Assembly: GCF_003711225.1 (NCBI RefSeq)
Contig: NZ_CP031030.1
Span: 3,720,001-3,784,000, forward strand
Length of the DNA stretch: 64,000 nucleotides
Direction of reading: 5' to 3'
Source: Runella sp. SP2
GTDB taxonomy: Bacteria; Bacteroidota; Bacteroidia; Cytophagales; Spirosomataceae
Below, piece by piece: positions 1 through 64,000 of the stretch. The position numbers and the translations under genes are program-made. Below the pieces are notes generated by a model. It ran no database searches. It saw only the letters and a list, made by a program, of their open reading frames with translations, and was not told the origin of the DNA. Every line of letters starts with the position of its first letter. Position 1 is the stretch's first letter.

Positions 1-2172
1 AGTAACCGGCGTACTGCACATGGTGCTGTAAATTTTACCATCATTACTAATAGACGCATAAATGCCGTTACCGTAAGTCATGTTCAACAAACCAAACGAC
101 AAATTAGTCGGTTTGCCGGCCCAGCAGATGCCATTAGAAGAAGTAAGCACATCCCCTGGCGTTTCAGAGTATCCATCGGTAACGATAAACTCGCCGTTCA
201 GGAAGTCTATAAAACTTAGAAAGTCGGTGGCACCCGTGTTTTGAGGAGTCCAGTTGATCCCATTGACTGAAGTAAGAGCCTTTCCATCCGAACGAACCGC
301 TACAAATTTTCCATTCCCGAAGGTAACGTCCACACTGTGATTATCGGGAGAAGTTACGTCCCACAACTGCCAATTAATAAGGTCATTGGAAGCGATTACC
401 ACATTACCCAAGCCAGACGCTACCCAAGTATCATTGCCATAAGCCACCCCCCTATAGACCACATTGGAAATATTTTGGGAAATTGTTGTCCAGGTAATAC
501 CATTATCTGTGGATTTAGCTAATCCACCTCCTCCTACAACAACCCAGGTGCCATTAGCATAAGCGATATCATTCAAGCCAGATTGTAGAGGAACAGAGTG
601 ATTTGTCCAAGTCACTCCATCTGGAGACGTTTGAACGATTCCATTCAGTAAACGGCTACCGCCAACGGCGACAAACTGGCCATTAGCAAAGGTAACATTC
701 TGAAAACCATTGAAATACGCAGAAACAGAAACGGCAGCGTGTGTTTGTTTGGTCCAGTTGACACCGTCTGTTGAAGTAAAAATATACCCTTTTGTACTTT
801 CGTAAGCGTGGGCCATTACGGCAACAAACTTCCCATTGCCATAGGCCACCCCTCCACCGTCGAAATCATCCACAGTAGTGATATTCGAGACTTGCTCGTA
901 AAAAGTTGAAGAGAAGGGGCTAGGAGGAGTGCACGGGTTCACCGTCATAACAATTTCGTTGCTTGTGGTAGGTGAAGTACAGGTAACGTTGCTTGTCATC
1001 ACACAGGTGATCTTAGCCCCATTGGCTAAATCCGTATCGGTATAAGTGGCACTGTTGGTACCAACATTGTTGCCGTTCTTTTTCCACTGATAACTCGGGG
1101 CAGTACCACCGTTGGTGGGCGTAGCCGTGAAAGTGACGCTCGTGCCAGCAGTAATGCTTCCGCTTGGGTTGGCAGCGATGGAAACGGAAGGGGCGACACT
1201 GGGAGGTGTACAAGTGCTCACCGTCATGCTAATTTCGTTGCTTGTAGCCATAGCTGGTGAGGCACAAGTAGCGTTGCTTGTCATTGCACAAGTGATCTTA
1301 GCCCCATTGGCTAAATCCGTATCGGTATAAGTGGCACTGTTGGTACCTACATTGTTGCCATTCTTTTTCCACTGATAGCTCGGGGCAGTACCACCGTTGG
1401 TGGGCGTAGCTGTGAAAGTGACGCTCGTGCCAGCAGTAATGCTTCCGCTTGGATTGGCAGCGATGGAAACAGAAGAGGTGACAATCGGATTAAGGACTAC
1501 GGTGATAGAAGCCCCCGCACATGCCTGTCCTGTTATTGGTAGCCAGCCATCTACAGGAGGAGTATTTGATGTACTCAAATTTTGAAAAACAGTCCTATCC
1601 GCAGATGTACTGAAGATATACCATCTATCAGTACCCCAATAAATGTCATTTCCATCTTCATCATAGATGTCAGGTTTACCGCCGTAGGTTTGCCCAATAT
1701 CCCTGTAGGTACCACCTATGGTACCACAATCCGTAGTAACGGTATAGCAAGGCCCTGCGGCAATACACTCACCTTGACTCACTGTAACATCCAGTGGAGC
1801 GTTGTCAGCACCGCAGGATGTTACTCCATAAGAGAGCCATCCACTTGTTGGAGGAAAATCGCCCGATGATGAGGTATTGTAGGCAATGTCTTTACTATTG
1901 GAACGAATATACCACTTTTTGTCCGAATGAAAGTATATCCTGCCATTTCCCGTGCTGGAATAGAAACTGGCTCCACTTTTTACATATTGACCTGATTCTA
2001 TGCTTGTACAAGCGCTGGCAACCTGGATGCAGGTTTGGGCCATTGTCCCAGTAACGAATAAAAGCCCAAACAAGAGCAGCAGTACAAAACTACCGCGAGG
2101 AATTAAGGAGGATAGATTTGGTAGCGAACCATTTCTACACCTCCAAAGTGTTTGATAGATGTTTTTGTTCAT
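1..2172 (-). CDS. Secreted Ig-like repeat / beta-propeller surface protein, C-terminus beyond the window
   Basis: The reading frame stays open from an ATG at 2172 to base 1, giving 724 codons with the 3' end cut off by the window. Residues 1 to about 43 form a long signal peptide ending near TMA|QT. A cysteine-rich region with WY/GW motifs follows. Two nearly identical Ig-like modules (about residues 232-315 and 327-410) carry the motifs NPSGSITAG and YQWKKNG. From about residue 425 there are repeated YGNGKFVAV...SxDGxxWT units, typical of BNR or photosystem-II-stability-type beta-propeller blades. The same Ig module occurs in the large protein at 6469-11847. Role inferred: secreted or surface-anchored adhesin-like protein; a T9SS sorting domain is expected on the missing end but is not visible. 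No specific ligand can be named. Confidence 0.8.
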   Translation of the reverse strand, partial: MNKNIYQTLWRCRNGSLPNLSSLIPRGSFVLLLLFGLLFVTGTMAQTCIQVASACTSIESGQYVKSGASFYSSTGNGRIYFHSDKKWYIRSNSKDIAYNTSSSGDFPPTSGWLSYGVTSCGADNAPLDVTVSQGECIAAGPCYTVTTDCGTIGGTYRDIGQTYGGKPDIYDEDGNDIYWGTDRWYIFSTSADRTVFQNLSTSNTPPVDGWLPITGQACAGASITVVLNPIVTSSVSIAANPSGSITAGTSVTFTATPTNGGTAPSYQWKKNGNNVGTNSATYTDTDLANGAKITCAMTSNATCASPAMATSNEISMTVSTCTPPSVAPSVSIAANPSGSITAGTSVTFTATPTNGGTAPSYQWKKNGNNVGTNSATYTDTDLANGAKITCVMTSNVTCTSPTTSNEIVMTVNPCTPPSPFSSTFYEQVSNITTVDDFDGGGVAYGNGKFVAVMAHAYESTKGYIFTSTDGVNWTKQTHAAVSVSAYFNGFQNVTFANGQFVAVGGSRLLNGIVQTSPDGVTWTNHSVPLQSGLNDIAYANGTWVVVGGGGLAKSTDNGITWTTISQNISNVVYRGVAYGNDTWVASGLGNVVIASNDLINWQLWDVTSPDNHSVDVTFGNGKFVAVRSDGKALTSVNGINWTPQNTGATDFLSFIDFLNGEFIVTDGYSETPGDVLTSSNGICWAGKPTNLSFGLLNMTYGNGIYASISNDGKIYSTMCSTPVT
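945..1481 (-). repeat. Tandem duplication of an Ig-like module (285-bp period)
   Basis: Two copies, about 945-1196 and 1230-1481, are offset by 285 bp: the phrase ATTGGCTAAATCCGTATCGG starts at 1021 and again at 1306. They differ at only a few positions, so the duplication is recent or is homogenised. The period is a multiple of three, which keeps the surface-protein frame open. Confidence 0.85.
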
Positions 2173-2459
2173 TGGTTTAATAAAAAATGAGTTGGGTAAA
2201 ATGAATCGAAATAGATGCCTTTTTCCTAAGGTGTTTACTTTTGTAAGAAGCCAGACAGTCATAGGAAGATTTCAAAAGTAAAAAGGCTGGCTAGTAGAAA
2301 GGAGGCCGATTTTGTGAACTTCACGAAACGGGGTTATTACTTCTTAAACACCGTTTTCCAGTACACAAAAACTCTACTTCAACCGTTGAAACCGACAAAT
2401 CGGTTATGACAACAATTTAGGTTCATTAGTGACATATAAGTTCTGATTTAACTCAAAAA
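2173..2459. other. Intergenic region, no gene seen
   Basis: This spacer lies between the start of the leftward gene at 2172 and the terminator of the next upstream leftward gene. It presumably holds the promoter of the 1-2172 gene. I see no open frame with coding character and no tRNA. No convincing promoter box stands out. Confidence 0.5.
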
Positions 2460-4490
2460 ACAAGGGTCGCTGAAACTTATCAGCGACCCTTCATCAATGT
2501 TTCTAACATCTTCTACTGTTCACCCATTAAAGCTTCACAACTTTTAAAGTACTTTGGAAAGCTTCTGATTTCACCCGCAAGAAATATATTCCCGTTGGCA
2601 ACTCACTCACCCCAAACTCCTCTTGGTGCGTGTTCGTCTCAGGTCTAAAATGGCGGCTCAACACCTCACGACCCACTGCATCAGTCAACGAAGTCTGCAC
2701 CATTTGCCCCTTGCTATCTTGAACTTTCAAACGAAGAATGTTGGTGACGGGGTTGGGGAGAACAGTGGCAAAGACACCCTTATCGGTTAGCTGTTTTCCG
2801 TTATCCGACCCTTGCCCTTTGCCTTTTGCCTCTTGCCCATTTGCCATTTCTCTCGCTGCACCCACGCCTACCCCATCTTTCGACTGGATTCTGAACCAAT
2901 ATTCTTGGTACGCCAACACGTTGCCCTGAGGCTTCCGCGTTGAGGGATAAATACTCCCCCAACCCTTCATGTCCCAATAGCGAATACTCAACTTGTACAA
3001 GCCTTTTGGTAAACCAGCGTCATAAACGTTGCCGCCTGAACCATTATCTTCATAAAATCCATACGCAGGATGGTTTTGCGCATATAACTCCGTCCAACCC
3101 TCGCGATTGGCATACATAAAGTACGGCGCATTGTTCTCGTGCGTGTTGAAGGAGCGAATCACTCCCATCTCAGGCGTGGCCAACATATCAAACGTCAACG
3201 AACCCGTCGTCCCCAATCCACACGCATCCGCATGAATCGTCCAATAACGTGGTGCCATTTTATTCACATTCTCAACGTAGTACAACGTCGGAGACTGCTG
3301 CGTGCTTTGATCTAACTCTGGGCCGCCATCAGCCGTGATAAACTGACTACTCCACGCCGCGCGGTCGTTGCTCTTTATCCCCGATTTACTCTCCCCAATA
3401 TTAATCAAACTCACCACAAATGCCTGCCAATAAACCTCTTTACGATTACTCTCCGCACTCTGGCAACCGCCCTCAAAGACGCACTTCGCCCAGTAACTCT
3501 GCTTCGTGATATTGCTAAATGCCACCTCAAAACTTGGTGTGCTTACCCCTGTGTTCCAGCTTGTTGTACTTCCTACTGGGCAGTTGGCCAACACCGTCAC
3601 CGTTGTTCCTGTACACACCACATCTTGCGATACTGTCACTATCGGCGCTACATTAACAGGTGTTACCGTAAACGTCACTACATTACTCTTTTCACTCACA
3701 CAGCCGTTTTCCGTCTGGCAACGAGCATAGTAAGACGTCGTCTCACTTGGAACCGTCGAGGGAAGACTCGATAATGCAACGTTCGTGGTGGCATTGTACC
3801 AAACCGTCCGCAAGCTCCCGCACGATGATTGCCCACTAAAAATTGAAGCGGGGGTACAGCTTGTTGTTGGCGATAATGATACAGTAGGCGCAGCTGGAAT
3901 ACCTACCAATTTTAACCGCATCACTCCCGATTCACTCTCCACACACGATGACGTACCGTCCGATTTACGGCAGCGTACGCGGTAGTTATGAAACTGATTG
4001 TCAACCAATCCCAAGGGAGCGCCCGCGCTGTATTCGCCACCATCGACTGAATAAAAGGTTACTTCCCCTGAACCACAATTGGCCGTAAAAGTAATGGGAC
4101 TGTTGGTCAGACTACACACTTCTTTGGTTTCCCCCGCTGCTACTGTCACCCCATCCACCAATAGCGATACATTCTGAGGAACCGAAGCACGGTAATTAAT
4201 CGTCAACTCAATCGGTGACGTATAAGTCACGGGACAACTCACATCACAGGCCGCTTGGTAGCGGTGCGGTTGGTTATTGGATAATTGAGAAACTGGGGCT
4301 GTCGCTGACCATTCGCTCCATGAACCACCTCCCACTTGTACTCGCCAAACTGGATTTCCCACTACACATAAACCCGAAACTGTAAACTGCAAACCGTTCA
4401 CTGGATTCGCATCTGTATCGCAAAAAACTTGTGTATTACCTTCGTTTAACGTTTGTTGTAACGTATTCAGTACAATTGTGGGTTTGCCCT
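2460..4490 (-). repeat. Segmental duplication, copy A (3' part of surface-protein gene plus terminator)
   Basis: About 2.03 kb is nearly identical to 6403-8432. The block runs from the terminator through the T9SS sorting domain and the preceding Ig-like and cysteine-rich modules, up to the phrase encoding KPTIVLNTLQQ. Upstream of that point the two genes are unrelated. Differences are scattered point changes, several of them synonymous. Confidence 0.9.
2462..2491 (-). terminator. Rho-independent terminator of the 2527-6099 gene
   Basis: Perfect 12-bp arms AAGGGTCGCTGA/TCAGCGACCCTT enclose a 6-nt loop. On the minus strand the hairpin is followed by a T-rich run (GTTTTTTGAG). A nearly identical hairpin follows the paralogous gene at 6404-6433. 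Confidence 0.85.
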
Positions 4491-6099
4491 GTATTGTCAC
4501 TACTGCACTACCTGTTTGAGTTTGATTACAAGCATTCGGCGAACCCTCTTTTACACTAACTAAACTATATTCTAACGTCCCTACCGCCGTCGTAAGTACG
4601 TCTATACTTGCTACATTAGTACCGTTCTCAGTAGTTATCTGAAATTCATTTCCTCCATTTAACTTGTAAGTAAAAGTATATGGAGCCGTACCTGATGCTC
4701 CTATAAAAGTAATTGTGTGGGAGAGACTTCCCTTACAAACCGTAGCGTCCCCTGTAATTGTTGCCGTGGGGAGCGGCTTCACCGTCACACTACTTGTCGT
4801 AACACTACAGCCCATAGCTGTTTCTGTAAAAGTAAATGCCACACTTCCTGCCGATACACCCGTTACTACTCCCGCATTACTCACAGTCGCTTTGCTGTTG
4901 TCGCTACTCACCCAAGTACCTCCATTGGTAGGACTCAATGTAATTGTACTACCTGCGCATACAGTTTCAGTGGGTGTACTTACAATAGGTAAGGAATTTA
5001 CCATGACACTACTTGTCGTAGCACTACAGCCCGTAGCTGTTTCTGTGAAGGTAAATGTCACACTTCCTGCCGATATACCCGTCACTACTCCCGCATTACT
5101 CACAGTCGCTTTGCTGTTGTCGCTACTCACCCAAGCACCTCCACTGGTAGGACTCAATGTAATTGTACTGCCAACGCATATACTTGTGATGGATGCGCTG
5201 ACAGTAGGTGGTGGATAGTTAGACACCACAACTGGATTATTTTCATAAGTAGCTTCGCAAGATTTATTATCTTGTAAACGTACTTTGAGGGTATAATTTC
5301 CAGCTGCTAAACCCTCAAATGTAGCACTGCTTTGCCAACTAGCCCAATCGTTTATAGTATATTCTAAACCCTCTGCCACTGTAGTATTTACAATGATAAT
5401 ACCCGTTGGACTATCACATTTTGATTTTACAACGGTTGGGGCGGTAAATTTTGGTGGGTCGCATTGAGAATTACCAATTGTAATAGATGCCGAATGCAGC
5501 TGTCCCGCTTCTATTGTCTCAACGTCATAAACTTTAATCGTCCAATCACCGTTTCGGGTAGCCCCCACCAAAGATGCTAAAGTACCTACGGGCTTCGTAT
5601 TACACGAAGATGGTAAAAACGTACCGCCAGGAATAGTAATATTATTCTGGCTAGGAAGTTGATTGGTAGCATTTTGGCTGATTGTAATGACATTTGCACT
5701 TACAAAATCGGAATTACTGTAACATTGAGTTCCAATCGTATTTACAATGGTAATTTCTGAACCACCTGGAGGAATGATGCCAATTTTAATATCCCCCGCC
5801 CATTTATGCCTAATGGCGAAACTTACTTGCACCTCATTGGCATCAGCAACCGTTCCAGAAAGCCCTGACACAGTAATTGTCTTGGAAATAACTCCTCCAT
5901 CAGGAATACCAGCAGGAAGGCCAGTGGCGGAAAATGTCTGTGCAATTAAAATAGACGTACCACAGAACCAAAAGAAGCATGAAAAAATAGCACATTTTAA
6001 ATAAAACCATTTTCCCCTAAAAAACAAAGGTGTTTTCAAAAAACGGGAATGAGTAAAATTACGCATAGAACAAACAAATTTATTTTTGACCAATAACAC
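2527..6099 (-). CDS. T9SS-exported multidomain surface protein with N-terminal P-domain
   Basis: 1190 aa. A long signal sequence (about residues 1-54, ending ILIAQT) could also start at the internal ATG at 6066. Residues about 57-215 resemble a proprotein-convertase P (Homo B) domain, with motifs such as IRHKWAGDI and NGDWTIKVYD. About residues 295-440 hold two tandem BIG2-like modules (WVSSDNSKATVSNAGVV twice). Further Ig/PKD-like modules follow. The last 80 or so residues form a type A T9SS C-terminal sorting domain: LPNPVTNILRLKV, then GIYFLRV, ending STLKVVKL. Expected fate: export across the outer membrane by T9SS, sorting-domain cleavage and surface attachment. The C-terminal two thirds match the neighbouring gene almost exactly. 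No catalytic domain is recognised. Confidence 0.9.
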   Translation of the reverse strand: MLLVKNKFVCSMRNFTHSRFLKTPLFFRGKWFYLKCAIFSCFFWFCGTSILIAQTFSATGLPAGIPDGGVISKTITVSGLSGTVADANEVQVSFAIRHKWAGDIKIGIIPPGGSEITIVNTIGTQCYSNSDFVSANVITISQNATNQLPSQNNITIPGGTFLPSSCNTKPVGTLASLVGATRNGDWTIKVYDVETIEAGQLHSASITIGNSQCDPPKFTAPTVVKSKCDSPTGIIIVNTTVAEGLEYTINDWASWQSSATFEGLAAGNYTLKVRLQDNKSCEATYENNPVVVSNYPPPTVSASITSICVGSTITLSPTSGGAWVSSDNSKATVSNAGVVTGISAGSVTFTFTETATGCSATTSSVMVNSLPIVSTPTETVCAGSTITLSPTNGGTWVSSDNSKATVSNAGVVTGVSAGSVAFTFTETAMGCSVTTSSVTVKPLPTATITGDATVCKGSLSHTITFIGASGTAPYTFTYKLNGGNEFQITTENGTNVASIDVLTTAVGTLEYSLVSVKEGSPNACNQTQTGSAVVTIQGKPTIVLNTLQQTLNEGNTQVFCDTDANPVNGLQFTVSGLCVVGNPVWRVQVGGGSWSEWSATAPVSQLSNNQPHRYQAACDVSCPVTYTSPIELTINYRASVPQNVSLLVDGVTVAAGETKEVCSLTNSPITFTANCGSGEVTFYSVDGGEYSAGAPLGLVDNQFHNYRVRCRKSDGTSSCVESESGVMRLKLVGIPAAPTVSLSPTTSCTPASIFSGQSSCGSLRTVWYNATTNVALSSLPSTVPSETTSYYARCQTENGCVSEKSNVVTFTVTPVNVAPIVTVSQDVVCTGTTVTVLANCPVGSTTSWNTGVSTPSFEVAFSNITKQSYWAKCVFEGGCQSAESNRKEVYWQAFVVSLINIGESKSGIKSNDRAAWSSQFITADGGPELDQSTQQSPTLYYVENVNKMAPRYWTIHADACGLGTTGSLTFDMLATPEMGVIRSFNTHENNAPYFMYANREGWTELYAQNHPAYGFYEDNGSGGNVYDAGLPKGLYKLSIRYWDMKGWGSIYPSTRKPQGNVLAYQEYWFRIQSKDGVGVGAAREMANGQEAKGKGQGSDNGKQLTDKGVFATVLPNPVTNILRLKVQDSKGQMVQTSLTDAVGREVLSRHFRPETNTHQEEFGVSELPTGIYFLRVKSEAFQSTLKVVKL

Positions 6100-6402
6100 A
6101 TTAAAATTATTTTATATACTTCATTAAAAAGAATTCAATACACATATTTTTATAAAACTATTTTTTATTATTTTTTGCATTATATAAATTTCATTGTTGA
6201 TAAATATTTAATATCATCACAATAAATCCGAATTAAAAACAATATTTTCACCAAGCACATGGATATTTTTATCAAAATTGTGTTTTGTATATTTCAAAAT
6301 AAAGAAAAAAATAAATAATCCTTGAATAGCAACTTTTTTTACACAAAACTTATCATTAAATTCATTAAATGCCCAATTATTACTAAACTTTAATTCTCAA
6401 AA
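6100..6402. other. AT-rich intergenic region upstream of the 2527-6099 gene
   Basis: Very AT-rich sequence with poly-T and poly-A tracts and no coding frame. It should contain the leftward promoter for the gene starting at 6099. I cannot pick out a reliable promoter box. Confidence 0.5.
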
Positions 6403-8432
6403 TAAGGGCCGCTGAAACTTATCAGCGACCCTTCATCACTGTTTCTAACATCTTCTACTGTTCACCCATTAAAGCTTCACAACTTTTAAAGTACTTTGGA
6501 AAGCTTCTGATTTCACCCGCAAGAAATATATTCCCGTTGGCAACTCACTCACCCCAAACTCCTCTTGGTGCGTGTTCGTCTCAGGTCTAAAATGGCGGCT
6601 CAACACCTCACGACCCACTGCATCAGTCAACGAAGTCTGCACCATTTGCCCCTTGCTATCTTGAACTTTCAAACGAAGAATGTTGGTGACGGGATTGGGG
6701 AGGACAGTGGCAAAGACACCGTTATCGGTTAGCTGTTTTCCGTTATCCGACCCTTGCACTTTGCCTTTTGCCTCTTGCCCATTTGCCATTTCTCTCGCTG
6801 CACCCACGCCTACCCCATCTTTCGACTGGATTCTGAACCAATATTCTTGGTACGCCAACACGTTGCCCTGAGGCTTCCGCGTTGAAGGATAAATACTCCC
6901 CCAACCCTTCATGTCCCAATAGCGAATACTCAATTTGTACAAGCCTTTTGGTAAACCAGCGTCATAAACGTTGCCGCCTGAACCGTTGTCCTCATAAAAT
7001 CCATACGCAGGATGGTTTTGCGCATATAACTCCGTCCAACCCTCGCGATTGGCATACATAAAGTACGGCGCATTGTTCTCGTGCGTGTTGAAGGAGCGAA
7101 TCACTCCCATCTCGGGCGTAGCCAACATGTCAAACGTCAACGAACCATTCGTACCTAAGGCACACGCATCCGCATGAATCGTCCAATAACGTGGTGCCAT
7201 TTTATTCACATTCTCAACGTAGTACAACGTCGGAGACTGCTGCGTGCTTTGATCTAACTCAGGGCCGCCATCAGCCGTGATAAACTGACTACTCCACGCC
7301 GCGCGGTCGTTGCTCTTTATCCCCGATTTACTCTCCCCAATATTAATCAAACTCACCACAAATGCCTGCCAATAAACCTCTTTACGATTACTCTCCGCAC
7401 TCTGGCAACCGCCCTCAAAGACGCACTTCGCCCAGTAACTCTGCTTCGTTACGTTGCTAAATGCCACCTCAAAACTTGGTGTGCTTACCCCTGTGTTCCA
7501 GCTTGTTGTACTTCCTACTGGGCAGTTGGCCGACACCGTCACCGTTGTTCCTGTACACACCACATCTTGCGATACTGTCACTATCGGCGCTACATTAACA
7601 GGTGTTACCGTAAACGTCACTACATTACTCTTTTCACTCACACAGCCGTTTTCCGTCTGGCAACGAGCATAGTACGAACTCGTTTCACTTGGAACCGTCG
7701 AGGGAAGACTCGATAATGCGACGTTCGTGGTGGCATTATACCAAACCGTCCGTAAACTCCCGCACGATGATTGCCCACTAAAAATTGAAGCGGGGTTACA
7801 ACTTGTTGTTGGCGATAATGATACAGTAGGCGCAGCTGGAATACCTACCAATTTTAACCGCATCACTCCCGATTCACTCTCCACACACGATGACGTACCG
7901 TCCGATTTACGGCAGCGTACGCGGTAGTTATGAAACTGACTGTCCACCAATCCCAAGGGAACACCTGCGCTGTATTCCCCACCATCGACCGAGTAAAGAA
8001 GCAATTCTCCTGCACCACAATTGGCCGTAAAAGCCATCGGACTGTTGGTCAGGCTGCACACTTCTTTGGTCTCACCCGCTGCCACTGTCACCCCGTCCAC
8101 CAACATCGATACATTCTGAGGAACCGAAGCACGGTAATTAATCGTCAATTCAATCGGTGACGTATAAGTCACGGGACAACTCGCATCACAGGCCGCTTGG
8201 TAGCGGTGCGGTTGGTTATTGGAGGATTGAGAAACTGGGGCTGTCGCCGACCAGTCGCTCCATGAACCACCTCCCACTTGTACTCGCCAAACTGGATTTC
8301 CCACTACACATAAACCCGAAACTGTAAACTGCAAACCGTTAACAGGATTCGCATCTGTGTCGCAGAAAACTTGTGTATTGCCTTCGTTCAACGTCTGTTG
8401 TAACGTATTCAGTACGATTGTAGGTTTCGTCT
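6403..8432 (-). repeat. Segmental duplication, copy B
   Basis: Partner of 2460-4490. It covers the terminator, the T9SS sorting domain and the modules up to KPTIVLNTLQQ of the larger surface protein. The boundary at about 8432 coincides with a module junction: KPTIVLNT follows a different repeat type in each gene. Confidence 0.9.
6404..6433 (-). terminator. Rho-independent terminator of the 6469-11847 gene
   Basis: Arms AAGGGCCGCTGA/TCAGCGACCCTT pair with one mismatch around a 6-nt loop. On the minus strand the hairpin is followed by TATTTTGAG. It is the paralogue of the hairpin at 2462-2491, with one stem base changed. Confidence 0.75.
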
Positions 8433-11400
8433 GCACTTTCACTTCGGCGCTACCTGTCATGGCTTGCGTACACGTCACCGTACTGGGCTGCGCTGCTGCA
8501 CCCACACCAATCCGCGCTGGGGCGGCACCGCCTGTTTTCGTAGCTTCTACCGTGTAGGTACCTCCAGACTGAACGCCAAATGAAATCGCTGACCCTGTCC
8601 CTGCTACTACACTGCCTACATTGACACCGCCTTTCTTCAGTTGGTAACTTACCCCAGTTTCCGAACCGCTCAAGCCTACAACTACCCCTGAACCGCCTTG
8701 GCAGAAACTACCTCCACCTGTGACATTATAGGCCACAGGCTGCGCTACTACGCTCACGACTACATTACCACTCATCGTCGCGACACAATTCCCCGTCGTG
8801 TTCGTTGCTTCTACGGTATAAGTTCCCGCTTCTGTCTGATTTCCAAACGAGATAGCACTACCAGTGCCTGCTACCACACTGCCAATATTGCTACCACCTT
8901 TCTTGAGCTGATAGTTCACGCCCGCTTGCGAACTCGCCAAACCTACCACCGAACCGCCACTGCCCGAACAATAAGGGCCACCGCCTGTTACATTGTAGGA
9001 AGTGGGGGGGACGCAAGGTGGGGCGCATTCTCCCGCAGTGAAGTTCGGAACGGCGCAAAATTTATTATTTGATACCCACCCAGTTAAAGGGGGCGTATTG
9101 GAAGTCGATGGATTTGAGTAGATGTACGGATGAGCTTCAAGGTTATTGGTAGTTCTGTTTATATTCCATTGTAGCGTACCCGTTGCTGGAATACCCTTTG
9201 AATATTCCAACACCATGGCATCTCCCCCTCCCAGGTCTAACACCAACTTTGGTTTACCGTTGGTCATTCCTGTTTGTACATAAGTACCATTCAGTACCCC
9301 ACAGGCATCGCTGACGCATATTTTTATGGGATTGGCAATGGTCACACTCATTTCTATCTCATTGCTGGTAGCAGTTGCCGACGCAGTGCAAGTCTCACCG
9401 CTGGTCATCACACAGGTAATCTTATCTCCATTGACCAAAGCCGCATCGGTATAAGTAGCACTATTTGTGCCTACGTCGTTTCCGTTTTTCTTCCATTGAT
9501 AACTTGGTGTGGTGCCGCCATTGGCAGGCGTAGCGGTAAAAGTCACACTTGTACCAGCCGTGATACTGCCGCTTGGATTGGCCCCAATGTTCACCGAAGG
9601 TGTAGCCAGATTTCGAAGTGGGCCGCATCCTCCGCTCAGGATAGGTGTGCCACTACAACCTACATTGGCATCCGTTACCCAGCCTGTACAAGGCAAGTTA
9701 GAAACAGAACCTGTGCTATTGGTAGCAACCGGCCATCCTTCGGAATCGTACAATTCCCACAAGCTACCTGTCCAACGAATGAGGTTACGATCTTGCAAAA
9801 TCCACTTGGGAGCACCGTTTTCTTTGCCCGCAGGAACGTAAGTACCATTGTAATCACCGCAAGACAAACCCGAAATCACAATGTTGGTGGGCGTTTTAGC
9901 ACAGGGGTCTTCAATCGAAACTACAATTTCGTTGCTCGTCTTGGTCGCTCCGCAAAAGTCATTGTTGGTAACTTCAAAGGTGATTTTATCGCCATTTTCA
10001 AAGTTGGCCGACGTATAGGTCGAACTCCACGCTTGGGGGATATTCGTTCCGTTTTTCTTCCACTGATAGTGAGGTTCACCGCCTTGGTTGCCGATGGTAG
10101 CCGTAAAGGTGAGGCTTGTGCCCGGCAGTACTGTACCCGTTGGACTGACCGAAATAGAAGCTGTGGGCATGACGATAGGAGCAATGACGACGTTGGTAGT
10201 GATCACCTCCAAACAACCGTCATTGTCAACGGTGTAAGTAACGGTGTAGCTGCCGGCGGTACTTTTGCTTGGGTCTATTTTTCCCGTTTGAGCATCAATC
10301 GTAAGTCCCGTTGTAGAGCTGTAGCTTCCGCCGCTGGCGCCTGTGAGGGTCACAGTGCCTTCCGTAACGGTTGAACAAAAAGGAGACCCCGCATAGGAAA
10401 TCGTAGTAGTTGGAGTAGGGCAAGGTGGGCATTCGCCGCTGGAAACGGTAATAGATGAATGGCAGTTAGCGCCATCTGTGGTAAACGGCACCCAGCCCGT
10501 AGTGGGTGGAGCGGTGTTCGTTGAACTGTTATAAAACAGCGATACATTCATTGAATTTCGGATGTACCAGCCTTCGGGGTGATTGGGGTCTCCTGCCCCC
10601 CAATAATAAAGGCGGTTTTGGTCATCGTCTTTCAAATCGGGGCGTTCGTTCGATATACCGGTTTGGGTGTATGTGCCCGCAGTAGTGCCACAACCAGACT
10701 TTACACACATAACAATAGGATTGGCAACTTGCAAGTTGGTACTGAGCGTAAAATTAATTGTACTTAAATCACACGAACCTCCAGTACTAGCCTGCCAGCA
10801 TGAAGTAGGCACAGTTTTAGTCGTTGTTACGTTAGATAACTGACCGTTTACTCCCCCACCGATTTTCCATCTTAAACTTGACTTATCGAACTTTAATTCT
10901 TCCCCATCAGACCTTTTATAAACAGGCCGCTCATCAACAATACCAGATAAGTAATAAGTACCATTAAAGTGGGAGAGGCAACCGGTATTGACCAAAACGG
11001 AGGCAGCAAAAGTATTAGCAGGTTGAATGTATTCCCCATAAGCCACTTTGATATTGCCGCCAACGCAGCCACTATTTACTACTGTCCAGTCGCACGTGGG
11101 GGGCGCATCGGCAGTGGAGGCTGCCTTGTAAGCAATACCCATCGAACCACTCACCACCCACTGGGCATTGGGGGCATCGTAGTAAAGTTCATTGTTGTCG
11201 GAATCAACAAATTTTTTCTTGCCATTTAGCGTCCCCTTTTCAACGTAATTACCTGCCAAATTGCCACAGTCGGTATAAACAGCATACCGTTCTAAAATCG
11301 TAAGACTTACCGTTGTGCCGTCACTGTTGTTAAAGGCAACGGTGAAATCTCCCGTCGCAGTGGCCTGAAAATGCTGAACCTGTGAATATAAATATTGTTG

Positions 11401-11847
11401 TGGGCCAACTTTTTGGCATGTTCTAATCGTTGGCGCACTACATTCATCTCCTCCACTTATCCAGAAAACGGGTGAGTTGGCGGCTGTACAGATTTGCGTG
11501 AAAGAGGCAGGCATAATTGGTGTACGAAACGCCGCTACATTTGGAGTAATACAGACACTATTTTGGTTTGCATTTTTCTGAATGCCATAGCTGTAAATGG
11601 TTTCGTCCTTATAAAAAACATTGTTGTTTGTGCCGTCTTTATGATAAAATTTGTAGGCGGGGTAGCCAAACCCCGTAAAATCATTGACAGGAACAATAAC
11701 TTCAGTAGTAGTAACGGGGCAATTGGTCTGCGCCTCAGCAGTGCTAAGGCAGCTCGAAAGCCCGATAATAAACCAAAACGCAACCCACAAAAACGACTTC
11801 AAATGTTTTTGGGATAAATGATTCAGTGAATGGATAATTGAGCTCAT
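6469..11847 (-). CDS. Giant T9SS-exported modular surface protein
   Basis: The frame is open to 11982, but the ATG at 11847 is chosen because it directly precedes a credible signal peptide (MSSIIHSL..., hydrophobic core LWVAFWFIIGLSS, cleavage near AEA|QT). From there it is 1792 aa. The N-terminal third contains repeated cysteine-bearing units with a C-G-x2-x-G-x-Y pattern (for example CGTTAGTYTQTG and CGVLNGTYVQTG). Ig-like modules with YQWKKNG and two glycine-rich repeats starting YNVTGGG follow. The C-terminal 670 or so residues are almost identical to those of the 2527-6099 product and end in a type A T9SS sorting domain. Role inferred: surface adhesin or matrix protein. No enzymatic motif seen. 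Confidence 0.88.
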   Translation of the reverse strand: MSSIIHSLNHLSQKHLKSFLWVAFWFIIGLSSCLSTAEAQTNCPVTTTEVIVPVNDFTGFGYPAYKFYHKDGTNNNVFYKDETIYSYGIQKNANQNSVCITPNVAAFRTPIMPASFTQICTAANSPVFWISGGDECSAPTIRTCQKVGPQQYLYSQVQHFQATATGDFTVAFNNSDGTTVSLTILERYAVYTDCGNLAGNYVEKGTLNGKKKFVDSDNNELYYDAPNAQWVVSGSMGIAYKAASTADAPPTCDWTVVNSGCVGGNIKVAYGEYIQPANTFAASVLVNTGCLSHFNGTYYLSGIVDERPVYKRSDGEELKFDKSSLRWKIGGGVNGQLSNVTTTKTVPTSCWQASTGGSCDLSTINFTLSTNLQVANPIVMCVKSGCGTTAGTYTQTGISNERPDLKDDDQNRLYYWGAGDPNHPEGWYIRNSMNVSLFYNSSTNTAPPTTGWVPFTTDGANCHSSITVSSGECPPCPTPTTTISYAGSPFCSTVTEGTVTLTGASGGSYSSTTGLTIDAQTGKIDPSKSTAGSYTVTYTVDNDGCLEVITTNVVIAPIVMPTASISVSPTGTVLPGTSLTFTATIGNQGGEPHYQWKKNGTNIPQAWSSTYTSANFENGDKITFEVTNNDFCGATKTSNEIVVSIEDPCAKTPTNIVISGLSCGDYNGTYVPAGKENGAPKWILQDRNLIRWTGSLWELYDSEGWPVATNSTGSVSNLPCTGWVTDANVGCSGTPILSGGCGPLRNLATPSVNIGANPSGSITAGTSVTFTATPANGGTTPSYQWKKNGNDVGTNSATYTDAALVNGDKITCVMTSGETCTASATATSNEIEMSVTIANPIKICVSDACGVLNGTYVQTGMTNGKPKLVLDLGGGDAMVLEYSKGIPATGTLQWNINRTTNNLEAHPYIYSNPSTSNTPPLTGWVSNNKFCAVPNFTAGECAPPCVPPTSYNVTGGGPYCSGSGGSVVGLASSQAGVNYQLKKGGSNIGSVVAGTGSAISFGNQTEAGTYTVEATNTTGNCVATMSGNVVVSVVAQPVAYNVTGGGSFCQGGSGVVVGLSGSETGVSYQLKKGGVNVGSVVAGTGSAISFGVQSGGTYTVEATKTGGAAPARIGVGAAAQPSTVTCTQAMTGSAEVKVQTKPTIVLNTLQQTLNEGNTQVFCDTDANPVNGLQFTVSGLCVVGNPVWRVQVGGGSWSDWSATAPVSQSSNNQPHRYQAACDASCPVTYTSPIELTINYRASVPQNVSMLVDGVTVAAGETKEVCSLTNSPMAFTANCGAGELLLYSVDGGEYSAGVPLGLVDSQFHNYRVRCRKSDGTSSCVESESGVMRLKLVGIPAAPTVSLSPTTSCNPASIFSGQSSCGSLRTVWYNATTNVALSSLPSTVPSETSSYYARCQTENGCVSEKSNVVTFTVTPVNVAPIVTVSQDVVCTGTTVTVSANCPVGSTTSWNTGVSTPSFEVAFSNVTKQSYWAKCVFEGGCQSAESNRKEVYWQAFVVSLINIGESKSGIKSNDRAAWSSQFITADGGPELDQSTQQSPTLYYVENVNKMAPRYWTIHADACALGTNGSLTFDMLATPEMGVIRSFNTHENNAPYFMYANREGWTELYAQNHPAYGFYEDNGSGGNVYDAGLPKGLYKLSIRYWDMKGWGSIYPSTRKPQGNVLAYQEYWFRIQSKDGVGVGAAREMANGQEAKGKVQGSDNGKQLTDNGVFATVLPNPVTNILRLKVQDSKGQMVQTSLTDAVGREVLSRHFRPETNTHQEEFGVSELPTGIYFLRVKSEAFQSTLKVVKL

Positions 11848-12062
11848 GATCGGTAAATGAAACTTAGAGTGATGATTTTTCGCAGAAGATATGTAGTTTT
11901 GTAAGAGACCAAGCACACTTATGGATGTACCAAAAGTAGAGTGGCTCGGTGGGACAAAATAGCCCAAAATGGCATAATTCATGAACAGTGCTTTTTACTA
12001 CTTGAACCTGCCTTTTTGGTACATTAAATCATAAATCCAACCATTGGAATCAACCCTAGCTC

Positions 12063-12779
12063 GTGAAAATCAATACCCTCATCATTGACGACAATCCCAA
12101 TTGGCGCCTGACTTTAAGTAAGTTTGTGGAAATGAACCCCGTTTTGAAGTTGGTAGCCGTTTGTGAATCTGCTTTTGAAGCGTACGCCAAACTCACTGAA
12201 AATGAGGTTGACTTACTCATTTGTGACATTGAAATGCCCGATATTTCGGGAATAGGCTTAGCCAAAAGCCTGCCCAACGGCCCTTTGATTATTTTTGTGA
12301 CGTCTCACCAAGAATATGCCTTAGACTGTTACGAAGTTTCACCCGTTGATTTTCTGCTCAAACCCCTCAACTTCGAGCGCTTCCTGCAAAGCATCGAAAA
12401 GGTACGTAAACGCCTCCTCAGCCAACCCGAAGACATATCACTGAGCCCCTATTTTTTCGTAAAAGATGGGCATAATTACGAGCAAGTTCTCTACCACAAT
12501 GTGCTCTATATGAAAGCACAAGAGCACTTTTTGCACATTGTCACCCCCAACCACACCTATACTCCAATGCTTTCGATTTCAAAAATGGAAGAGCAACTCA
12601 AAGGAGATGTCTTTTTGAGGGTACATCGGTCGTACTTGGTGCATCGGTTGGCCATTGCTACCATTACCAAAGACGATGTCATTTTGAGCAACGGCGAGAA
12701 AATTCCGATTGGAGATCAGTATCGCGCCAAAATCAATCGCCAACACATTGGGGGCAACCTCATTAACCGAAATGGCTAA
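12063..12779 (+). CDS. LytTR-family response regulator
   Basis: 238 aa from a GTG start; no suitable ATG precedes the receiver. Residues 1 to about 120 form a REC domain with the acidic pair D9/D10, phospho-acceptor D55 (motif LLICDIEMPD), a Thr/Ser at FVTS and the conserved Lys in FLLKPL. Residues about 137-235 form a LytTR DNA-binding domain (MKAQEHFLHI, VHRSYLV). It probably controls transcription in response to one or more of the three kinases that follow 53 bp downstream on the same strand. It diverges from the surface-protein gene whose start is 215 bp away, so that gene is a plausible target. The regulon itself cannot be read from the sequence. Confidence 0.92.
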   Translation: MKINTLIIDDNPNWRLTLSKFVEMNPVLKLVAVCESAFEAYAKLTENEVDLLICDIEMPDISGIGLAKSLPNGPLIIFVTSHQEYALDCYEVSPVDFLLKPLNFERFLQSIEKVRKRLLSQPEDISLSPYFFVKDGHNYEQVLYHNVLYMKAQEHFLHIVTPNHTYTPMLSISKMEEQLKGDVFLRVHRSYLVHRLAIATITKDDVILSNGEKIPIGDQYRAKINRQHIGGNLINRNG

Positions 12780-12832
12780 GTAATCACCAAGCACCACCTA
12801 TTTTTTGCTTTTATTCTCTAAATACCCTATCA

Positions 12833-14668
12833 ATGAAGTGTATTTACCTACTCCTGTGTTTTGAATTTACCCTCCAGATTGCGCTTAAAGCCCAAAATAA
12901 ATCAAGTTTTGACAGCCTGAAAACGGCCTTTTCAAAAGCAACTTCCGATACGGCAAAGTTGCGTATTCTATTTGCGGATAGACCCATGAAATACATGAGT
13001 AATTCTGATGGACTGCTGACGCTTTACCAAGAGGGATACATGCTGGCGAAACGGAAAAATGACAAAGTTGCTCGATTCAGAGCGATACACTACACGGCGT
13101 TGACATATATGTATGGTAAATTAAACGAGGAACTAGCCTACAAATGGCTTCAAAAAGCATTGGTAGAAGCAACCGCCGCAAAAAATAATCTATTTATTGG
13201 GACAGTCTATTACGCCATGGGAATTATACATGATCATCAAGGAAACCGAGACGAAATGTATAAAGCTTTCTTTAAGTCGGCCGACTATATTGAAAAAGCT
13301 CCCGACCCCGTTGTTGGCCCGTTTAATGCGCTTTCTGTAACCTTAGAAAATGATAAAAGGTGGGAAGAACAACTCTCCATCAACAAAAGAATGGTGGCTT
13401 TGATGGAACGAACCAAGGCCCCCCTAACCCAACTGGTGATTGCTTATGATGCGTTGGTTAATGCGTTAAGGCACTTCCCTAACCGAAAACAAGAGTTCGC
13501 TTATTACCGTAACAAAACCCTGGCAACGATAGACAGCGTACCCATGTCGGCTATTACACCCGATGTTCTGTTAATTATTGCTTCTGTTTGCCATAAGTAC
13601 AATCGTTCTGATTTAGCTATAAACTATGCACAACAAATACTTAATTGGGGTGACAAAAACGGGGATCTCGCTTCTAAATGCCTTGCAAATAGTTTTTTAT
13701 CGGAGGTGTATGAAGAACAAAAAAATTATCAACTTGCACTTAAATATTCAAGACAATTTCACATTTTAGATACCCAACATATTGAAAGCCGTTTAAAAGA
13801 CGACGCAGGCAAAAAGATCATTAAAGCCCAAGCCGACTATGAAATTGCCCTTAAACAAAATGAGGTAGAAAGGCAACAACTATACACATATTTGTCGATT
13901 GCTGTAGCTGTATTAGTGATTATGCTGAGTATTGCCATTTATTATATTTATCGCCGTGAGCAGGCTCGAAAAGCTGAATTTCAACAGCTCAACGCCACCA
14001 AAGACAAACTCTTCGCCATCCTCTCGCACGACCTGCGCTCGCCCGTGGGCGTCCTCGAAAACAACGTCATGCTCACCAACTGGGGTGCACTGACCCAAGA
14101 GGAATTTGTTGAAGCTACCCAAAGTTTGGGACAAGAAATTAGGCAAGTAAGAACCATGCTCGACAACGTACTGCATTGGTCTATTTCGCAACTTGGGGGC
14201 ATGAAACCAAACCCAAAAACAACTTATGTCTTGCCCATCATTGAGGCTGAAACCAAACTATTATACGCCAGTGCCGAAGCCAAAAGGATAAAAATAACCA
14301 GTCTCATTTCGCCCCAAGCGCAGTTGGTGATTGATTCAAACCATTTGGCCATCATCATCAGAAATTTGCTGCAAAATGCCATCAAATTTACCCCTGCTCA
14401 AGGAGAAATCAGCATAAAAAGCGCCGAAAAAGGAAAGCAATTCCAGCTCGAAATCAAAGACACTGGGATGGGAATCTCCCAAGAACGAGTGCGTAAGTTG
14501 TTTACAATTGACGAAAACTCTTCTCAGCAAGGTACTTCCCAAGAAAAGGGGACGGGACTAGGATTGGTCTTGGTGAAAGAATTAGTAGAGGCCAATAAGG
14601 GAACCATTGAAATCGAAAGTGAGCTAGGTGAAGGGACTACATTTTCCATCACTTTTCAGCAATCCTAA
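12833..14668 (+). CDS. TPR-containing membrane sensor histidine kinase (kinase 1)
   Basis: 611 aa. It has a signal peptide (1 to about 20), a helical TPR-like sensor region (about 35-335) and a transmembrane helix (about 351-372). A HisKA domain carries phospho-acceptor H399 in ILSHDLRSPVG. The HATPase_c domain shows the N box (NLLQNAIKF), G1 (DTGMGIS) and G2 (GTGLGLVLVKELVE). First of three tandem kinases after a LytTR regulator. Its catalytic half is about 97% identical in DNA to that of kinase 2, whereas its sensor half is much more diverged. The sensor should lie in the periplasm, with the kinase in the cytoplasm. Confidence 0.92.
   Translation: MKCIYLLLCFEFTLQIALKAQNKSSFDSLKTAFSKATSDTAKLRILFADRPMKYMSNSDGLLTLYQEGYMLAKRKNDKVARFRAIHYTALTYMYGKLNEELAYKWLQKALVEATAAKNNLFIGTVYYAMGIIHDHQGNRDEMYKAFFKSADYIEKAPDPVVGPFNALSVTLENDKRWEEQLSINKRMVALMERTKAPLTQLVIAYDALVNALRHFPNRKQEFAYYRNKTLATIDSVPMSAITPDVLLIIASVCHKYNRSDLAINYAQQILNWGDKNGDLASKCLANSFLSEVYEEQKNYQLALKYSRQFHILDTQHIESRLKDDAGKKIIKAQADYEIALKQNEVERQQLYTYLSIAVAVLVIMLSIAIYYIYRREQARKAEFQQLNATKDKLFAILSHDLRSPVGVLENNVMLTNWGALTQEEFVEATQSLGQEIRQVRTMLDNVLHWSISQLGGMKPNPKTTYVLPIIEAETKLLYASAEAKRIKITSLISPQAQLVIDSNHLAIIIRNLLQNAIKFTPAQGEISIKSAEKGKQFQLEIKDTGMGISQERVRKLFTIDENSSQQGTSQEKGTGLGLVLVKELVEANKGTIEIESELGEGTTFSITFQQS
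13988..14668 (+). repeat. Homogenised kinase-domain block, copy in kinase 1
   Basis: This 681-bp segment, from the codon for L386 to the stop, aligns without gaps to 15882-16562 with roughly twenty differences. Sequence similarity falls sharply upstream of it, which indicates gene conversion or a recent partial duplication. Confidence 0.85.
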
Positions 14669-14711
14669 AAAGCAAAAAATGAATTAATTGAGAAATTATA
14701 AACAACTCACC

Positions 14712-16562
14712 ATGTCCCGAATTTTAGTCTTTCTTGGGGTCATTTTGTGTGCGCTTTCATCCACCCAAGCACAACAAAAAGCTGCCGCAAGCAAAATAGA
14801 TAGTTTAGCCAAGCATTTTTATTCTGCCAAAACGAATGCCTCAAAAATTCAGGTAATGCTCAACGCGCCCAAACGAATTGATGCGTATTTTGAAAAACCT
14901 GACCCTATTATAGACCTCTACCAAAAAGCACTTAAAATAGCAAAAAGTAGGGATGACAAAAAAAGCATCATCTCTTTTTTGATAGAGATAGCCCATCTTA
15001 AGATGTACACTGTTTTGGATGAGCCACAAGCATTCAGCCTATATTCGCAAGCTTTAAAATATGCTGAAGAAACAAATGACTTCGCCCTCTGCGCCCAAAT
15101 ATGCAAAGAAATGGCGACCATTAGCGAACATCAAAACTTCAAGGCTGAAATGTATAAATATTTGTTGAAGTCTGTCGAATATACCGAAAAATCGCCAATT
15201 GCTTTTTTGAACGCTTATAAGTGGCTGAAATACATGTACTTAGAAGACAACCGAATAGATGATGCCCTAAAAATCAGCAATCAGTGTATAAAGCATGTCA
15301 ATGAGCGCTCAGCCTCAGTAGAACAGAAAGCATTGGCTTATGGATATTTGTATGAAGTCTTGAAGAAAATACCTAGCAAAAAAGAAGAAGCCAAGACGTG
15401 CCGGAAGCGAACCGTGGCATTCCTAAAGAATGTAAAAGAGGAGAGTGCATATGATCATTTAGAGGATATAGCTACGGTTTGTTATGAGGTGGAGCAATAT
15501 GAATTAGCTATTGAATTTGCAAGCCGTATTTTTAGCCGATCAAGCGTTAATAAGCACATTGTGCTCAATAAAATGCTTTGTTATAAGATAATTGCTGATT
15601 CGTACGAGCGGCTCGGGCAGTACCAAAAAAGTTTAGAGAATTACAAAAAATATTCGGAGCTATATGTAAATTTTTTAAAATCTACGGTAAGTTTAGAGTC
15701 AGGCAGAAAAGTAATTCGAGCCGAAGGCGAACGTAACCTGCTGATGAAGCAAAACGAGGTAGAAAAAGAGCGATTTTATCGAAATTTGAGTTTTGCCATT
15801 GCGGCTTTTGTACTTCTTTTGGGAGGAGTTGTATTAGCTTTTTATAAACGTGAACAAAGACAAAAAAGGGAGTTAACCCAACTCAACGCCACCAAAGACA
15901 AACTCTTCGCCATCCTCTCGCACGACCTGCGCTCGCCCGTGGGCGTCCTCGAAAACAACGTCATGCTCACCCATTGGGGAGCACTGACCCAAGAGGAATT
16001 TGTTGAAGCTACCCAAAGTTTGGGACAAGAAATTAGACAAGTAAGAACCATGCTCGACAACGTACTGCATTGGTCTATTTCGCAACTTGGGGGCATGAAA
16101 CCAAACCCAAAAACAACTTATGTCTTGCCCATCATTGAGGCTGAAACCAAACTATTATACGCCAGTGCCGAAGCCAAAAGGATAAAAATAACCAGTCTCA
16201 TTGCGCCTCAAGCGCAGTTGGTGATTGATTCAAACCATTTGGCCATCATCATCAGAAATTTGCTGCAAAATGCCATCAAATTTACCCCTGCTCAAGGAGA
16301 AATCAGCATAAAAAGTACCGAAAAAGGAAAGCAATTCCAGCTCGAAATCAAAGACACTGGGATGGGAATCTCCCAAGAAAGAGTGCGTAAGTTGTTTACC
16401 ATTAACGAAAAATCTTCTCAGCAAGGTACTTCCCAAGAAAAGGGGACGGGGCTAGGATTGGTCTTGGTGAAAGAATTAGTAGAGGCCAATAAGGGAACCA
16501 TAGAAATCGAAAGTGAGCTAGGTAAAGGGACTACATTTTTCATCACGTTTCAGCAATCTTAA
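14712..16562 (+). CDS. TPR-containing membrane sensor histidine kinase (kinase 2)
   Basis: 616 aa from the ATG at 14712. An in-frame TTG at 14688 is rejected because the signal peptide MSRILVFLGVILCA starts at the ATG, exactly as in kinase 3. Signal peptide about 1-20, TPR-like sensor about 25-340, transmembrane helix about 360-382, HisKA with H404 in ILSHDLRSPVG, HATPase_c with NLLQNAIKF and GTGLGLVLVKE. The sensor half resembles kinase 3, while the catalytic half is nearly identical to kinase 1, so this gene is a mosaic of its neighbours. It is presumably co-transcribed with kinase 1 (gap 43 bp). Confidence 0.92.
   Translation: MSRILVFLGVILCALSSTQAQQKAAASKIDSLAKHFYSAKTNASKIQVMLNAPKRIDAYFEKPDPIIDLYQKALKIAKSRDDKKSIISFLIEIAHLKMYTVLDEPQAFSLYSQALKYAEETNDFALCAQICKEMATISEHQNFKAEMYKYLLKSVEYTEKSPIAFLNAYKWLKYMYLEDNRIDDALKISNQCIKHVNERSASVEQKALAYGYLYEVLKKIPSKKEEAKTCRKRTVAFLKNVKEESAYDHLEDIATVCYEVEQYELAIEFASRIFSRSSVNKHIVLNKMLCYKIIADSYERLGQYQKSLENYKKYSELYVNFLKSTVSLESGRKVIRAEGERNLLMKQNEVEKERFYRNLSFAIAAFVLLLGGVVLAFYKREQRQKRELTQLNATKDKLFAILSHDLRSPVGVLENNVMLTHWGALTQEEFVEATQSLGQEIRQVRTMLDNVLHWSISQLGGMKPNPKTTYVLPIIEAETKLLYASAEAKRIKITSLIAPQAQLVIDSNHLAIIIRNLLQNAIKFTPAQGEISIKSTEKGKQFQLEIKDTGMGISQERVRKLFTINEKSSQQGTSQEKGTGLGLVLVKELVEANKGTIEIESELGKGTTFFITFQQS
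15882..16562 (+). repeat. Homogenised kinase-domain block, copy in kinase 2
   Basis: Gap-free partner of 13988-14668. The first 230 or so bp, up to the codons for GGMKPNPK, are also closely similar in kinase 3 (from 17812). Kinase 3 diverges after that point. Confidence 0.85.
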
Positions 16563-16641
16563 AAAGTAAAATTTGCTAACTAACCGACCTTCCCCGCAAG
16601 TGAATTTTTATAGATTAATCAAGAAATTATAACAACTCACC

Positions 16642-18489
16642 ATGTCCCGAATTTTCGTCCTACTTGGGATCATTTTGTGTGCGCTTTCATCTGCCCAGGC
16701 ACAACAAAAAGCTACCGTAAGCAAAATAGATAGTTTGGCTAAACTCTTCGATACCGCCCAAAGCAATGTCAAAAAAATTCAGGTAATGCTCGAAGCTCCT
16801 AAACGAGTTGATACCTATTTTGAAAAACCTGCCCCTATCCTAAATCTCTATAAAAAAGCCCTCATACTTGCCGAAAGCATCGGCGATAAGAAAAGCACTA
16901 TATCACTTTTAATAGAGATTGCTTATTTTGAGATGTATATCACGTTTGATGAGCCCAAAGCCTTCCAACTATATTCCCAAGCTTTAACTTATGCCGAAGA
17001 AGAGAAAGATTATGCCTCCTGTGCTAAAATAGGTTTTGAATTAGCAGCCATCAACGAGCATCAAAACCTTAGGAATGAAATGTATAAGTACTTTTCAAAA
17101 GCAATAGAATTCAATCAAAAATCGCAGGTTTTATATCTTAGGCCCTACCGTTGGGCTTATGCGATGTATTTGGAGGATAATCGAATCAATGAGGCCCTCG
17201 AAGTGGGTAGGCAGGCCGTCCGTTACGTGGATGAGCGTTCAGCTCCAGCTGAGTTTAAGGCATTGGCCTACGGATATTACTACGCTGTATTAAAGCGAAT
17301 GCCTAACAAACAACAAGAAGCCGCTATTTATAAGAATAGGATTGTGGAGCTATTAAGGCAATTTAAAACTCTTTCGGAAACAAATCAATCAGACGATATT
17401 GCCACTGTTTGTTATGAAGTTGAGCAATATAAATTAGCCATTTTCTTTGCCAATCAATTGTTTACAAAAACAGATATGGATAGTCAGCTTGAGGCTTCCA
17501 AGGTACATTGTTACGAAATGCTTTCGGCTTCTTACGAACGCTTGGGAGACTACCAGAAAAGTTTAGAACTCTACAAAGAATACTCGACTGCTTATGTAAA
17601 GGTGCTTAAAAATATGCTCACTTTAGAATCAGGTAGGAAGGTCATTCGAAGCGAAGGTGAACGTAACCTACTTATGAAACAAAAAGAGGTAGAAAAAGAG
17701 CGGTTTTATAAAAATTTAAGTTTTGCCATTGCAGCCTTTATTCTGATTTTAGGAGGTATTGTTTTCTTATTTTATCGAAGAGAACAAAAAACAAAACAAG
17801 AATTAACCCAGCTCAACGCCACCAAAGACAAGCTCTTCGCCATTCTCTCGCACGACCTGCGCTCGCCCGTAGGAGCCCTCGAAAACAACGTCATGCTCAC
17901 CAATTGGGGTGCGCTGACTCAAGATGAATTTGTTGAAACTACCCAAAATTTGGGGCAAGAAATCAGGCAGGTAAGAACCATGCTCGATAACGTACTGCAT
18001 TGGTCGATTTCGCAGCTTGGGGGAATGAAACCAAATCCCAAACGCTTGTCGCTAAATGAAGCCATTCAAGAACAACTAACGCTCCTACAACCTGCTGCCG
18101 ATGCAAAAAACATTACCCTTCGGCTCCAAATAAAGGAATCGGTGTTTGTCAACGCCGATAAAAATCACGTTGCCATTATCTTCCGAAATCTCTTGCAAAA
18201 TGCCATAAAATTTACGCGCTCGGCGGGTACTATCGACTTACTTCACCACGAAGACAACGCCTTTCATTACATTCAGGTCAAGGATACGGGCATTGGGATG
18301 TCGCCGCAGCAACTCGCGCAGCTTTTTCAATTGGGAGAACAAAACTCACGCCAAGGTACTGCCGCTGAAAAAGGGACAGGACTGGGTCTTGTGTTGGTGA
18401 AAGAATTGGTAGAAGCCAATGGGGGCAGCATTGATGTCACTAGCCACCCCGACGAAGGAACAAGCTTTTCTCTCCGTTTTCCAAAATAA
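16642..18489 (+). CDS. TPR-containing membrane sensor histidine kinase (kinase 3)
   Basis: 615 aa. Architecture as kinase 2: signal peptide MSRIFVLLGIILCA, TPR-like sensor, transmembrane helix near residues 360-382, HisKA with H404 in ILSHDLRSPVG, HATPase_c with NLLQNAIKF, DTGIGMS and GTGLGLVLVKE. The leader just before the ATG (AACAACTCACCATGTCCCG) is shared with kinase 2, so the two genes arose by tandem duplication. After GGMKPNPK the ATP-binding half differs from kinases 1 and 2, for example RLSLNEAIQEQ in place of TTYVLPIIEAE. The gene ends 12 bp before the convergent helicase gene. Confidence 0.92.
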   Translation: MSRIFVLLGIILCALSSAQAQQKATVSKIDSLAKLFDTAQSNVKKIQVMLEAPKRVDTYFEKPAPILNLYKKALILAESIGDKKSTISLLIEIAYFEMYITFDEPKAFQLYSQALTYAEEEKDYASCAKIGFELAAINEHQNLRNEMYKYFSKAIEFNQKSQVLYLRPYRWAYAMYLEDNRINEALEVGRQAVRYVDERSAPAEFKALAYGYYYAVLKRMPNKQQEAAIYKNRIVELLRQFKTLSETNQSDDIATVCYEVEQYKLAIFFANQLFTKTDMDSQLEASKVHCYEMLSASYERLGDYQKSLELYKEYSTAYVKVLKNMLTLESGRKVIRSEGERNLLMKQKEVEKERFYKNLSFAIAAFILILGGIVFLFYRREQKTKQELTQLNATKDKLFAILSHDLRSPVGALENNVMLTNWGALTQDEFVETTQNLGQEIRQVRTMLDNVLHWSISQLGGMKPNPKRLSLNEAIQEQLTLLQPAADAKNITLRLQIKESVFVNADKNHVAIIFRNLLQNAIKFTRSAGTIDLLHHEDNAFHYIQVKDTGIGMSPQQLAQLFQLGEQNSRQGTAAEKGTGLGLVLVKELVEANGGSIDVTSHPDEGTSFSLRFPK

Positions 18490-18501
18490 CGACATACGCT
18501 C

Positions 18502-19752
18502 CTACCCTTGCGGTGCAGGCTTTGGGCCTTTTGAGCCTTTGGGAGGGCCGCCTCTTCGGAATGGGCGTTTGTTATTTTTAGGCTTTTTGTTGGACGCCGC
18601 AGGCTTATACTCTGGCCCGTCGCCAAGGCTCGCTGGCAGCACTACCTTTGGCAGTTCTTTGCCAATAAGCCGCTCAATGGCCCCGAGTTTTCTTTGGTCT
18701 TTTTCGTTGATAAACGTCACGGCCGTGCCCGTCGTGGCCGCGCGGGCGGTGCGTCCGATTCGGTGAATGTAATCTTCGGGGTCGTGGGGAGCGTCAAAGT
18801 TTACCACCAAATCAATCCCTTCTACGTCAATCCCACGTGACAAAATATCCGTTCCAATTAGAATAGGCAAAGCCCTGCTTTTAAACTCTCGCAAAATCTC
18901 TTCTCGTTCTTTTTGCTCAAGATCGGAGTGAAACGCTTTGGCCTTTACTTTGGCTTTTCGGAGCTCTTCGTTAAGTTTTTTTACGTTTTCCTTCGTGGAA
19001 GCAAAAATGATGATGCTTTCGTAGCTGCCCTCCTTCAAAATATGTTTTAGCAACGGTATTTTTTGGGCGTCATAGGCCAAATAGATTTGTTGCAAAATTC
19101 CCTCGGCAGGTTTGGCAACGGCAATGCTGATTTGCTCTGGATTCCGCAAAATCGTCTTGGCCAGCGTTCTTATTTTTGGCGGCATGGTTGCCGAAAACAA
19201 AAGCGTTTGGCGTTGTGAGGGCAAATAGCTGATAATCTTGATGATGTCATCATAGAAACCCATGTCTAGCATACGGTCGGCTTCGTCCAAAATCAAGTGT
19301 TGCAGGTGTTTAAAGTTGATTTCGCCCATTTGTAAAAGCGCAATCAAACGCCCTGGCGTAGCAATGATTACATTGCCACCGTCGGCCAAAGCGCGGCGTT
19401 GTTGGCTCCATGCCGCGCCATCACCACCGCCATAAATGGCAATGGAGCTTACGCCCGTAAAATAGCCCAAGCCTTCGATTTGTTGGTCAATTTGGATGGC
19501 TAACTCGCGGGTTGGCGCTAAAACAAGGGTATTGAGGTGCCGAATTTCGTCGGGGGCAATGATAATTTTATTCAGAATTGGCAGCAAATAAGCCGCTGTC
19601 TTACCCGTTCCCGTTTGAGCGCAGGCAATGAGGTCTTTATTGTCAAGAATAACGGGAATTGCTTGGGCTTGGATGGGGGTAGGTTCGTCAAAACCCATGG
19701 CATTTAGACCATCCAAAAGCTCATATTCAAAGTCAAAATCGTCGAAAGTCAA
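18502..19752 (-). CDS. rhlE: DEAD-box ATP-dependent RNA helicase, RhlE-like
   Basis: 416 aa. Q motif (FDEPTPIQAQAIP), Walker A AQTGTGKT, DEAD box (LDEADRMLD), SAT and the C-terminal helicase motifs ending HRIGRTAR are all present in order, so the ATPase core is complete. The last 35 or so residues are basic and rich in Lys, Arg, Gly and Pro, a common RNA-binding tail. Expected role: RNA remodelling in ribosome assembly or mRNA turnover in the cytoplasm. The gene converges on kinase 3 with 12 bp between the two stops. The subfamily name rests on overall layout and is less sure than the family. Confidence 0.93.
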   Translation of the reverse strand: MTFDDFDFEYELLDGLNAMGFDEPTPIQAQAIPVILDNKDLIACAQTGTGKTAAYLLPILNKIIIAPDEIRHLNTLVLAPTRELAIQIDQQIEGLGYFTGVSSIAIYGGGDGAAWSQQRRALADGGNVIIATPGRLIALLQMGEINFKHLQHLILDEADRMLDMGFYDDIIKIISYLPSQRQTLLFSATMPPKIRTLAKTILRNPEQISIAVAKPAEGILQQIYLAYDAQKIPLLKHILKEGSYESIIIFASTKENVKKLNEELRKAKVKAKAFHSDLEQKEREEILREFKSRALPILIGTDILSRGIDVEGIDLVVNFDAPHDPEDYIHRIGRTARAATTGTAVTFINEKDQRKLGAIERLIGKELPKVVLPASLGDGPEYKPAASNKKPKNNKRPFRRGGPPKGSKGPKPAPQG

Positions 19753-19846
19753 TGGTGATGTGATTAAAGGTGAAAATACAAAAATAGATTTTTTAGCACA
19801 ATAATCTACTTATCTCCTCTCTTTTACCACAATAAGCTACCCTCTC

Positions 19847-20515
19847 CTACTCCTTCCCGCCTCTCACCATGAGCCAAACGGCCAATGAAAGTTCGCCCAA
19901 GGCCATTGGAGCGCTTAAAATCGCTTCGATTTGCCCCCGATAAACTTCAAAATTTGCGATGACCTGTTGGGCTGTATGAATACCTACATAACAAACTCCC
20001 GCAAAAACGACCAGAAGGCCCAGCCATTTTGGGATTTTAGGCGACTTTAAAATCAAATACCCCAACACCAACAAGTGAACGCCAAACAAAATTAGCCCCA
20101 ACGACCAAGCCCGCAAGAAATCTTCTAAATGCGCCATGACCTCTGCTGCGTTTTGCATTTTGGTAGCATCTAACAAAGGGAGCAACGGCAGTAGCGCCGC
20201 ACCGAGCATAAGCGCATAGACCCAGCGAAGCACCGCCGCCAGCATCGACAAGTGTGAGTGGGTACGGTAAAAGAAGCTGTAAAGCGCCCAACCTACCAGC
20301 ACATCCAAGAGTAAAACCCCGACAAACGTGGCTACCACCCAATAGACAAGCGAAGGGGCTTGCTTAAATTGTTGAAAAGTCGCCCACGTATCTCCTTCCA
20401 CGTACAAAGTTTCAAACGCATAACCATAACCTATGCCCGCCAATAAGGCCATCAAGATTAAAGAACTACCTGCCAACAGCGCCATTGAGCGCTCTCGATT
20501 TTTTGTAAATCCCAT
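19847..20515 (-). CDS. DUF4386-like integral membrane protein
   Basis: 222 aa from the ATG at 20515; a GTG at 20542 would add nine residues. Six or so hydrophobic segments are visible, with motifs typical of the DUF4386 family: a first helix after MALLAGSS, YWVVATFVGVLLLDVLVGWALY, and near the C-terminus PKWLGLLVVFAGVCYVG. Function unknown in the family. Its 5' side borders the hairpin array at 20597-21050, so its promoter must lie within or beside that array. Confidence 0.75.
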   Translation of the reverse strand: MGFTKNRERSMALLAGSSLILMALLAGIGYGYAFETLYVEGDTWATFQQFKQAPSLVYWVVATFVGVLLLDVLVGWALYSFFYRTHSHLSMLAAVLRWVYALMLGAALLPLLPLLDATKMQNAAEVMAHLEDFLRAWSLGLILFGVHLLVLGYLILKSPKIPKWLGLLVVFAGVCYVGIHTAQQVIANFEVYRGQIEAILSAPMALGELSLAVWLMVRGGKE

Positions 20516-20596
20516 ACACTTTATTTTTTGAATGTTGGGCACAAAATTATCGACTCGCTCTGGTACAATTCATTAACCTAAGATAAGAAATGAGTG

Positions 20597-21050
20597 GTGC
20601 GTTCGGATACTAAATGACGTGCGTTCGGATACTCATATCCGAACGAAATCGACGAAATCGGGAGGTTGTGAGCAACCTCCTGCACAATGTGCGTTCGGAT
20701 ACTTATATCCGAACGAAATCTGCGAAATCGGGAGGTTGTGAGCAACCTCCTGCACAACGTGCGTTCGGATACTCATATCCGAACAAAATCGACTAAATCG
20801 GGAGGTTGTGAGCAACCTCCTGCACAACGTGCGTTCGGATACTCATATCCGAACAAAATCGGCGAAATCGGGAGGTTGTGAGCAACCACCTGCACAATGT
20901 GCGTTCGGATACTCATATCCGAACAAAATCGACGAAATCGGGAGGTTGTGAGCAACCTCCTGCACAACGTGCGTTCGGATACTTATATCCGAACGAAATC
21001 GGCGAAATCGGGAGGTTGTGAGCAACCTCCTGCACGGCGTGCAACCTCCA
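20597..21050. repeat. Tandem array of 70-bp REP-like double-hairpin units (array 1)
   Basis: Six units start at 20619, 20689, 20759, 20829, 20899 and 20969 with an exact 70-bp period; a broken unit begins at 20597 and a degenerate tail ends near 21050. Each unit holds two perfect hairpins. The first has arms GTTCGGATA/TATCCGAAC with loop CTCA (CTTA in units 2 and 6). The second has arms GGAGGTTG/CAACCTCC with loop TGAG; one arm is mutated in unit 4. The loops are reverse complements, so the unit resembles a pair of REPs in opposite orientation, as in a BIME. The second stem recurs in array 2 at 59743-61668. Confidence 0.93.
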
Positions 21051-21066
21051 GCACAGAGCGCACGCA

Positions 21067-21525
21067 CTACGATTTCTTTACAAATTTCAACGTCAATTTC
21101 GTCATACGGGGTGGGTCATAGAGCGTGCTGCGGGTCTCCATCTCAAACGCATCTTCATACACGTTGCGCGGATAAATGTTCCAGCCTCCCGTTTTAGCCA
21201 CGGTATCACGCAAAGCAATGACATTTTGTTTTTGGTATTTTTCCCACTGAAAATGCTTGTTTTCGGTAGCTCCCTTAAAATGTCCTTCAAACGTACCATT
21301 GGGCAAAAAACGTACCCAATCCATATATTCGTCAAACTGAACCCCGCTGATGTGCGGAATATGCTTACCTTCTTTAAAGACAGGCGCTTCGTCCATGAGG
21401 ATTTCTTGAATTTGCCATTTAGACACCCCCGTTAGTCGGGCTTGGGCTTCGTCAACGTTTTCGGCAGGGCGATTACAGCCCAACAAAATCAGTAGAAAAA
21501 TGGGTAACAAATGGCGTAATTTCAT
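21067..21525 (-). CDS. Small lipoprotein of unknown function
   Basis: 152 aa from the ATG at 21525. The frame extends further upstream, but that extension would translate the palindrome at 21565-21602 and lacks a signal. The chosen start gives a type II signal peptide with lipobox LLGC, so the product should be a lipid-anchored envelope protein. The mature part is polar with several tryptophans (WQIQEI, MDWVRF, GGWNIYP). No known domain recognised. The TAG stop lies directly at the edge of hairpin array 1. Confidence 0.75.
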   Translation of the reverse strand: MKLRHLLPIFLLILLGCNRPAENVDEAQARLTGVSKWQIQEILMDEAPVFKEGKHIPHISGVQFDEYMDWVRFLPNGTFEGHFKGATENKHFQWEKYQKQNVIALRDTVAKTGGWNIYPRNVYEDAFEMETRSTLYDPPRMTKLTLKFVKKS

Positions 21526-21564
21526 CGCTTTTTTTCGTATTTTTAGCCCTAAATAAACTTTCAA

Positions 21565-21602
21565 ATACCTTCCCGAAAGTTTCAGAACTTTCGGGAAGGT
21601 AT
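21565..21602. promoter_or_regulatory. Long perfect palindrome in a divergent intergenic region
   Basis: Arms of 17 bp (ATACCTTCCCGAAAGTT and its complement) flank the loop TCAG. It sits between the leftward lipoprotein start (21525) and the rightward WYL regulator start (21638), so it cannot be a terminator for either. Two further copies of the 15-bp core lie at 23101 and 23746. It is either an operator or a dispersed REP-like element. Confidence 0.6.
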
Positions 21603-21637
21603 CTCTCCGTACAAGTATAGCGCATTTTTTTAAAACA

Positions 21638-22588
21638 ATGAACCGCATCGACCGCCTTACAGCCATCTTGATTCAATTACAATCTAAGCGCGTAGTGAAA
21701 GCCCAAGAAATCGCTGATCGTTTTGCCATTAGTCTTCGTACTGTGTATCGCGACATACGCGCGCTCGAGGAAGCAGGCGTTCCGATTGGTGCCGAAGCGG
21801 GCATTGGGTATTTTTTGGAAGACTACCATTTACCTCCCGTTATGTTTTCCAACGAAGAAGCGAGTGCGTTGCTTTTTGGAGCAAAGTTGGTAAGTAAAAT
21901 GGGCGACGCTTCGCTCAATGAAAGTTTTGAATCGGCACTTTACAAAATTAAATCGGTTTTGAAACGGTCGGAAAAAGAACACCTCGAAGACCTCGATAGC
22001 CGCGTAGCAGTACTGAACCGTCGCCGTCAGCAGCCATTTTCGGAGCATTTGCTCCACCAAATTCAGCAGGCCATTGTTCGCCAACACGTTTTGTTGATTG
22101 ATTACGTCTCCAATTATCAGCCACAGGCTACGCAACGCGAAATTGAACCCATCGGACTCGTTTACTACAACTCACATTGGCACTTGATTGGCTATTGCCG
22201 CCTTCGGGGCGACTACCGCGATTTTCGTACCGACCGCATTCAGCAATTAGTCAACACGGAGAAGTTTTTCCAAAAACAAAACCTGTTGACCCTTCAAGCC
22301 TACCTTGGTCGCCTTCGGGTGCAGGAAGATTTGGAAGAAACTGTCGTTTGGGTACACCGTGGCGCGGCCGTTTTTATGCAAGAACAAAAGTACAGTTGGG
22401 GATTCATTTCCGAAGAAACCCAGGGCAAATACGTCCGTATGACGTTTATGACGCAGTACTACGAAGGCATCGGTCGGTGGCTGCTTTCGTACGGCAAACA
22501 CATCAACGTCGAAGGCCCTCAAAAGCTCAAAGATACCATGCGCGACATCGTTTCAGAAATAGCCGAACACTATCTGCAACCCTACTGA
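21638..22588 (+). CDS. HTH/WYL-domain transcriptional regulator (YafY-like)
   Basis: 316 aa. An N-terminal winged helix-turn-helix (residues about 5-60: AQEIADRFAISLRTVYRDIRALEEAG) precedes a WYL ligand-sensing domain (about 140-220, with YYNSHWHLIGYCRLRGDYRDFRTDRI). A C-terminal WCX-like extension follows (about 235-310). Such proteins are cytoplasmic DNA-binding regulators that sense small ligands or nucleic acids. It is divergent from the lipoprotein gene and precedes two small stand-alone genes on the same strand. Its regulon is not evident from the sequence, though the palindromes at 21565, 23101 and 23746 are candidates. Confidence 0.9.
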   Translation: MNRIDRLTAILIQLQSKRVVKAQEIADRFAISLRTVYRDIRALEEAGVPIGAEAGIGYFLEDYHLPPVMFSNEEASALLFGAKLVSKMGDASLNESFESALYKIKSVLKRSEKEHLEDLDSRVAVLNRRRQQPFSEHLLHQIQQAIVRQHVLLIDYVSNYQPQATQREIEPIGLVYYNSHWHLIGYCRLRGDYRDFRTDRIQQLVNTEKFFQKQNLLTLQAYLGRLRVQEDLEETVVWVHRGAAVFMQEQKYSWGFISEETQGKYVRMTFMTQYYEGIGRWLLSYGKHINVEGPQKLKDTMRDIVSEIAEHYLQPY

Positions 22589-22612
22589 CATACCGTTGTC
22601 ACTACGGCTATT

Positions 22613-22620
22613 TACCTTTG
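22613..22620 (+). promoter_or_regulatory. Possible -7 box TACCTTTG
   Basis: This matches the Bacteroidota -7 pattern TAnnTTTG, 43 nt before the ATG of the VOC gene. No well-spaced TTTG -33 box is seen, so the call is weak. Confidence 0.35.
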
Positions 22621-22663
22621 TAGAGTCAAATAAAACAACACATTATTTAACCTACAACAAGCC

Positions 22664-23092
22664 ATGACAACAATCAATCCTTACTTCAGCTTTTTGGGAA
22701 ACACCGAAGAAGTTTTCCTTTTTTACAAATCCGTTTTTGGCGGAGAGTTCGCTGGTCTTCAACGCTTTAGAGACATCCCTGGCGGCGAAAACATGTCGGC
22801 CGACGAGCAAGATAAAATCATGCACGTAGCCTACGAAATAGCGCCAGGTTACGTACTCATGGGTACCGACTCCCTCGAAAGCGCTGGGCATACCGTCAAC
22901 GTGGGAAACCATATTTCGCTTTCTATCGGAACTGACAACAAAGAAGAAGCGGAACGTCTCTTCAACGGTTTGTCGGCAGGTGGAGAAATCGAAATGCCCC
23001 TTCAAGACACTTTCTGGAATGCCTACTTTGGGGCGTTTACCGACAAATTTGGCGTAAAATGGATGGTAAATTACGACTATCCGCAAAAGTAA
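22664..23092 (+). CDS. VOC superfamily protein, PhnB-like
   Basis: 142 aa, the usual length for PhnB-type VOC proteins. It has the paired beta-alpha-beta-beta-beta layout: INPYFSFLGNTEEVFLFYKSVFGGEF at the N-terminus and FWNAYFGAFTDKFGVKWMVN at the C-terminus. Family members bind small molecules or metals, but the substrate is usually unknown, and this gene has no diagnostic neighbours. A second copy of its last 23 codons lies just downstream (23145-23216), on the far side of a hairpin. Confidence 0.85.
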   Translation: MTTINPYFSFLGNTEEVFLFYKSVFGGEFAGLQRFRDIPGGENMSADEQDKIMHVAYEIAPGYVLMGTDSLESAGHTVNVGNHISLSIGTDNKEEAERLFNGLSAGGEIEMPLQDTFWNAYFGAFTDKFGVKWMVNYDYPQK

Positions 23093-23100
23093 CTTTGAGT

Positions 23101-23133
23101 ACCTTCCCGAAAGTTCAAAACTTTCGGGAAGGT
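23101..23133. terminator. Hairpin/terminator, second copy of the TTCCCGAAAGTT palindrome
   Basis: Arms ACCTTCCCGAAAGTT and complement, 15 bp, with loop CAA, begin 8 bp after the VOC stop and are followed by TTGTTTTG. This position suits a terminator, but the same palindrome also occurs in a divergent promoter region at 21565. Confidence 0.65.
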
Positions 23134-23144
23134 TGTTTTGAAGT

Positions 23145-23216
23145 GCGTATTTCGGCGCTTTTACCGACAAGTTTGGCGTAAAATGGATGGTAAATTACGA
23201 CTATCCGCAAAAGTAA
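23145..23216 (+). pseudogene. Remnant of the 3' end of a VOC gene
   Basis: The 23 codons plus stop encode the same residues (AYFGAFTDKFGVKWMVN...) as the end of the intact VOC gene. The first third has synonymous changes and the rest is base-identical, including bases just past the stop. No start codon or upstream part remains, so it is a leftover of a duplicated paralogue. Confidence 0.8.
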
Positions 23217-23250
23217 CTTAGCAGCTATTACCCTATTTTTTTCAACAGCC

Positions 23251-23703
23251 ATGAATAACAAATATACCAAACCGTTCACCGCCCTCGTTTTTATAACCCA
23301 AACGACACTTCCACAGCTAGGCGCTCACGTTGGACACGTTGCGCAAGATTTATACCGCGAAGCAGCGGCGCTAAATTTACTTCCAACGGGACCTATCCAC
23401 TGGAATTACGTAGGTGTGGACGGCAAGCCTGACACAGTTTTTACCCTCGACATTGTGTTACCCGTTCAAGGGAAAGAAGTGACTTCTGATCGCTTTGCTT
23501 TTCAAACCATCCTACCTTTCAAGTGCATATCGCTTGTACATGCAGGCCCTTGGGAAGAGCTTCCTCAGGTGTATGGAAAGGCCATGAGTTTCATCCATTC
23601 GCAAGGCTTGCAACTGAGTGGCGCCAATCGCGAACTCTATGTAATAATGGACTTTGAAAACGTAGCTAACAATGTCACCGAGGTGCAAATTGGCGTTTTG
23701 TAA
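23251..23703 (+). CDS. GyrI-like effector-binding domain protein
   Basis: 150 aa and a single domain, with the SHS2-type pattern of the AraC effector-binding/GyrI family: GPIHWNYVGVD, then FTLDIVLPV, FKCISLVHAGPWEELPQVYGKA and a C-terminal RELYVIMDF strand. It has no HTH, so it is a stand-alone ligand-binding protein. Family members bind small hydrophobic or cationic compounds. It follows the VOC gene and its remnant on the same strand. Ligand unknown. Confidence 0.8.
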   Translation: MNNKYTKPFTALVFITQTTLPQLGAHVGHVAQDLYREAAALNLLPTGPIHWNYVGVDGKPDTVFTLDIVLPVQGKEVTSDRFAFQTILPFKCISLVHAGPWEELPQVYGKAMSFIHSQGLQLSGANRELYVIMDFENVANNVTEVQIGVL

Positions 23704-23745
23704 ATAGAATAGTATTCAGTGTTTGCACGGTTAACAGACTACGAA

Positions 23746-23778
23746 ACCTTCCCGAAAGTTAAAAACTTTCGGGAAGGT
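23746..23778. terminator. Bidirectional hairpin, third copy of the TTCCCGAAAGTT palindrome
   Basis: The same 15-bp arms as at 23101, with loop AAA, lie between the convergent GyrI-like gene (stop 23703) and the cupin gene (stop 23789). A TTGTTTTTTG run follows on the plus strand, so it works as a terminator for the rightward gene. Confidence 0.75.
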
Positions 23779-23788
23779 TGTTTTTTGT

Positions 23789-24634
23789 TTATATAAGCGC
23801 CAACGCCCGCTCGTTTGCTTTTTCTTCTTTCCAGTGTTTCCAAGTCGGCCCCAACACTTTGTTCATGCCTTTGTCAATCACAAAATGGCGGGTAATGTTC
23901 CACAAACCACGGAGGCGCGTAAACATTGTATCGTTGGAACGCAACGCAATCGAAAATCCTCCGTCCACATAATGAATGAAATGCCAAAAAGTAGAGGGAA
24001 TAAAAATGGTTTCGCCGTGTTCGAGGGTCGTGTCCCAGCCTTGTGCTTTTCGGAATGCGGGATAACGTTCGTAATCGGGTTTTAAAACATTGACGTGGCT
24101 TTGTACCGTAAACGGATGCTGATACAAATACGGACTTTGGTCGGGAGCAAAAAGCACCACGCGTTTGCGGGTCTGAAACTGTGTCAAAAACACCGAAGAG
24201 CAATCAATGTCATAGTGCAGATTGACGACGGCATCTTGTCCACCAAAAAACATAAACGGATACTCTTTCACAAACCCGTTGGTGATGGTCGGAATTTGTA
24301 CGTCTTTGACCAAGTCGGGGGCATGTTGAAAAATGTTAAACAAAAACATCCGTAACTCCGTCGGCCCAGCTTGAATCAAATCCAAATACTCACCAAAAGG
24401 CATGTGGATTTTGGGTGCCATGTAGCCTTTTCCCGCATCGTGAAAATCGTTTCCAAAGAGCGGTACGTTCATTTGTCCGTAGTTTTTTTTCAAATACTCA
24501 AACGTCCACTTTTGAGTGGCGGGCCACTGAGCCGCCAAGTCTTTAAAAACAACGGGTTTGCCTGGCAATAGGTACTGTTCTCTAAATTCTTCGGGGGTAA
24601 GGCCCGAACGTTTTTCAATTGGCTGCAATTTCAT
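23789..24634 (-). CDS. Cupin-8 / JmjC-like Fe(II) 2-oxoglutarate oxygenase family protein
   Basis: 281 aa. The N-terminal EFREQYLLPGKPVVFKDLAAQWPA region and the double-stranded beta-helix core fit the cupin-8 (JmjC-like) family. An H-x-D pair in LHYDID and a later His near IPSTFWHFIHYV are candidate iron ligands. Family members are often protein or small-molecule hydroxylases. The gene stands alone between convergent and divergent neighbours, and its substrate is unknown. Confidence 0.85.
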   Translation of the reverse strand: MKLQPIEKRSGLTPEEFREQYLLPGKPVVFKDLAAQWPATQKWTFEYLKKNYGQMNVPLFGNDFHDAGKGYMAPKIHMPFGEYLDLIQAGPTELRMFLFNIFQHAPDLVKDVQIPTITNGFVKEYPFMFFGGQDAVVNLHYDIDCSSVFLTQFQTRKRVVLFAPDQSPYLYQHPFTVQSHVNVLKPDYERYPAFRKAQGWDTTLEHGETIFIPSTFWHFIHYVDGGFSIALRSNDTMFTRLRGLWNITRHFVIDKGMNKVLGPTWKHWKEEKANERALALI

Positions 24635-24900
24635 GATATAACGCTGGTTATGAAGTGGAAAATAGTATTGTCAAAATAACAAAAAACCCAAAAAAATGAC
24701 TCACACTGTTCTAACAATTTAATATACGTTTAATGAGCCCTGCCCTTTCTGAATGACAACTCACCGCGCCTTCTCCCTCAATAATTTGACATAACTTTTC
24801 GATTCACTTGCAAGATTCGGCTGAGTTAGTAAATTTGTCCGTCAACAGTCAGATTTTATACACAGATTATTTCTCAAACCTCCAAAAACATAAACCTACC

Positions 24901-26649
24901 ATGCTCGAAGCTGCTGTACAATCCAAAATAGACCAATGGCTTAGCGGAAATTACGATGCCGAAACAAAAGCAACTATCCAACAACTTGTTGATCAAGAAA
25001 ACATTACCGAACTTACCGATTCGTTTTACAAAGACCTAGAATTCGGAACAGGAGGTTTGCGCGGTCTGATTGGCGTGGGTTCCAATCGGATGAACCAATA
25101 CACCATAGGGGCAGCTACGCAAGGATTGGCCAATTACCTCAACAAAAATTTTGCGGGTGAAAAAATTAGCGTGGCGATTGCCCACGACAGCCGTATCAAA
25201 TCAGACGAGTTTGCACGGGTAACGGCCAATATTTTTTCGGCCAATGGCATTGATGTCTATCTTTTTGAAGCCCTGCGCCCCACGCCAGAACTGAGCTTTG
25301 CGATTCGTCTTTTGGGATGTAAAAGTGGCGTGGTCGTGACGGCTTCCCACAATCCTAAAGAATACAATGGCTACAAAGCGTACTGGGACGATGGCTCGCA
25401 AGTGGTAGCACCACACGACCGCAACGTGATTGCGGAAGTAAACGCCATTCAGTCGATTGACGACATTAAGTTTGAAGGCGATACCTCGAAAATTCACCTC
25501 ATCGGCAAAGAGGTGGACGAAAAATACCTCGACCAAATTGTGTCACTTTCTATTTCTAAAGACGCTATTGCGCGCCAAAAAGACCTTAAAATTGTCTTTA
25601 CACCCATCCACGGAACGGGCGTGACGTTGGTACCGCCGTTGCTTCAAAAAATGGGCTTTGAAAACGTGACTGTTATCGCCGAGCAAGCCGAAGCCAGCGG
25701 AAACGGCCAATTCCCGACGGTAGTTTATCCCAACCCTGAAGAATCGGAAGCAATGTCGATGGCGGTCAATAAAGCCAAGGAAATTGATGCGGATCTTGTA
25801 TTAGGTACCGACCCCGACGCCGACCGCGTAGGGATTGCCGTTAAAAACCACCACGGTGAGATTCAATTACTTAACGGTAACCAAACCGCTACGTTACTCA
25901 TTTATTACCTCCTCCAAGCGTGGAAAGAAGCGGGTAAATTGAGCGGAAAAGAGTTTGTTTGTAAGACCATCGTAACCACCGACCTCATCGACAAAATGGC
26001 GGCGGGTTACGACGTTTATTGCTACAATACGCTCACAGGCTTCAAGTACATTGCCCAAGTAATCAGAGAGTTAGAAGGACAGCAACAGTTTATCGGCGGT
26101 GGTGAAGAAAGCTACGGCTACCTCATCGGCGACGCTGTGCGCGACAAAGATGCCATTGCCAGTTGCGGAATGATCGCTGAGTTGACGGCCTACGCCAAAG
26201 ACAAAGGCTTGAGCTTATTTGATATGCTAATGGAAGTCTATAAACAATTTGGCTTCTACTACGAGGGACTCATTTCGCTAACCAAAAAAGGAAAAGCTGG
26301 GGCCGAAGAAATCCAGCAAATGATGGCCGACTTCCGCGCCAACCCTCCGCAGTCGTTGGCAGGTTCGCCCGTGATTCGCATCGACGATTATAAATTCTTG
26401 AAGCGCACCGAAAACGGCACGACCGTTGACATTCCTTCGGGAAGCATGGGAATTGAGTCATCTAACGTGCTTCAATTCTTTACCGCCGACGGCACGAAGT
26501 TTACCTGTCGCCCGTCGGGTACGGAGCCTAAAATCAAGTTTTATGTAGGCGTAGTAGCACCGCTCAACAGCAACGAAGAGTTTGATGCAGTTTACGCTTC
26601 ATTGAAACAAAAAGTAGCCTCTATCGGGGAAGAATTGGGACTGAAATAA
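24901..26649 (+). CDS. Phospho-sugar mutase (phosphoglucomutase/phosphomannomutase)
   Basis: 582 aa from the ATG at 24901. The frame opens earlier, but the upstream part lacks family similarity, and 580 aa is the usual length. All four active-site loops are seen: catalytic S149 in TASHNP, the Mg-binding DPDADRVG, the sugar-specificity loop GGGEESYGY and the phosphate-binding RPSGTEPKIKFY. It interconverts hexose 1- and 6-phosphates in the cytoplasm, feeding glycolysis and cell-wall or glycogen precursors. Whether glucose or mannose is preferred cannot be read from the motifs. Confidence 0.95.
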   Translation: MLEAAVQSKIDQWLSGNYDAETKATIQQLVDQENITELTDSFYKDLEFGTGGLRGLIGVGSNRMNQYTIGAATQGLANYLNKNFAGEKISVAIAHDSRIKSDEFARVTANIFSANGIDVYLFEALRPTPELSFAIRLLGCKSGVVVTASHNPKEYNGYKAYWDDGSQVVAPHDRNVIAEVNAIQSIDDIKFEGDTSKIHLIGKEVDEKYLDQIVSLSISKDAIARQKDLKIVFTPIHGTGVTLVPPLLQKMGFENVTVIAEQAEASGNGQFPTVVYPNPEESEAMSMAVNKAKEIDADLVLGTDPDADRVGIAVKNHHGEIQLLNGNQTATLLIYYLLQAWKEAGKLSGKEFVCKTIVTTDLIDKMAAGYDVYCYNTLTGFKYIAQVIRELEGQQQFIGGGEESYGYLIGDAVRDKDAIASCGMIAELTAYAKDKGLSLFDMLMEVYKQFGFYYEGLISLTKKGKAGAEEIQQMMADFRANPPQSLAGSPVIRIDDYKFLKRTENGTTVDIPSGSMGIESSNVLQFFTADGTKFTCRPSGTEPKIKFYVGVVAPLNSNEEFDAVYASLKQKVASIGEELGLK

Positions 26650-26723
26650 GACCAAATAATAATTTTTTTTAAAAATTTTTGGGCAGATAAAATAATTTGC
26701 CGTATATTCACGTTACGTTTAGA

Positions 26724-26804
26724 GTCCCAGTGACAAACTGGGGCTTTTCATCATAGGTTAAGTGTGAGAAAAGCCATTCGCATATAGCGAGTTGGCTTTT
26801 TTGT
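26724..26804 (+). terminator. Two successive terminator-like hairpins after the mutase gene
   Basis: The first (26724-26744, GTCCCAG/CTGGGGC) is followed by TTTTC. The second (26769-26800, outer arms AAAAGCCA/TGGCTTTT with an inner CGC/GCG stem) is followed by TTG and TTTT. The second is the more convincing terminator. Confidence 0.65.
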
Positions 26805-26879
26805 TTTAGAGGTTCTTCCGTATTTTTACACCCAACCAAATTCTACCATACACAACGTACAAACCCTAATCAACTCGTA

Positions 26880-28586
26880 ATGAGGAAAATAAATACCTTA
26901 CTATGGTGTCTTACCCTCTGGGCAGGGGTAACGCTCTCGTACCAAAGTTTGGCCCAAGACGCCAACTACGAACGCGACTATAAACGTGCCGTAGCACTCT
27001 ATAAAACAGGCGAATACAACCTCGCCATGGCTGACTTGCTTCCCCTAACAGCTCGCAAATACCAGCACGGGTTGGTGCCTTTTGCGCAGTACTATTACAG
27101 TTTGGCGGCCCTCAAAAACAACCGCCCCCTCGAAAGCCAACAAATGTTGCTCCAACTCAGGGAACGCTTTCCTGAATGGAAAAAAATGGACGAAGTATCG
27201 TACCTACTCGCCGACTTATCGTTTCGTGATAAGCAATACAACAAAGCGCTTGAATATTTAGCCGAAATTACCAACGTTTCGGTCAAAAAGGACGTAGAGC
27301 CGCTCAAACGCGTGTATATCAATCCCGTTCAAGATTTAGCGTTGCTAAAAAAACTCAATCAACAACATCCTTCCGATAAGATTGTAGCCCTTCGGTTGAT
27401 TGACGTTATTCAACGTACTTCCAACGACAAAGCCGATTTGGAACTTTCGGACGACCTTACGAACCGTTTTGGGATTGCTCCCTCCAAGCCCGCCAACGAC
27501 GTGACGCCGATGAAAAAAAACACCAACAGTCAGTCAAAGGGATATTACAACATTGCGGTCATTTTACCATTTAAAGTAAAGGAGTTTTCACCCAACCAGC
27601 GCGTTCGGAGCAATCAGTTTGCTTACGACATGTACGAAGGCATGAAACTCGCCAAAGCCAAGCTCCAGCAAGAAGGGATTCTGGTAAATATGTTTACTTA
27701 CGACATAGGCAGCGACCCCGAAGACATGCTCAACGTGGTCAACAACACCAATTTTGCCCAAACCGACCTCATCGTTGGCCCCGTTTATAGCGAGCCCGCC
27801 AAATTGGCCGCTGATTTTGCCCAAAGCAATGGTATTTTTTACGTTCACCCCACTTCGCTCGTCACCGACCTGAGTGCTACTTTTTCCAGTACACTTTTAC
27901 TACACCCTTCTTTTGAACGTCAAGCGTCTCAGAGTTTTGATTATATGCGGTCGTTGCCCGCTGCTACCTCCAAAAAAGTAGCCATCTATTACGGCAGCTC
28001 CCGCCGCGACTCCACCTTGGCCGCCGCCTACCGCGCCAAAGCCACTGCTTCGGGCTATCAGGTAGCGGATTTTCGTCGTACCCGCGAAAAACTAGATACC
28101 ACCGCGACCATTTCGAGCGTAAACAAACCAGGTCATATTGCCGTTTTTAGTAGTAATGAAAACGATGGAAACAAAATCTTGGCTTTGATGGACAAACGTC
28201 ATATCAATGTTCCGTTACTTGCCAACTCTACGGCCTTTAACGTAGGCGGAATTGGAGCAAATGCCTTCAACAACCACCCTGTTTACATCATTGATACCGA
28301 GTTTATTGACATTGCCAAATCTCAAGTTCGTGATTTTCAAAATTTGTATTTTTCAAAACGTAACACCGTTCCTTCGATTTATGCCTTGCAGGGATACGAC
28401 CTCGTGTTGTTTTTTGGGCGAATGCTCCACAAGTACCAAAATCAATTACGGAACGGGCTAGACGTTCGTTCCTACGACGATGATTATTTATTGTCGGGTT
28501 TTAATTACCAACATTCCAACGATAACCAAGTTGTACCTATTATCCAAATCGACGATGCAAGGTGGGTGCGGGTCAATGCGCAGTAA
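26880..28586 (+). CDS. TPR plus periplasmic-binding-protein (type 1) fusion
   Basis: 568 aa. A signal peptide ends near SLA|QD. Residues about 25-150 are TPR-like (YKRAVALYKTGEYNLAMADL). Residues about 222-560 match a type 1 periplasmic-binding fold of the branched-chain amino-acid receptor/LppC kind (YYNIAVILPFKVKEF, LIVGPVYSEPAKLAADFA, HPTSLVTDLS, YALQGYDLVLFFGRML). It is not linked to permease genes, so it may be a ligand sensor or an LppC-like envelope factor rather than a transporter component. hemL starts 35 bp downstream and is probably co-transcribed. Confidence 0.8.
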   Translation: MRKINTLLWCLTLWAGVTLSYQSLAQDANYERDYKRAVALYKTGEYNLAMADLLPLTARKYQHGLVPFAQYYYSLAALKNNRPLESQQMLLQLRERFPEWKKMDEVSYLLADLSFRDKQYNKALEYLAEITNVSVKKDVEPLKRVYINPVQDLALLKKLNQQHPSDKIVALRLIDVIQRTSNDKADLELSDDLTNRFGIAPSKPANDVTPMKKNTNSQSKGYYNIAVILPFKVKEFSPNQRVRSNQFAYDMYEGMKLAKAKLQQEGILVNMFTYDIGSDPEDMLNVVNNTNFAQTDLIVGPVYSEPAKLAADFAQSNGIFYVHPTSLVTDLSATFSSTLLLHPSFERQASQSFDYMRSLPAATSKKVAIYYGSSRRDSTLAAAYRAKATASGYQVADFRRTREKLDTTATISSVNKPGHIAVFSSNENDGNKILALMDKRHINVPLLANSTAFNVGGIGANAFNNHPVYIIDTEFIDIAKSQVRDFQNLYFSKRNTVPSIYALQGYDLVLFFGRMLHKYQNQLRNGLDVRSYDDDYLLSGFNYQHSNDNQVVPIIQIDDARWVRVNAQ

Positions 28587-28621
28587 CGTTTATTAATTCA
28601 ATTAATTTTGCCAAAACAGCA

Positions 28622-29911
28622 ATGCAAATCAGTCAAAGTCAAGCACTTTTCGAAAAAGCCAAACAATACATCCCAGGCGGAGTCAACTCGCCCGTACGTG
28701 CCTTTCGTGCCGTAGGCGGCTCCCCTCTTTTTATTAAATCGGCCAAAGGCCCGTACCTCTACGACGAAGACGGTAACCAATACCTCGAATGTATCAACTC
28801 TTGGGGGCCCATGATTTTGGGCCACGCCCATGAGCTCATCGAAAAAGCCGTGTCGGATGCCATTCAAAACTCGTTTTCCTTTGGCGCCCCTACCCGCAAA
28901 GAAGTCGAAATGGCGGAGTTGATTATCAGCATGGTACCTTCGGTCGAAAAAGTACGGATGGTCAACTCGGGCACCGAAGCCACCATGTCGGCCATTCGGG
29001 TAGCGCGGGGATATACAGGCCGTGATAAAATCATCAAGTTTGAAGGCTGCTACCACGGCCACGGCGACAGTTTTTTGATTGCTGCAGGCAGTGGTGCCGT
29101 TACCATGGGCGTTCCTGATAGCCCAGGCGTCACCAAAGGCGTCGCCAACGACACCCTCACGGCACCTTTCAACGACCTCGCCGCCCTAACCACCCTTGTC
29201 GAAGCCAACAAAGGCCAAGTAGCGGCCTTGATTTTAGAACCCGTGGTTGGGAACATGGGCTGTGTATTGCCCAACGAAGGCTACCTCCAAGCCATCCGCG
29301 ACTTGTGTACCAAAGAAGGCATCGTCCTCATTTTTGACGAAGTAATGACGGGTTTCCGCTTGGCCAAAGGTGGTGCGCAAGAGCGTTTTGGCATTGTGCC
29401 CGACATGACGACGATGGGTAAAATCATCGGGGGTGGAATGCCCGTAGGGGCTTACGGTGGAAAGCGTGAAATCATGGACTGCGTATCGCCCGCAGGGCCT
29501 GTGTATCAAGCAGGTACGCTCTCTGGAAACCCCATTGCGATGTCGGCAGGGTTGGCCATGTTGCGTTACCTCGACAGCCATCCCGAAGTATATACCCGCC
29601 TTGAAGAAGTGGGTAGCACCATCAAAAACGGGTTTAACGCCTCACTCCAAAAGCTGGGGCTCAACTACACCATCAACCAAATCGGGTCGATGTTTACGTT
29701 GTTTATGACCGACCAGCCCGTGACCGATTTTAACTCCGCTAAAACGGCTGATTTGGCCTTGTTTGGGCGGTATTTTCAGGCCATGTTGAAGCGCGGCATT
29801 TACCTTGCTCCTTCGCAGTTTGAAAGCCTATTTTTCTCATACGCACTTGAAGACCAGCACGTTCAGCAGTTGATTGAGACCAACGAAGAAGCATTGAAAG
29901 AAGTCATATAA
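28622..29911 (+). CDS. hemL: Glutamate-1-semialdehyde 2,1-aminomutase
   Basis: 429 aa from the ATG at 28622. A GTG at 28562 inside the previous gene is rejected because the family begins with QALFEKAKQYIPGGVNSPVR. Class III aminotransferase fold with FDEVMTGFR and PLP lysine K267 in the MTTMGKIIGGGMPVGAYGG region. It makes 5-aminolevulinate from glutamate-1-semialdehyde, the second committed step of C5 tetrapyrrole synthesis in the cytoplasm. Full length with all signature segments. Confidence 0.97.
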   Translation: MQISQSQALFEKAKQYIPGGVNSPVRAFRAVGGSPLFIKSAKGPYLYDEDGNQYLECINSWGPMILGHAHELIEKAVSDAIQNSFSFGAPTRKEVEMAELIISMVPSVEKVRMVNSGTEATMSAIRVARGYTGRDKIIKFEGCYHGHGDSFLIAAGSGAVTMGVPDSPGVTKGVANDTLTAPFNDLAALTTLVEANKGQVAALILEPVVGNMGCVLPNEGYLQAIRDLCTKEGIVLIFDEVMTGFRLAKGGAQERFGIVPDMTTMGKIIGGGMPVGAYGGKREIMDCVSPAGPVYQAGTLSGNPIAMSAGLAMLRYLDSHPEVYTRLEEVGSTIKNGFNASLQKLGLNYTINQIGSMFTLFMTDQPVTDFNSAKTADLALFGRYFQAMLKRGIYLAPSQFESLFFSYALEDQHVQQLIETNEEALKEVI

Positions 29912-29927
29912 CTTCCCATGGAGATAC

Positions 29928-29966
29928 CCCACGAGCGCAGAAATAGCTGCGTTCGTGGGAGTTTTT
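29928..29966 (+). terminator. Terminator of hemL
   Basis: Arms CCCACGAGCGCAG/CTGCGTTCGTGGG (13 bp, one G-T wobble) around AAATAG are followed by AGTTTTT. The T run overlaps the stop codon of the convergent lipoprotein gene. Confidence 0.85.
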
Positions 29967-30426
29967 AGTCTTCCAATAAATGTACCCTAACAGGGCGTAA
30001 AGTACGACCCGACGTAACAGGCGATAATTCCATTTCACCTTCCAGAACAACACGTCGATTTTCTTGGTCAAGTTCTACCTCGTACTGCCCTCTAAAGAAG
30101 AGACGAAGATTTTTGTATAACGCCTCATCGCAGCAGGGTTCATTGAAAAATACTTGGTTGGGGCTATTTATGACGTAAGCCGCCGTAGCCAATGCCTGGT
30201 TATCAAAACCATACGTAACTTCAGCGCGATGGTTTGTTTTCCCTTTTTTAAACTCCAAAAAGCTCGCATTATAGTACTTGACAGAGTCATTCTCTGCCGC
30301 ATTTCTTCCTAAAAATTCAATACGTTGTATCTGCCAGCGTCCTTGCAACGCGCTTTGGGTAAAATCAGGTTCTCTTTGACAACATAGCAGCAGAGTGCAT
30401 AACAAAATAGAAAGAGTGGTTTTCAT
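29965..30426 (-). CDS. Small lipoprotein of unknown function
   Basis: 153 aa with signal peptide MKTTLSILLCTLLLC and a lipobox-like LLLCC just before QREPDF, so probably lipid-anchored. The mature part has a lipocalin-like start (LQGRWQIQRIEFLGR) and alternating beta-strand patterns, but I cannot assign a family. Converges on hemL. It is the last of a leftward run of envelope genes (29965-32774), 63 bp after the stop of the next one upstream. Confidence 0.7.
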   Translation of the reverse strand: MKTTLSILLCTLLLCCQREPDFTQSALQGRWQIQRIEFLGRNAAENDSVKYYNASFLEFKKGKTNHRAEVTYGFDNQALATAAYVINSPNQVFFNEPCCDEALYKNLRLFFRGQYEVELDQENRRVVLEGEMELSPVTSGRTLRPVRVHLLED

Positions 30427-30489
30427 AAAATATACATGATTTTTACTTTATCGCCTCAAAACAAAAACTCGGTTATTACTTCCATCTAT

Positions 30490-31155
30490 TTATTCAACAA
30501 TAAATCCAAAATGGTTTTGTCGATAGGAAGGCAAAAGAGGATAGATGACCCCTATCTGATTGTTTGTTGATTTTATGTTAACCTGTGCATTGAAATAGGG
30601 ACTCCCAAGCATACAGACCCCTTTAGGAAGTTTCCATGCTTTAATTTCATCAAAGTTACTTAGCAATTCATATTGGCCTTTCTTTTTAGCAATGTATTGG
30701 AGTTCCAACAGCCAAACGCCATTTTTTAACTCACAATCAAAATGGTAAGCATTGTTTCGTTTTCCCTTTAGAACCCGCATTGTAAAGTATTGGTCAAAAA
30801 CGCGAGCAATAGTCGTGTCAGTAGCAAAAGGGTTATTTTTTTTATAAGTAGTATCGGGAATCAACCAAACCTTAATCCACAGAGCTACTTGTTCGCTAAC
30901 TTTTACATTTTCTCTCGTAAGTGAATCATAGACATGTTGATTCATAGCCAAGTTCACGTACACTGTATCTCCAATATGAAGTTTCGGTTTAGTGGTCTTT
31001 ACGTTGAGGTCAAAACTGCCCAGTTTATACGCTTGCGGAATACGGCTACTGCAAGGAAAAACGTTTCTCCAAAACTCATCTAATCGGCAAGAAACTAGAG
31101 ACAGCATTACCCCCATGCTTATAATAAGCTTACAAACAATCTTCCTGATTACCAT
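30490..31155 (-). CDS. Putative lipoprotein, unknown function
   Basis: 221 aa. A hydrophobic N-terminus with lipobox LVSC at about residues 20-23 predicts a lipoprotein. The rest is predicted beta-rich, with repeated Trp/Tyr strands (VALWIKVWLIPD, WLLELQYIAKKKGQY). No family recognised. It lies 33 bp downstream of the PQQ-like propeller gene on the same strand, so the two are probably co-transcribed. Confidence 0.7.
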   Translation of the reverse strand: MVIRKIVCKLIISMGVMLSLVSCRLDEFWRNVFPCSSRIPQAYKLGSFDLNVKTTKPKLHIGDTVYVNLAMNQHVYDSLTRENVKVSEQVALWIKVWLIPDTTYKKNNPFATDTTIARVFDQYFTMRVLKGKRNNAYHFDCELKNGVWLLELQYIAKKKGQYELLSNFDEIKAWKLPKGVCMLGSPYFNAQVNIKSTNNQIGVIYPLLPSYRQNHFGFIVE

Positions 31156-31188
31156 ACCTTAGTATAATTATAAATTTCTATTTTCTTT

Positions 31189-32481
31189 TTACTTTATCGC
31201 CTCAAAACAATACGTATGGTAGCCCGTACGCGTAAAAATTCGCCCTTTTTCACCGTCTTTCCCTGATAAGCCCGTCACAAACACCCCGAAATGACCATCT
31301 AATTTCCCATCCGTATCTGAGGGAATATCCCACAATAATTTGGTGGTTTTCAAGTCCCTTGCGCGAAGGCGACCCTTGGAAAGATAGTACAAAATACCCT
31401 CTGCATAGTATGAACTCGTGTAAGAAAGTGTCTCGTTATCCAGTTTCCAAATTTGTTCTCCCGTATCGGCATCTACGCAGTAAAGTGTACTCATACTATC
31501 ATACAAGACCATGTAACGGTTTTCAAATATACCTTGTATCTCCGCAAAGCTTGGTAGCACTTTAATCCATACTCGCTCGCCTGTTCGCCAGTGATGGCAA
31601 ACCACTTCATTACTCGTAATCGTGTACATCTTATCTCCTCGCAAACGAACTGCCCCATTCAAAACACCTATCTTGCGCTCACCCCACAACGGTTTACGAT
31701 CGTATAACCACCGCTGCTGCGAGAGATTGTAAAGAGAAAGAAAAGCTTCATATTCGTGGCGTTGGGGACCAAGCTCGGTATAGGTAATCAACAATAGTGT
31801 ATCTTTTCCCTCTACTATCGGGCGAATATCATTGATAGACCCCACATGAAACTGCGTAATGCCTACTCCTACGTATTTACGGCTGTAATTGGGCATTAAG
31901 ATTTTTTCCTCCTTACCAGTTAGAATATCTCCTCGATATATGGATTGTTCCCAAATGCCTTTATCATATAACGCCATGGGCGTGCCAAAAGTAAAATAAT
32001 ATGTCCCTAATCCATAACATAAACCTACCCCCGAATAATCCGTTGTTTTTTTCCAAGCAGTCTTGCCAGTCTCTATATTAATACAATAATTGCGTGGGCC
32101 ATACTGGTATAGTAAAAGGTTTTGGTATTGATAAACCTCATGGCCTTGATAATTAAGTAGCATAATTTCCTCGTTAGGTCTAATAACATCACGCCAACGC
32201 CAAATCGGTTTTCCTGTATCAAGATTGAGCAATCGAAACTCATTTTCCAAGGTACTAGGGTTGGTGTAGTAGGTATCTAACAATCCATTGTTGATAAAGT
32301 GAACAAAACTTGGCCCAACTCTGGGTCTATTAAAATCTGAAATATTCTCTACTTTCCAAATTGATTTCTTTTGAAAAACTACACCGTTTTCATCAACTTT
32401 CTCAAAAGAGATATTTTCTTTGCAGGAAGTCATGGTTACACCTAACAGTGTAACCATGATTAGTTCATTCAACCATTTCAT
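31189..32481 (-). CDS. PQQ-like beta-propeller lipoprotein
   Basis: 430 aa. Signal peptide with lipobox MTSC near residue 20. The mature protein contains several blade motifs of the PQQ/BamB type: NLDTGKPIWRW, NIETGKTAWKK, WRTGERVWIKVL and DADTGEQIWKL. Such propellers bind partner proteins, as in BamB-like assembly, or are non-enzymatic relatives of PQQ dehydrogenases; no catalytic site is visible. Its ATG overlaps the stop of the upstream small gene by four bases, indicating translational coupling. Confidence 0.85.
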   Translation of the reverse strand: MKWLNELIMVTLLGVTMTSCKENISFEKVDENGVVFQKKSIWKVENISDFNRPRVGPSFVHFINNGLLDTYYTNPSTLENEFRLLNLDTGKPIWRWRDVIRPNEEIMLLNYQGHEVYQYQNLLLYQYGPRNYCINIETGKTAWKKTTDYSGVGLCYGLGTYYFTFGTPMALYDKGIWEQSIYRGDILTGKEEKILMPNYSRKYVGVGITQFHVGSINDIRPIVEGKDTLLLITYTELGPQRHEYEAFLSLYNLSQQRWLYDRKPLWGERKIGVLNGAVRLRGDKMYTITSNEVVCHHWRTGERVWIKVLPSFAEIQGIFENRYMVLYDSMSTLYCVDADTGEQIWKLDNETLSYTSSYYAEGILYYLSKGRLRARDLKTTKLLWDIPSDTDGKLDGHFGVFVTGLSGKDGEKGRIFTRTGYHTYCFEAIK

Positions 32482-32774
32482 CGGCGCGGAATAAAAAAAC
32501 TATTGCCAAACTGAGTTCCTGCATCAAAAGCTCTGTTTAACTCATTCCTTGAGAAATCACTTCGTCTCATCTCCTGATGATTATTACCTGCTAGTTCTCG
32601 TATTTCAGCATTGGATGCCCAAGCCGTGTTTTCCGCAATCTGTGAGCGGCGCGGTACGAGGCCATCGGTTTGGTCACGAGCAAACATCGTTACGTCGTGC
32701 CTTGGCTCAACATTAGACCACGCCCTCACAAAGGCATTAATGGCGTGGTTAGGAAAGATGTTAACTACTGACAT
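32478..32774 (-). CDS. Small unrecognised protein, possible domain remnant
   Basis: 98 aa. It starts at an ATG preceded directly by an in-frame TAA and overlaps the propeller lipoprotein start by four bases. It is polar and lacks a signal peptide. The segment NHAINAFVRAWSNVEPRHD...AENTAWASNAEIRELAGNNHQEMRR has the look of the tail domain of a larger secreted or toxin-like protein, but I cannot name a family. The tight overlap supports translation. It could be the truncated end of a once larger gene. Confidence 0.5.
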   Translation of the reverse strand: MSVVNIFPNHAINAFVRAWSNVEPRHDVTMFARDQTDGLVPRRSQIAENTAWASNAEIRELAGNNHQEMRRSDFSRNELNRAFDAGTQFGNSFFIPRR

Positions 32775-32986
32775 TTATAGCTGTTTTAAGGTACTGATTT
32801 TAGACAAACACTTCATTTTCAAGCCCTTTACAGGCTTATTTCATAAGTTATGTTCTCAAAAGCAGGGTAAAACAGGGTAATTGTCAGCAATGTAGGAGCT
32901 TTCTTATTCAAACGCAACTAATAGTTTCACTTTTGAGTAAACGGTAAAAAAATGTCACCTTTTTTCAAAACCTACTGCCGAAAGTG

Positions 32987-32994
32987 TAGTTTTG
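32987..32994 (+). promoter_or_regulatory. Possible -7 box TAGTTTTG for the photolyase operon
   Basis: Matches TAnnTTTG, 29 nt before the ATG at 33024. The upstream region has only a T tract at the -33 position. Confidence 0.4.
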
Positions 32995-33023
32995 AAAAAT
33001 AGAACAATTACACGATTTGTCTT

Positions 33024-34463
33024 ATGCCCAAACGCATTATTTATTGGTTCCGAAACGATTTACGTTTACACGATAACGAAGGTTTTTTCAAAGCAACCCA
33101 AGACGCCGAAGAGGTGATTCCCGTCTTTGTCTTTGATACACGCCAATTTCAGCAACTTGATCGGCTTGGTTTTCCTAAAACGGGGACGTTTCGCGCAAAA
33201 TTTCTGCTCGAATCCGTGCAAAACCTACAAGACAACCTCCGCAAAAAAGGCGGTAACTTGGTCATTCGTACGGGAAAGCCTGAAGTTATTTTGAGCGAAT
33301 TGGCCCGCCAATATACCGCTGACGCCATTTATACCAGCAAAGAAGCCGCCCAAGAAGAGGCCGACATCGAAACGGCGCTTTCCAAAAAGCTCAAGGTTGA
33401 TAACGTTGAGTTTGAGGTTTTTTGGCAATCTACCCTGTATCACCCCCGCGATATTCCGTTTTGGGTTTCGCGCATTCCTGACACCTTTACGGAATTTCGC
33501 AAAGCCGTTGAAAAACAATCCAAAATACGCCCGACCTTTGCCACACCTACGGTCGTTCGCCTTCCCGAAGGACTTGAAATTGGCAAAATCCCCGAAATTT
33601 ACGAGCTGATTCTTTTTTCCAGCCTTCCCATTGCGGACGTCCGTGGAGTCCTGCCTTTTCACGGAGGAGAAACGGAAGGATTACGGCGTTTGAAAAATTA
33701 TTTTTGGGATACCGACCACCTTAAAGTTTATAAAGAAACCCGCAATGGCTTGCTTGGCGAAGACTATTCGTCCAAATTTTCGGCTTGGTTGGCCTATGGT
33801 TGCGTTTCGCCGCGCTACATCTACGAAGAAGTAAAACGCTACGAAGCCCAGCGCGGCGCCAACGAATCGACTTATTGGCTTATTTTTGAGTTAATTTGGC
33901 GCGACTATTTCCGTTTTATTACCCTAAAATTCGGCTCTCGCCTCTTTAAAGTCTCTGGTATTCAGCACAATATCCTACAAAAATGGGAAAATAACCAAGA
34001 ACTTTTCCAAAAGTGGATCAACGGAAAAACGGGTGTACCTTTTATAGATGCCAACATGCGCGAGTTGCAATTGACAGGCTTTATGTCGAACCGTGGACGC
34101 CAAAACGTGGCTAGTTTTTTGGCCAAAGATTTACACCTAAACTGGACGTGGGGAGCAGCTTACTTTGAAAGCCAACTCATTGATTATGATGTGTGTAGCA
34201 ACTGGGGAAACTGGAATTATGTGGCTGGCGTAGGCAACGACCCGCGCGAAAATCGCTACTTCAACATCCATACCCAAGCCACTCGCTACGACGAACAAGG
34301 CGAGTACGTCAAGACGTGGCTACCACAGCTTGCAAACGTGCCCGCAGCCAAAATCCACCAAGTATGGAACCTGAGCCCTGCCGAACAAAAAACTTTTGGG
34401 TTACAGCTCGGCAATGATTATCCCAAAGCCATCGTTAATGGCAACAAATGGTTAAAACGATGA
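33024..34463 (+). CDS. Cryptochrome DASH / photolyase family protein
   Basis: 479 aa. An N-terminal antenna-binding Rossmann domain (RIIYWFRNDLRLHDNEGF) is followed by the helical FAD-binding domain with the photolyase signature run MRELQLTGFMSNRGRQNVASF and WGNWNYVAGVGNDPRENR. The last two match cry-DASH rather than class I CPD photolyases. Expected activity: blue-light-driven repair of cyclobutane pyrimidine dimers, mainly in single-stranded DNA. Full length. Its stop overlaps the ATG of the next gene (ATGA). Confidence 0.93.
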   Translation: MPKRIIYWFRNDLRLHDNEGFFKATQDAEEVIPVFVFDTRQFQQLDRLGFPKTGTFRAKFLLESVQNLQDNLRKKGGNLVIRTGKPEVILSELARQYTADAIYTSKEAAQEEADIETALSKKLKVDNVEFEVFWQSTLYHPRDIPFWVSRIPDTFTEFRKAVEKQSKIRPTFATPTVVRLPEGLEIGKIPEIYELILFSSLPIADVRGVLPFHGGETEGLRRLKNYFWDTDHLKVYKETRNGLLGEDYSSKFSAWLAYGCVSPRYIYEEVKRYEAQRGANESTYWLIFELIWRDYFRFITLKFGSRLFKVSGIQHNILQKWENNQELFQKWINGKTGVPFIDANMRELQLTGFMSNRGRQNVASFLAKDLHLNWTWGAAYFESQLIDYDVCSNWGNWNYVAGVGNDPRENRYFNIHTQATRYDEQGEYVKTWLPQLANVPAAKIHQVWNLSPAEQKTFGLQLGNDYPKAIVNGNKWLKR

Positions 34464-35167
34464 AAATCAAGCACTATCTACTCAGCACCGCTCTCTGTAT
34501 TTCGGCAGCCGCTTATTCGCAAGATTTTATTCCTGCGTACGACCGTTTTTCGGGCAAAGAAACTTCTTATCTAACCCTCGAAGACGGCACCAAAATTGAA
34601 GGCACGCTCGAAGACCTCGACCGCCGCAAAGGCTTAATCGAAGAAGTAACGATTAAAGATGCCAACGGCAAAAAATGGAAATTTACACCCGACAAAATCA
34701 AGTCGATGTACCTGATGCCCAGCGGCTTCTCTAAATTTTCAACCAACATGGACGTGGGCACCAAAGTCAAAAAATGGGACGCTACCTACATCGACAGCGA
34801 AATCATCAAAAAAGGGTACGCCTATTTTGAAAAAGCCAACGTAGCCGTCAAAAAAGAGCCCGAAATGCTCTTGATGCAGCTGCTTAACCCAGGTTTTAAC
34901 AGCAAAATCAAGGTATTTCACGACCCTTTTGCCGCCGAAACCATGCGCGTAGGGTTTGGGGGTATGACCATGGCGGGCGGCGACGATAAGTCGTACTACG
35001 TTCAAATAGGTGATAATGTAGCCAAAAAACTCAAAAAGAAAGATTACGACGACGAATACAAAGTCCTTTATTCAGCCTGTCCAACACTCTTAAAAAAGGT
35101 AGGTGAAAAGGTACGCTGGACAGAATTTTCTAAAAACGTGTATGAATATACGTTTGAATGTCAATAA
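34460..35167 (+). CDS. Exported protein of unknown function
   Basis: 235 aa from the ATG at 34460, which overlaps the photolyase stop; an ATG at 34448 would add four residues. Signal peptide MKIKHYLLSTALCISAAAYS with cleavage before QDF. The mature part begins with an SH3-like beta segment (YLTLEDGTKIEGTLEDLDRR) and ends in a lysine-rich region. No family recognised. It is translationally coupled to cry-DASH, although a functional link to light repair is not apparent. Confidence 0.75.
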   Translation: MKIKHYLLSTALCISAAAYSQDFIPAYDRFSGKETSYLTLEDGTKIEGTLEDLDRRKGLIEEVTIKDANGKKWKFTPDKIKSMYLMPSGFSKFSTNMDVGTKVKKWDATYIDSEIIKKGYAYFEKANVAVKKEPEMLLMQLLNPGFNSKIKVFHDPFAAETMRVGFGGMTMAGGDDKSYYVQIGDNVAKKLKKKDYDDEYKVLYSACPTLLKKVGEKVRWTEFSKNVYEYTFECQ

Positions 35168-35261
35168 CTAATTTAAGGGACAAAATACAAAGTTGCAAAT
35201 GGCAAGTTTGCACAGGGCAAAAGTCCAACAAACGGCAACAATTTGAGCATTTTCACGAATA

Positions 35262-35301
35262 AACAGCCAATTCTAAAATCTGATTTTAGAATTGGCTGTT
35301 T
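35262..35301. terminator. Long palindromic terminator
   Basis: Nearly uninterrupted inverted repeat with arms AACAGCCAATTCTAAAATC and complement and a one- to three-base loop, followed by TATTTTTG. It lies about 100 bp past the stop at 35167 and suits transcription ending in either direction. Confidence 0.75.
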
Positions 35302-35393
35302 ATTTTTGTCATAAATCACTCAAGAAAATCCGTTTACCCCGCTAACTTTGGGGCAAACGGATTCCAACAAACAAGAACGTTATATTCCAAAAG

Positions 35394-36758
35394 ATGACAA
35401 ACTACATCGAAGCCAACAAAGATAGATTTTTGAGTGAGTTGCTCGACTTGCTCCGCATTCCATCGGTCAGTGCCGACCCCAAATTCAAAGACGACGTCCG
35501 CCGCTGCGCCGAGGCGGTCAAAGACGCCATTCTGAAAGCAGGAGCCGACCTCGCCGAAATTCACGAAACTCCTGGTCACCCCGTAGTTTATGGTGAAAAA
35601 ATCATTGACCCCACGCTTCCAACGGTGCTCATTTATGGCCACTACGACGTGCAGCCTGCCGACCCGTATGAGCTTTGGGACTCGCCGCCGTTTGAGCCTG
35701 TTATCAAAAACGAGCGGATTTATGCCCGTGGTGCGTGCGACGACAAAGGACAGTTTTATATGCACATCAAAGCCCTCGAAACGATGGTGGCAACGGGTAC
35801 GCTGACATGCAACGTCAAGATTATGATTGAGGGAGAAGAAGAAGTGGGCTCAGACCACCTCGGAACGTTTGTGAGAGAAAACAAAGAGAAACTCAAAGCC
35901 GACGTTATCCTGATTTCTGACACCAGCATCATTGCCAACGATACCCCTTCAATTGAAGTAGGGTTGCGTGGGCTGACCTACCTCGAAGTAGAAGTAACGG
36001 GCGCCAATCGCGACCTCCACTCGGGCGTGTATGGTGGTGCCGTAGCCAACCCTATTAATGTATTGTGCGAAATGATCGCGTCGTTGAAAGACGAAAACAA
36101 CCACATTACGATTCCTGGGTTTTATGACAAAGTACAAGAATTAAGCCCCGACCAGCGCACCGCGCTCAACGAAGCGCCGTTTGATTTGGACGAATACAAA
36201 CGTGACTTGGCCATCGACGAAATTGAAGGCGAAACGGGATATACCACCATCGAACGTACAGGCATTCGTCCTACCCTTGATGTGAATGGCATTTGGGGCG
36301 GATATATTGGCGAAGGGGCCAAAACGGTATTGCCTTCTAAAGCCTACGCCAAAATCAGTATGCGCCTCGTACCCGACCAACATAACGACGAAATTTTGGA
36401 CCTTTTCACCCAACATTTCTTGTCGATTGCGCCGCCGTCGGTCAAAGTTGTGGTAAAACCTCATCACGGTGGCCTTCCTTACGTTACCCCCGTTGATTCG
36501 GTAGAGTATCGCGCGGCTGAGCTTGCCATGAAAGAAGCATGGGGCGGTAAGCAACCTGTACCTACGCGCGGCGGTGGAAGTATTCCGATTGTGGCGTTGT
36601 TTGAACAAGAACTTGGTTTGAAGTCTATTTTGATGGGCTTCGGACTTGACATTGACGCCCTTCACTCGCCCAACGAAAGCTACGGTTTGTTCAATTTTTA
36701 CAAAGGAATTGAAACCATCCCGTTGTTTTTCAAGCATTATGCTGAATTGAAACGGTAA
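35394..36758 (+). CDS. M20-family dipeptidase
   Basis: 454 aa. Zinc-site motifs are in order: LIYGHYDVQPADP, ARGACDDKGQ, IEGEEEVGS, an Asp in SDTS, and a late His in DALHSPNE. The lid/dimerisation domain is present (residues about 195-350). Typical of cytoplasmic M20 di- and tripeptidases with WDSPPFEP near the first metal loop. It hydrolyses short peptides for amino-acid recycling. Single gene, with its own hairpins on either side. Confidence 0.93.
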   Translation: MTNYIEANKDRFLSELLDLLRIPSVSADPKFKDDVRRCAEAVKDAILKAGADLAEIHETPGHPVVYGEKIIDPTLPTVLIYGHYDVQPADPYELWDSPPFEPVIKNERIYARGACDDKGQFYMHIKALETMVATGTLTCNVKIMIEGEEEVGSDHLGTFVRENKEKLKADVILISDTSIIANDTPSIEVGLRGLTYLEVEVTGANRDLHSGVYGGAVANPINVLCEMIASLKDENNHITIPGFYDKVQELSPDQRTALNEAPFDLDEYKRDLAIDEIEGETGYTTIERTGIRPTLDVNGIWGGYIGEGAKTVLPSKAYAKISMRLVPDQHNDEILDLFTQHFLSIAPPSVKVVVKPHHGGLPYVTPVDSVEYRAAELAMKEAWGGKQPVPTRGGGSIPIVALFEQELGLKSILMGFGLDIDALHSPNESYGLFNFYKGIETIPLFFKHYAELKR

Positions 36759-36788
36759 TTGACGTCAATAATTCTCGCTGACACTACG

Positions 36789-36827
36789 GGTAGGGTTTCT
36801 TAAATGAAGCCCTACATCAGGGTTTTT
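36789..36827 (+). terminator. Weak terminator after the dipeptidase gene
   Basis: GTAGGGTTTC/GAAGCCCTAC arms with one wobble around TTAAAT, followed nine bases later by GTTTTTC. Plausible but weak. Confidence 0.5.
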
Positions 36828-36922
36828 CGTTAAAAATTCCCTATTTTGCATCGCTAACACTCGTTAGTCGGGAAACCCACCGTAAAAATTAAACATTTCC
36901 TTTAAAAAAGATTATTTTTCCT

Positions 36923-38002
36923 ATGAGCGAAACTTCAAGCCTCTTCAAAGCGGGCGTCGTAACAGGGGATGGTGTGAGCGAACTTTTTCGTCATGCCAAC
37001 CAAAATGACTACGCCCTTCCTGCTGTCAACGTAGTAGGCACCAACTCCATCAATGCAGTTCTTGAAACAGCGAAAAAAGTAAACTCGCCTGTCATCGTCC
37101 AATTCTCAAACGGCGGTGGGATTTTCTACGCAGGAAAGAGCATTTCAAACGCGAACCAACAAGCTGCCATTGCGGGCTCAATCTCAGGTGCAATGCACGT
37201 TCACCAAATGGCTGAGTTGTATGGTGTTCCAGTAATTTTGCACACCGACCACTGCGCAAAAAAATTACTTCCTTGGATTGACGGTTTGTTGGATGCAGGC
37301 GAAAAATATTTTGACCAACATGGTAAGCCGTTGTTTAGCTCACACATGATTGACTTGTCAGAAGAGCCTATCGAAGAAAACATCGAAATCTGCGCTAAGT
37401 ACTTCGAGCGTATGTCGAAATTAGGCATGACGTTAGAAATTGAGTTGGGTGTAACAGGTGGCGAAGAGGATGGCGTGGATAACACCGACGTAGATAGCTC
37501 AAAACTATACACTCAGCCTTCGGAAGTAGCGTATGCCTACGAAGAATTGAGCAAAATTTCGGACAAATTTACCATCGCAGCCGCTTTCGGAAACGTACAC
37601 GGCGTGTATAAGCCAGGTAACGTGAAATTGGCTCCAATTATCTTGAAAAATTCTCAAGACTATATCCAAGAAAAATTCGGAACAGGACCACTTCCAGTAA
37701 ACTTCGTATTCCACGGAGGTTCGGGAAGTAGCCGCGAGGAAATCCGCGAAGCAATTCAATACGGTGCCATCAAGATGAACATTGACACCGATATGCAGTG
37801 GTCAACTTGGGAAGGTGTCTTGAAATATTACAAATCGAAAGAAGGATACTTGCAGTCACAGTTGGGTAACCCAGAAGGCTCAGATTCTCCGAACAAAAAA
37901 TATTATGACCCACGCGTATGGCTTCGTAAAGGCGAAGAAAGCATGGTTGACCGCCTTGCAGTTGCTTTTGAAGACCTAAATTGTATCAACCGTTTGGGAT
38001 AA
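36923..38002 (+). CDS. fbaA: Fructose-bisphosphate aldolase, class II
   Basis: 359 aa, the length of the class IIA (FbaA) subgroup. Zinc-binding and catalytic segments: VILHTDHCAKKLL, the LEIELGVTGGEEDGVDNTD loop, AFGNVHGVYKPGNV, and the phosphate-binding VFHGGSGSS and KMNIDTDMQW. It cleaves fructose 1,6-bisphosphate to DHAP and glyceraldehyde 3-phosphate, reversibly, in glycolysis and gluconeogenesis. Single gene with a strong terminator. Confidence 0.97.
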   Translation: MSETSSLFKAGVVTGDGVSELFRHANQNDYALPAVNVVGTNSINAVLETAKKVNSPVIVQFSNGGGIFYAGKSISNANQQAAIAGSISGAMHVHQMAELYGVPVILHTDHCAKKLLPWIDGLLDAGEKYFDQHGKPLFSSHMIDLSEEPIEENIEICAKYFERMSKLGMTLEIELGVTGGEEDGVDNTDVDSSKLYTQPSEVAYAYEELSKISDKFTIAAAFGNVHGVYKPGNVKLAPIILKNSQDYIQEKFGTGPLPVNFVFHGGSGSSREEIREAIQYGAIKMNIDTDMQWSTWEGVLKYYKSKEGYLQSQLGNPEGSDSPNKKYYDPRVWLRKGEESMVDRLAVAFEDLNCINRLG

Positions 38003-38025
38003 TTTCGGCGTGATTTTTGCACTTG

Positions 38026-38058
38026 AAAAGCGGTGAAAATAAAATTTTCACCGCTTTT
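38026..38058 (+). terminator. Terminator of fbaA
   Basis: Perfect 15-bp arms AAAAGCGGTGAAAAT and complement around a short A-rich loop, ending in TTTTTT. Confidence 0.9.
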
Positions 38059-38092
38059 TTATTTTACCCCTTTTTTCATTTATTTTTAGTGC

Positions 38093-39175
38093 ATGAACGA
38101 CGCCATACTTCAGTACTACCTACCCCATCAGCTCTCGCCCAAACGCCTCGACCGCTACCTCGCGTCAGGCTGGTTTCGGACTGTAAATATGCTATTTAGA
38201 GCAAAGGTAACGTGCTTCGATAATGATATATGCTCCCCTATAAATATCCGCATCAACCTCGCGGAACATGAGCATTCGAAGCGTATGAGAAAACTACTGA
38301 ATAAGAACGGAAAGCTTTTTCGGCACGAAATTCGCAAGGCAACCATCACCCGCGAAAAAGAAGAGCTTTTCCACCAACACCAGCGTCGGTTTAGAAGTTT
38401 TTTGAGTAATTCTTTGGAAGAATTTTTGGTACTTACCCCTAGGTTTGATACCTACGAAATCAACGTTTTTGACGACGACCGACTGATTGCCATCAGCTAC
38501 TTCGACCAAGGCCACAACAGCCTGATGAGTCTATTGGGGTTATTTGACCCTGGTTATTCTTCGTACAGTTTGGGAATTTATACCATGCTCCTCGAAATGG
38601 AATATGCCAAATCGACTGAGCGTCAGTGGTACTACCCTGGTTACGTTCACGAACGGCCTTCGATTTACGATTATAAACTTAGAATCGGAAAAACTGAAAT
38701 CTATGATTGGCAAAGCCGCCGCTGGCTTCGCCACATCGACCCGCATAAACTTCCCAACTGGGCCGACCACATCAAGAACCGTACTTTTGCGCTCGAACAC
38801 GCCCTACAAATGGTAGAAATTAGTTTCCAACGCAAAGTTTATCTTTTCTTTGGTTGGCACTATTTCAACTCTCTCTACGAACAATTGTTCCACTGCCCAC
38901 TCATGCTTGTCCTATCTGATGGGCGCGTGGTGGCTTACGACGTGGAGCGCGACCAATACGTATGCGCAAAATTGGAGATTTATGTACCATTTCGCGATAT
39001 TCAAATGACGTTGGCTCCCGATTTTGACGTAGCAGTTCACCACACGGACGTCATGCGGGTTGTCGAATTCACCTATCGTACCGCAAGTGCCAACGATATG
39101 GTGAATTACATTTGGAAAACCACTTACCCGCAGCAAGAGATTAGCTGGTGGATTAAATCAAAATTAATGAACTAG
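38093..39175 (+). CDS. Arginyl/leucyl-tRNA-protein transferase (ATE/Bpt)-like protein
   Basis: 360 aa. Residues about 85-215 match the C-terminal GNAT-like domain of ATE/Bpt aminoacyl-tRNA-protein transferases: ISYFDQGHNSLMSLLGLFDPGYSSYSLG, then YYPGYVHERPSIYDYKLRIG. The N-terminal region keeps the family layout (C...C then SPINIRINL, HSKRMRKLLNKN). Residues about 230-360 form an extra C-terminal region not found in standard Bpt. Family role: transfer of Leu or Arg to protein N-termini for N-degron degradation. The divergent N-terminus and extension leave the acceptor and donor specificity open. Confidence 0.75.
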   Translation: MNDAILQYYLPHQLSPKRLDRYLASGWFRTVNMLFRAKVTCFDNDICSPINIRINLAEHEHSKRMRKLLNKNGKLFRHEIRKATITREKEELFHQHQRRFRSFLSNSLEEFLVLTPRFDTYEINVFDDDRLIAISYFDQGHNSLMSLLGLFDPGYSSYSLGIYTMLLEMEYAKSTERQWYYPGYVHERPSIYDYKLRIGKTEIYDWQSRRWLRHIDPHKLPNWADHIKNRTFALEHALQMVEISFQRKVYLFFGWHYFNSLYEQLFHCPLMLVLSDGRVVAYDVERDQYVCAKLEIYVPFRDIQMTLAPDFDVAVHHTDVMRVVEFTYRTASANDMVNYIWKTTYPQQEISWWIKSKLMN

Positions 39176-39178
39176 CAA

Positions 39179-39221
39179 CCTTTCCAAGTTTCTACTCCGA
39201 CGCAAACGAAACTTGGAAAGG
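39179..39221. terminator. Bidirectional terminator between convergent genes
   Basis: Arms CCTTTCCAAGTTTC and complement, 14 bp, with a 15-nt loop, lie between the stops at 39175 and 39224. The T content after the stem is low, so termination strength is uncertain. Confidence 0.65.
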
Positions 39222-39223
39222 CT

Positions 39224-39979
39224 TCAGGCATCTAGCCATTTTTTAAAGTTTTCGGCTTTTTCGCGACTCACGTAGATTTCATCATCATCACGTTGGCGAA
39301 GTTTGATTTTTAAACGCCCATTAAAATGGGGTTCAATGCGCTCAATGGCCGAAATTTGGCTCAAATACTTCCGATTGAGCCGAAAAAACTGTTTTGGATT
39401 TAGCTTTTGTTCCAGTTCATCCAGTGTATCGTCCACAAAGTATTTCTTTTGCTCTTTGGTTACCAAAAACACCACTTTGTCTTCCGCGTACAAATACGCC
39501 ACTTCGGGCACTTCTACCACGTCGAATCGTGCACCTGCTTTCAGCAAAAAACGCGACTTCCAGTCGGTGCGTTGACTGAGCATCGCCTCTAACACTTTTC
39601 CAATTTTATCCTGAGAATTAACCGATTGCTGTTGATGAAATTTCTCAAAAGCAGCCTCCAATTCATCCTTTTCAATCGGTTTCAACAAATAATCGACGCT
39701 ATTTACCTTGAATGCCCGAATCGCGTATTCGTCATAGGCCGTCGTGAAAATGATGGGTGCTGTTATATCAACCTGCTGAAACAGCTCAAATGACAGACCA
39801 TCGGCGAGTTGAATATCCATTAAAATCAGGTCGGGCTGCGGGTTTTCGGTCAACCATTTTGCCGCACTTCGCACACTTTCTAATTTAGCCAAAATAACCG
39901 CTTGGGGTTCGATAGACTTGACAAGTGCCTCCAATCGCTTGGCAGCCAAAGGCTCATCTTCTAAGATAACAATGTTCAT
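39224..39979 (-). CDS. LytTR-family response regulator (LytR/AlgR type)
   Basis: 251 aa. REC domain with E7/D8 (VILEDEP), phospho-acceptor D55 (LILMDIQLADG), Thr in IFTTAYDEYAI and Lys in YLLKPI. The LytTR domain (about 145-248) shows AYLYAEDKVVFLV and FFRLNRKYL. It follows the LytS-type kinase gene by 21 bp on the same strand and is its obvious cognate regulator. Confidence 0.94.
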   Translation of the reverse strand: MNIVILEDEPLAAKRLEALVKSIEPQAVILAKLESVRSAAKWLTENPQPDLILMDIQLADGLSFELFQQVDITAPIIFTTAYDEYAIRAFKVNSVDYLLKPIEKDELEAAFEKFHQQQSVNSQDKIGKVLEAMLSQRTDWKSRFLLKAGARFDVVEVPEVAYLYAEDKVVFLVTKEQKKYFVDDTLDELEQKLNPKQFFRLNRKYLSQISAIERIEPHFNGRLKIKLRQRDDDEIYVSREKAENFKKWLDA

Positions 39980-40000
39980 TACCGAAAAATGTTTATGTTT

Positions 40001-41026
40001 TTAAGAGGCATTACAAAAAGGGATACTTACTTCAAAAAAGTCAGCAGTTTCTTTCACCTCAACAGGCGCAGACGTAACGAGCTTGTAGCGACTTTTCAGA
40101 TTGCTTAGTCCAATGCCCGTTGATTCCAAAAATTGCTTGTTTTTGGGCTGAAACGTATTTCGAACCACTACACGGTCACCATCGACAAATAGCGAAATGG
40201 TCAAAGGCTTTTCGCTCGAACATTCATTGTGTTTCAACGCATTTTCTACCAGCGTCAACAGTCCTTGGGTGACAATCGACCGTGTTTTATCTATTTTATC
40301 AACTAAAAAATCATACTGTAAGTTTTCGCCAAAACGCATTTTGTGAATAAACAAATACGCCTCCACGATTTTAAGCTCCGTTCCCAGCTCTACCGTCACG
40401 CGGTCGTTGTTTTGTAAATTATAGCGAAATACTTTAGAAAGTCTTTCGACCAAATTTACCGCATTTTCGGGGTCTTCGGGGATAAGCGCACTCAGGATGT
40501 TGAGCGAATTAAACAAAAAATGCGGATTTACCTGATTTTTAAGGGCGTCATATTCGGCCCTGAGCAACGCCTGATTAAGCTGTTCTTGTTGAAGCAGTGA
40601 TTTTTTCCAGCGGTCAGTTAACTGCTGAATCACATATACCGACGTAAACGCAATGGTCATCAACACGTACGTCAGCCCGCTTGAGACATAGACTCGGGCG
40701 GGGAACACCTCCTTTTTTACCAATTGAATAATGATTAACACCAACGTACTAATGAGGGTTGCCACCAGCACACATACCAGCACATAAGCACCCAGCATCC
40801 GCTGCACGGGCCAGTTGGCCGCTCGGCGCATCAACAGAGGCATCAAATATTCTTGAATTCGGCTAATCATAAAAGCCGACGCCAGTATAACAAGCGTCCA
40901 CATCCAGTTGACTTCTCCCGTTTTAAGATTTGTATTCAAGAGTAAAATCAACGCAGCCGAAATCGACCAAGTGATTGCGTCCATTCGGTTGATAGTGAAC
41001 TTCATTGGAAACGTTTTCAGATTCAT
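40001..41026 (-). CDS. LytS-type sensor histidine kinase
   Basis: 341 aa from the ATG at 41026. The frame continues upstream to 41137, but the extension is Cys/Arg-rich and unlike the family. Four transmembrane helices (about residues 10-165) are followed by the His_kinase domain with phospho-acceptor His in VNPHFLFNSLNIL and a HATPase_c domain with TLVENALKHN and GIGLSNLKSR. The short sensor has no large periplasmic domain, so the signal is probably membrane-related. It forms an operon with the LytTR regulator at 39224-39979. Confidence 0.92.
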   Translation of the reverse strand: MNLKTFPMKFTINRMDAITWSISAALILLLNTNLKTGEVNWMWTLVILASAFMISRIQEYLMPLLMRRAANWPVQRMLGAYVLVCVLVATLISTLVLIIIQLVKKEVFPARVYVSSGLTYVLMTIAFTSVYVIQQLTDRWKKSLLQQEQLNQALLRAEYDALKNQVNPHFLFNSLNILSALIPEDPENAVNLVERLSKVFRYNLQNNDRVTVELGTELKIVEAYLFIHKMRFGENLQYDFLVDKIDKTRSIVTQGLLTLVENALKHNECSSEKPLTISLFVDGDRVVVRNTFQPKNKQFLESTGIGLSNLKSRYKLVTSAPVEVKETADFFEVSIPFCNAS

Positions 41027-41146
41027 GGTAGCTAAAGTAAAACAATTATTTAGTACCAAAACTACAACATCCCGTAAATTGTAGCACACACATCTACGAC
41101 GACCCGTCGGATGTGCGGTGTGAACTGTCTGAACCAAGGAGTCAAC

Positions 41147-41191
41147 AAAAAACGGGTGATACTAAGTAGGAACCCTACTCAGCATCACCCG
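41147..41191 (-). terminator. Terminator between the small secreted-protein operon and lytS
   Basis: Outer arms CGGGTGAT/ATCACCCG and inner GTAGG/CCTAC, with small internal mismatches. On the minus strand the hairpin is followed by TTTTTTG. It separates the three small genes from the LytS/LytTR pair. Confidence 0.85.
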
Positions 41192-41217
41192 ACGCGCACA
41201 CTTAACACTCCTATTTG

Positions 41218-41610
41218 TTACTGAACCGTCACTTTCCGTTCGATTTCAATTTTTTTGGACACTACATTCAATTGCTTTACAACGCGGCTTTCACCCGACT
41301 CAATTTCCAAATTATACACCCCATCCGACAACTCATTGATGTTGAATTTGGCCGAGTAATTCATCTCGTTTTTGGCTACTGTTTGCTTGAAAAGCACATC
41401 ACCATTGGCATCTTTAAGCGTCAAAAACACTTTTGCGGGTGCGTTTTTTCGGATGGCCACTTTAATTTTGGCGTCGTTTGTCACGTAAGCACTGCTTTCA
41501 AAAGCAGCTTCGGGACGAGTGGTTGTTTTTTCTTCTTTTGTAGGGTGAGCAAAAGCTACCGTAGAAGTAAGCGCCAAAGCGCAAGCAATTGATTTGATGA
41601 ACGTTTTCAT
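41218..41610 (-). CDS. Small secreted beta-sandwich protein, paralogue 3
   Basis: 130 aa. Signal peptide about 1-21 (ALALTSTVAFA). The mature part repeats the plan of its two upstream neighbours: KIKVAIRKNAPAKVFLTLKDANGDVLFKQTVAKNEMNYSAKFNINELSDGVYNLEI. The ending (GVYNLEIESGESRVVKQLNV) resembles the last strands of a FlgD-like Ig or T9SS sorting domain, but there is no cargo in front. Third gene of a three-gene tandem family. Function unknown; an envelope or secreted role is inferred from the signal peptide. Confidence 0.8.
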   Translation of the reverse strand: MKTFIKSIACALALTSTVAFAHPTKEEKTTTRPEAAFESSAYVTNDAKIKVAIRKNAPAKVFLTLKDANGDVLFKQTVAKNEMNYSAKFNINELSDGVYNLEIESGESRVVKQLNVVSKKIEIERKVTVQ

Positions 41611-41650
41611 GGTTTGACTGTTTTAAATTGGCTGTGATTATGAAAAAAAA

Positions 41651-42061
41651 TTAATTGACTAAAATAATGCGTTCGGTCTCCGACTTTGGTGAAGTCAAAT
41701 GGAGGTGTTTGACAACGCGGTCTTGGTTGGTGGCAATTTCGAGCTTGTAATTACCGTCTGACAAGTCATTTACGTTAATTTTAGCGGCGTACGACATTTC
41801 GTTTTGTGTGATTGTTTCACGGTACAAAATGACGTTTTTAGCATCCCGTAGCGTAATATATACGCGCTCTGGTGCATTTTTTTTCACGGCCAAGCGTATG
41901 GCCGCATCCTTCGTTACAAACGCACTGGTTTCAAAAGTAACTCCTGTTCGGTTGTCCGACACCCGACTAGCTTTTTTTTCCCCGACCCTTGGGCTTGCAA
42001 AAGCCACAGTAGATGCTGTCAGGAGGAGCCCCCCTAAAAAAATGTTTGATAAGAATTTCAT
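41651..42061 (-). CDS. Small secreted beta-sandwich protein, paralogue 2
   Basis: 136 aa. Signal peptide about 1-22 (LLTASTVAFAS). Closest to paralogue 3: IRLAVKKNAPERVYITLRDAKNVILYRETITQNEMSYAAKINVNDLSDGNYKLEI. It ends RIILVN, again like the end of a sorting-domain fold. It lies 40 bp before paralogue 3 and 20 bp after paralogue 1. The short leader between the genes carries ACAGCCAT. Confidence 0.8.
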   Translation of the reverse strand: MKFLSNIFLGGLLLTASTVAFASPRVGEKKASRVSDNRTGVTFETSAFVTKDAAIRLAVKKNAPERVYITLRDAKNVILYRETITQNEMSYAAKINVNDLSDGNYKLEIATNQDRVVKHLHLTSPKSETERIILVN

Positions 42062-42081
42062 GGCAGTGGATTAAATGGCTG

Positions 42082-42465
42082 TTACTTATTGAGTTTTACA
42101 TTACGAACTGCCTCTTGTTTGGCAGACTGGATTGACACTTTTTTCTGGATTTTGTCTTTCCCTGAAGTTACTTCTAAGGTGTATTCACCTTCTTCGAGCT
42201 GACTTACGTCAAAACGCGCATCGTACTTTTCTGACTTTTTGCTCATTACATCTTCGTGCAAGATGTTTTGTTTGGCGTCGCGGAGGGTAATGACAGCTTT
42301 TTCGCCCTGTCCTTTACGCACCGCCATCTGAATCTTGGCTTCCTTTGTAGTAAATACGCCGATTTGAATCGGTTTCGCTTTTTTATCTTCTGTTGGATCA
42401 GAAGCAAAAGTAGCAGTTGAACCAAGCGCTAAAGCGCAAACGAGGGTTGTTACGAAAGTTTTCAT
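42082..42465 (-). CDS. Small secreted beta-sandwich protein, paralogue 1
   Basis: 127 aa. Signal peptide about 1-21 (ALALGSTATFA), nearly the same as in paralogue 3. The mature part is more diverged (IQMAVRKGQGEKAVITLRDAKQNILHEDVMSKKSEKYDARFDVSQLEEGEYTLEVTSG). First gene of the operon, preceded by a long leader region with repeated ACAGCCAT motifs and a dyad shared with the gene at 44462. Confidence 0.8.
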   Translation of the reverse strand: MKTFVTTLVCALALGSTATFASDPTEDKKAKPIQIGVFTTKEAKIQMAVRKGQGEKAVITLRDAKQNILHEDVMSKKSEKYDARFDVSQLEEGEYTLEVTSGKDKIQKKVSIQSAKQEAVRNVKLNK

Positions 42466-42564
42466 GGTTTTGGAAATTTAAAATTGGCTGTGTTGTTTAT
42501 GTTAAATTTTGATTTTCAATGGCTGTTTGTCTTATTGACGTTACAAAGATGCTTGTTTTATTTA

Positions 42565-42585
42565 GTACCTTGCAATACAAAGTAC
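42565..42585 (-). promoter_or_regulatory. Dyad operator candidate shared with the gene at 44462
   Basis: GTACCTTG and CAAAGTAC flank CAATA, an imperfect inverted repeat about 100 bp upstream of the first paralogue start (42465). A matching site, identical at 18 of 21 positions, lies at 44905-44925, upstream of another small secreted-protein gene. Confidence 0.55.
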
Positions 42586-43071
42586 ACAAGCGGTACTTAA
42601 AAAGGATGGGTGGCAAATGCCTGTTTTGTTATGTAATGAGGGAAATTTGAGTGAATGAGTTACTTGTCTTCATGGCTGTAAAAAAAAATCTTAATGGCTG
42701 TTGTTAAATACTGTCTATCGTTCAAAAGGTTACATCGCTGTTGTAATTATTTACTTTCAAAGGCTGTGCCAGCTACTTAACCAAACCCAAACCTCTCATT
42801 TTCAATTACTTATATTTTTTGAGCGATTTTAAATTTGTCCGATTCCGAACAGTTTAAATTATAATAGCGGACATTTCACTTGGTCATACATTTTCAAAGA
42901 ACCGTTCAAATCATAAACGCACTCTAATGATGCAAATGTATAACGGAAGGTTGCATCCAAGAATAAAAATGTGTTAAATCATCCTTTTCGGGGGATGAAA
43001 CGTTTAAAATAACTTACAAGACGTCCGAAAAAGAACTTTAACCCACCTACCTTCGTTAAGAATTTCATGGC

Positions 43072-43079
43072 TATTTTTG
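43072..43079 (+). promoter_or_regulatory. Possible -7 box TATTTTTG for mnmA
   Basis: Fits TAnnTTTG, 58 nt before the mnmA ATG. There is no clear TTTG at -33. Confidence 0.35.
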
Positions 43080-43137
43080 TAGCATCAATTTTTTTTCAAC
43101 TAATTCGGCGGACTTTGAATCCGTTTAGAAACGACAC

Positions 43138-44244
43138 ATGAGCAAACACGGACGTATTTTGGTCGCCATGAGTGGCGGCATCGACAGCTCTCTCGCCTCT
43201 GTCTTATTACACGAACAAGGCTACGAAGTAATTGGCATGACCATGAAAACCTGGGACTATGCCAGCAGCGGAGGTACCAAAAAAGAAACGGGCTGCTGCT
43301 CGCTCGATTCCATCAACGACGCGCGCACCATTGCCGTCGAACTCGGCTTTCCTCATTATATATTAGATATTCGTAACGAGTTTGGTGATTACGTCATCGA
43401 CCACTTTACGGGCGAATATTTAGAAGGACGCACGCCCAACCCATGCGTGTTGTGCAATACCCACATTAAATGGGATGCGCTCTTGCGCCGTGCCGACCGC
43501 CTCGACTGTGAATTTATTGCCACGGGCCACTATGCCAACCTGCGCGAAGAAAACAATCGCTTTGTGGTATCAAAAGGCATCGACGCGTGGAAAGACCAGA
43601 GTTATGTGCTTTGGGGCGTATCGCAAGAAAGTTTGGCACGCACGAAGTTGCCTTTGGGAAATTTGCACAAAAGCGAAATCCGTGAAATGGCCAAAGAGCG
43701 TGGTTTCATGGATTTGGTCAATAAATCGGAAAGCTACGAAATCTGCTTTGTCCCCGACAACGATTACCGTGGTTTCCTCAAACGCCGCTTACCCGAACTC
43801 GAAGGACAAGTAGCGGGTGGAAATTACGTGCTTCAAGACGGAAGCATTGTAGGCAAACACGAAGGGTATCCTTTTTATACCATCGGCCAACGCAAAGGCT
43901 TAGGCATCGCTTTGGGCTATCCAGTTTTTGTCACTGAAATTCGTAAAGAAACCAATGAGGTGGTTCTTGGACGTGACAAAGAACTGGAGCGTAACGGGAT
44001 GTTTGTCTCTAAGCTTAACCTCCAAAAATACGCGCGCATCGAGTCACCCATCGAAACCATCACGAAAGTTCGTTACAAACACGACGGCGCGCCTGCCCTC
44101 ATTACCCAAGTCGAAGACGACCGCATCAAGGTGCGTTTCCACGAATCAGTAAGCGCCATCGCTCCAGGACAAGCGGCTGTTTTCTACGAAGGTGACGACG
44201 TGGTAGGCGGAGGCTGGATCAGTAAAAGCTTTAAAGAAGAATAG
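43138..44244 (+). CDS. mnmA: tRNA-specific 2-thiouridylase
   Basis: 368 aa. N-type ATP pyrophosphatase P-loop AMSGGIDSSLA at residues 8-18, catalytic C103 in NPCVLCN and the second catalytic cysteine C203 in YEICFVPD, followed by the C-terminal beta-barrel domain. It transfers sulfur to U34 of Lys, Glu and Gln tRNAs in the cytoplasm. Full length with both cysteines intact. Single gene, followed by a MITE. Confidence 0.96.
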   Translation: MSKHGRILVAMSGGIDSSLASVLLHEQGYEVIGMTMKTWDYASSGGTKKETGCCSLDSINDARTIAVELGFPHYILDIRNEFGDYVIDHFTGEYLEGRTPNPCVLCNTHIKWDALLRRADRLDCEFIATGHYANLREENNRFVVSKGIDAWKDQSYVLWGVSQESLARTKLPLGNLHKSEIREMAKERGFMDLVNKSESYEICFVPDNDYRGFLKRRLPELEGQVAGGNYVLQDGSIVGKHEGYPFYTIGQRKGLGIALGYPVFVTEIRKETNEVVLGRDKELERNGMFVSKLNLQKYARIESPIETITKVRYKHDGAPALITQVEDDRIKVRFHESVSAIAPGQAAVFYEGDDVVGGGWISKSFKEE

Positions 44245-44250
44245 TTTTTA

Positions 44251-44437
44251 ATGAGGCTGTCTCAAAAGTAACAGGTCACAAAATATTCTTTGGATTCAAC
44301 TTCATCCCAACCCTTCTCCTTTCTGGAGAAGGGCTTTGTAAGTCCCCGTCTCCAGAAAGGAGAGGGGGATTCAGGGGGTGAGGTTGAACACAGGCCGAAG
44401 ATAATTTGGTGATACTAGGCTTTTGAGACAGCCTCAT
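44251..44437. mobile_element. 187-bp MITE with perfect 18-bp terminal inverted repeats
   Basis: The ends are ATGAGGCTGTCTCAAAAG (44251-44268) and its exact complement (44420-44437). The interior has no ORF and folds strongly: CTCCTTTCTGGAGA near 44321 pairs with TCTCCAGAAAGGAG near 44350. Ends beginning GAGGCTGTCTCAAAA are familiar to me from DDE insertion sequences, so it is probably mobilised in trans by such an element; no related transposase gene is in the window. Target-site duplication is not obvious. Confidence 0.8.
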
Positions 44438-44461
44438 CTACACTCTCCCCTCGACCTTCCC

Positions 44462-44842
44462 CTAGAGTACTGCTTTTTTTAGCTCCTCACCTAGTTGCTT
44501 CATTTTTCGTAGCGAGCTTGCAGAGTTTTTCCGTTTGTCAAATTTGATTCTCAACTTCCCAGGAGATGATTTGATGTAAAAAAACATCCCATTTCCAGGG
44601 TTAATGTCAGCATCTAGTTCGGTATTGACAAACGACATCCCCGACGGGTCAAGGCATTTATCCAAACACTTTTGAACATTCCTTGCTTTGTCTTTGGGAT
44701 AATCCGCTGATACTTTATAGACATTGTCCGAGTCGCTCACACTGATACTCACATTGTCACCATTGGCTTCTTTTACAAAATAAGGGAGACTCGCAATCCC
44801 TACGATAATACAAAATGTAGCAAAAAAGACGGTTGTTTTCAT
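44462..44842 (-). CDS. Small exported protein of unknown function
   Basis: 126 aa. An N-terminal hydrophobic segment (TVFFATFCIIVGIASLPYFV) acts as signal peptide or membrane anchor. The mature part is charged (VSADYPKDKARNVQKCLDKCLDP, KLRIKFDKRKNSASSLRKMKQLGEELKKAVL) with a Cys pair CLDKC. No family recognised. It shares its upstream dyad with the three-paralogue operon, so co-regulation is likely. Confidence 0.7.
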   Translation of the reverse strand: MKTTVFFATFCIIVGIASLPYFVKEANGDNVSISVSDSDNVYKVSADYPKDKARNVQKCLDKCLDPSGMSFVNTELDADINPGNGMFFYIKSSPGKLRIKFDKRKNSASSLRKMKQLGEELKKAVL

Positions 44843-44904
44843 AGCATTACTTTTTAAATGTGCTGGATGGTTGTTAATTTATTCACGAAGATAGGCTATG
44901 AAAG

Positions 44905-44925
44905 ATACTTTGCAATACACAGTAC
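44905..44925 (-). promoter_or_regulatory. Dyad operator candidate, second copy
   Basis: ATACTTTG and CACAGTAC flank CAATA, matching 42565-42585 at 18 of 21 positions, about 65 bp upstream of the start at 44842. Confidence 0.55.
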
Positions 44926-44978
44926 CTTGTTATAGTAAAATATTTTTATAAACGGCAGCAAGCAAGGATAAACGGAAA

Positions 44979-45015
44979 CAAAAAATCCCTCGGCTTTGGT
45001 TGAGGGATTTTTTGT
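44979..45015 (-). terminator. Terminator of the esterase gene
   Basis: Arms AAAAAATCCCTC/GAGGGATTTTTT with a 10-nt loop; T runs flank both ends, so it may work in both directions. It lies downstream of the leftward esterase stop at 45104. Confidence 0.8.
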
Positions 45016-45103
45016 TTAAGTATTAGACCAAAAGTTTTGGGGTATTTGCTTTAATACAATTCGTTGACTTGGAACGGATAACTATTAACTTGTGCTTTAG
45101 CAC

Positions 45104-45973
45104 TTAATATTGATGGAAAGCATCCGAAATAAAGCCTAATACTTCGGGCAGGGCACGGCGCCAATACGTCCAAGTATGTCCTCCGTCATGGATACGAAAC
45201 TCGTGCGGAATCTCTTTTTTCTTCATCGCGATGTGTACCAACGAGTTTCCCTCATACAGAAAATCATCATCGCCGCAGTCGATATACCAACGCACGGCCT
45301 TTTTCTTATCATCTGGCACAGCGTTGATAAGCTCCAGCACACTTTGGCGTTTGTAATACGCCTCCACCTCGGCATCGGTATATTCAACCTCGGGTTTAGC
45401 GCGTTTTAAAGTGGCCTTGGTCATTTCCAAATTCATAGGGCCAGTGGCGGCACTTAAAGGGCAGGCCGATGAAAAAAGTTCGGGACGGCGAAGCGCATAC
45501 GTAAACGTACCCCCTCCCCCCATCGACAAACCAGCAATTGCTCTAAAACGCTTTTCGGGTTTGGTTCGGTAGTTTTTTTCGATGTATGGCATCAATTCTT
45601 GAAAGAAAAAATCTTCGTAGCGCCATTCATTTTTAGGGTCATTGGCGTAGCCGCGCTGCCCCGTATTGGCATCTGGCATCACAATAATCATCGGTGTGGC
45701 CTTGCCTTCAGCAAAAGCTTTGTCGGCAATATGCTGCACTTCACCAAATTGCACCCAGCCCGTTTGGTCATCGCCAGCTCCGTGTAGCAAATACAACACA
45801 GGATAGCTCCGCTGAGAGGCTTCGTAATTGGGGGGAAGATAAATGGCAAACTTGCGGTCGCTTTTGAGGATTTTACTTGGCAAACTTAGGTTGTCATAGA
45901 CTTTTGACTGCGCAGATACGCCCTGCCCAGCTAGCAACAAAGCCATGGCAATCATACAAAAAGCTTTTTTCAT
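45104..45973 (-). CDS. Secreted alpha/beta-hydrolase, esterase D / feruloyl-esterase-like
   Basis: 289 aa. Signal peptide ends near GVSAQ. Putative-esterase (CE1-like) fold: FAIYLPPNYEASQRSYPVLYLLHG oxyanion region, nucleophile Ser in the elbow AGLSMGGGG, an Asp in DCGDDDF and the catalytic His in HDGGHTW near the C-terminus. Such enzymes hydrolyse ester bonds on carbohydrate or phenolic substrates in the periplasm or outside. Its neighbours do not indicate the substrate. Confidence 0.88.
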   Translation of the reverse strand: MKKAFCMIAMALLLAGQGVSAQSKVYDNLSLPSKILKSDRKFAIYLPPNYEASQRSYPVLYLLHGAGDDQTGWVQFGEVQHIADKAFAEGKATPMIIVMPDANTGQRGYANDPKNEWRYEDFFFQELMPYIEKNYRTKPEKRFRAIAGLSMGGGGTFTYALRRPELFSSACPLSAATGPMNLEMTKATLKRAKPEVEYTDAEVEAYYKRQSVLELINAVPDDKKKAVRWYIDCGDDDFLYEGNSLVHIAMKKKEIPHEFRIHDGGHTWTYWRRALPEVLGFISDAFHQY

Positions 45974-46049
45974 TTTCGTTCAAGAGTTAAGTGATTGGTT
46001 TATACCAAAAGACACCTTTCCTCTTATTTATACCCTTTTGAGCTTTCTG

Positions 46050-47324
46050 TCAGTATCCAATCTGATTTTCAATCCAGTCAAGTCCACGCATATACAAGGT
46101 TTTGGCATAATTGACACGGTTATCAAAATCGTGGTAATCGGTGCGGCCATTGTGCAAATACTTCCGAATCAGCGTAGCATTCACTTCGGCCGTGGGGTTT
46201 GCAACGACATCATCGGCTTCTGTACGGAACTGCGAAAACATCGGGAAATCGTGCTCCAAGTGCGTAAAAAACAAATGTCCATTGGCATTTCTTACGGCAC
46301 ACAGCAAACCATTGGCTTTGGACGTGGCGGGGGCAAGGCTTCCTTCCAAGCCACGTTTAAGCACCATTACCCCGTCAAAACCAGCCATCAAGGCCAGCTC
46401 CGCCATTTTCATTTGGTAAGTAATATGAAACACCGACGTCACCAATATACGAGCACCGCAAGGATTTAATACCTTTTCGAGGGTGGCCAAAAACGGACGC
46501 TTTAGCGCCGTTCGACGACGTTCAACCCAGCCATCGAGGGCAGGAGAAAGCAATTTTTGGTCGAGTACCCAGCCATAAGTAGGGTTCATTTCGAGCAGCT
46601 CGTGGTTGTCGGCCAGCAACCAACTTCCCATGTATAAATATAAATCGTGGGAATTAAGTCCATATTTTGGCCCCGACGACCGACCAAGTGCCGTGACAGC
46701 GTTGTAATTTCGTTCTTGAAAAAAATAAGCTAAAAGCGGCGTAATCATATACGAATGTTCTACGCCATCGAAGGGTTCGGCCAGTTGTACAATGGGAAAC
46801 TTGGTTTTTACGTGCCGCTGAAAACCAGGCGTAAAGGTAGTTTTCACGGCATCGTACAATCCTTCATATTCATCGTTTGTCTCGTAGCGCACCCGAAGAA
46901 TGCTGACAGCCATCCCTTTAAAGGTTTCACAGCAATCGCTCGTAAACAAAAAATCCCCCAACTGATGCGCTTCTGACACTTGTAGTGAGTGACCGTTGAG
47001 CAATTTCACGCCAATCGGGAACAATTGAGGTGGCAAATCGGGACACAGTCGGTTTAGAAAAAACACAGGGTTGCTAAATGCGTGTTTACCTATGTATTCT
47101 TCTAGCTTCAATTCAGCATCGGTCGGTCCTTTCATCATCAACGCCCCAAAAAAGACCCCCTTTTGTAGCTGACTAGCCGCACCTCGATGAAGTTCGGCCA
47201 AACACTCTTCCACCAATTCGGCAGAAAGTGATTTGCTTCCATGTTTTCCTATCCCTACTTGGCGAATTCCTTTCGCGAGGGGTGTATCTATATTGTATTT
47301 TAAGGCGAAATCTGATGCTATCAC
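46050..47324 (-). CDS. TrpD2-like (anthranilate phosphoribosyltransferase family) protein
   Basis: 424 aa from a GTG start. It fits the glycosyltransferase-3/TrpD-like family of the YbiB type: an N-terminal helical domain (AELVEECLAELHRGAASQLQKGVFFGALMMKGPT), the QVGIGKHGSKSLS loop and a catalytic domain with ALGRSSGPKYGLNSHDL. The canonical TrpD glycine-rich substrate loop is altered, so true anthranilate transfer is unlikely. TrpD2-like genes are known beside nitrate-assimilation genes in several bacteria. Here it diverges from the porin/nrt operon across 509 bp, so it is probably part of the same regulon. Confidence 0.72.
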   Translation of the reverse strand: MIASDFALKYNIDTPLAKGIRQVGIGKHGSKSLSAELVEECLAELHRGAASQLQKGVFFGALMMKGPTDAELKLEEYIGKHAFSNPVFFLNRLCPDLPPQLFPIGVKLLNGHSLQVSEAHQLGDFLFTSDCCETFKGMAVSILRVRYETNDEYEGLYDAVKTTFTPGFQRHVKTKFPIVQLAEPFDGVEHSYMITPLLAYFFQERNYNAVTALGRSSGPKYGLNSHDLYLYMGSWLLADNHELLEMNPTYGWVLDQKLLSPALDGWVERRRTALKRPFLATLEKVLNPCGARILVTSVFHITYQMKMAELALMAGFDGVMVLKRGLEGSLAPATSKANGLLCAVRNANGHLFFTHLEHDFPMFSQFRTEADDVVANPTAEVNATLIRKYLHNGRTDYHDFDNRVNYAKTLYMRGLDWIENQIGY

Positions 47325-47833
47325 AATTACTTATCAATTACTTAGTTTAAAAACTAATATTATTAAATATCACAATTTATTATTCTCAAATAGTACTTTT
47401 TCAAAGAAACTTTTTGAAAAAATAAAGAACTTTCGACTTTTTACTCAAAAAATAAAACTAAAATTTGGCAGTTATACAAATTGAGCCTAGTTTTAAGTAA
47501 AATTTTTAAGCAGGCACAAGTAGCAAATAATATTCTGTATAAATTGAGTAGTAAATGTATAAACTTTTTTGATAATCTTTTTTTTACAAACGATATTTTT
47601 CACAAGCAGTCTTTTAGCGAATTAGCGCTCAAAAAAACGAAAAAATGACAAATTGAATTTTTTAAAGATATTAGCAATCACCCACCTCAATAACATTGGA
47701 TGCTCTTACGTGAACTTATAACGGCGTTGGCGGACGCTCGTGGTAAGGAAAAAGAAAAACCCCGCAGAATGGCGGTTCTGACGGGGCTATTGGTAGTTCT
47801 AAATTAGGGATTAACTTAAAACGTTACAAAATT
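47325..47833. promoter_or_regulatory. Divergent control region of the nitrate island
   Basis: 509 bp without genes, very AT-rich on the left. Visible elements: AATTACTTA twice, 11 bp apart (47325, 47336), next to the GTG start; the dyad TTAGTTT/AAACTAA around 47342; the dyad TTTTTCAAA/TTTGAAAAA (47397-47421); and AAATTGAG at 47478 and 47541. A GC-rich hairpin at 47760-47786 is listed separately. Promoters for both directions must lie here, but I cannot place them. Confidence 0.6.
47760..47786 (-). terminator. Leftward terminator-like hairpin upstream of the porin gene
   Basis: CCCCG/CGGGG and CAGAA/TTCTG pair with a single A bulge around TGGCGG. On the minus strand it is followed by TTTTTCTTTTTCC, giving a classic leftward terminator, although no known leftward gene lies immediately upstream. 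For rightward transcripts it would be a leader hairpin 48 nt before the porin ATG. Confidence 0.6.
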
Positions 47834-49378
47834 ATGAAAAAATTGTTACACGTCCAATCGTGCAGCGTACTTCTTTTTGCTCTACTGGTAAGTAGAATTA
47901 CTCATTCTCAAATCTCTCTTCAAGGCCAAGTAAGAACCCGTACCGAAGTACGCGACGGCCTCGGCAACCTAGCTAAAATCGGCGCAAAACCCGCCGCTTT
48001 CACCTCCCAACGAACCAGTTTGAACTTCGGCTACAAGTGGGATCGGCTTACGTTTGGCATGAACGTACGGGATGTACGCGTCTGGGGACAAGACGCGGCG
48101 TCTATCAACAACGCCGATGGTTCTAAGTTGTTTGTCCACGAAGCGTGGGCCGAAATTGTACTGGCCAACATCGCCGACACCACCATTAAGTTTAAGGCGT
48201 TCGACAACCTTTCCCTCAAAGTAGGCCGTCAGGAGTTAATCTACGACGATGTGCGTTTGATTGGCAACCTCGACTGGCTTCAGCAAGGTCGCCGATTTGA
48301 CATGGCGTTATTGAAAGCCATGAAAAAAGGTTGGCAAATCGACCTTGGCGTTGCTTTTAATCAAAATTCGGACGCCTTTGGTCGAGCGGGCACGTTTTAT
48401 ACCGCTGGCAATGCGCCTACCACCGTTGCCAACTCCAAAGGAGCGTACGTTACCGTTCCTTCCGACTTCCTCCCCACTTCGGGCAAAGGGGGCGCTCCCG
48501 TGTTGGCCTCCCCGCTCAGCACCAACGGGCAGAATCAGATGTACAAATCAATGCAAATGCTCTACTTGAGCCGCAAATTTGGACAGACAAAATTTTCGGG
48601 ACTGGTCTTCAAAGATGACTTCCAAAAGTACCGTATAGACAGCCTCGGTAGCACTGCCAACGGCGTAGTCTATGGCCGCCGCTACGATGTAGAAGGAACC
48701 AACAACCGCATTACCTACGGGGCAATGCTTACAGGACTCATCGGAAATGCTTCCTCTAAACTGGGAAAAATCGCGTGGCAAGCCTTTGCGTATAAACAAG
48801 GCGGCAAAAACCGCGACGGGCAAGACCTCACGGCTTACCACTATGGGGCTAACTTTAGTGTCCAAAAAGGAAAATTCTCGTTTGGCCCTGGCTATGAAGT
48901 ACTTTCGGGCAACAATACCGTTTCGCCTGATGGTAAAGACCATCGCTTCGATCCATTGTATGGCACGCCACACCGCCACTGGGGCTACATGGATTATTTC
49001 TACGTAGGCACGGGGGCAGCCGCAGGTGGTTTGGCCAATGCATTCTTAAAAACCAAATACGTCGCCAATCCAAACCTCTATTTTACACTCGACTTCCACA
49101 ATTTTGCCTTGGCCAATGACATGAAAAATGGCCTAGACGCCTCGGGGGGAAAAATTGCGCGCCAATTGGGCAATGAATTTGATTTTATTGTCAATTATAA
49201 CCTCAACAAATTCACCAACATCGAGTTGGGGTATTCGCACTTGAGTGGCACCAATAGCCTCGAATATGCCAAGTTGGGCACGATGGACAAAAGCAAACAC
49301 AGCGCCAACTGGGCGTACTTGATGCTCAACATCCGCCCTGATTTCTTCTACACCAAACCCGTGGCTATCAAGCAATAA
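47834..49378 (+). CDS. Outer-membrane porin, alginate-export-like, probably for nitrate
   Basis: 514 aa. Signal peptide about 1-25 (LLFALLVSRITHS|Q). The mature protein has many alternating amphipathic strands, with the alginate-export-type start (ISLQGQVRTRTEVRDG, LRQELIYDD-like VGRQELIYDDVRLIGNLDW) and C-terminal strands ending AYLMLNIRPDFFY. It should form an outer-membrane beta-barrel. Position as the first gene before the nitrate ABC importer (gap 37 bp) suggests it lets nitrate or nitrite into the periplasm. That substrate is inferred from context only. Confidence 0.8.
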   Translation: MKKLLHVQSCSVLLFALLVSRITHSQISLQGQVRTRTEVRDGLGNLAKIGAKPAAFTSQRTSLNFGYKWDRLTFGMNVRDVRVWGQDAASINNADGSKLFVHEAWAEIVLANIADTTIKFKAFDNLSLKVGRQELIYDDVRLIGNLDWLQQGRRFDMALLKAMKKGWQIDLGVAFNQNSDAFGRAGTFYTAGNAPTTVANSKGAYVTVPSDFLPTSGKGGAPVLASPLSTNGQNQMYKSMQMLYLSRKFGQTKFSGLVFKDDFQKYRIDSLGSTANGVVYGRRYDVEGTNNRITYGAMLTGLIGNASSKLGKIAWQAFAYKQGGKNRDGQDLTAYHYGANFSVQKGKFSFGPGYEVLSGNNTVSPDGKDHRFDPLYGTPHRHWGYMDYFYVGTGAAAGGLANAFLKTKYVANPNLYFTLDFHNFALANDMKNGLDASGGKIARQLGNEFDFIVNYNLNKFTNIELGYSHLSGTNSLEYAKLGTMDKSKHSANWAYLMLNIRPDFFYTKPVAIKQ

Positions 49379-49415
49379 ACACAACCCTTTTAGTCCATTT
49401 TTAACACCTAAATCA

Positions 49416-50621
49416 ATGAAAGTAAGCTATAAATTTCTCCTTGCTGCCTGTGCAGCCGTGGTTCTTATTGCGGGTATGTCGATGCGCAAAGCAGCACTTC
49501 CCCAAGTCAAATTAGGCTTTATTCCCCTCACCGACTGTGCTCCTTTGGTAGCTGCCAAAGAACTAGGTCTTTTCCAAAAATACGGCGTTGACGTCGTTTT
49601 GACCAAAGAAGCTTCTTGGGCCAATATCCGCGACAAAGTTCTCAATGGCGAGCTCGACGGCGCACATTGCCTTTTTGGAATGCCTTTTTCCGTTTATACG
49701 GGAGTAGGTGGCAAAGCAGGCTCCGAAATGCAAATTGCGATGGTACTCAACAACAACGGCCAAGCCATTACCCTTTCCAAAGATTTTTGTGGACTTGTAG
49801 GCTATAAGGAAGTAGGCAAAGTAAACGCCGCCGTGAAGCAAGTGCAAGGCCGTAAAGAAGTGACTTTTGCCATGACTTTCCCTGGTGGTACGCATGATAT
49901 TTGGCTTCGCAACTGGATGGCAGCTGCGGGTATCAACCAAAAGAGTGTAGGTATCATCACGATTCCGCCGCCACAAATGGTGGCTAATATGCGCGTCGAT
50001 AACATGGAAGGCTACTGCGTGGGCGAACCTTGGAACGGCGTGGCGGCTTCTCAGAACATCGGTTTTACCCAAATCGCTTCGCAGGACATTTGGAAACATC
50101 ACCCCGAAAAAGCTCTGGTTGTCAACAAAGCATTTGCGACCCAAGAACGCGAAAACCTCAAAAACGTTATGAAAGCCATTTTGGAAGCCTGTCAATGGCT
50201 CGACAACATGGGTAACCGCAAAAAAGCAGCGGGTTGGCTCTCAAAACCCTTTTATGTAAACGCAGCTCTGCCTGTCATTGAGGCGCGCCTGCTGGGTTCG
50301 AGCGATTTAGGTTGCGAATTAGGAGTGGCTAAATACAAAGAAGATTACATGACTTTTTTCAACAAAGGTTACGTAAATACCCCGCGTAAATCGCACGGAA
50401 TGTGGTTTATGGCGCAGTATGTGCGGTTTGGGTACCTCAAATCTAACCCTGATTTTAAAGGAATTGCAGAAAAGCTCATCCTCGACGATTTGTTTGCCGA
50501 GGTTGCCCGTGAGGCCAAAGTACCCGTAATGACCGACGATATGAAACCTTTCAAAACCACCTACGATGTGTCGTTTGACCCAAGCAATGTCGGTGCGTAT
50601 TTAGCTTCAACAAAAAAATAG
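49416..50621 (+). CDS. nrtA: Nitrate ABC transporter substrate-binding protein
   Basis: 401 aa. N-terminal signal/anchor (residues about 6-24). The NrtA/CmpA pattern is clear: VKLGFIPLTDCAPLVAAKELGLFQKYGVDV, ASWANIRDKVLNGELDGAHCLFGMP, FPGGTHDIWLRNWMAAAGINP-like segment and VDNMEGYCVGEPWN. It binds nitrate (or nitrite or bicarbonate in relatives) in the periplasm and delivers it to the NrtB permease encoded 7 bp downstream. The surrounding genes make nitrate the likely ligand. Confidence 0.92.
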   Translation: MKVSYKFLLAACAAVVLIAGMSMRKAALPQVKLGFIPLTDCAPLVAAKELGLFQKYGVDVVLTKEASWANIRDKVLNGELDGAHCLFGMPFSVYTGVGGKAGSEMQIAMVLNNNGQAITLSKDFCGLVGYKEVGKVNAAVKQVQGRKEVTFAMTFPGGTHDIWLRNWMAAAGINQKSVGIITIPPPQMVANMRVDNMEGYCVGEPWNGVAASQNIGFTQIASQDIWKHHPEKALVVNKAFATQERENLKNVMKAILEACQWLDNMGNRKKAAGWLSKPFYVNAALPVIEARLLGSSDLGCELGVAKYKEDYMTFFNKGYVNTPRKSHGMWFMAQYVRFGYLKSNPDFKGIAEKLILDDLFAEVAREAKVPVMTDDMKPFKTTYDVSFDPSNVGAYLASTKK

Positions 50622-50628
50622 CTCCCCC

Positions 50629-51411
50629 ATGAAAAAACTACTCAATTTTCAGACTTACTTGCCAGTGCTGTTCGGCCTAGGTAGCACAGTGCTTTTAGTG
50701 GGTGCTTGGTGGACGGTGTCATTACTGACCAACAACGAAATCCCGAATCCATTGTCCACTTGGACGGTTTTCAGCGAAATGCTCGCTACGCCTTTTTACG
50801 ATTACGGTCCCAACGACAAAGGCATTGGAAACCAGCTTTTCAGCTCTCTCATTCGTGTATTTAGCGGTTTTGGTGCGGGGAGTCTGTTGGCCATTCCACT
50901 TGGGCTGCTGATTGGTTCGAGCAAAACGGCTTTTCGCCTCATCAATCCCATTGTTCAAATCTTGCGCCCCGTTTCACCCTTGGCTTGGTTTCCGTTGGGG
51001 CTATTGGCCTTCAAAGCCGCCGAAGGAGCCACCGTTTTCATCATTTTTGTAACAAGCCTTTGGCCTACTTTAATCAATACCGCGTTTGGCGTGGCTTCCA
51101 TCCCCCAAGACCATAAAAACGTGGCAAAAGCGTTCGGATTTTCTCGTTGGAAGTACATCGTCAAAGTCATCATCCCCTATGCTTTACCCCACATTATCAC
51201 GGGTTTACGCCTCAGCATTGGTGTCGCATGGATGGTAATTGTGGCAGGCGAGATGCTCTCGGGGGGCGTTGGCATTGGCTTTTTTGTTTGGGATAGCTGG
51301 AACGCCCTCAGCCTTGAGAAAATCTTGTCGGCGATTCTTATCATTGGCACCGTCGGGTTATTGCTCGACAAAGGATTCGATTGGCTCCAAAAACGCTTCG
51401 CTTTTTCCTAG
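50629..51411 (+). CDS. nrtB: Nitrate ABC transporter permease
   Basis: 260 aa with six transmembrane helices. The cytoplasmic EAA loop is visible around NVAKAFGFSRWKYIVKVIIPYALPHIITGLR, and GVAWMVIVAGEMLSGGVGIGFFVWD matches the NrtB/SsuC family. It forms the membrane channel of the importer with NrtA and the ATPase encoded 35 bp further on. Full length; 7 bp separates it from nrtA. Confidence 0.94.
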   Translation: MKKLLNFQTYLPVLFGLGSTVLLVGAWWTVSLLTNNEIPNPLSTWTVFSEMLATPFYDYGPNDKGIGNQLFSSLIRVFSGFGAGSLLAIPLGLLIGSSKTAFRLINPIVQILRPVSPLAWFPLGLLAFKAAEGATVFIIFVTSLWPTLINTAFGVASIPQDHKNVAKAFGFSRWKYIVKVIIPYALPHIITGLRLSIGVAWMVIVAGEMLSGGVGIGFFVWDSWNALSLEKILSAILIIGTVGLLLDKGFDWLQKRFAFS

Positions 51412-51446
51412 TCCAACACAAGTTAAGTTCAGAAACTACTACCAAC

Positions 51447-52304
51447 ATGACTTCCAACCCAACCATTGCTCCCATAGATTCGGCGAGTGAGTTTCATAAA
51501 ATTCAGTCGCGCCCTGCTTCCATTGAAGTAAAGGACATAACTGTTTCGTTCAAAACCCCCAAAGGTGTTTTTACGGCCATCAAGAACATTGACCTCACCA
51601 TCAAAAAAGGCGAAATTGTCGCGCTGATTGGCCACTCTGGCTGCGGAAAATCTACCTTAATGGGAACAATTTCGGGCATGACGGCCCCTACGAGTGGCAG
51701 CGTCATTGCCAACGGGACATTGGTCAAAGGCCCAGGCCCCGACCGTGGTATTGTCTTTCAAAACTACTCACTTCTTCCTTGGCTGACGGTTTATAAAAAC
51801 ATTTACGAAGCCGTGGACTCCGTTTTTAAAGACAAAACTGCCGCCGAGAAGCGGGAAATCGTTGAAGAAAACCTCAAAATGGTCAACCTTTGGCCACACA
51901 AAGACAAACTCCCAGGACAACTATCGGGCGGGATGAAGCAGCGCGTTGCCATCGCACGTGCCTTTGCCATTAATCCTAGTATTTTATTACTCGACGAGCC
52001 TTTTGGCGCGTTGGATGCCCTCACCAAAGGGTCGATGCACATCGAACTTTTGAAACTTTGGAACTTGGACAATCGCAACAAAACGATTGTAATGGTAACG
52101 CACGACATCGAAGAAGCTATTTTCTTGTCTGACCGCGTGGTGGTAATGAACAACGGCCCCGAAGCTACCATCAAAGAAATTGTGGAAATTCCCTTGCCGC
52201 GCCCGCGCAACAAAAAAGAGATTGTCCACGACCCAATTTATATGGAAACCCATGACAAATTAATGAGTTTGCTCTTCGACAAGTTTTCGATTGAAGATGA
52301 ATAA
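51447..52304 (+). CDS. Nitrate ABC transporter ATP-binding protein
   Basis: 285 aa from the ATG at 51447. An in-frame start at 51381 lies inside nrtB and adds unrelated residues. Walker A GHSGCGKST, Q-loop FQNYSLLPW, signature LSGGMKQRVAIARAFA, Walker B ILLLDEPFGALD and the H-loop MVTHDIEEA are all present. It corresponds to the NrtD-type single ATPase; the fused binding domain of NrtC is absent. It drives nitrate import. A strong hairpin follows at 52314. Confidence 0.94.
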   Translation: MTSNPTIAPIDSASEFHKIQSRPASIEVKDITVSFKTPKGVFTAIKNIDLTIKKGEIVALIGHSGCGKSTLMGTISGMTAPTSGSVIANGTLVKGPGPDRGIVFQNYSLLPWLTVYKNIYEAVDSVFKDKTAAEKREIVEENLKMVNLWPHKDKLPGQLSGGMKQRVAIARAFAINPSILLLDEPFGALDALTKGSMHIELLKLWNLDNRNKTIVMVTHDIEEAIFLSDRVVVMNNGPEATIKEIVEIPLPRPRNKKEIVHDPIYMETHDKLMSLLFDKFSIEDE

Positions 52305-52668
52305 GTGGTTGCATTTGTACTCAGTTGGGCCTCCAACTGAGTACAAACCAAAAATTACAAATACTTTCATTTAAGTTTCAAATAACTCATTTTTTACATC
52401 AAATTTTGTTATTTTACAGAAATTTAGTATAATATTTTAAAGAATATTGAGTATTTTCCGAAAATTACTTATTTTTAACTTTGAGCATAATTACTTATTT
52501 TGTATGTTTGATGTACCAAATCGGTGCAGCGTGGCGGCGCTCAACCGATGCAGGTAGCACAGTCTTTAACGAAACCCGTTGAACGAGGAATCGTTATTGG
52601 ATGTACCCTATTGCATCGCTTCAGGCCTTACGCTGGTTTCATGTTCTACTTTTAACCAACAAAGCGCA
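52305..52668. other. Intergenic region before narK with hairpin and direct repeats
   Basis: 364 bp without genes. It holds the stem-loop at 52314-52347 and an AT-rich stretch with two 13-bp direct repeats AATTACTTATTTT (52463 and 52489). An internal promoter for the narK-nas genes is likely here. A run of frame continues upstream of the narK ATG but has no coding character. Confidence 0.6.
52314..52347. terminator. Strong hairpin after the ATPase gene, no U run
   Basis: Perfect 15-bp arms TTTGTACTCAGTTGG and complement around GCCT, 10 bp past the stop. No T tract follows, so it may be a 3'-end stabiliser or a partial terminator separating the importer from narK. Confidence 0.6.
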
Positions 52669-53973
52669 ATGAGCCAGCTTATCTCCAATCAGCCTCTTTC
52701 AAAACTCCACATTCTCAGTACCAAAGGGGTACAGATGCGTACCTTTCACATTACTTGGCTTACCTTTTTTGTCTGTTTCTTCGGCTGGTTCGGTTTAGCG
52801 CCACTCATGCCTGCCATTCGGGCAGATTTGGGCCTAACCAAACCCCAAGTCGGAAACACCATCATTGCGGCGGTATCAGCTACCATTTTTGCCCGACTCA
52901 TCATAGGAAAACTGTGTGATAGCTGGGGACCCCGCAAAACCTACACTACATTGCTTATCGTGGGTGCTTTGCCCGTGATGTTGGTAGGCTTAGCCCACGA
53001 CTACACCACGTTTTTGTTGTTTCGTTTGGCCATTGGCGTTATTGGCGCTTCGTTTGTCATTACGCAATTTCACACTTCGGCCATGTTTGCCCCCAACATC
53101 AAAGGTACGGCCAATGCCGTAGCAGGCGGTTGGGGAAACCTTGGCGGCGGAATCACCCAATTGGCCATGCCCCTCATCATGGCGACCATCGTTGGGTTTG
53201 GTTTTGTCAAGGCCGACGCTTGGCGCTTAGCAATGATTGTCCCTGGTGTTCTGATGCTTTTTATGGCTTTTATTTACTGGAAATATACCAAAGACACGCC
53301 CGCGGGCAACTACGACGAAATCAACCGCACCGCCGTTAGCAAATCAGAAGTAAGTTTTTGGAAAGCTTGTTCCGATGTTCGCGTTTGGGCGTTGGCATTG
53401 GCCTATGCGTGTTGCTTTGGCATGGAAATCACCTTCGACGGCGTAGCAGCGCTCTACTTCTTTGATAATTTCAAGATGGAAGAAACGGAAGCAGGTTTTT
53501 GGGCGATGTTGTTTGGGTTTATGAACATTTTTGCCCGTGCCGTTGGCGGCATTGTAGCAGATAAAGTCGGTCAAAAATACGGGATGCGCGGTAAAGGTAT
53601 TCTTTTAGCCTCCATGCTTCTTTTGGAAGGACTGGGAATTTTATTGTTTGCTCAAGCAGGCAACCTGACCATGGCAGTTGTATCGATGCTCGGCTTTGCG
53701 ATGTTTTTGAAAATGGCTAACGGCGGCACCTATGCGATTGTTCCCTTCGTCAATCCCAAAGCAGTAGGCGTCATTTCGGGCGTAGTAGGGGCAGGAGGCA
53801 ACGTTGGTGGAATGTTGATGGGCTTTTTGTTTAAATCCCAGTCGATTACCTACGGACAAGCATTTATGTACATTGGCGGCCTAGTGGCTACCGTGGGCTT
53901 GCTGCTTTTCCTAGTCAATTTTGGCAAAACCATCACCATCGAGCAGCCTGAAGCAGAGTTACAAGCCGTTTAA
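52669..53973 (+). CDS. narK: NarK/NasA-type nitrate/nitrite transporter (MFS)
   Basis: 434 aa from the ATG at 52669. Twelve hydrophobic segments. The nitrate signature glycine stretches GGWGNLGGGITQ (helix 5) and GGTYAIVPFV plus GVVGAGGNVGGM (helix 11) are intact, and FGWFGLAPLMPAIRADLGLT opens the first helix as in NNP-family members. It moves nitrate in, or exchanges nitrate for nitrite, across the inner membrane. It gives the island a second uptake route beside the ABC importer. The nitrate reductase gene starts 13 bp later. Confidence 0.93.
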   Translation: MSQLISNQPLSKLHILSTKGVQMRTFHITWLTFFVCFFGWFGLAPLMPAIRADLGLTKPQVGNTIIAAVSATIFARLIIGKLCDSWGPRKTYTTLLIVGALPVMLVGLAHDYTTFLLFRLAIGVIGASFVITQFHTSAMFAPNIKGTANAVAGGWGNLGGGITQLAMPLIMATIVGFGFVKADAWRLAMIVPGVLMLFMAFIYWKYTKDTPAGNYDEINRTAVSKSEVSFWKACSDVRVWALALAYACCFGMEITFDGVAALYFFDNFKMEETEAGFWAMLFGFMNIFARAVGGIVADKVGQKYGMRGKGILLASMLLLEGLGILLFAQAGNLTMAVVSMLGFAMFLKMANGGTYAIVPFVNPKAVGVISGVVGAGGNVGGMLMGFLFKSQSITYGQAFMYIGGLVATVGLLLFLVNFGKTITIEQPEAELQAV

Positions 53974-53986
53974 CCCAAATTTTCAA

Positions 53987-56900
53987 ATGGTAGAAATCCA
54001 CAAAACCACTTGTTGTTACTGCGGGGTAGGCTGCGGGGTATTGGTCAAAAAAAACCGCGACGGACGCATTTCGGTCGAAGGTGACCCCGAGCATCCTTCG
54101 AGCAAAGGAATGCTTTGTTCGAAGGGCATGAACTTGCACTACACCGTCATGGACAGCAGCGACCGCTTGCTATATCCACAAATGCGCTGGAATCGGCAAG
54201 CGGCTTTGCAACGAGTGACGTGGGACACAGCCCTTGAGCGGGCAGCGGCCGTTTTTAAGACATTTATTGACAAATACGGCCCCGATTCCGTTGGTTTTTA
54301 CGCATCGGGGCAATGCCTGACGGAAGAATATTACGTGGTCAATAAGCTCATCAAAGGCTTTATTGGCTCCAACAACTTAGACACCAATTCACGCTTGTGT
54401 ATGTCATCGGCGGTGGTTGGGTATAAAATGGCTTTGGGCGAAGATTCAGTTCCATGCAGCTACGAGGACATCGAGCTCGCCGATTGTTTCTTGGTGGCAG
54501 GGGCCAATCCTGCCTGGAACCACCCCATCGTTTTTCGCCGCATGGAAGCCCACAAGGCCGCCAATCCGCGCGTCAAACTGATTGTCGTTGACCCTCGTCG
54601 TACCGATACCGCACGCTTGGCCGACCTGCACTTGCAAATCAAGCCTGGCACTGACATCTCATTACTCAATGCAATTGCCAAAGGATTGATTTCTAGGGGC
54701 TACATTGATGAACCTTTCATAAAAAACCATACCGAAGGCTTTGACAGTTTTCGAGTAAAAGTAGCTGAACGCGACATGCGCGAAGCCGCCAAAATTTGCG
54801 GCATTAGCCTCCACGATATTCACCAAGCTGTGGAGTACATTGGTAAGTCAAAAAGCTTTATTTCGATGTGGGCGATGGGCTTTAATCAAAGTGTGATTGG
54901 GGTCAATAAAAACCTAGCATTGCTCAATTTGCACCTCATTACGGGGCACATTGGCAAGCCAGGCTCTGGGCCATTTTCGTTGACGGGCCAGCCAAATGCG
55001 ATGGGAGGGAGAGAAGTAGGTGGGCTATCGAATCTCCTACCAGCCCACCGCAACTTGGCTGACCCGCAGCACCGCCAAGAAGTCGCTGATTTTTGGGGAG
55101 TACCTTCGCTCAACCCCAAACCAGGCTACTCGGCCACCGAGATGTTTCAGGCCCTCAAAGACGGCCGCATGAAAGCAATTTGGATCATGTGTACCAATCC
55201 GCTGGTAAGTTTACCCAACGTACAGCTCGTCGAAGAAGCCCTCAAAGCGGCCAAATTTGTGGTGGTTCAGGATGTTTCCAATCGTTCGGATACCCTTGCT
55301 TATGCCGACTTAGTGCTTCCTGCGGCTGCTTGGGGTGAAAAAACGGGCACCATGACCAATTCTGAACGGCGGGTTTCGTACCTCAACAAATTCAACGAGC
55401 CCGTTGGCGAAGCCCTTCCCGACAGTGAAATCATCGTACGATTTGCCCACAAGATGGGGTTTGGGTATGCCTTCAATTATCCAAATCCCGCAGCGATTTA
55501 CGACGAGCACGTTCGCCTCACCAAAGGTACCAACGTGGATATGAGTGGGCTGTCGCATGAGCGTCTTCGTGAGAACGGCACTATCCAATGGCCTGTTCCT
55601 TCGATACAATCCAGCGGAACACCTCGGCTGTTTGCAGACGGGCAGTTTTTTACCCCATCTCGAAAGGCTCAAATCAAAACCGTACCCGACGAAAATCAAT
55701 CAGAAGCCCTTTCTGAAGAATTTCCGTTGGTTCTGACCACGGGGCGGATTCGCGACCAGTGGCACACCATGACCAAGACGGGACGGGTCAACAAACTCAC
55801 GCAACACCTTCCCAAAGCATTTTTAGAAATACACCCCGCGGATGCAGCCGAGCGAGGCATCAAAGAAGGCAATATCGTCGTTATCCAAAATGGCCGTGGG
55901 GAAGTTCAGGTACCTGCCAAAATCACTACTGACATTCGGCAAGGGGTTGTTTTTTTGCCGATGCACTGGGGGAAAATTTTACAAAGCAATGCTGCCCGAG
56001 CCAACAACCTCACCAGCGACCTCATAGACCCGCTTTCAAAAGAACCCGATTTTAAATTTGCGGCGGTTCAAGTCACAAAATTTAGTAAACCAAAAGAAAA
56101 AATCATCGTGATTGGAGCGGGAGCGGCGGCCTACAAATTTGTCACTGCTCACCGCCAGCATAACCTCACTGATGAAGTTCATGTCTTCAGCAAAGAACCC
56201 TTTGCTTTCTACAACCGCGTGATGCTTCCCGACTACATTAGCGGTGCTATATCTTGGGACAAATTGCTCAAAATGCCAGACGACGAACGCGCTTTGGTGC
56301 ATCTATACGAAGGGGTCAGCATTGAACAAATTGACCGCACAAAAAAAACAGTCACTGATTCTCAAGGGAATACCCATTCCTACGACCGTTTGATTATTGC
56401 GACTGGAAGTCGTTCGGCACTTCCTCGCGACTATGATACATCGTTGGTGGGGGTCTTTACCATGCGAACGCGCCAAGATGCCGATGGCCTGACCAACTAT
56501 TTGAATCAACTTGTGTCAACTTCTGCTCCGCGCCACGTCGTGGTGGTGGGTGGTGGGTTATTGGGCTTAGAATTAGCCGCCTCATTGGGAGAAATTGGCG
56601 TCAAATCGACCATTATTCACCGAGGGTCACGGCTTATGAATCGCCAACTGGATGGTACAGCTAGTTCGCTTTTGCACGAAGAACTCACCGACCGAGGCAT
56701 TGATGTTTTTTACAACGACGAAGTAAAGTACATCACTGGCCAACAACACGTGGAAGGACTTCGCCTTACCTCAGGGCGTGTATTGACTTGCGACGCGGTG
56801 ATTCTGACCATTGGCACAACGCCCAACGTAGAAATTGCCCGCAAGTCGGGCCTCGACGTACAACGAGGCATTGTGGTCAACGCATACCTTCAAACCTCCG

Positions 56901-57499
56901 ACCCAGCCGTATTTGCCATTGGTGAAGTGGCCGAATTTGAAGGACAACTTTTTGGCATCACCGCTGCCGCCGAGGAACAAGCCGAGGCGCTTTGTGCTTA
57001 CCTCAACGGCGACATTCAAAGTTACTACCGCCCTACCCTATCCATGAATATCTTAAAAATGGAAGGTTTGGATTTATGTTCTTTGGGGATGACCGAAATC
57101 CCTGCCAATGGCGCTGGGGCTGACTTTGAAGAAGTTATTTTTTCAGATAAGCAAAAACGTTTTTACAAAAAGTGCATCATTCAAGGAGATAAACTGGTGG
57201 GGGCTATTTTGTTTGGCGATAAATCAGAATTTACTGAATACAAAGCACTGATTCAGCACCAAACCGAACTTTCGGACAAGCGGCTAAAGCTGCTACGAAG
57301 TGGCAAAAGTGCCCCTGCATTGAAAGGAAAAATCGTATGTTCTTGCAATAACGTCGGCCATGGTAATATTCGAGAGGCGATTGTAGCGGGCTGCCATGAT
57401 TTTCAATCACTTTGCCAGCAAACGGGAGCAGGAACAGGCTGTGGCAGTTGTAAATTGGAAGTAAAGGCAATTTTGGAGGATGTGCTGGTCAAAGCTTAA
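53987..57499 (+). CDS. Assimilatory nitrate reductase fused to NADH/FAD reductase and BFD [2Fe-2S] domain
   Basis: 1170 aa from the ATG at 53987. Residues 1 to about 690 are a NasA/NapA-type molybdopterin subunit: [4Fe-4S] ligands C9, C12, C16 and C44, and the Mo-ligand C138 in NSRLCMSSAV. Residues about 703-1030 are a NirB-like FAD/NAD(P)H oxidoreductase with two Rossmann motifs (IIVIGAGAAAY at about 703; VVVVGGGLLGLELAASLGE at about 850). Residues about 1115-1165 form a BFD-like domain with four cysteines (CSCNN...GTGCGSC). The fusion puts electron transfer from NAD(P)H to molybdenum in one polypeptide. It reduces nitrate to nitrite in the cytoplasm. No Tat signal is seen. Confidence 0.92.
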   Translation: MVEIHKTTCCYCGVGCGVLVKKNRDGRISVEGDPEHPSSKGMLCSKGMNLHYTVMDSSDRLLYPQMRWNRQAALQRVTWDTALERAAAVFKTFIDKYGPDSVGFYASGQCLTEEYYVVNKLIKGFIGSNNLDTNSRLCMSSAVVGYKMALGEDSVPCSYEDIELADCFLVAGANPAWNHPIVFRRMEAHKAANPRVKLIVVDPRRTDTARLADLHLQIKPGTDISLLNAIAKGLISRGYIDEPFIKNHTEGFDSFRVKVAERDMREAAKICGISLHDIHQAVEYIGKSKSFISMWAMGFNQSVIGVNKNLALLNLHLITGHIGKPGSGPFSLTGQPNAMGGREVGGLSNLLPAHRNLADPQHRQEVADFWGVPSLNPKPGYSATEMFQALKDGRMKAIWIMCTNPLVSLPNVQLVEEALKAAKFVVVQDVSNRSDTLAYADLVLPAAAWGEKTGTMTNSERRVSYLNKFNEPVGEALPDSEIIVRFAHKMGFGYAFNYPNPAAIYDEHVRLTKGTNVDMSGLSHERLRENGTIQWPVPSIQSSGTPRLFADGQFFTPSRKAQIKTVPDENQSEALSEEFPLVLTTGRIRDQWHTMTKTGRVNKLTQHLPKAFLEIHPADAAERGIKEGNIVVIQNGRGEVQVPAKITTDIRQGVVFLPMHWGKILQSNAARANNLTSDLIDPLSKEPDFKFAAVQVTKFSKPKEKIIVIGAGAAAYKFVTAHRQHNLTDEVHVFSKEPFAFYNRVMLPDYISGAISWDKLLKMPDDERALVHLYEGVSIEQIDRTKKTVTDSQGNTHSYDRLIIATGSRSALPRDYDTSLVGVFTMRTRQDADGLTNYLNQLVSTSAPRHVVVVGGGLLGLELAASLGEIGVKSTIIHRGSRLMNRQLDGTASSLLHEELTDRGIDVFYNDEVKYITGQQHVEGLRLTSGRVLTCDAVILTIGTTPNVEIARKSGLDVQRGIVVNAYLQTSDPAVFAIGEVAEFEGQLFGITAAAEEQAEALCAYLNGDIQSYYRPTLSMNILKMEGLDLCSLGMTEIPANGAGADFEEVIFSDKQKRFYKKCIIQGDKLVGAILFGDKSEFTEYKALIQHQTELSDKRLKLLRSGKSAPALKGKIVCSCNNVGHGNIREAIVAGCHDFQSLCQQTGAGTGCGSCKLEVKAILEDVLVKA

Positions 57500-57569
57500 T
57501 TTTTGGGCAAGGATGAACTTTTCGCCAATGCCGAAGGTTTTGCGATAATTGCCCAAAACGAACTAGCTT

Positions 57570-58355
57570 ATGCAAGACACTATTTTTCAAGCATTTATCG
57601 ACAAAGTTGTCGCTGTTTTACAAGAATCTCCCGACATGCTCGGCCTAGCGGTAGCGGGTTCTTGGATTACGCAAGAAATGGACGCGTACTCGGATTTGGA
57701 CTTAGTACTTGTTTCAAAAACGAGGCTCTCGACCGACCCTGCGCAAATGAAATCAGTCGCACAAAGATTCGGCAACGTTCTCTCCGCATTTACGGGTGAA
57801 CACGTCGGTGAGCCGCGCGTGTTGATTTGTTTGTACGGGAATCCGCTTTTGCACGTTGACATCAAGTTTTTGACACCCGACGAATTTTACCAGCGCGTAG
57901 AAGACCCCGTTGTGGTGTGGGAACGGGATGAGATTTTAACAAAAATTATCCAGCAAACGACTTCCGCTTGGCCTTATCCTGATTATCAATGGATTGAAGA
58001 CCGTTTTTGGGTGTGGATCCACTACGGCGCTCTAAAAATTGGCCGAGGAGAGTTAACGGAAGCTGCTGACTTTCTGGCCTTTTTGAGAATCGTTGTTTTA
58101 GGGCCTCTTTTGCACATCAAAAATGGCAACCAGCCCCGTGGCGTACGAAAAGTTGAAACAAAACTCCCCGAAGCTGATTTTGAGGCACTGTCAGCAACTG
58201 TCGCCTTATTAGATAAAACGTCGTTGGTAACTTCTTTAAACAAAGCCATTGTTATCTACGAACAAACCCGAACCGTCCTTTTTGACTCGTCTGTTCAGCT
58301 TAACAGCGAGGCAGAAAGAGAAGTAAAAAAATACTTAGCAGCTATTTCTACCTAA
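57570..58355 (+). CDS. Nucleotidyltransferase-domain protein
   Basis: 261 aa. The N-terminal half has the pol-beta-type nucleotidyltransferase motif AVAGSWITQEMDAYSDLDLVLV (GS...D-x-D) with a third acidic residue in LLHVDIKFL. The C-terminal half is helical, as in aminoglycoside adenylyltransferase-like proteins. The substrate is unknown and may be a small molecule, RNA or protein. It is unusual to find such a gene between the nitrate reductase (70 bp upstream) and the rubredoxin-type protein (10 bp downstream). The close spacing implies co-transcription. Confidence 0.8.
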   Translation: MQDTIFQAFIDKVVAVLQESPDMLGLAVAGSWITQEMDAYSDLDLVLVSKTRLSTDPAQMKSVAQRFGNVLSAFTGEHVGEPRVLICLYGNPLLHVDIKFLTPDEFYQRVEDPVVVWERDEILTKIIQQTTSAWPYPDYQWIEDRFWVWIHYGALKIGRGELTEAADFLAFLRIVVLGPLLHIKNGNQPRGVRKVETKLPEADFEALSATVALLDKTSLVTSLNKAIVIYEQTRTVLFDSSVQLNSEAEREVKKYLAAIST

Positions 58356-58365
58356 CCAAACCACT

Positions 58366-59748
58366 ATGCCATACCTCCGCATCGCTACCCAAGGTGGGGT
58401 CATTACCCCCGACGAGCTTCAACGTTTGGCCATGTTAGCCAAAAAATGGGCTTTGGGCAAAATTGAAGTTGGTTTTCGCCAAGATTTGCTCGTTCCTTGC
58501 ACCGATTCTCAACGCTCGTTGCTTCGATCGCAATTAATGTCGGAGGGGTTTGGAGTAGAAGAAACCGCGGCTGTGCATCCCAACATCGTTTCGTCGTTGG
58601 TAGCTCAAAATATCTTTCCCCAGCTCTCTTGGCTTCGGTCGGGCGATTACCTTGATATTTTGGATGAATTTACCTTTCGACCACGTCTCAAAATTAACCT
58701 CATCGACCCCACGCAGGAGTTGATTCGACCGTTGACGGGGGAGCTTAATTTTATCGCTTCCCCTACGCCCTCATTTTGGTACTTGGTGATCAATTTATCC
58801 GAGTTAGGGGGCATTCATGTCTGGCCCAAACTTATTGATGGGGAACAAATTGCGGCCTGGGTCCAGCACATTGAAAAAATATGGTTGGAAAATCCACCGC
58901 CTAATTGTTCTTTTGAAGAACTGTACGGGAATGTTTCAAAAGCGTTTACGGGACGAACGCGCCCCATTCAGAAAGAACTAAAGCTTACACCCAAACCCTA
59001 CCCGCACCACGAGGGTATTTACCGCTACGATGACCGCTATTGGATGGGGTTATACCAGCGCGACAACGAGTTTGACACGGCTTTTTTAGAAGCCCTTTGT
59101 CAGCTTTGCATCAACACTAAAATCGGGCGTTTGTATCCGACACCTTTCAAAACATTCATCGTTCGCGATATACCAAAAGAGACGATTTATCAGTGGGAAA
59201 AACTCTTAGGAATCTGGGGGATACATACGCATTATTCGTCGCTCGAACTCAACTGGCAGCTCCCCGATGCTGACGCGTCGGCATTGCGCCTTAAAACCGA
59301 ACTGGTCGAAGCTTTTGAAAGACTGCGCATTCGGACATCTAGCCTTAGTTTTGGCATTGGTCACCGTAATGCCGAAACGACATCGACGATTGTCATTGAG
59401 CCATTATCGACGGAGTATCAGCGTTTTCGCGTAGTTCATTCTCCTGATTTTTACATTGGGAATACGGAATGGGAAGTTTTTGCGGGCGATGTTGCCCGTA
59501 AGAATCTCCCAGAAATTCTTCGACGCCTTACGCTGAAATACTACGAACAACTTTCGACGGATAAAAAGGCAAGTATCACCCGTAAAACGTCGGGAATAAA
59601 ACCCGCTCCTACCCAAAGCGTAATGCAGTGTAAGCACTGTCAGACGGTTGCGGATCTGCCACTTCCTTTACCTTCCTCTTATTTATGTTCACTTTGCGAT
59701 GCACCTGTGGCTGATTTTGTCGAAGTTGAATTGGAAATAGCGCCGTGA
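58366..59748 (+). CDS. Siroheme-less nitrite/sulfite-reductase-like protein with C-terminal rubredoxin domain
   Basis: 460 aa. Two NIR/SIR ferredoxin-like half domains are recognisable by strand pattern (GKIEVGFRQDLLVP at the N-terminus and KIGRLYPTPFKTFIVRDI later). Where active nitrite reductases have the cysteine pairs for siroheme/[4Fe-4S], this protein has none: the CPNxC position reads DPTQE (residues 114-118), and the first pair is also missing near residues 80-97. Residues 420-460 form a rubredoxin-like zinc/iron site with C422, C425, C441 and C444. It therefore probably carries electrons or acts as scaffold rather than reducing nitrite. Its TGA stop falls within the first degenerate repeat of hairpin array 2. 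Confidence 0.8.
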   Translation: MPYLRIATQGGVITPDELQRLAMLAKKWALGKIEVGFRQDLLVPCTDSQRSLLRSQLMSEGFGVEETAAVHPNIVSSLVAQNIFPQLSWLRSGDYLDILDEFTFRPRLKINLIDPTQELIRPLTGELNFIASPTPSFWYLVINLSELGGIHVWPKLIDGEQIAAWVQHIEKIWLENPPPNCSFEELYGNVSKAFTGRTRPIQKELKLTPKPYPHHEGIYRYDDRYWMGLYQRDNEFDTAFLEALCQLCINTKIGRLYPTPFKTFIVRDIPKETIYQWEKLLGIWGIHTHYSSLELNWQLPDADASALRLKTELVEAFERLRIRTSSLSFGIGHRNAETTSTIVIEPLSTEYQRFRVVHSPDFYIGNTEWEVFAGDVARKNLPEILRRLTLKYYEQLSTDKKASITRKTSGIKPAPTQSVMQCKHCQTVADLPLPLPSSYLCSLCDAPVADFVEVELEIAP

Positions 59749-60712
59749 TTTGGGCTCCTCAGCGTACGTGATTTCGGTTGCTCTACATATGTGATTTCGA
59801 TTTCTCAGCGTATGTGCTTTCGGTTTCTCAAAACCGAAACGACTGCCGCAATCTTGCAATAGGTTTCTCAAAACCTCGACTCAATCTTCACGAGGTTGTA
59901 AGCAGCCTCTACTTTGGTTTTGAGAAACCAAAGGCACACTCGCACCACGTGATTTCGGTTTCTCAAAACCGAAACAACTGCCGCAATCTTGCACAAGGTT
60001 TCTCAAAACCTCGGCTCAATCTTCACGAGGTTGTAAGCAACATCACACTTTGGTTTTGAGAAACCAAAGGCACACTCGCGCCACGTGCTTTCGGTTTCTC
60101 AAAACCGAAACGACTGCCGCAATCCTGCAAGAGGTTTCTCAAAACCTCGGCTCAGTCTTCACGAGGTTGTAAGCAACCTCTGCTTTGGTTTTGAGAAACC
60201 AAAGACACACTCGCACTACGTGGCTTTCGGTTTCTCAAAACCGAAACGACTGCCGCAATCTTGCAATAGGTTTCTCAAAACCTCGATTCAATCTTCACGA
60301 GGTTGTAAGCAACCTCTACTTTGGTTTTGAGAAACCAAAGGCACACTCGCACCACGTGCTTTCGGTTTCTTAAAACCGAAACGACTGCCGCAATCTTGCA
60401 ATAGGTTTCTCAAAACCTCGACTCAATCTTAACGAGGTTGTAAGCAACCTCACACTTTGGTTTTGAGAAACCAAAGGCACACTCGCACCACGTGCTTTCG
60501 GTTTCTTAAAACCGAAACGACTGCCGCAATCTTGCAATAGGTTTCTCAAAACCTCGACTCAATCTTAACGAGGTTGTAAGCAACCTCACACTTTGGTTTT
60601 GAGAAACCAAAGGCACACTCGCACCACGTGCTTTCGGTTTCTCAAAACCGAAACGACTACCGCAATCTTATGAACGATTACGACAACTCTTCACGAGGTT
60701 TCCCAAAAACCA
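59743..60712. repeat. REP-like hairpin array 2, left block (about 136-bp units)
   Basis: After a degenerate prefix, units start (at CGGTTT) at 59821, 59956, 60092, 60228, 60363, 60499 and 60635, the last breaking down towards the transposase gene. Each full unit has four hairpins. Arms and loops: TTTCGGTTT with CTCA (CTTA in units 5 and 6); AGGTTT or GAGGTTT with CTCA; GAGGTTG with TAAG; CTTTGGTTT with TGAG. Thus two face one way and two the other. The period is 135-136 bp, so apparent reading frames inside are not genes. Confidence 0.93.
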
Positions 60713-60761
60713 AGTGACTTTTTCAGCAAAGCAAGTATTACAGAGAATAAAAACTTGTTTT

Positions 60762-61304
60762 ATGGGAACAAAACGAATTTCTGGCTCAGAGGATGAACGC
60801 TGTTTTTTCATTACTACCTCCTGTTATCAACACAAGTTCTTATTACTAGATACGCAGGCATTTAATATTGTACTTGACAACTTTCGTTTCTATAATAAAC
60901 GTTACTCTGCACGACTCTTGGGATATGTGCTAATGAGTAATCATATTCATTTCATGCTATTTTTCGAAGACCGAAATTATTTATCAAAGTACCTTCGAGA
61001 TTTTAAAAAATATAGCTCCCTGCAACTACGCGCGCACATCTCACGATTTTATCCTCATATTTTACCTGAAATCCTGTATGAATATAGAAGTCAGCATTAC
61101 AAAATTTGGGACGATGAGTTTGATGATGTAGTAATTTACAGCAGGAAAATGTGCGAAATAAAGCTTGATTATATGCACAACAATCCAGTAAAAGCGGGTC
61201 TTGTGACAGAGCCAAGCGGTTATCTATTTTCGAGTGCTAAATTTTATGAAAACTGGAAGGTTAACATCCAATCTGAGCTTTTACATTACAGAGATGTTTT
61301 TTAA
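60762..61304 (+). CDS. REP-associated tyrosine transposase (RAYT, Y1_Tnp family)
   Basis: 180 aa from the ATG at 60762; a GTG at 60714 would start in array-flank sequence. The HUH metal-binding pair is H61/H63 in VLMSNHIHFMLF. The RAYT signature YMHNNPVKAGLV (137-148) holds candidate catalytic tyrosine Y137, and YLFSSAKFY near residue 153 matches the family tail. Family enzymes nick and join single-stranded DNA at REP hairpins and are thought to be domesticated single-copy relatives of IS200/IS605 transposases. Array blocks flank it on both sides, and its TAA is two bases from the next hairpin. The frame is intact. Confidence 0.92.
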   Translation: MGTKRISGSEDERCFFITTSCYQHKFLLLDTQAFNIVLDNFRFYNKRYSARLLGYVLMSNHIHFMLFFEDRNYLSKYLRDFKKYSSLQLRAHISRFYPHILPEILYEYRSQHYKIWDDEFDDVVIYSRKMCEIKLDYMHNNPVKAGLVTEPSGYLFSSAKFYENWKVNIQSELLHYRDVF

Positions 61305-61668
61305 ACGAGGTTGTGAGCAACCTCTGCTTTGGTTTTGAGAAACCAAAGGCACACTCACACCATGATTTCGGTTTCTCAGCATACGTGGCTTTCGGTTTCT
61401 CAAAACCGAAACGACTGCCACAATCTTGCAAGAGGTTTCTCAAAACCTCGGCTCAATCTTCACGAGGTTGTAAGCAACATCACACTTTGGTTTTGAGAAA
61501 CCAAAGGCACACTCACACCATGATTTCGGTTTCTCAGCATACGTGATTTCGGTTTCTCAAAACCGAAACGACTGCCACAATCTTGCAAGAGGTTTCTCAA
61601 AACCTCGACTCAATCTTCACGAGGTTGTGAGCAACCTCTAGCTTTGGTTTTGAGAAACCAAAGACACA
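61305..61668. repeat. REP-like hairpin array 2, right block
   Basis: It begins with the hairpin GAGGTTG/CAACCTC (loop TGAG) at 61307, two bases after the transposase stop. Further units, with TTTCGGTTT hairpins at about 61391 and 61548, are 157 bp apart because an extra half-hairpin (TTTCGGTTTCTCAGCATACG) is present. It ends at the stop codon of the leftward LuxE-like gene. Confidence 0.92.
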
Positions 61669-62715
61669 CTAAATCAACAAATTACACCCACGCACGTCCG
61701 AATTATCAAACCGCCCAATCACTTCAAATTGGGAAGAGGAATCACCAACAAATCGACCCAAATCTTGGGTTTCTAAAAATGAGCAAGAATCTAAGTTACC
61801 CAAATCAACCACATTGATACCGCCGTACCTCATTCCAAGCTGTGGGGAATCTGTTACAGAGAAAGGGTCATTTATATCTCTAAGTAGGATTCGCATCGTG
61901 CGAGAGGTCTCAAAAACCCCATCTCCCTTTGAATACGACTGTGACAAAAGCTCCGTCATTCCGTATTCCGAATGAATGTTTTCTAACCCAAAAGCCGACG
62001 TGAGCTCAGCGTGTACTTCTTCACGGAGCATTTCACGGCGGCGTCCCTTCATTCCGCCCGTTTCCATTACCACCAATTCGGGCAATTCCTTTAAAAACGA
62101 CAGGTCGTACTTCGACTCTGCTAAATCCAACAATGCAAACGTCACCCCCCACAAAATTACTTTCCGACCGTCGGGTTGTTGTACTAATTTTTTGAGTGTT
62201 GCTAATAGCTCATCTACATTATGCAAAAAGAACCCAGAGACAGGCGACTGCGTTTCTGCAATAAATTGTTGAACCATATACACCAACGAGGAGTTATTTC
62301 GTTCAAGATACGAAGGTAACAATGCCAACAGGTGAAAGTCAGAAAGTGAGCCGTAGCTTTTTTCAAAAATCTCGGTACTGATTTCATCATACCAGCCCAA
62401 GTCCGCCACCAAATGTCGGCTAGTTTGGGTTCCAGTTGTACCGCTACTTTCAAAAACTGTTTGTATATTGGGGGTCCCCGTCACTACTTGATGGTGTTTA
62501 AAGAAGCCAATCGGCAAAAACGGAACCAACGACATACGGTTAACTTGATCGGGGCGAATTCGCAAATGGGAAAGATACTGACGGTAAATGGGGCTATGAA
62601 CCGCCTGATAATGAAACACCTGCAAGGCAACCTCCTCAAACGTATCGGCCGTTAAGGTTCGTACAGCATTTCGTAAATTGGGCAAAATTGGCATTTTACT
62701 AGGGTCGAATTTCAA
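61669..62715 (-). CDS. LuxE/PaaK-type acyl-protein synthetase
   Basis: 348 aa. Adenylate-forming fold of the LuxE type: VFHYQAVHSPIYRQYL at the N-terminus, LVPFLPIGFFKHHQV, the ATP-binding FESSGTTGTQTSRH loop, HSEYGMTELLSQSYS and C-terminal LETQDLGRFVGD. LuxE family enzymes activate acyl groups as acyl-AMP and pass them to a protein or CoA. There is no lux operon here; in Bacteroidota such genes often stand alone and may serve lipid or secondary metabolism. The TAG stop lies at the array edge. Confidence 0.88.
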   Translation of the reverse strand: MKFDPSKMPILPNLRNAVRTLTADTFEEVALQVFHYQAVHSPIYRQYLSHLRIRPDQVNRMSLVPFLPIGFFKHHQVVTGTPNIQTVFESSGTTGTQTSRHLVADLGWYDEISTEIFEKSYGSLSDFHLLALLPSYLERNNSSLVYMVQQFIAETQSPVSGFFLHNVDELLATLKKLVQQPDGRKVILWGVTFALLDLAESKYDLSFLKELPELVVMETGGMKGRRREMLREEVHAELTSAFGLENIHSEYGMTELLSQSYSKGDGVFETSRTMRILLRDINDPFSVTDSPQLGMRYGGINVVDLGNLDSCSFLETQDLGRFVGDSSSQFEVIGRFDNSDVRGCNLLI

Positions 62716-62783
62716 TTTCCGATTGACAAAGCATTAATAACTACTAAATTTATCCAATATTTGGAACAAACTTAACAAGAAAG

Positions 62784-63305
62784 ATGAAGGGCTTCGTTCG
62801 TTTTATTGCTACTCTTTTACTATTTGCCATTTCGACAACTGGTTGTTTTACTCCTCCCAACTACAGCCCCGTTCCCGAAATTGGCTTCAATAGCATTGAT
62901 AAGTTTGAGGTGATTGAGCCTTTCTCACAAGCCAAACAAGACTCGGTTGTCATCACCATCAATTTCAAAGATGGCGATGGCGATTTAGGCGAAAGCACCG
63001 AAAACCGCACCAATGCAAAGTATGACACTTGGGGAAATTATGAGCTCAAAACCTTCCGTCGAGTGAGCGGAAATCAGTACCAAGAAGTAACGTTAGCAGC
63101 TAACTCCAAACTATTTTTTCCTGTGCTTAAACCCGACGGCAAAAGAGGCCCCATCGAAGGTTTATTGGATTATGCCGTGTATTTTCCTTATTCACGAAAC
63201 TCAAAGCTGACAACCGTTAAATTCCAAATTAAAATCCGCGACCGCGCACTCAATGTAAGCAACGTCATCGAAACCGATACGCTTTCAGTTCCGTTACTTT
63301 TATAA
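62784..63305 (+). CDS. Putative lipoprotein, unknown function
   Basis: 173 aa. The signal peptide has a lipobox-like STTGC at about residues 17-21, so it is probably lipid-anchored. The mature part has the calcium-binding-like loop FKDGDGDLGE and a beta-rich pattern ending FQIKIRDRALNVSNVIETDTLSV, similar to small Bacteroidota lipoproteins of unknown role. It diverges from the LuxE-like gene across 68 bp. Confidence 0.75.
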   Translation: MKGFVRFIATLLLFAISTTGCFTPPNYSPVPEIGFNSIDKFEVIEPFSQAKQDSVVITINFKDGDGDLGESTENRTNAKYDTWGNYELKTFRRVSGNQYQEVTLAANSKLFFPVLKPDGKRGPIEGLLDYAVYFPYSRNSKLTTVKFQIKIRDRALNVSNVIETDTLSVPLLL

Positions 63306-63328
63306 AATATACAACTTTTTCTCTCATT

Positions 63329-63374
63329 AAAAATCCCTGTGAAATTCTCATTTTGAAAACTTCACAGGGATTTT
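63329..63374 (+). terminator. Terminator of the 62784-63305 gene
   Basis: Arms AAAATCCCTGTGAA and complement around an A/T-rich loop, followed by TTTTGTTT. Confidence 0.85.
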
Positions 63375-63478
63375 GTTTAACTATATATTGAGATTACGAT
63401 TCCACCCCAAAATCACCTTTTGAAAAACATATCACACAACGCATAAGAAACTATTCTTGATAAGCCAACTCTTTTGCT

Positions 63479-63976
63479 ATGAAAACACTGTTCTTTTTCA
63501 TTACCTTAACCGTTCTAAATCAAGCTATTAAAGCGCAAATGAAATTTGAAGGGACACACCCTCCAAATAAAGAAGTTCTTGCACTACTTGAGCAGGAAGC
63601 CAAAATTATGGATAACGTTCGCAATGTTAGCCAAAGAGATAGTTTAAGAGCGCAGATTCTTTCCAAAGGATTTTTCTACCATGGTGTTGATGGTAAGCCC
63701 ATAAATTTGGATGGCTTAACTAAAAGGCAAACAAAAAATAACTTTCAGGCACTGGAGGCAAAGGTCATCAGTGAAACACTCTATCAGTATGAAAGTACTG
63801 CCATTCTTGTCATAATGGAATGGCAAAAGATAAAGGATAAGGGAGTGATTTCTGACAACTACAATTCGGTATTGATTGTCATGGGTATTGAGAATGGCAA
63901 ATGGAAAATACTATCGGATATAATGGGACGAAAACCTAAACTCAGTGAAGAAGAAATGAAGAAGGCCAATAAATAG
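63479..63976 (+). CDS. Exported protein, possibly NTF2-like
   Basis: 165 aa. Signal peptide about 1-20 (LFFFITLTVLNQAIKA|Q). The mature part has helices at the N-terminus (NKEVLALLEQEAKIMDNV) and beta strands at the end (YESTAILVIMEWQKI, YNSVLIVMGIENGKWKILS), a layout reminiscent of SnoaL/NTF2-like domains. The family is not certain and no active-site residues can be named. It is complete and ends 24 bp before the window end. Confidence 0.7.
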   Translation: MKTLFFFITLTVLNQAIKAQMKFEGTHPPNKEVLALLEQEAKIMDNVRNVSQRDSLRAQILSKGFFYHGVDGKPINLDGLTKRQTKNNFQALEAKVISETLYQYESTAILVIMEWQKIKDKGVISDNYNSVLIVMGIENGKWKILSDIMGRKPKLSEEEMKKANK

Positions 63977-64000
63977 CCCCTTCTCATTCCATTTAAGATT

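Follow-up and report, generated by a model that had tools for sequence, protein, structure and literature searches.

The source genome probably maintains a REPtron, in which a domesticated Y1 (HUH) transposase of the RAYT family, present in one copy, is accompanied by its own genome-wide REP-like elements; a tag and the hairpin apex would be read, and the outer stem would need only to be paired. Each element has a GTGN tag on the 5' side of a ~9-bp stem with a CTYA loop, lies between genes and often forms inverted pairs with a neighbour. An earlier note on this DNA had described one RAYT accompanied by many stem variants with a constant CTYA loop, a picture borne out by a single Y1_Tnp match and 486 pattern sites genome-wide.

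A single-copy RAYT embedded in hairpin arrays

The RAYT gene (60762..61304, + strand, 180 aa) lies in the 64-kb stretch of DNA analysed here (the window), where it is embedded in a hairpin array bordered by a NIR/SIR half-domain gene (58366-59748, + strand) on one side and a LuxE-like gene (61669-62715, - strand) on the other. Its product scores 96.6 bits against the NCBIfam equivalog NF047646 (REP-associated tyrosine transposase; cut-off 80) and 26.5 bits against PF01797, while the IS200 model reaches 17.6 bits, under its cut-off of 55. As in class 2 enzymes, an HUH motif (NHIH) is combined with a tyrosine motif ending in NP (YMHNNP), and residues H61, H63, Y137, N141 and P142 are invariant in an alignment of 43 RAYT sequences. 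The predicted structure (pLDDT 91.5) finds its best solved-structure match in 4er8, the E. coli RAYT-REP complex (E 7e-9). The gene provides the only Y1_Tnp match in the whole 7.6-Mb genome and is therefore single-copy, and, as is characteristic of the RAYT family, the repeats that flank it are also dispersed genome-wide (432 tagged sites). The closest named homologs, from R. defluvii (96% identical) and R. limosa (94%), place the source genome within Runella or beside it.

The left array (59814..60653, + strand) comprises six ~135-bp units, each built as tag-A(+) B(+) C(-) D(-)-tag, and closes with a final A hairpin; in the right array (61307..61667, + strand) C/D-type hairpin pairs alternate with A/B pairs at a spacing of ~157 bp. 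Representative elements are A (60085..60110, + strand; tag GTGC at 60085-60088, stem TTTCGGTTT, loop CTCA and right arm, in full GTGC-TTTCGGTTT-CTCA-AAACCGAAA), B (60131..60148, + strand; stem GAGGTTT, loop CTCA and a degenerate tag, CTGC or TTGC), C (60163..60180, - strand; stem GAGGTTG, loop CTTA, seen as TAAG on the + strand), which lacks a tag and follows D as its second hairpin at 22-23 nt, and D itself (60183..60208, - strand; stem CTTTGGTTT, loop CTCA, seen as TGAG on the + strand, with a GTGT or GTGC tag at its outer edge). The four hairpin types with CTCA or CTTA loops reported in the earlier note are all present, at 59818-60653 and 61307-61663 on the two sides of the RAYT gene. The same note had the array begin at 59743; complete hairpins do follow, from 59814 onwards, but the segment 59743-59815 (+ strand) holds incomplete copies, located at 59745-59815, with a tag or tag remnant, a left arm and a loop and no right arm, and these are not hairpins.

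Similar incomplete copies occur at 61363-61380 and 61521-61538. They stop at the loop and then run into the next tagged copy, as is also seen near position 15284 of another locus (L146, - strand), and breaks at the loop edge could be the mark of strand exchange there.

A second array (20618..21034, + strand; hairpins at 20621-21031), which has no RAYT of its own, is composed of 70-bp units of the form GTGC-GTTCGGATA-CTYA(+) ... GGAGGTTG-TGAG(-)-GCAC, and its main stem, GTTCGGATA, differs from those at the RAYT locus. Across the window, CTCA/TGAG and CTTA/TAAG together account for 43 of the 58 four-nucleotide loops on stems of at least 6 bp, every other loop being rare.

Genome-wide excess and arrangement of the elements

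The hairpins are real, genome-wide and far beyond chance. Genome-wide (7.6 Mb), the pattern GGTTNCTYANAACC occurs at 486 sites, whereas its reversed form occurs at 6, and its two orientations are evenly represented (235 and 251). A strand bias of CTYA sites relative to replication, suggested by a subset of the sites on each strand, was dropped in view of these totals. For an unselected sample we took 59 stretches of 20 kb (1.18 Mb), chosen blind to repeats and excluding one locus (L032) that had been picked for its array. Of the 130 four-nucleotide-loop hairpins found here with stems of at least 7 bp, 34 have the loop CTCA, spread over 14 separate kilobases, against 5 for the next most common loop and 1 in each of three shuffled sets that served as a Markov null; in the same 1.18 Mb, none of the loops of 3, 5 or 6 nt is comparably enriched. 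Both comparisons, 34 of 130 against 1 and 486 against 6, agree with the genome-wide excess of CTYA-loop hairpins anticipated earlier. Furthermore, the tagged pattern GTGN5-GGNTN-CTYA-NANCC occurs at 432 sites genome-wide and at none in the control, and the GTG tag and GGNTN stem combined with any four-nucleotide loop at 526 sites against 55, so that ~92% of the excess carries a CTYA loop.

The elements avoid coding sequence: only 6 of 45 sites fall inside open reading frames of at least 120 aa, although such frames cover 87.5% of the DNA, and the contexts are tandem or convergent, with 0 of 39 sites flanked by divergent genes. Inverted pairs with their tags outward are common, in both window arrays and in several sampled clusters, and single and direct tandem copies also occur. 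Twelve tagged hairpins are followed, after 22-23 nt, by another that shares the loop but has no tag and often ends in CGTG. The organisation is that of REPINs or BIMEs, with two inverted elements, tags outside, often in tandem.

Constant tag and apex, covarying mid-stem

To separate constant from variable positions, hairpins were aligned on the loop and positions counted outward from it. Three parts are constant: the loop (bases C, T, Y and A), the GGNTN of the inner stem, and GTG at positions -13 to -11. The inner stem is near-fixed, following the pattern GGNTN-CTYA-NANCC, with GG at -5/-4 and T at -2 in 119 of the 121 CTYA hairpins collected. GTG begins at exactly -13 in 33 of the 45 exact cores of the unselected sample, any other offset accounting for at most 6, and about a quarter of the hairpins have no GTG. 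The fourth tag base varies: of 87 unique hairpins, 31 carry GTGC, 12 GTGG, 12 GTGT and 7 GTGA, and 25 have other sequences. The elements accordingly depart from a strict REP definition by a 5' GT[AG]G, while agreeing with a broader one that asks for a short palindrome with a conserved tag at its 5' base. With the tag held at a fixed distance, the layout familiar from REPs, a hairpin preceded by a tag, therefore applies.

In a set of 42 hairpins, positions -6 to -9 vary in sequence and nevertheless pair in 41, 35, 23 and 26 cases, respectively, where 16, 12, 11 and 12 would be expected if the arms were independent, and the -6/+6 pair (41 of 42) includes all four standard pair types. No excess of pairing is found beyond -10 in these hairpins, pairing ending at -9/-10, and the variable part of the element is therefore the mid-stem. 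The view that stems vary through matched changes in both arms consequently holds for pairs -6 to -9 and fails for the near-fixed inner stem. Mismatches at -8/+8, mostly A-G or G-A, are common and recall the bulge of E. coli REPs.

The earlier note had suggested that the recognition constant may be the loop. That it is the only one is not supported, as the GTG tag at its fixed distance and the inner GGNT, both missed in that note, are about equally constant within the genome, and recognition by the loop only was rejected once the constancy of tag and inner stem had emerged. Loop and inner GGNT stem being equally constant, the separate shares of the two are not separable within this genome.

Copy number and orthologous sites among relatives

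Among 149 relatives examined, abundance of the CTYA pattern follows the RAYT clade. Counts of 485-576 are found in three genomes, the source genome among them, with an intact, 94-100% identical RAYT. Six Runella genomes in which the RAYT is partial or broken, or which have no close one, reach 29-87. G016, whose RAYT is 53% identical, has 69, G050 has 15, and the count is at most 5 elsewhere. High copy number is thus confined to genomes in which the clade is or was present, in accordance with the co-occurrence that had been foreseen, and the low counts where the RAYT has been lost look like remnants. Four genomes with no close RAYT (G010, G011, G012 and G050) have 15-73 CTYA sites, which look like leftovers from a time before the gene was lost.

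At the place orthologous to the second array, Runella defluvii carries 12 hairpins of the same two types and R. limosa 3, compared with 11 in the source genome. In R. limosa the GTTCGGATA hairpin is replaced by GTTTGGTTG, through three compensated pair changes that keep both the GTG and the CTCA loop. The difference in array size and stem type at this site may reflect movement of the elements, but recombination or gene conversion could also have caused it.

Loop class follows the enzyme phylogeny

In species whose RAYTs are 47-57% identical to that of the source genome, tag and CTYA loop usually persist while the stems differ. The elements of G016 read GTGG-TGTCAGTTT-CTTA and GTGG-TGTCGGTTT-CTCA; GTGG-TGTCAGTTT-CTTA also occurs in Spirosoma arboris, a Microscillaceae MAG has GTGC-TGTTGGATT-CTCA next to its RAYT, and G110, from another family, has GTGC-GTTCAGTTC-CTCA, tagged CTCA hairpins being few in that genome and showing no genome-wide excess over the control. 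Across these sister lineages the inner stem becomes AGTTT, AGGTT, AGTTC or GGATT with CTYA retained. In Spirosoma validum the CTTA loop is present and GTG is absent at -13. The loci of S. arboris, the Microscillaceae MAG and S. validum were examined after the tag-and-loop rule had been set, and most of them agree with it. An exception to CTYA is L056 (G051), where the RAYT is 51% identical, contains a stop codon and is flanked by hairpins with 3-nt loops (CCC, ACG).

We then mapped the hairpins onto a phylogeny of 43 RAYTs from Bacteroidota that share 26-96% identity with the source protein; across it, loop length tracks the enzyme phylogeny. The CTYA members form one clade (support 100/99), the members with 3-nt loops a second (96/93) and those with other 4-nt loops a third (100/99), and loop length changes 3 times on the tree, compared with a mean of 9.0 and a minimum of 5 in 500 shuffles with near-identical rows collapsed. 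In the third clade, a small sample of 20 hairpins from 12 loci, GGC stands at +11 to +13, which on the complementary strand reads as GCC from -13 to -11, and its distance to the loop is the same as that between GTG and loop in the CTYA elements. In the 3-nt-loop clade no clear tag is seen in either flank. We tentatively raise the possibility that Bacteroidota RAYTs all read a tag and, at a fixed distance from it, the hairpin apex. Each deep clade would have its own loop code (CTYA; 3-nt NCA; 4-nt, such as TTAT, on the tagged strand) and a clade-dependent tag, GTG or GCC, in either case occupying -13 to -11, while stems would turn over freely and one enzyme would keep a swarm of stem variants mobile.

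Proposed recognition and alternative explanations

The RAYT would most likely bind the folded single-stranded hairpin, probably on the lagging strand by analogy with related transposases. Judging from the positions that stay constant, it most likely reads GTG and the apex (the inner GGNT stem and the loop bases), with tag and loop a fixed distance apart, and its conserved tyrosine would nick nearby. The outer stem would only hold the fold and matter mainly by its pairing, so that many stem variants could stay substrates of one enzyme; such relaxed reading would let a single RAYT maintain, and presumably spread, them all.

An enzyme that reads the inner GGTT stem together with the tag, the loop being constant merely through recent shared ancestry of the copies, would also account for the near-invariance of GG at -5/-4 and T at -2 in the source genome. 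We regard this reading as unlikely, for sister lineages change the inner stem to AGTTT, AGGTT, AGTTC or GGATT while CTYA stays, and the loop class tracks the RAYT phylogeny. The stem variation might alternatively be neutral drift in dead copies whose pairing is kept only since most are recent, and the common, mostly A-G mismatches at -8/+8 are what such decay could leave behind; the four standard pair types at -6/+6, paired in 41 of 42 hairpins, and the compensated changes at the R. limosa orthologous site make this the least probable of the readings considered.

The extragenic position of the sites (6 of 45 in reading frames) and their absence between divergent genes (0 of 39) would also suit RNA-level elements, namely terminators, 3' stabilisers or sites for host proteins, to which the RAYT is incidental. 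We consider this very improbable, given that the pattern is abundant only in hosts of the RAYT clade, that its orientations are equally common (235 and 251) and that a single-stranded GTG tag and inverted pairing suit REPs; RNA-level roles may be secondary. Tag-plus-apex reading by the RAYT therefore remains our preferred explanation.

Relation to known systems

The earlier note held that a conserved stem is relied on in the cases described so far, which is contradicted by the group 3 TnpAREP enzymes from Marinomonas (Mb) and Stenotrophomonas (Sm): SELEX and mutagenesis show that loop bases are required and the stem is largely free (PMC8266576). The Mb enzyme needs a loop of T, T, a free third base and A, and the Sm enzyme needs G (PMC8266576). 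Loop reading combined with a GTAG guide has thus already been shown in vitro for group 3 (PMC8266576), and the idea of loop reading is not in itself new. What the sequences suggest as new is its extension to a Bacteroidota clade, with many stem variants per enzyme. As in group 3 (subclass 2.5), a 5' tetranucleotide stands beside a short, mostly perfect stem, the Mb loop parallels the Runella CTYA and stem pairing appears to count over stem sequence (PMC8266576). In contrast to that group, the tag is GTGN rather than GTAG, the RAYT belongs to another lineage and phylum, and many stem variants accompany one enzyme with the inner GGNT near-fixed.

With E. coli TnpAREP and its BIMEs (group 2) the system shares the fold (4er8), inverted pairs in tandem and several REP types per enzyme, whereas E. 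coli REPs need a bulge and an exact GTAG, and their loop is ignored (PMC8266576). For the Bacteroidetes TnpAREP of subclass 2.6 (group 5), the published structures are atypical, have no GT[AG]G and were spotted by eye (PMC6006769). Like these, the Runella system belongs to the Bacteroidota, has NHIH and a YIH[QN]NP-like YMHNNP, and is flanked by structures copied elsewhere in the genome (PMC6006769); the subclass is described by NH[LIV]H, WQ, YIH[QN]NP, occurrence in Bacteroidetes and an insertion between helix C and strand 4, and in a comparison of motifs and phylum with that description NHIH and the phylum fit, YMHNNP is near and WD replaces WQ. Unlike the atypical structures described for group 5, the Runella elements have a regular hairpin and GTGN at a fixed register. 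The source RAYT clade is probably the one reported with "atypical" REPs (PMC6006769), and our literature searches found no paper describing the Runella GTGN-CTYA elements.

RAYT recognition of REPs has been tested in vitro for only two groups, the Bacteroidota elements having been set aside as atypical. Hundreds of natural variants for one enzyme reveal which positions are free and which are fixed, and, with C, G, T or A as the fourth base of the tag, the proposed role of the tag as a guide in cleavage-site choice can be examined on natural variants.

Other hairpins in the window

Two further perfect hairpins have other loops. A 15-bp stem (TTTGTACTCAGTTGG) with loop GCCT at 52314-52347 is possibly a terminator, and a 17-bp stem (ATACCTTCCCGAAAGTT) with loop TCAG lies at 21565-21602, both of its arms being changed at the orthologous place in R. 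limosa.
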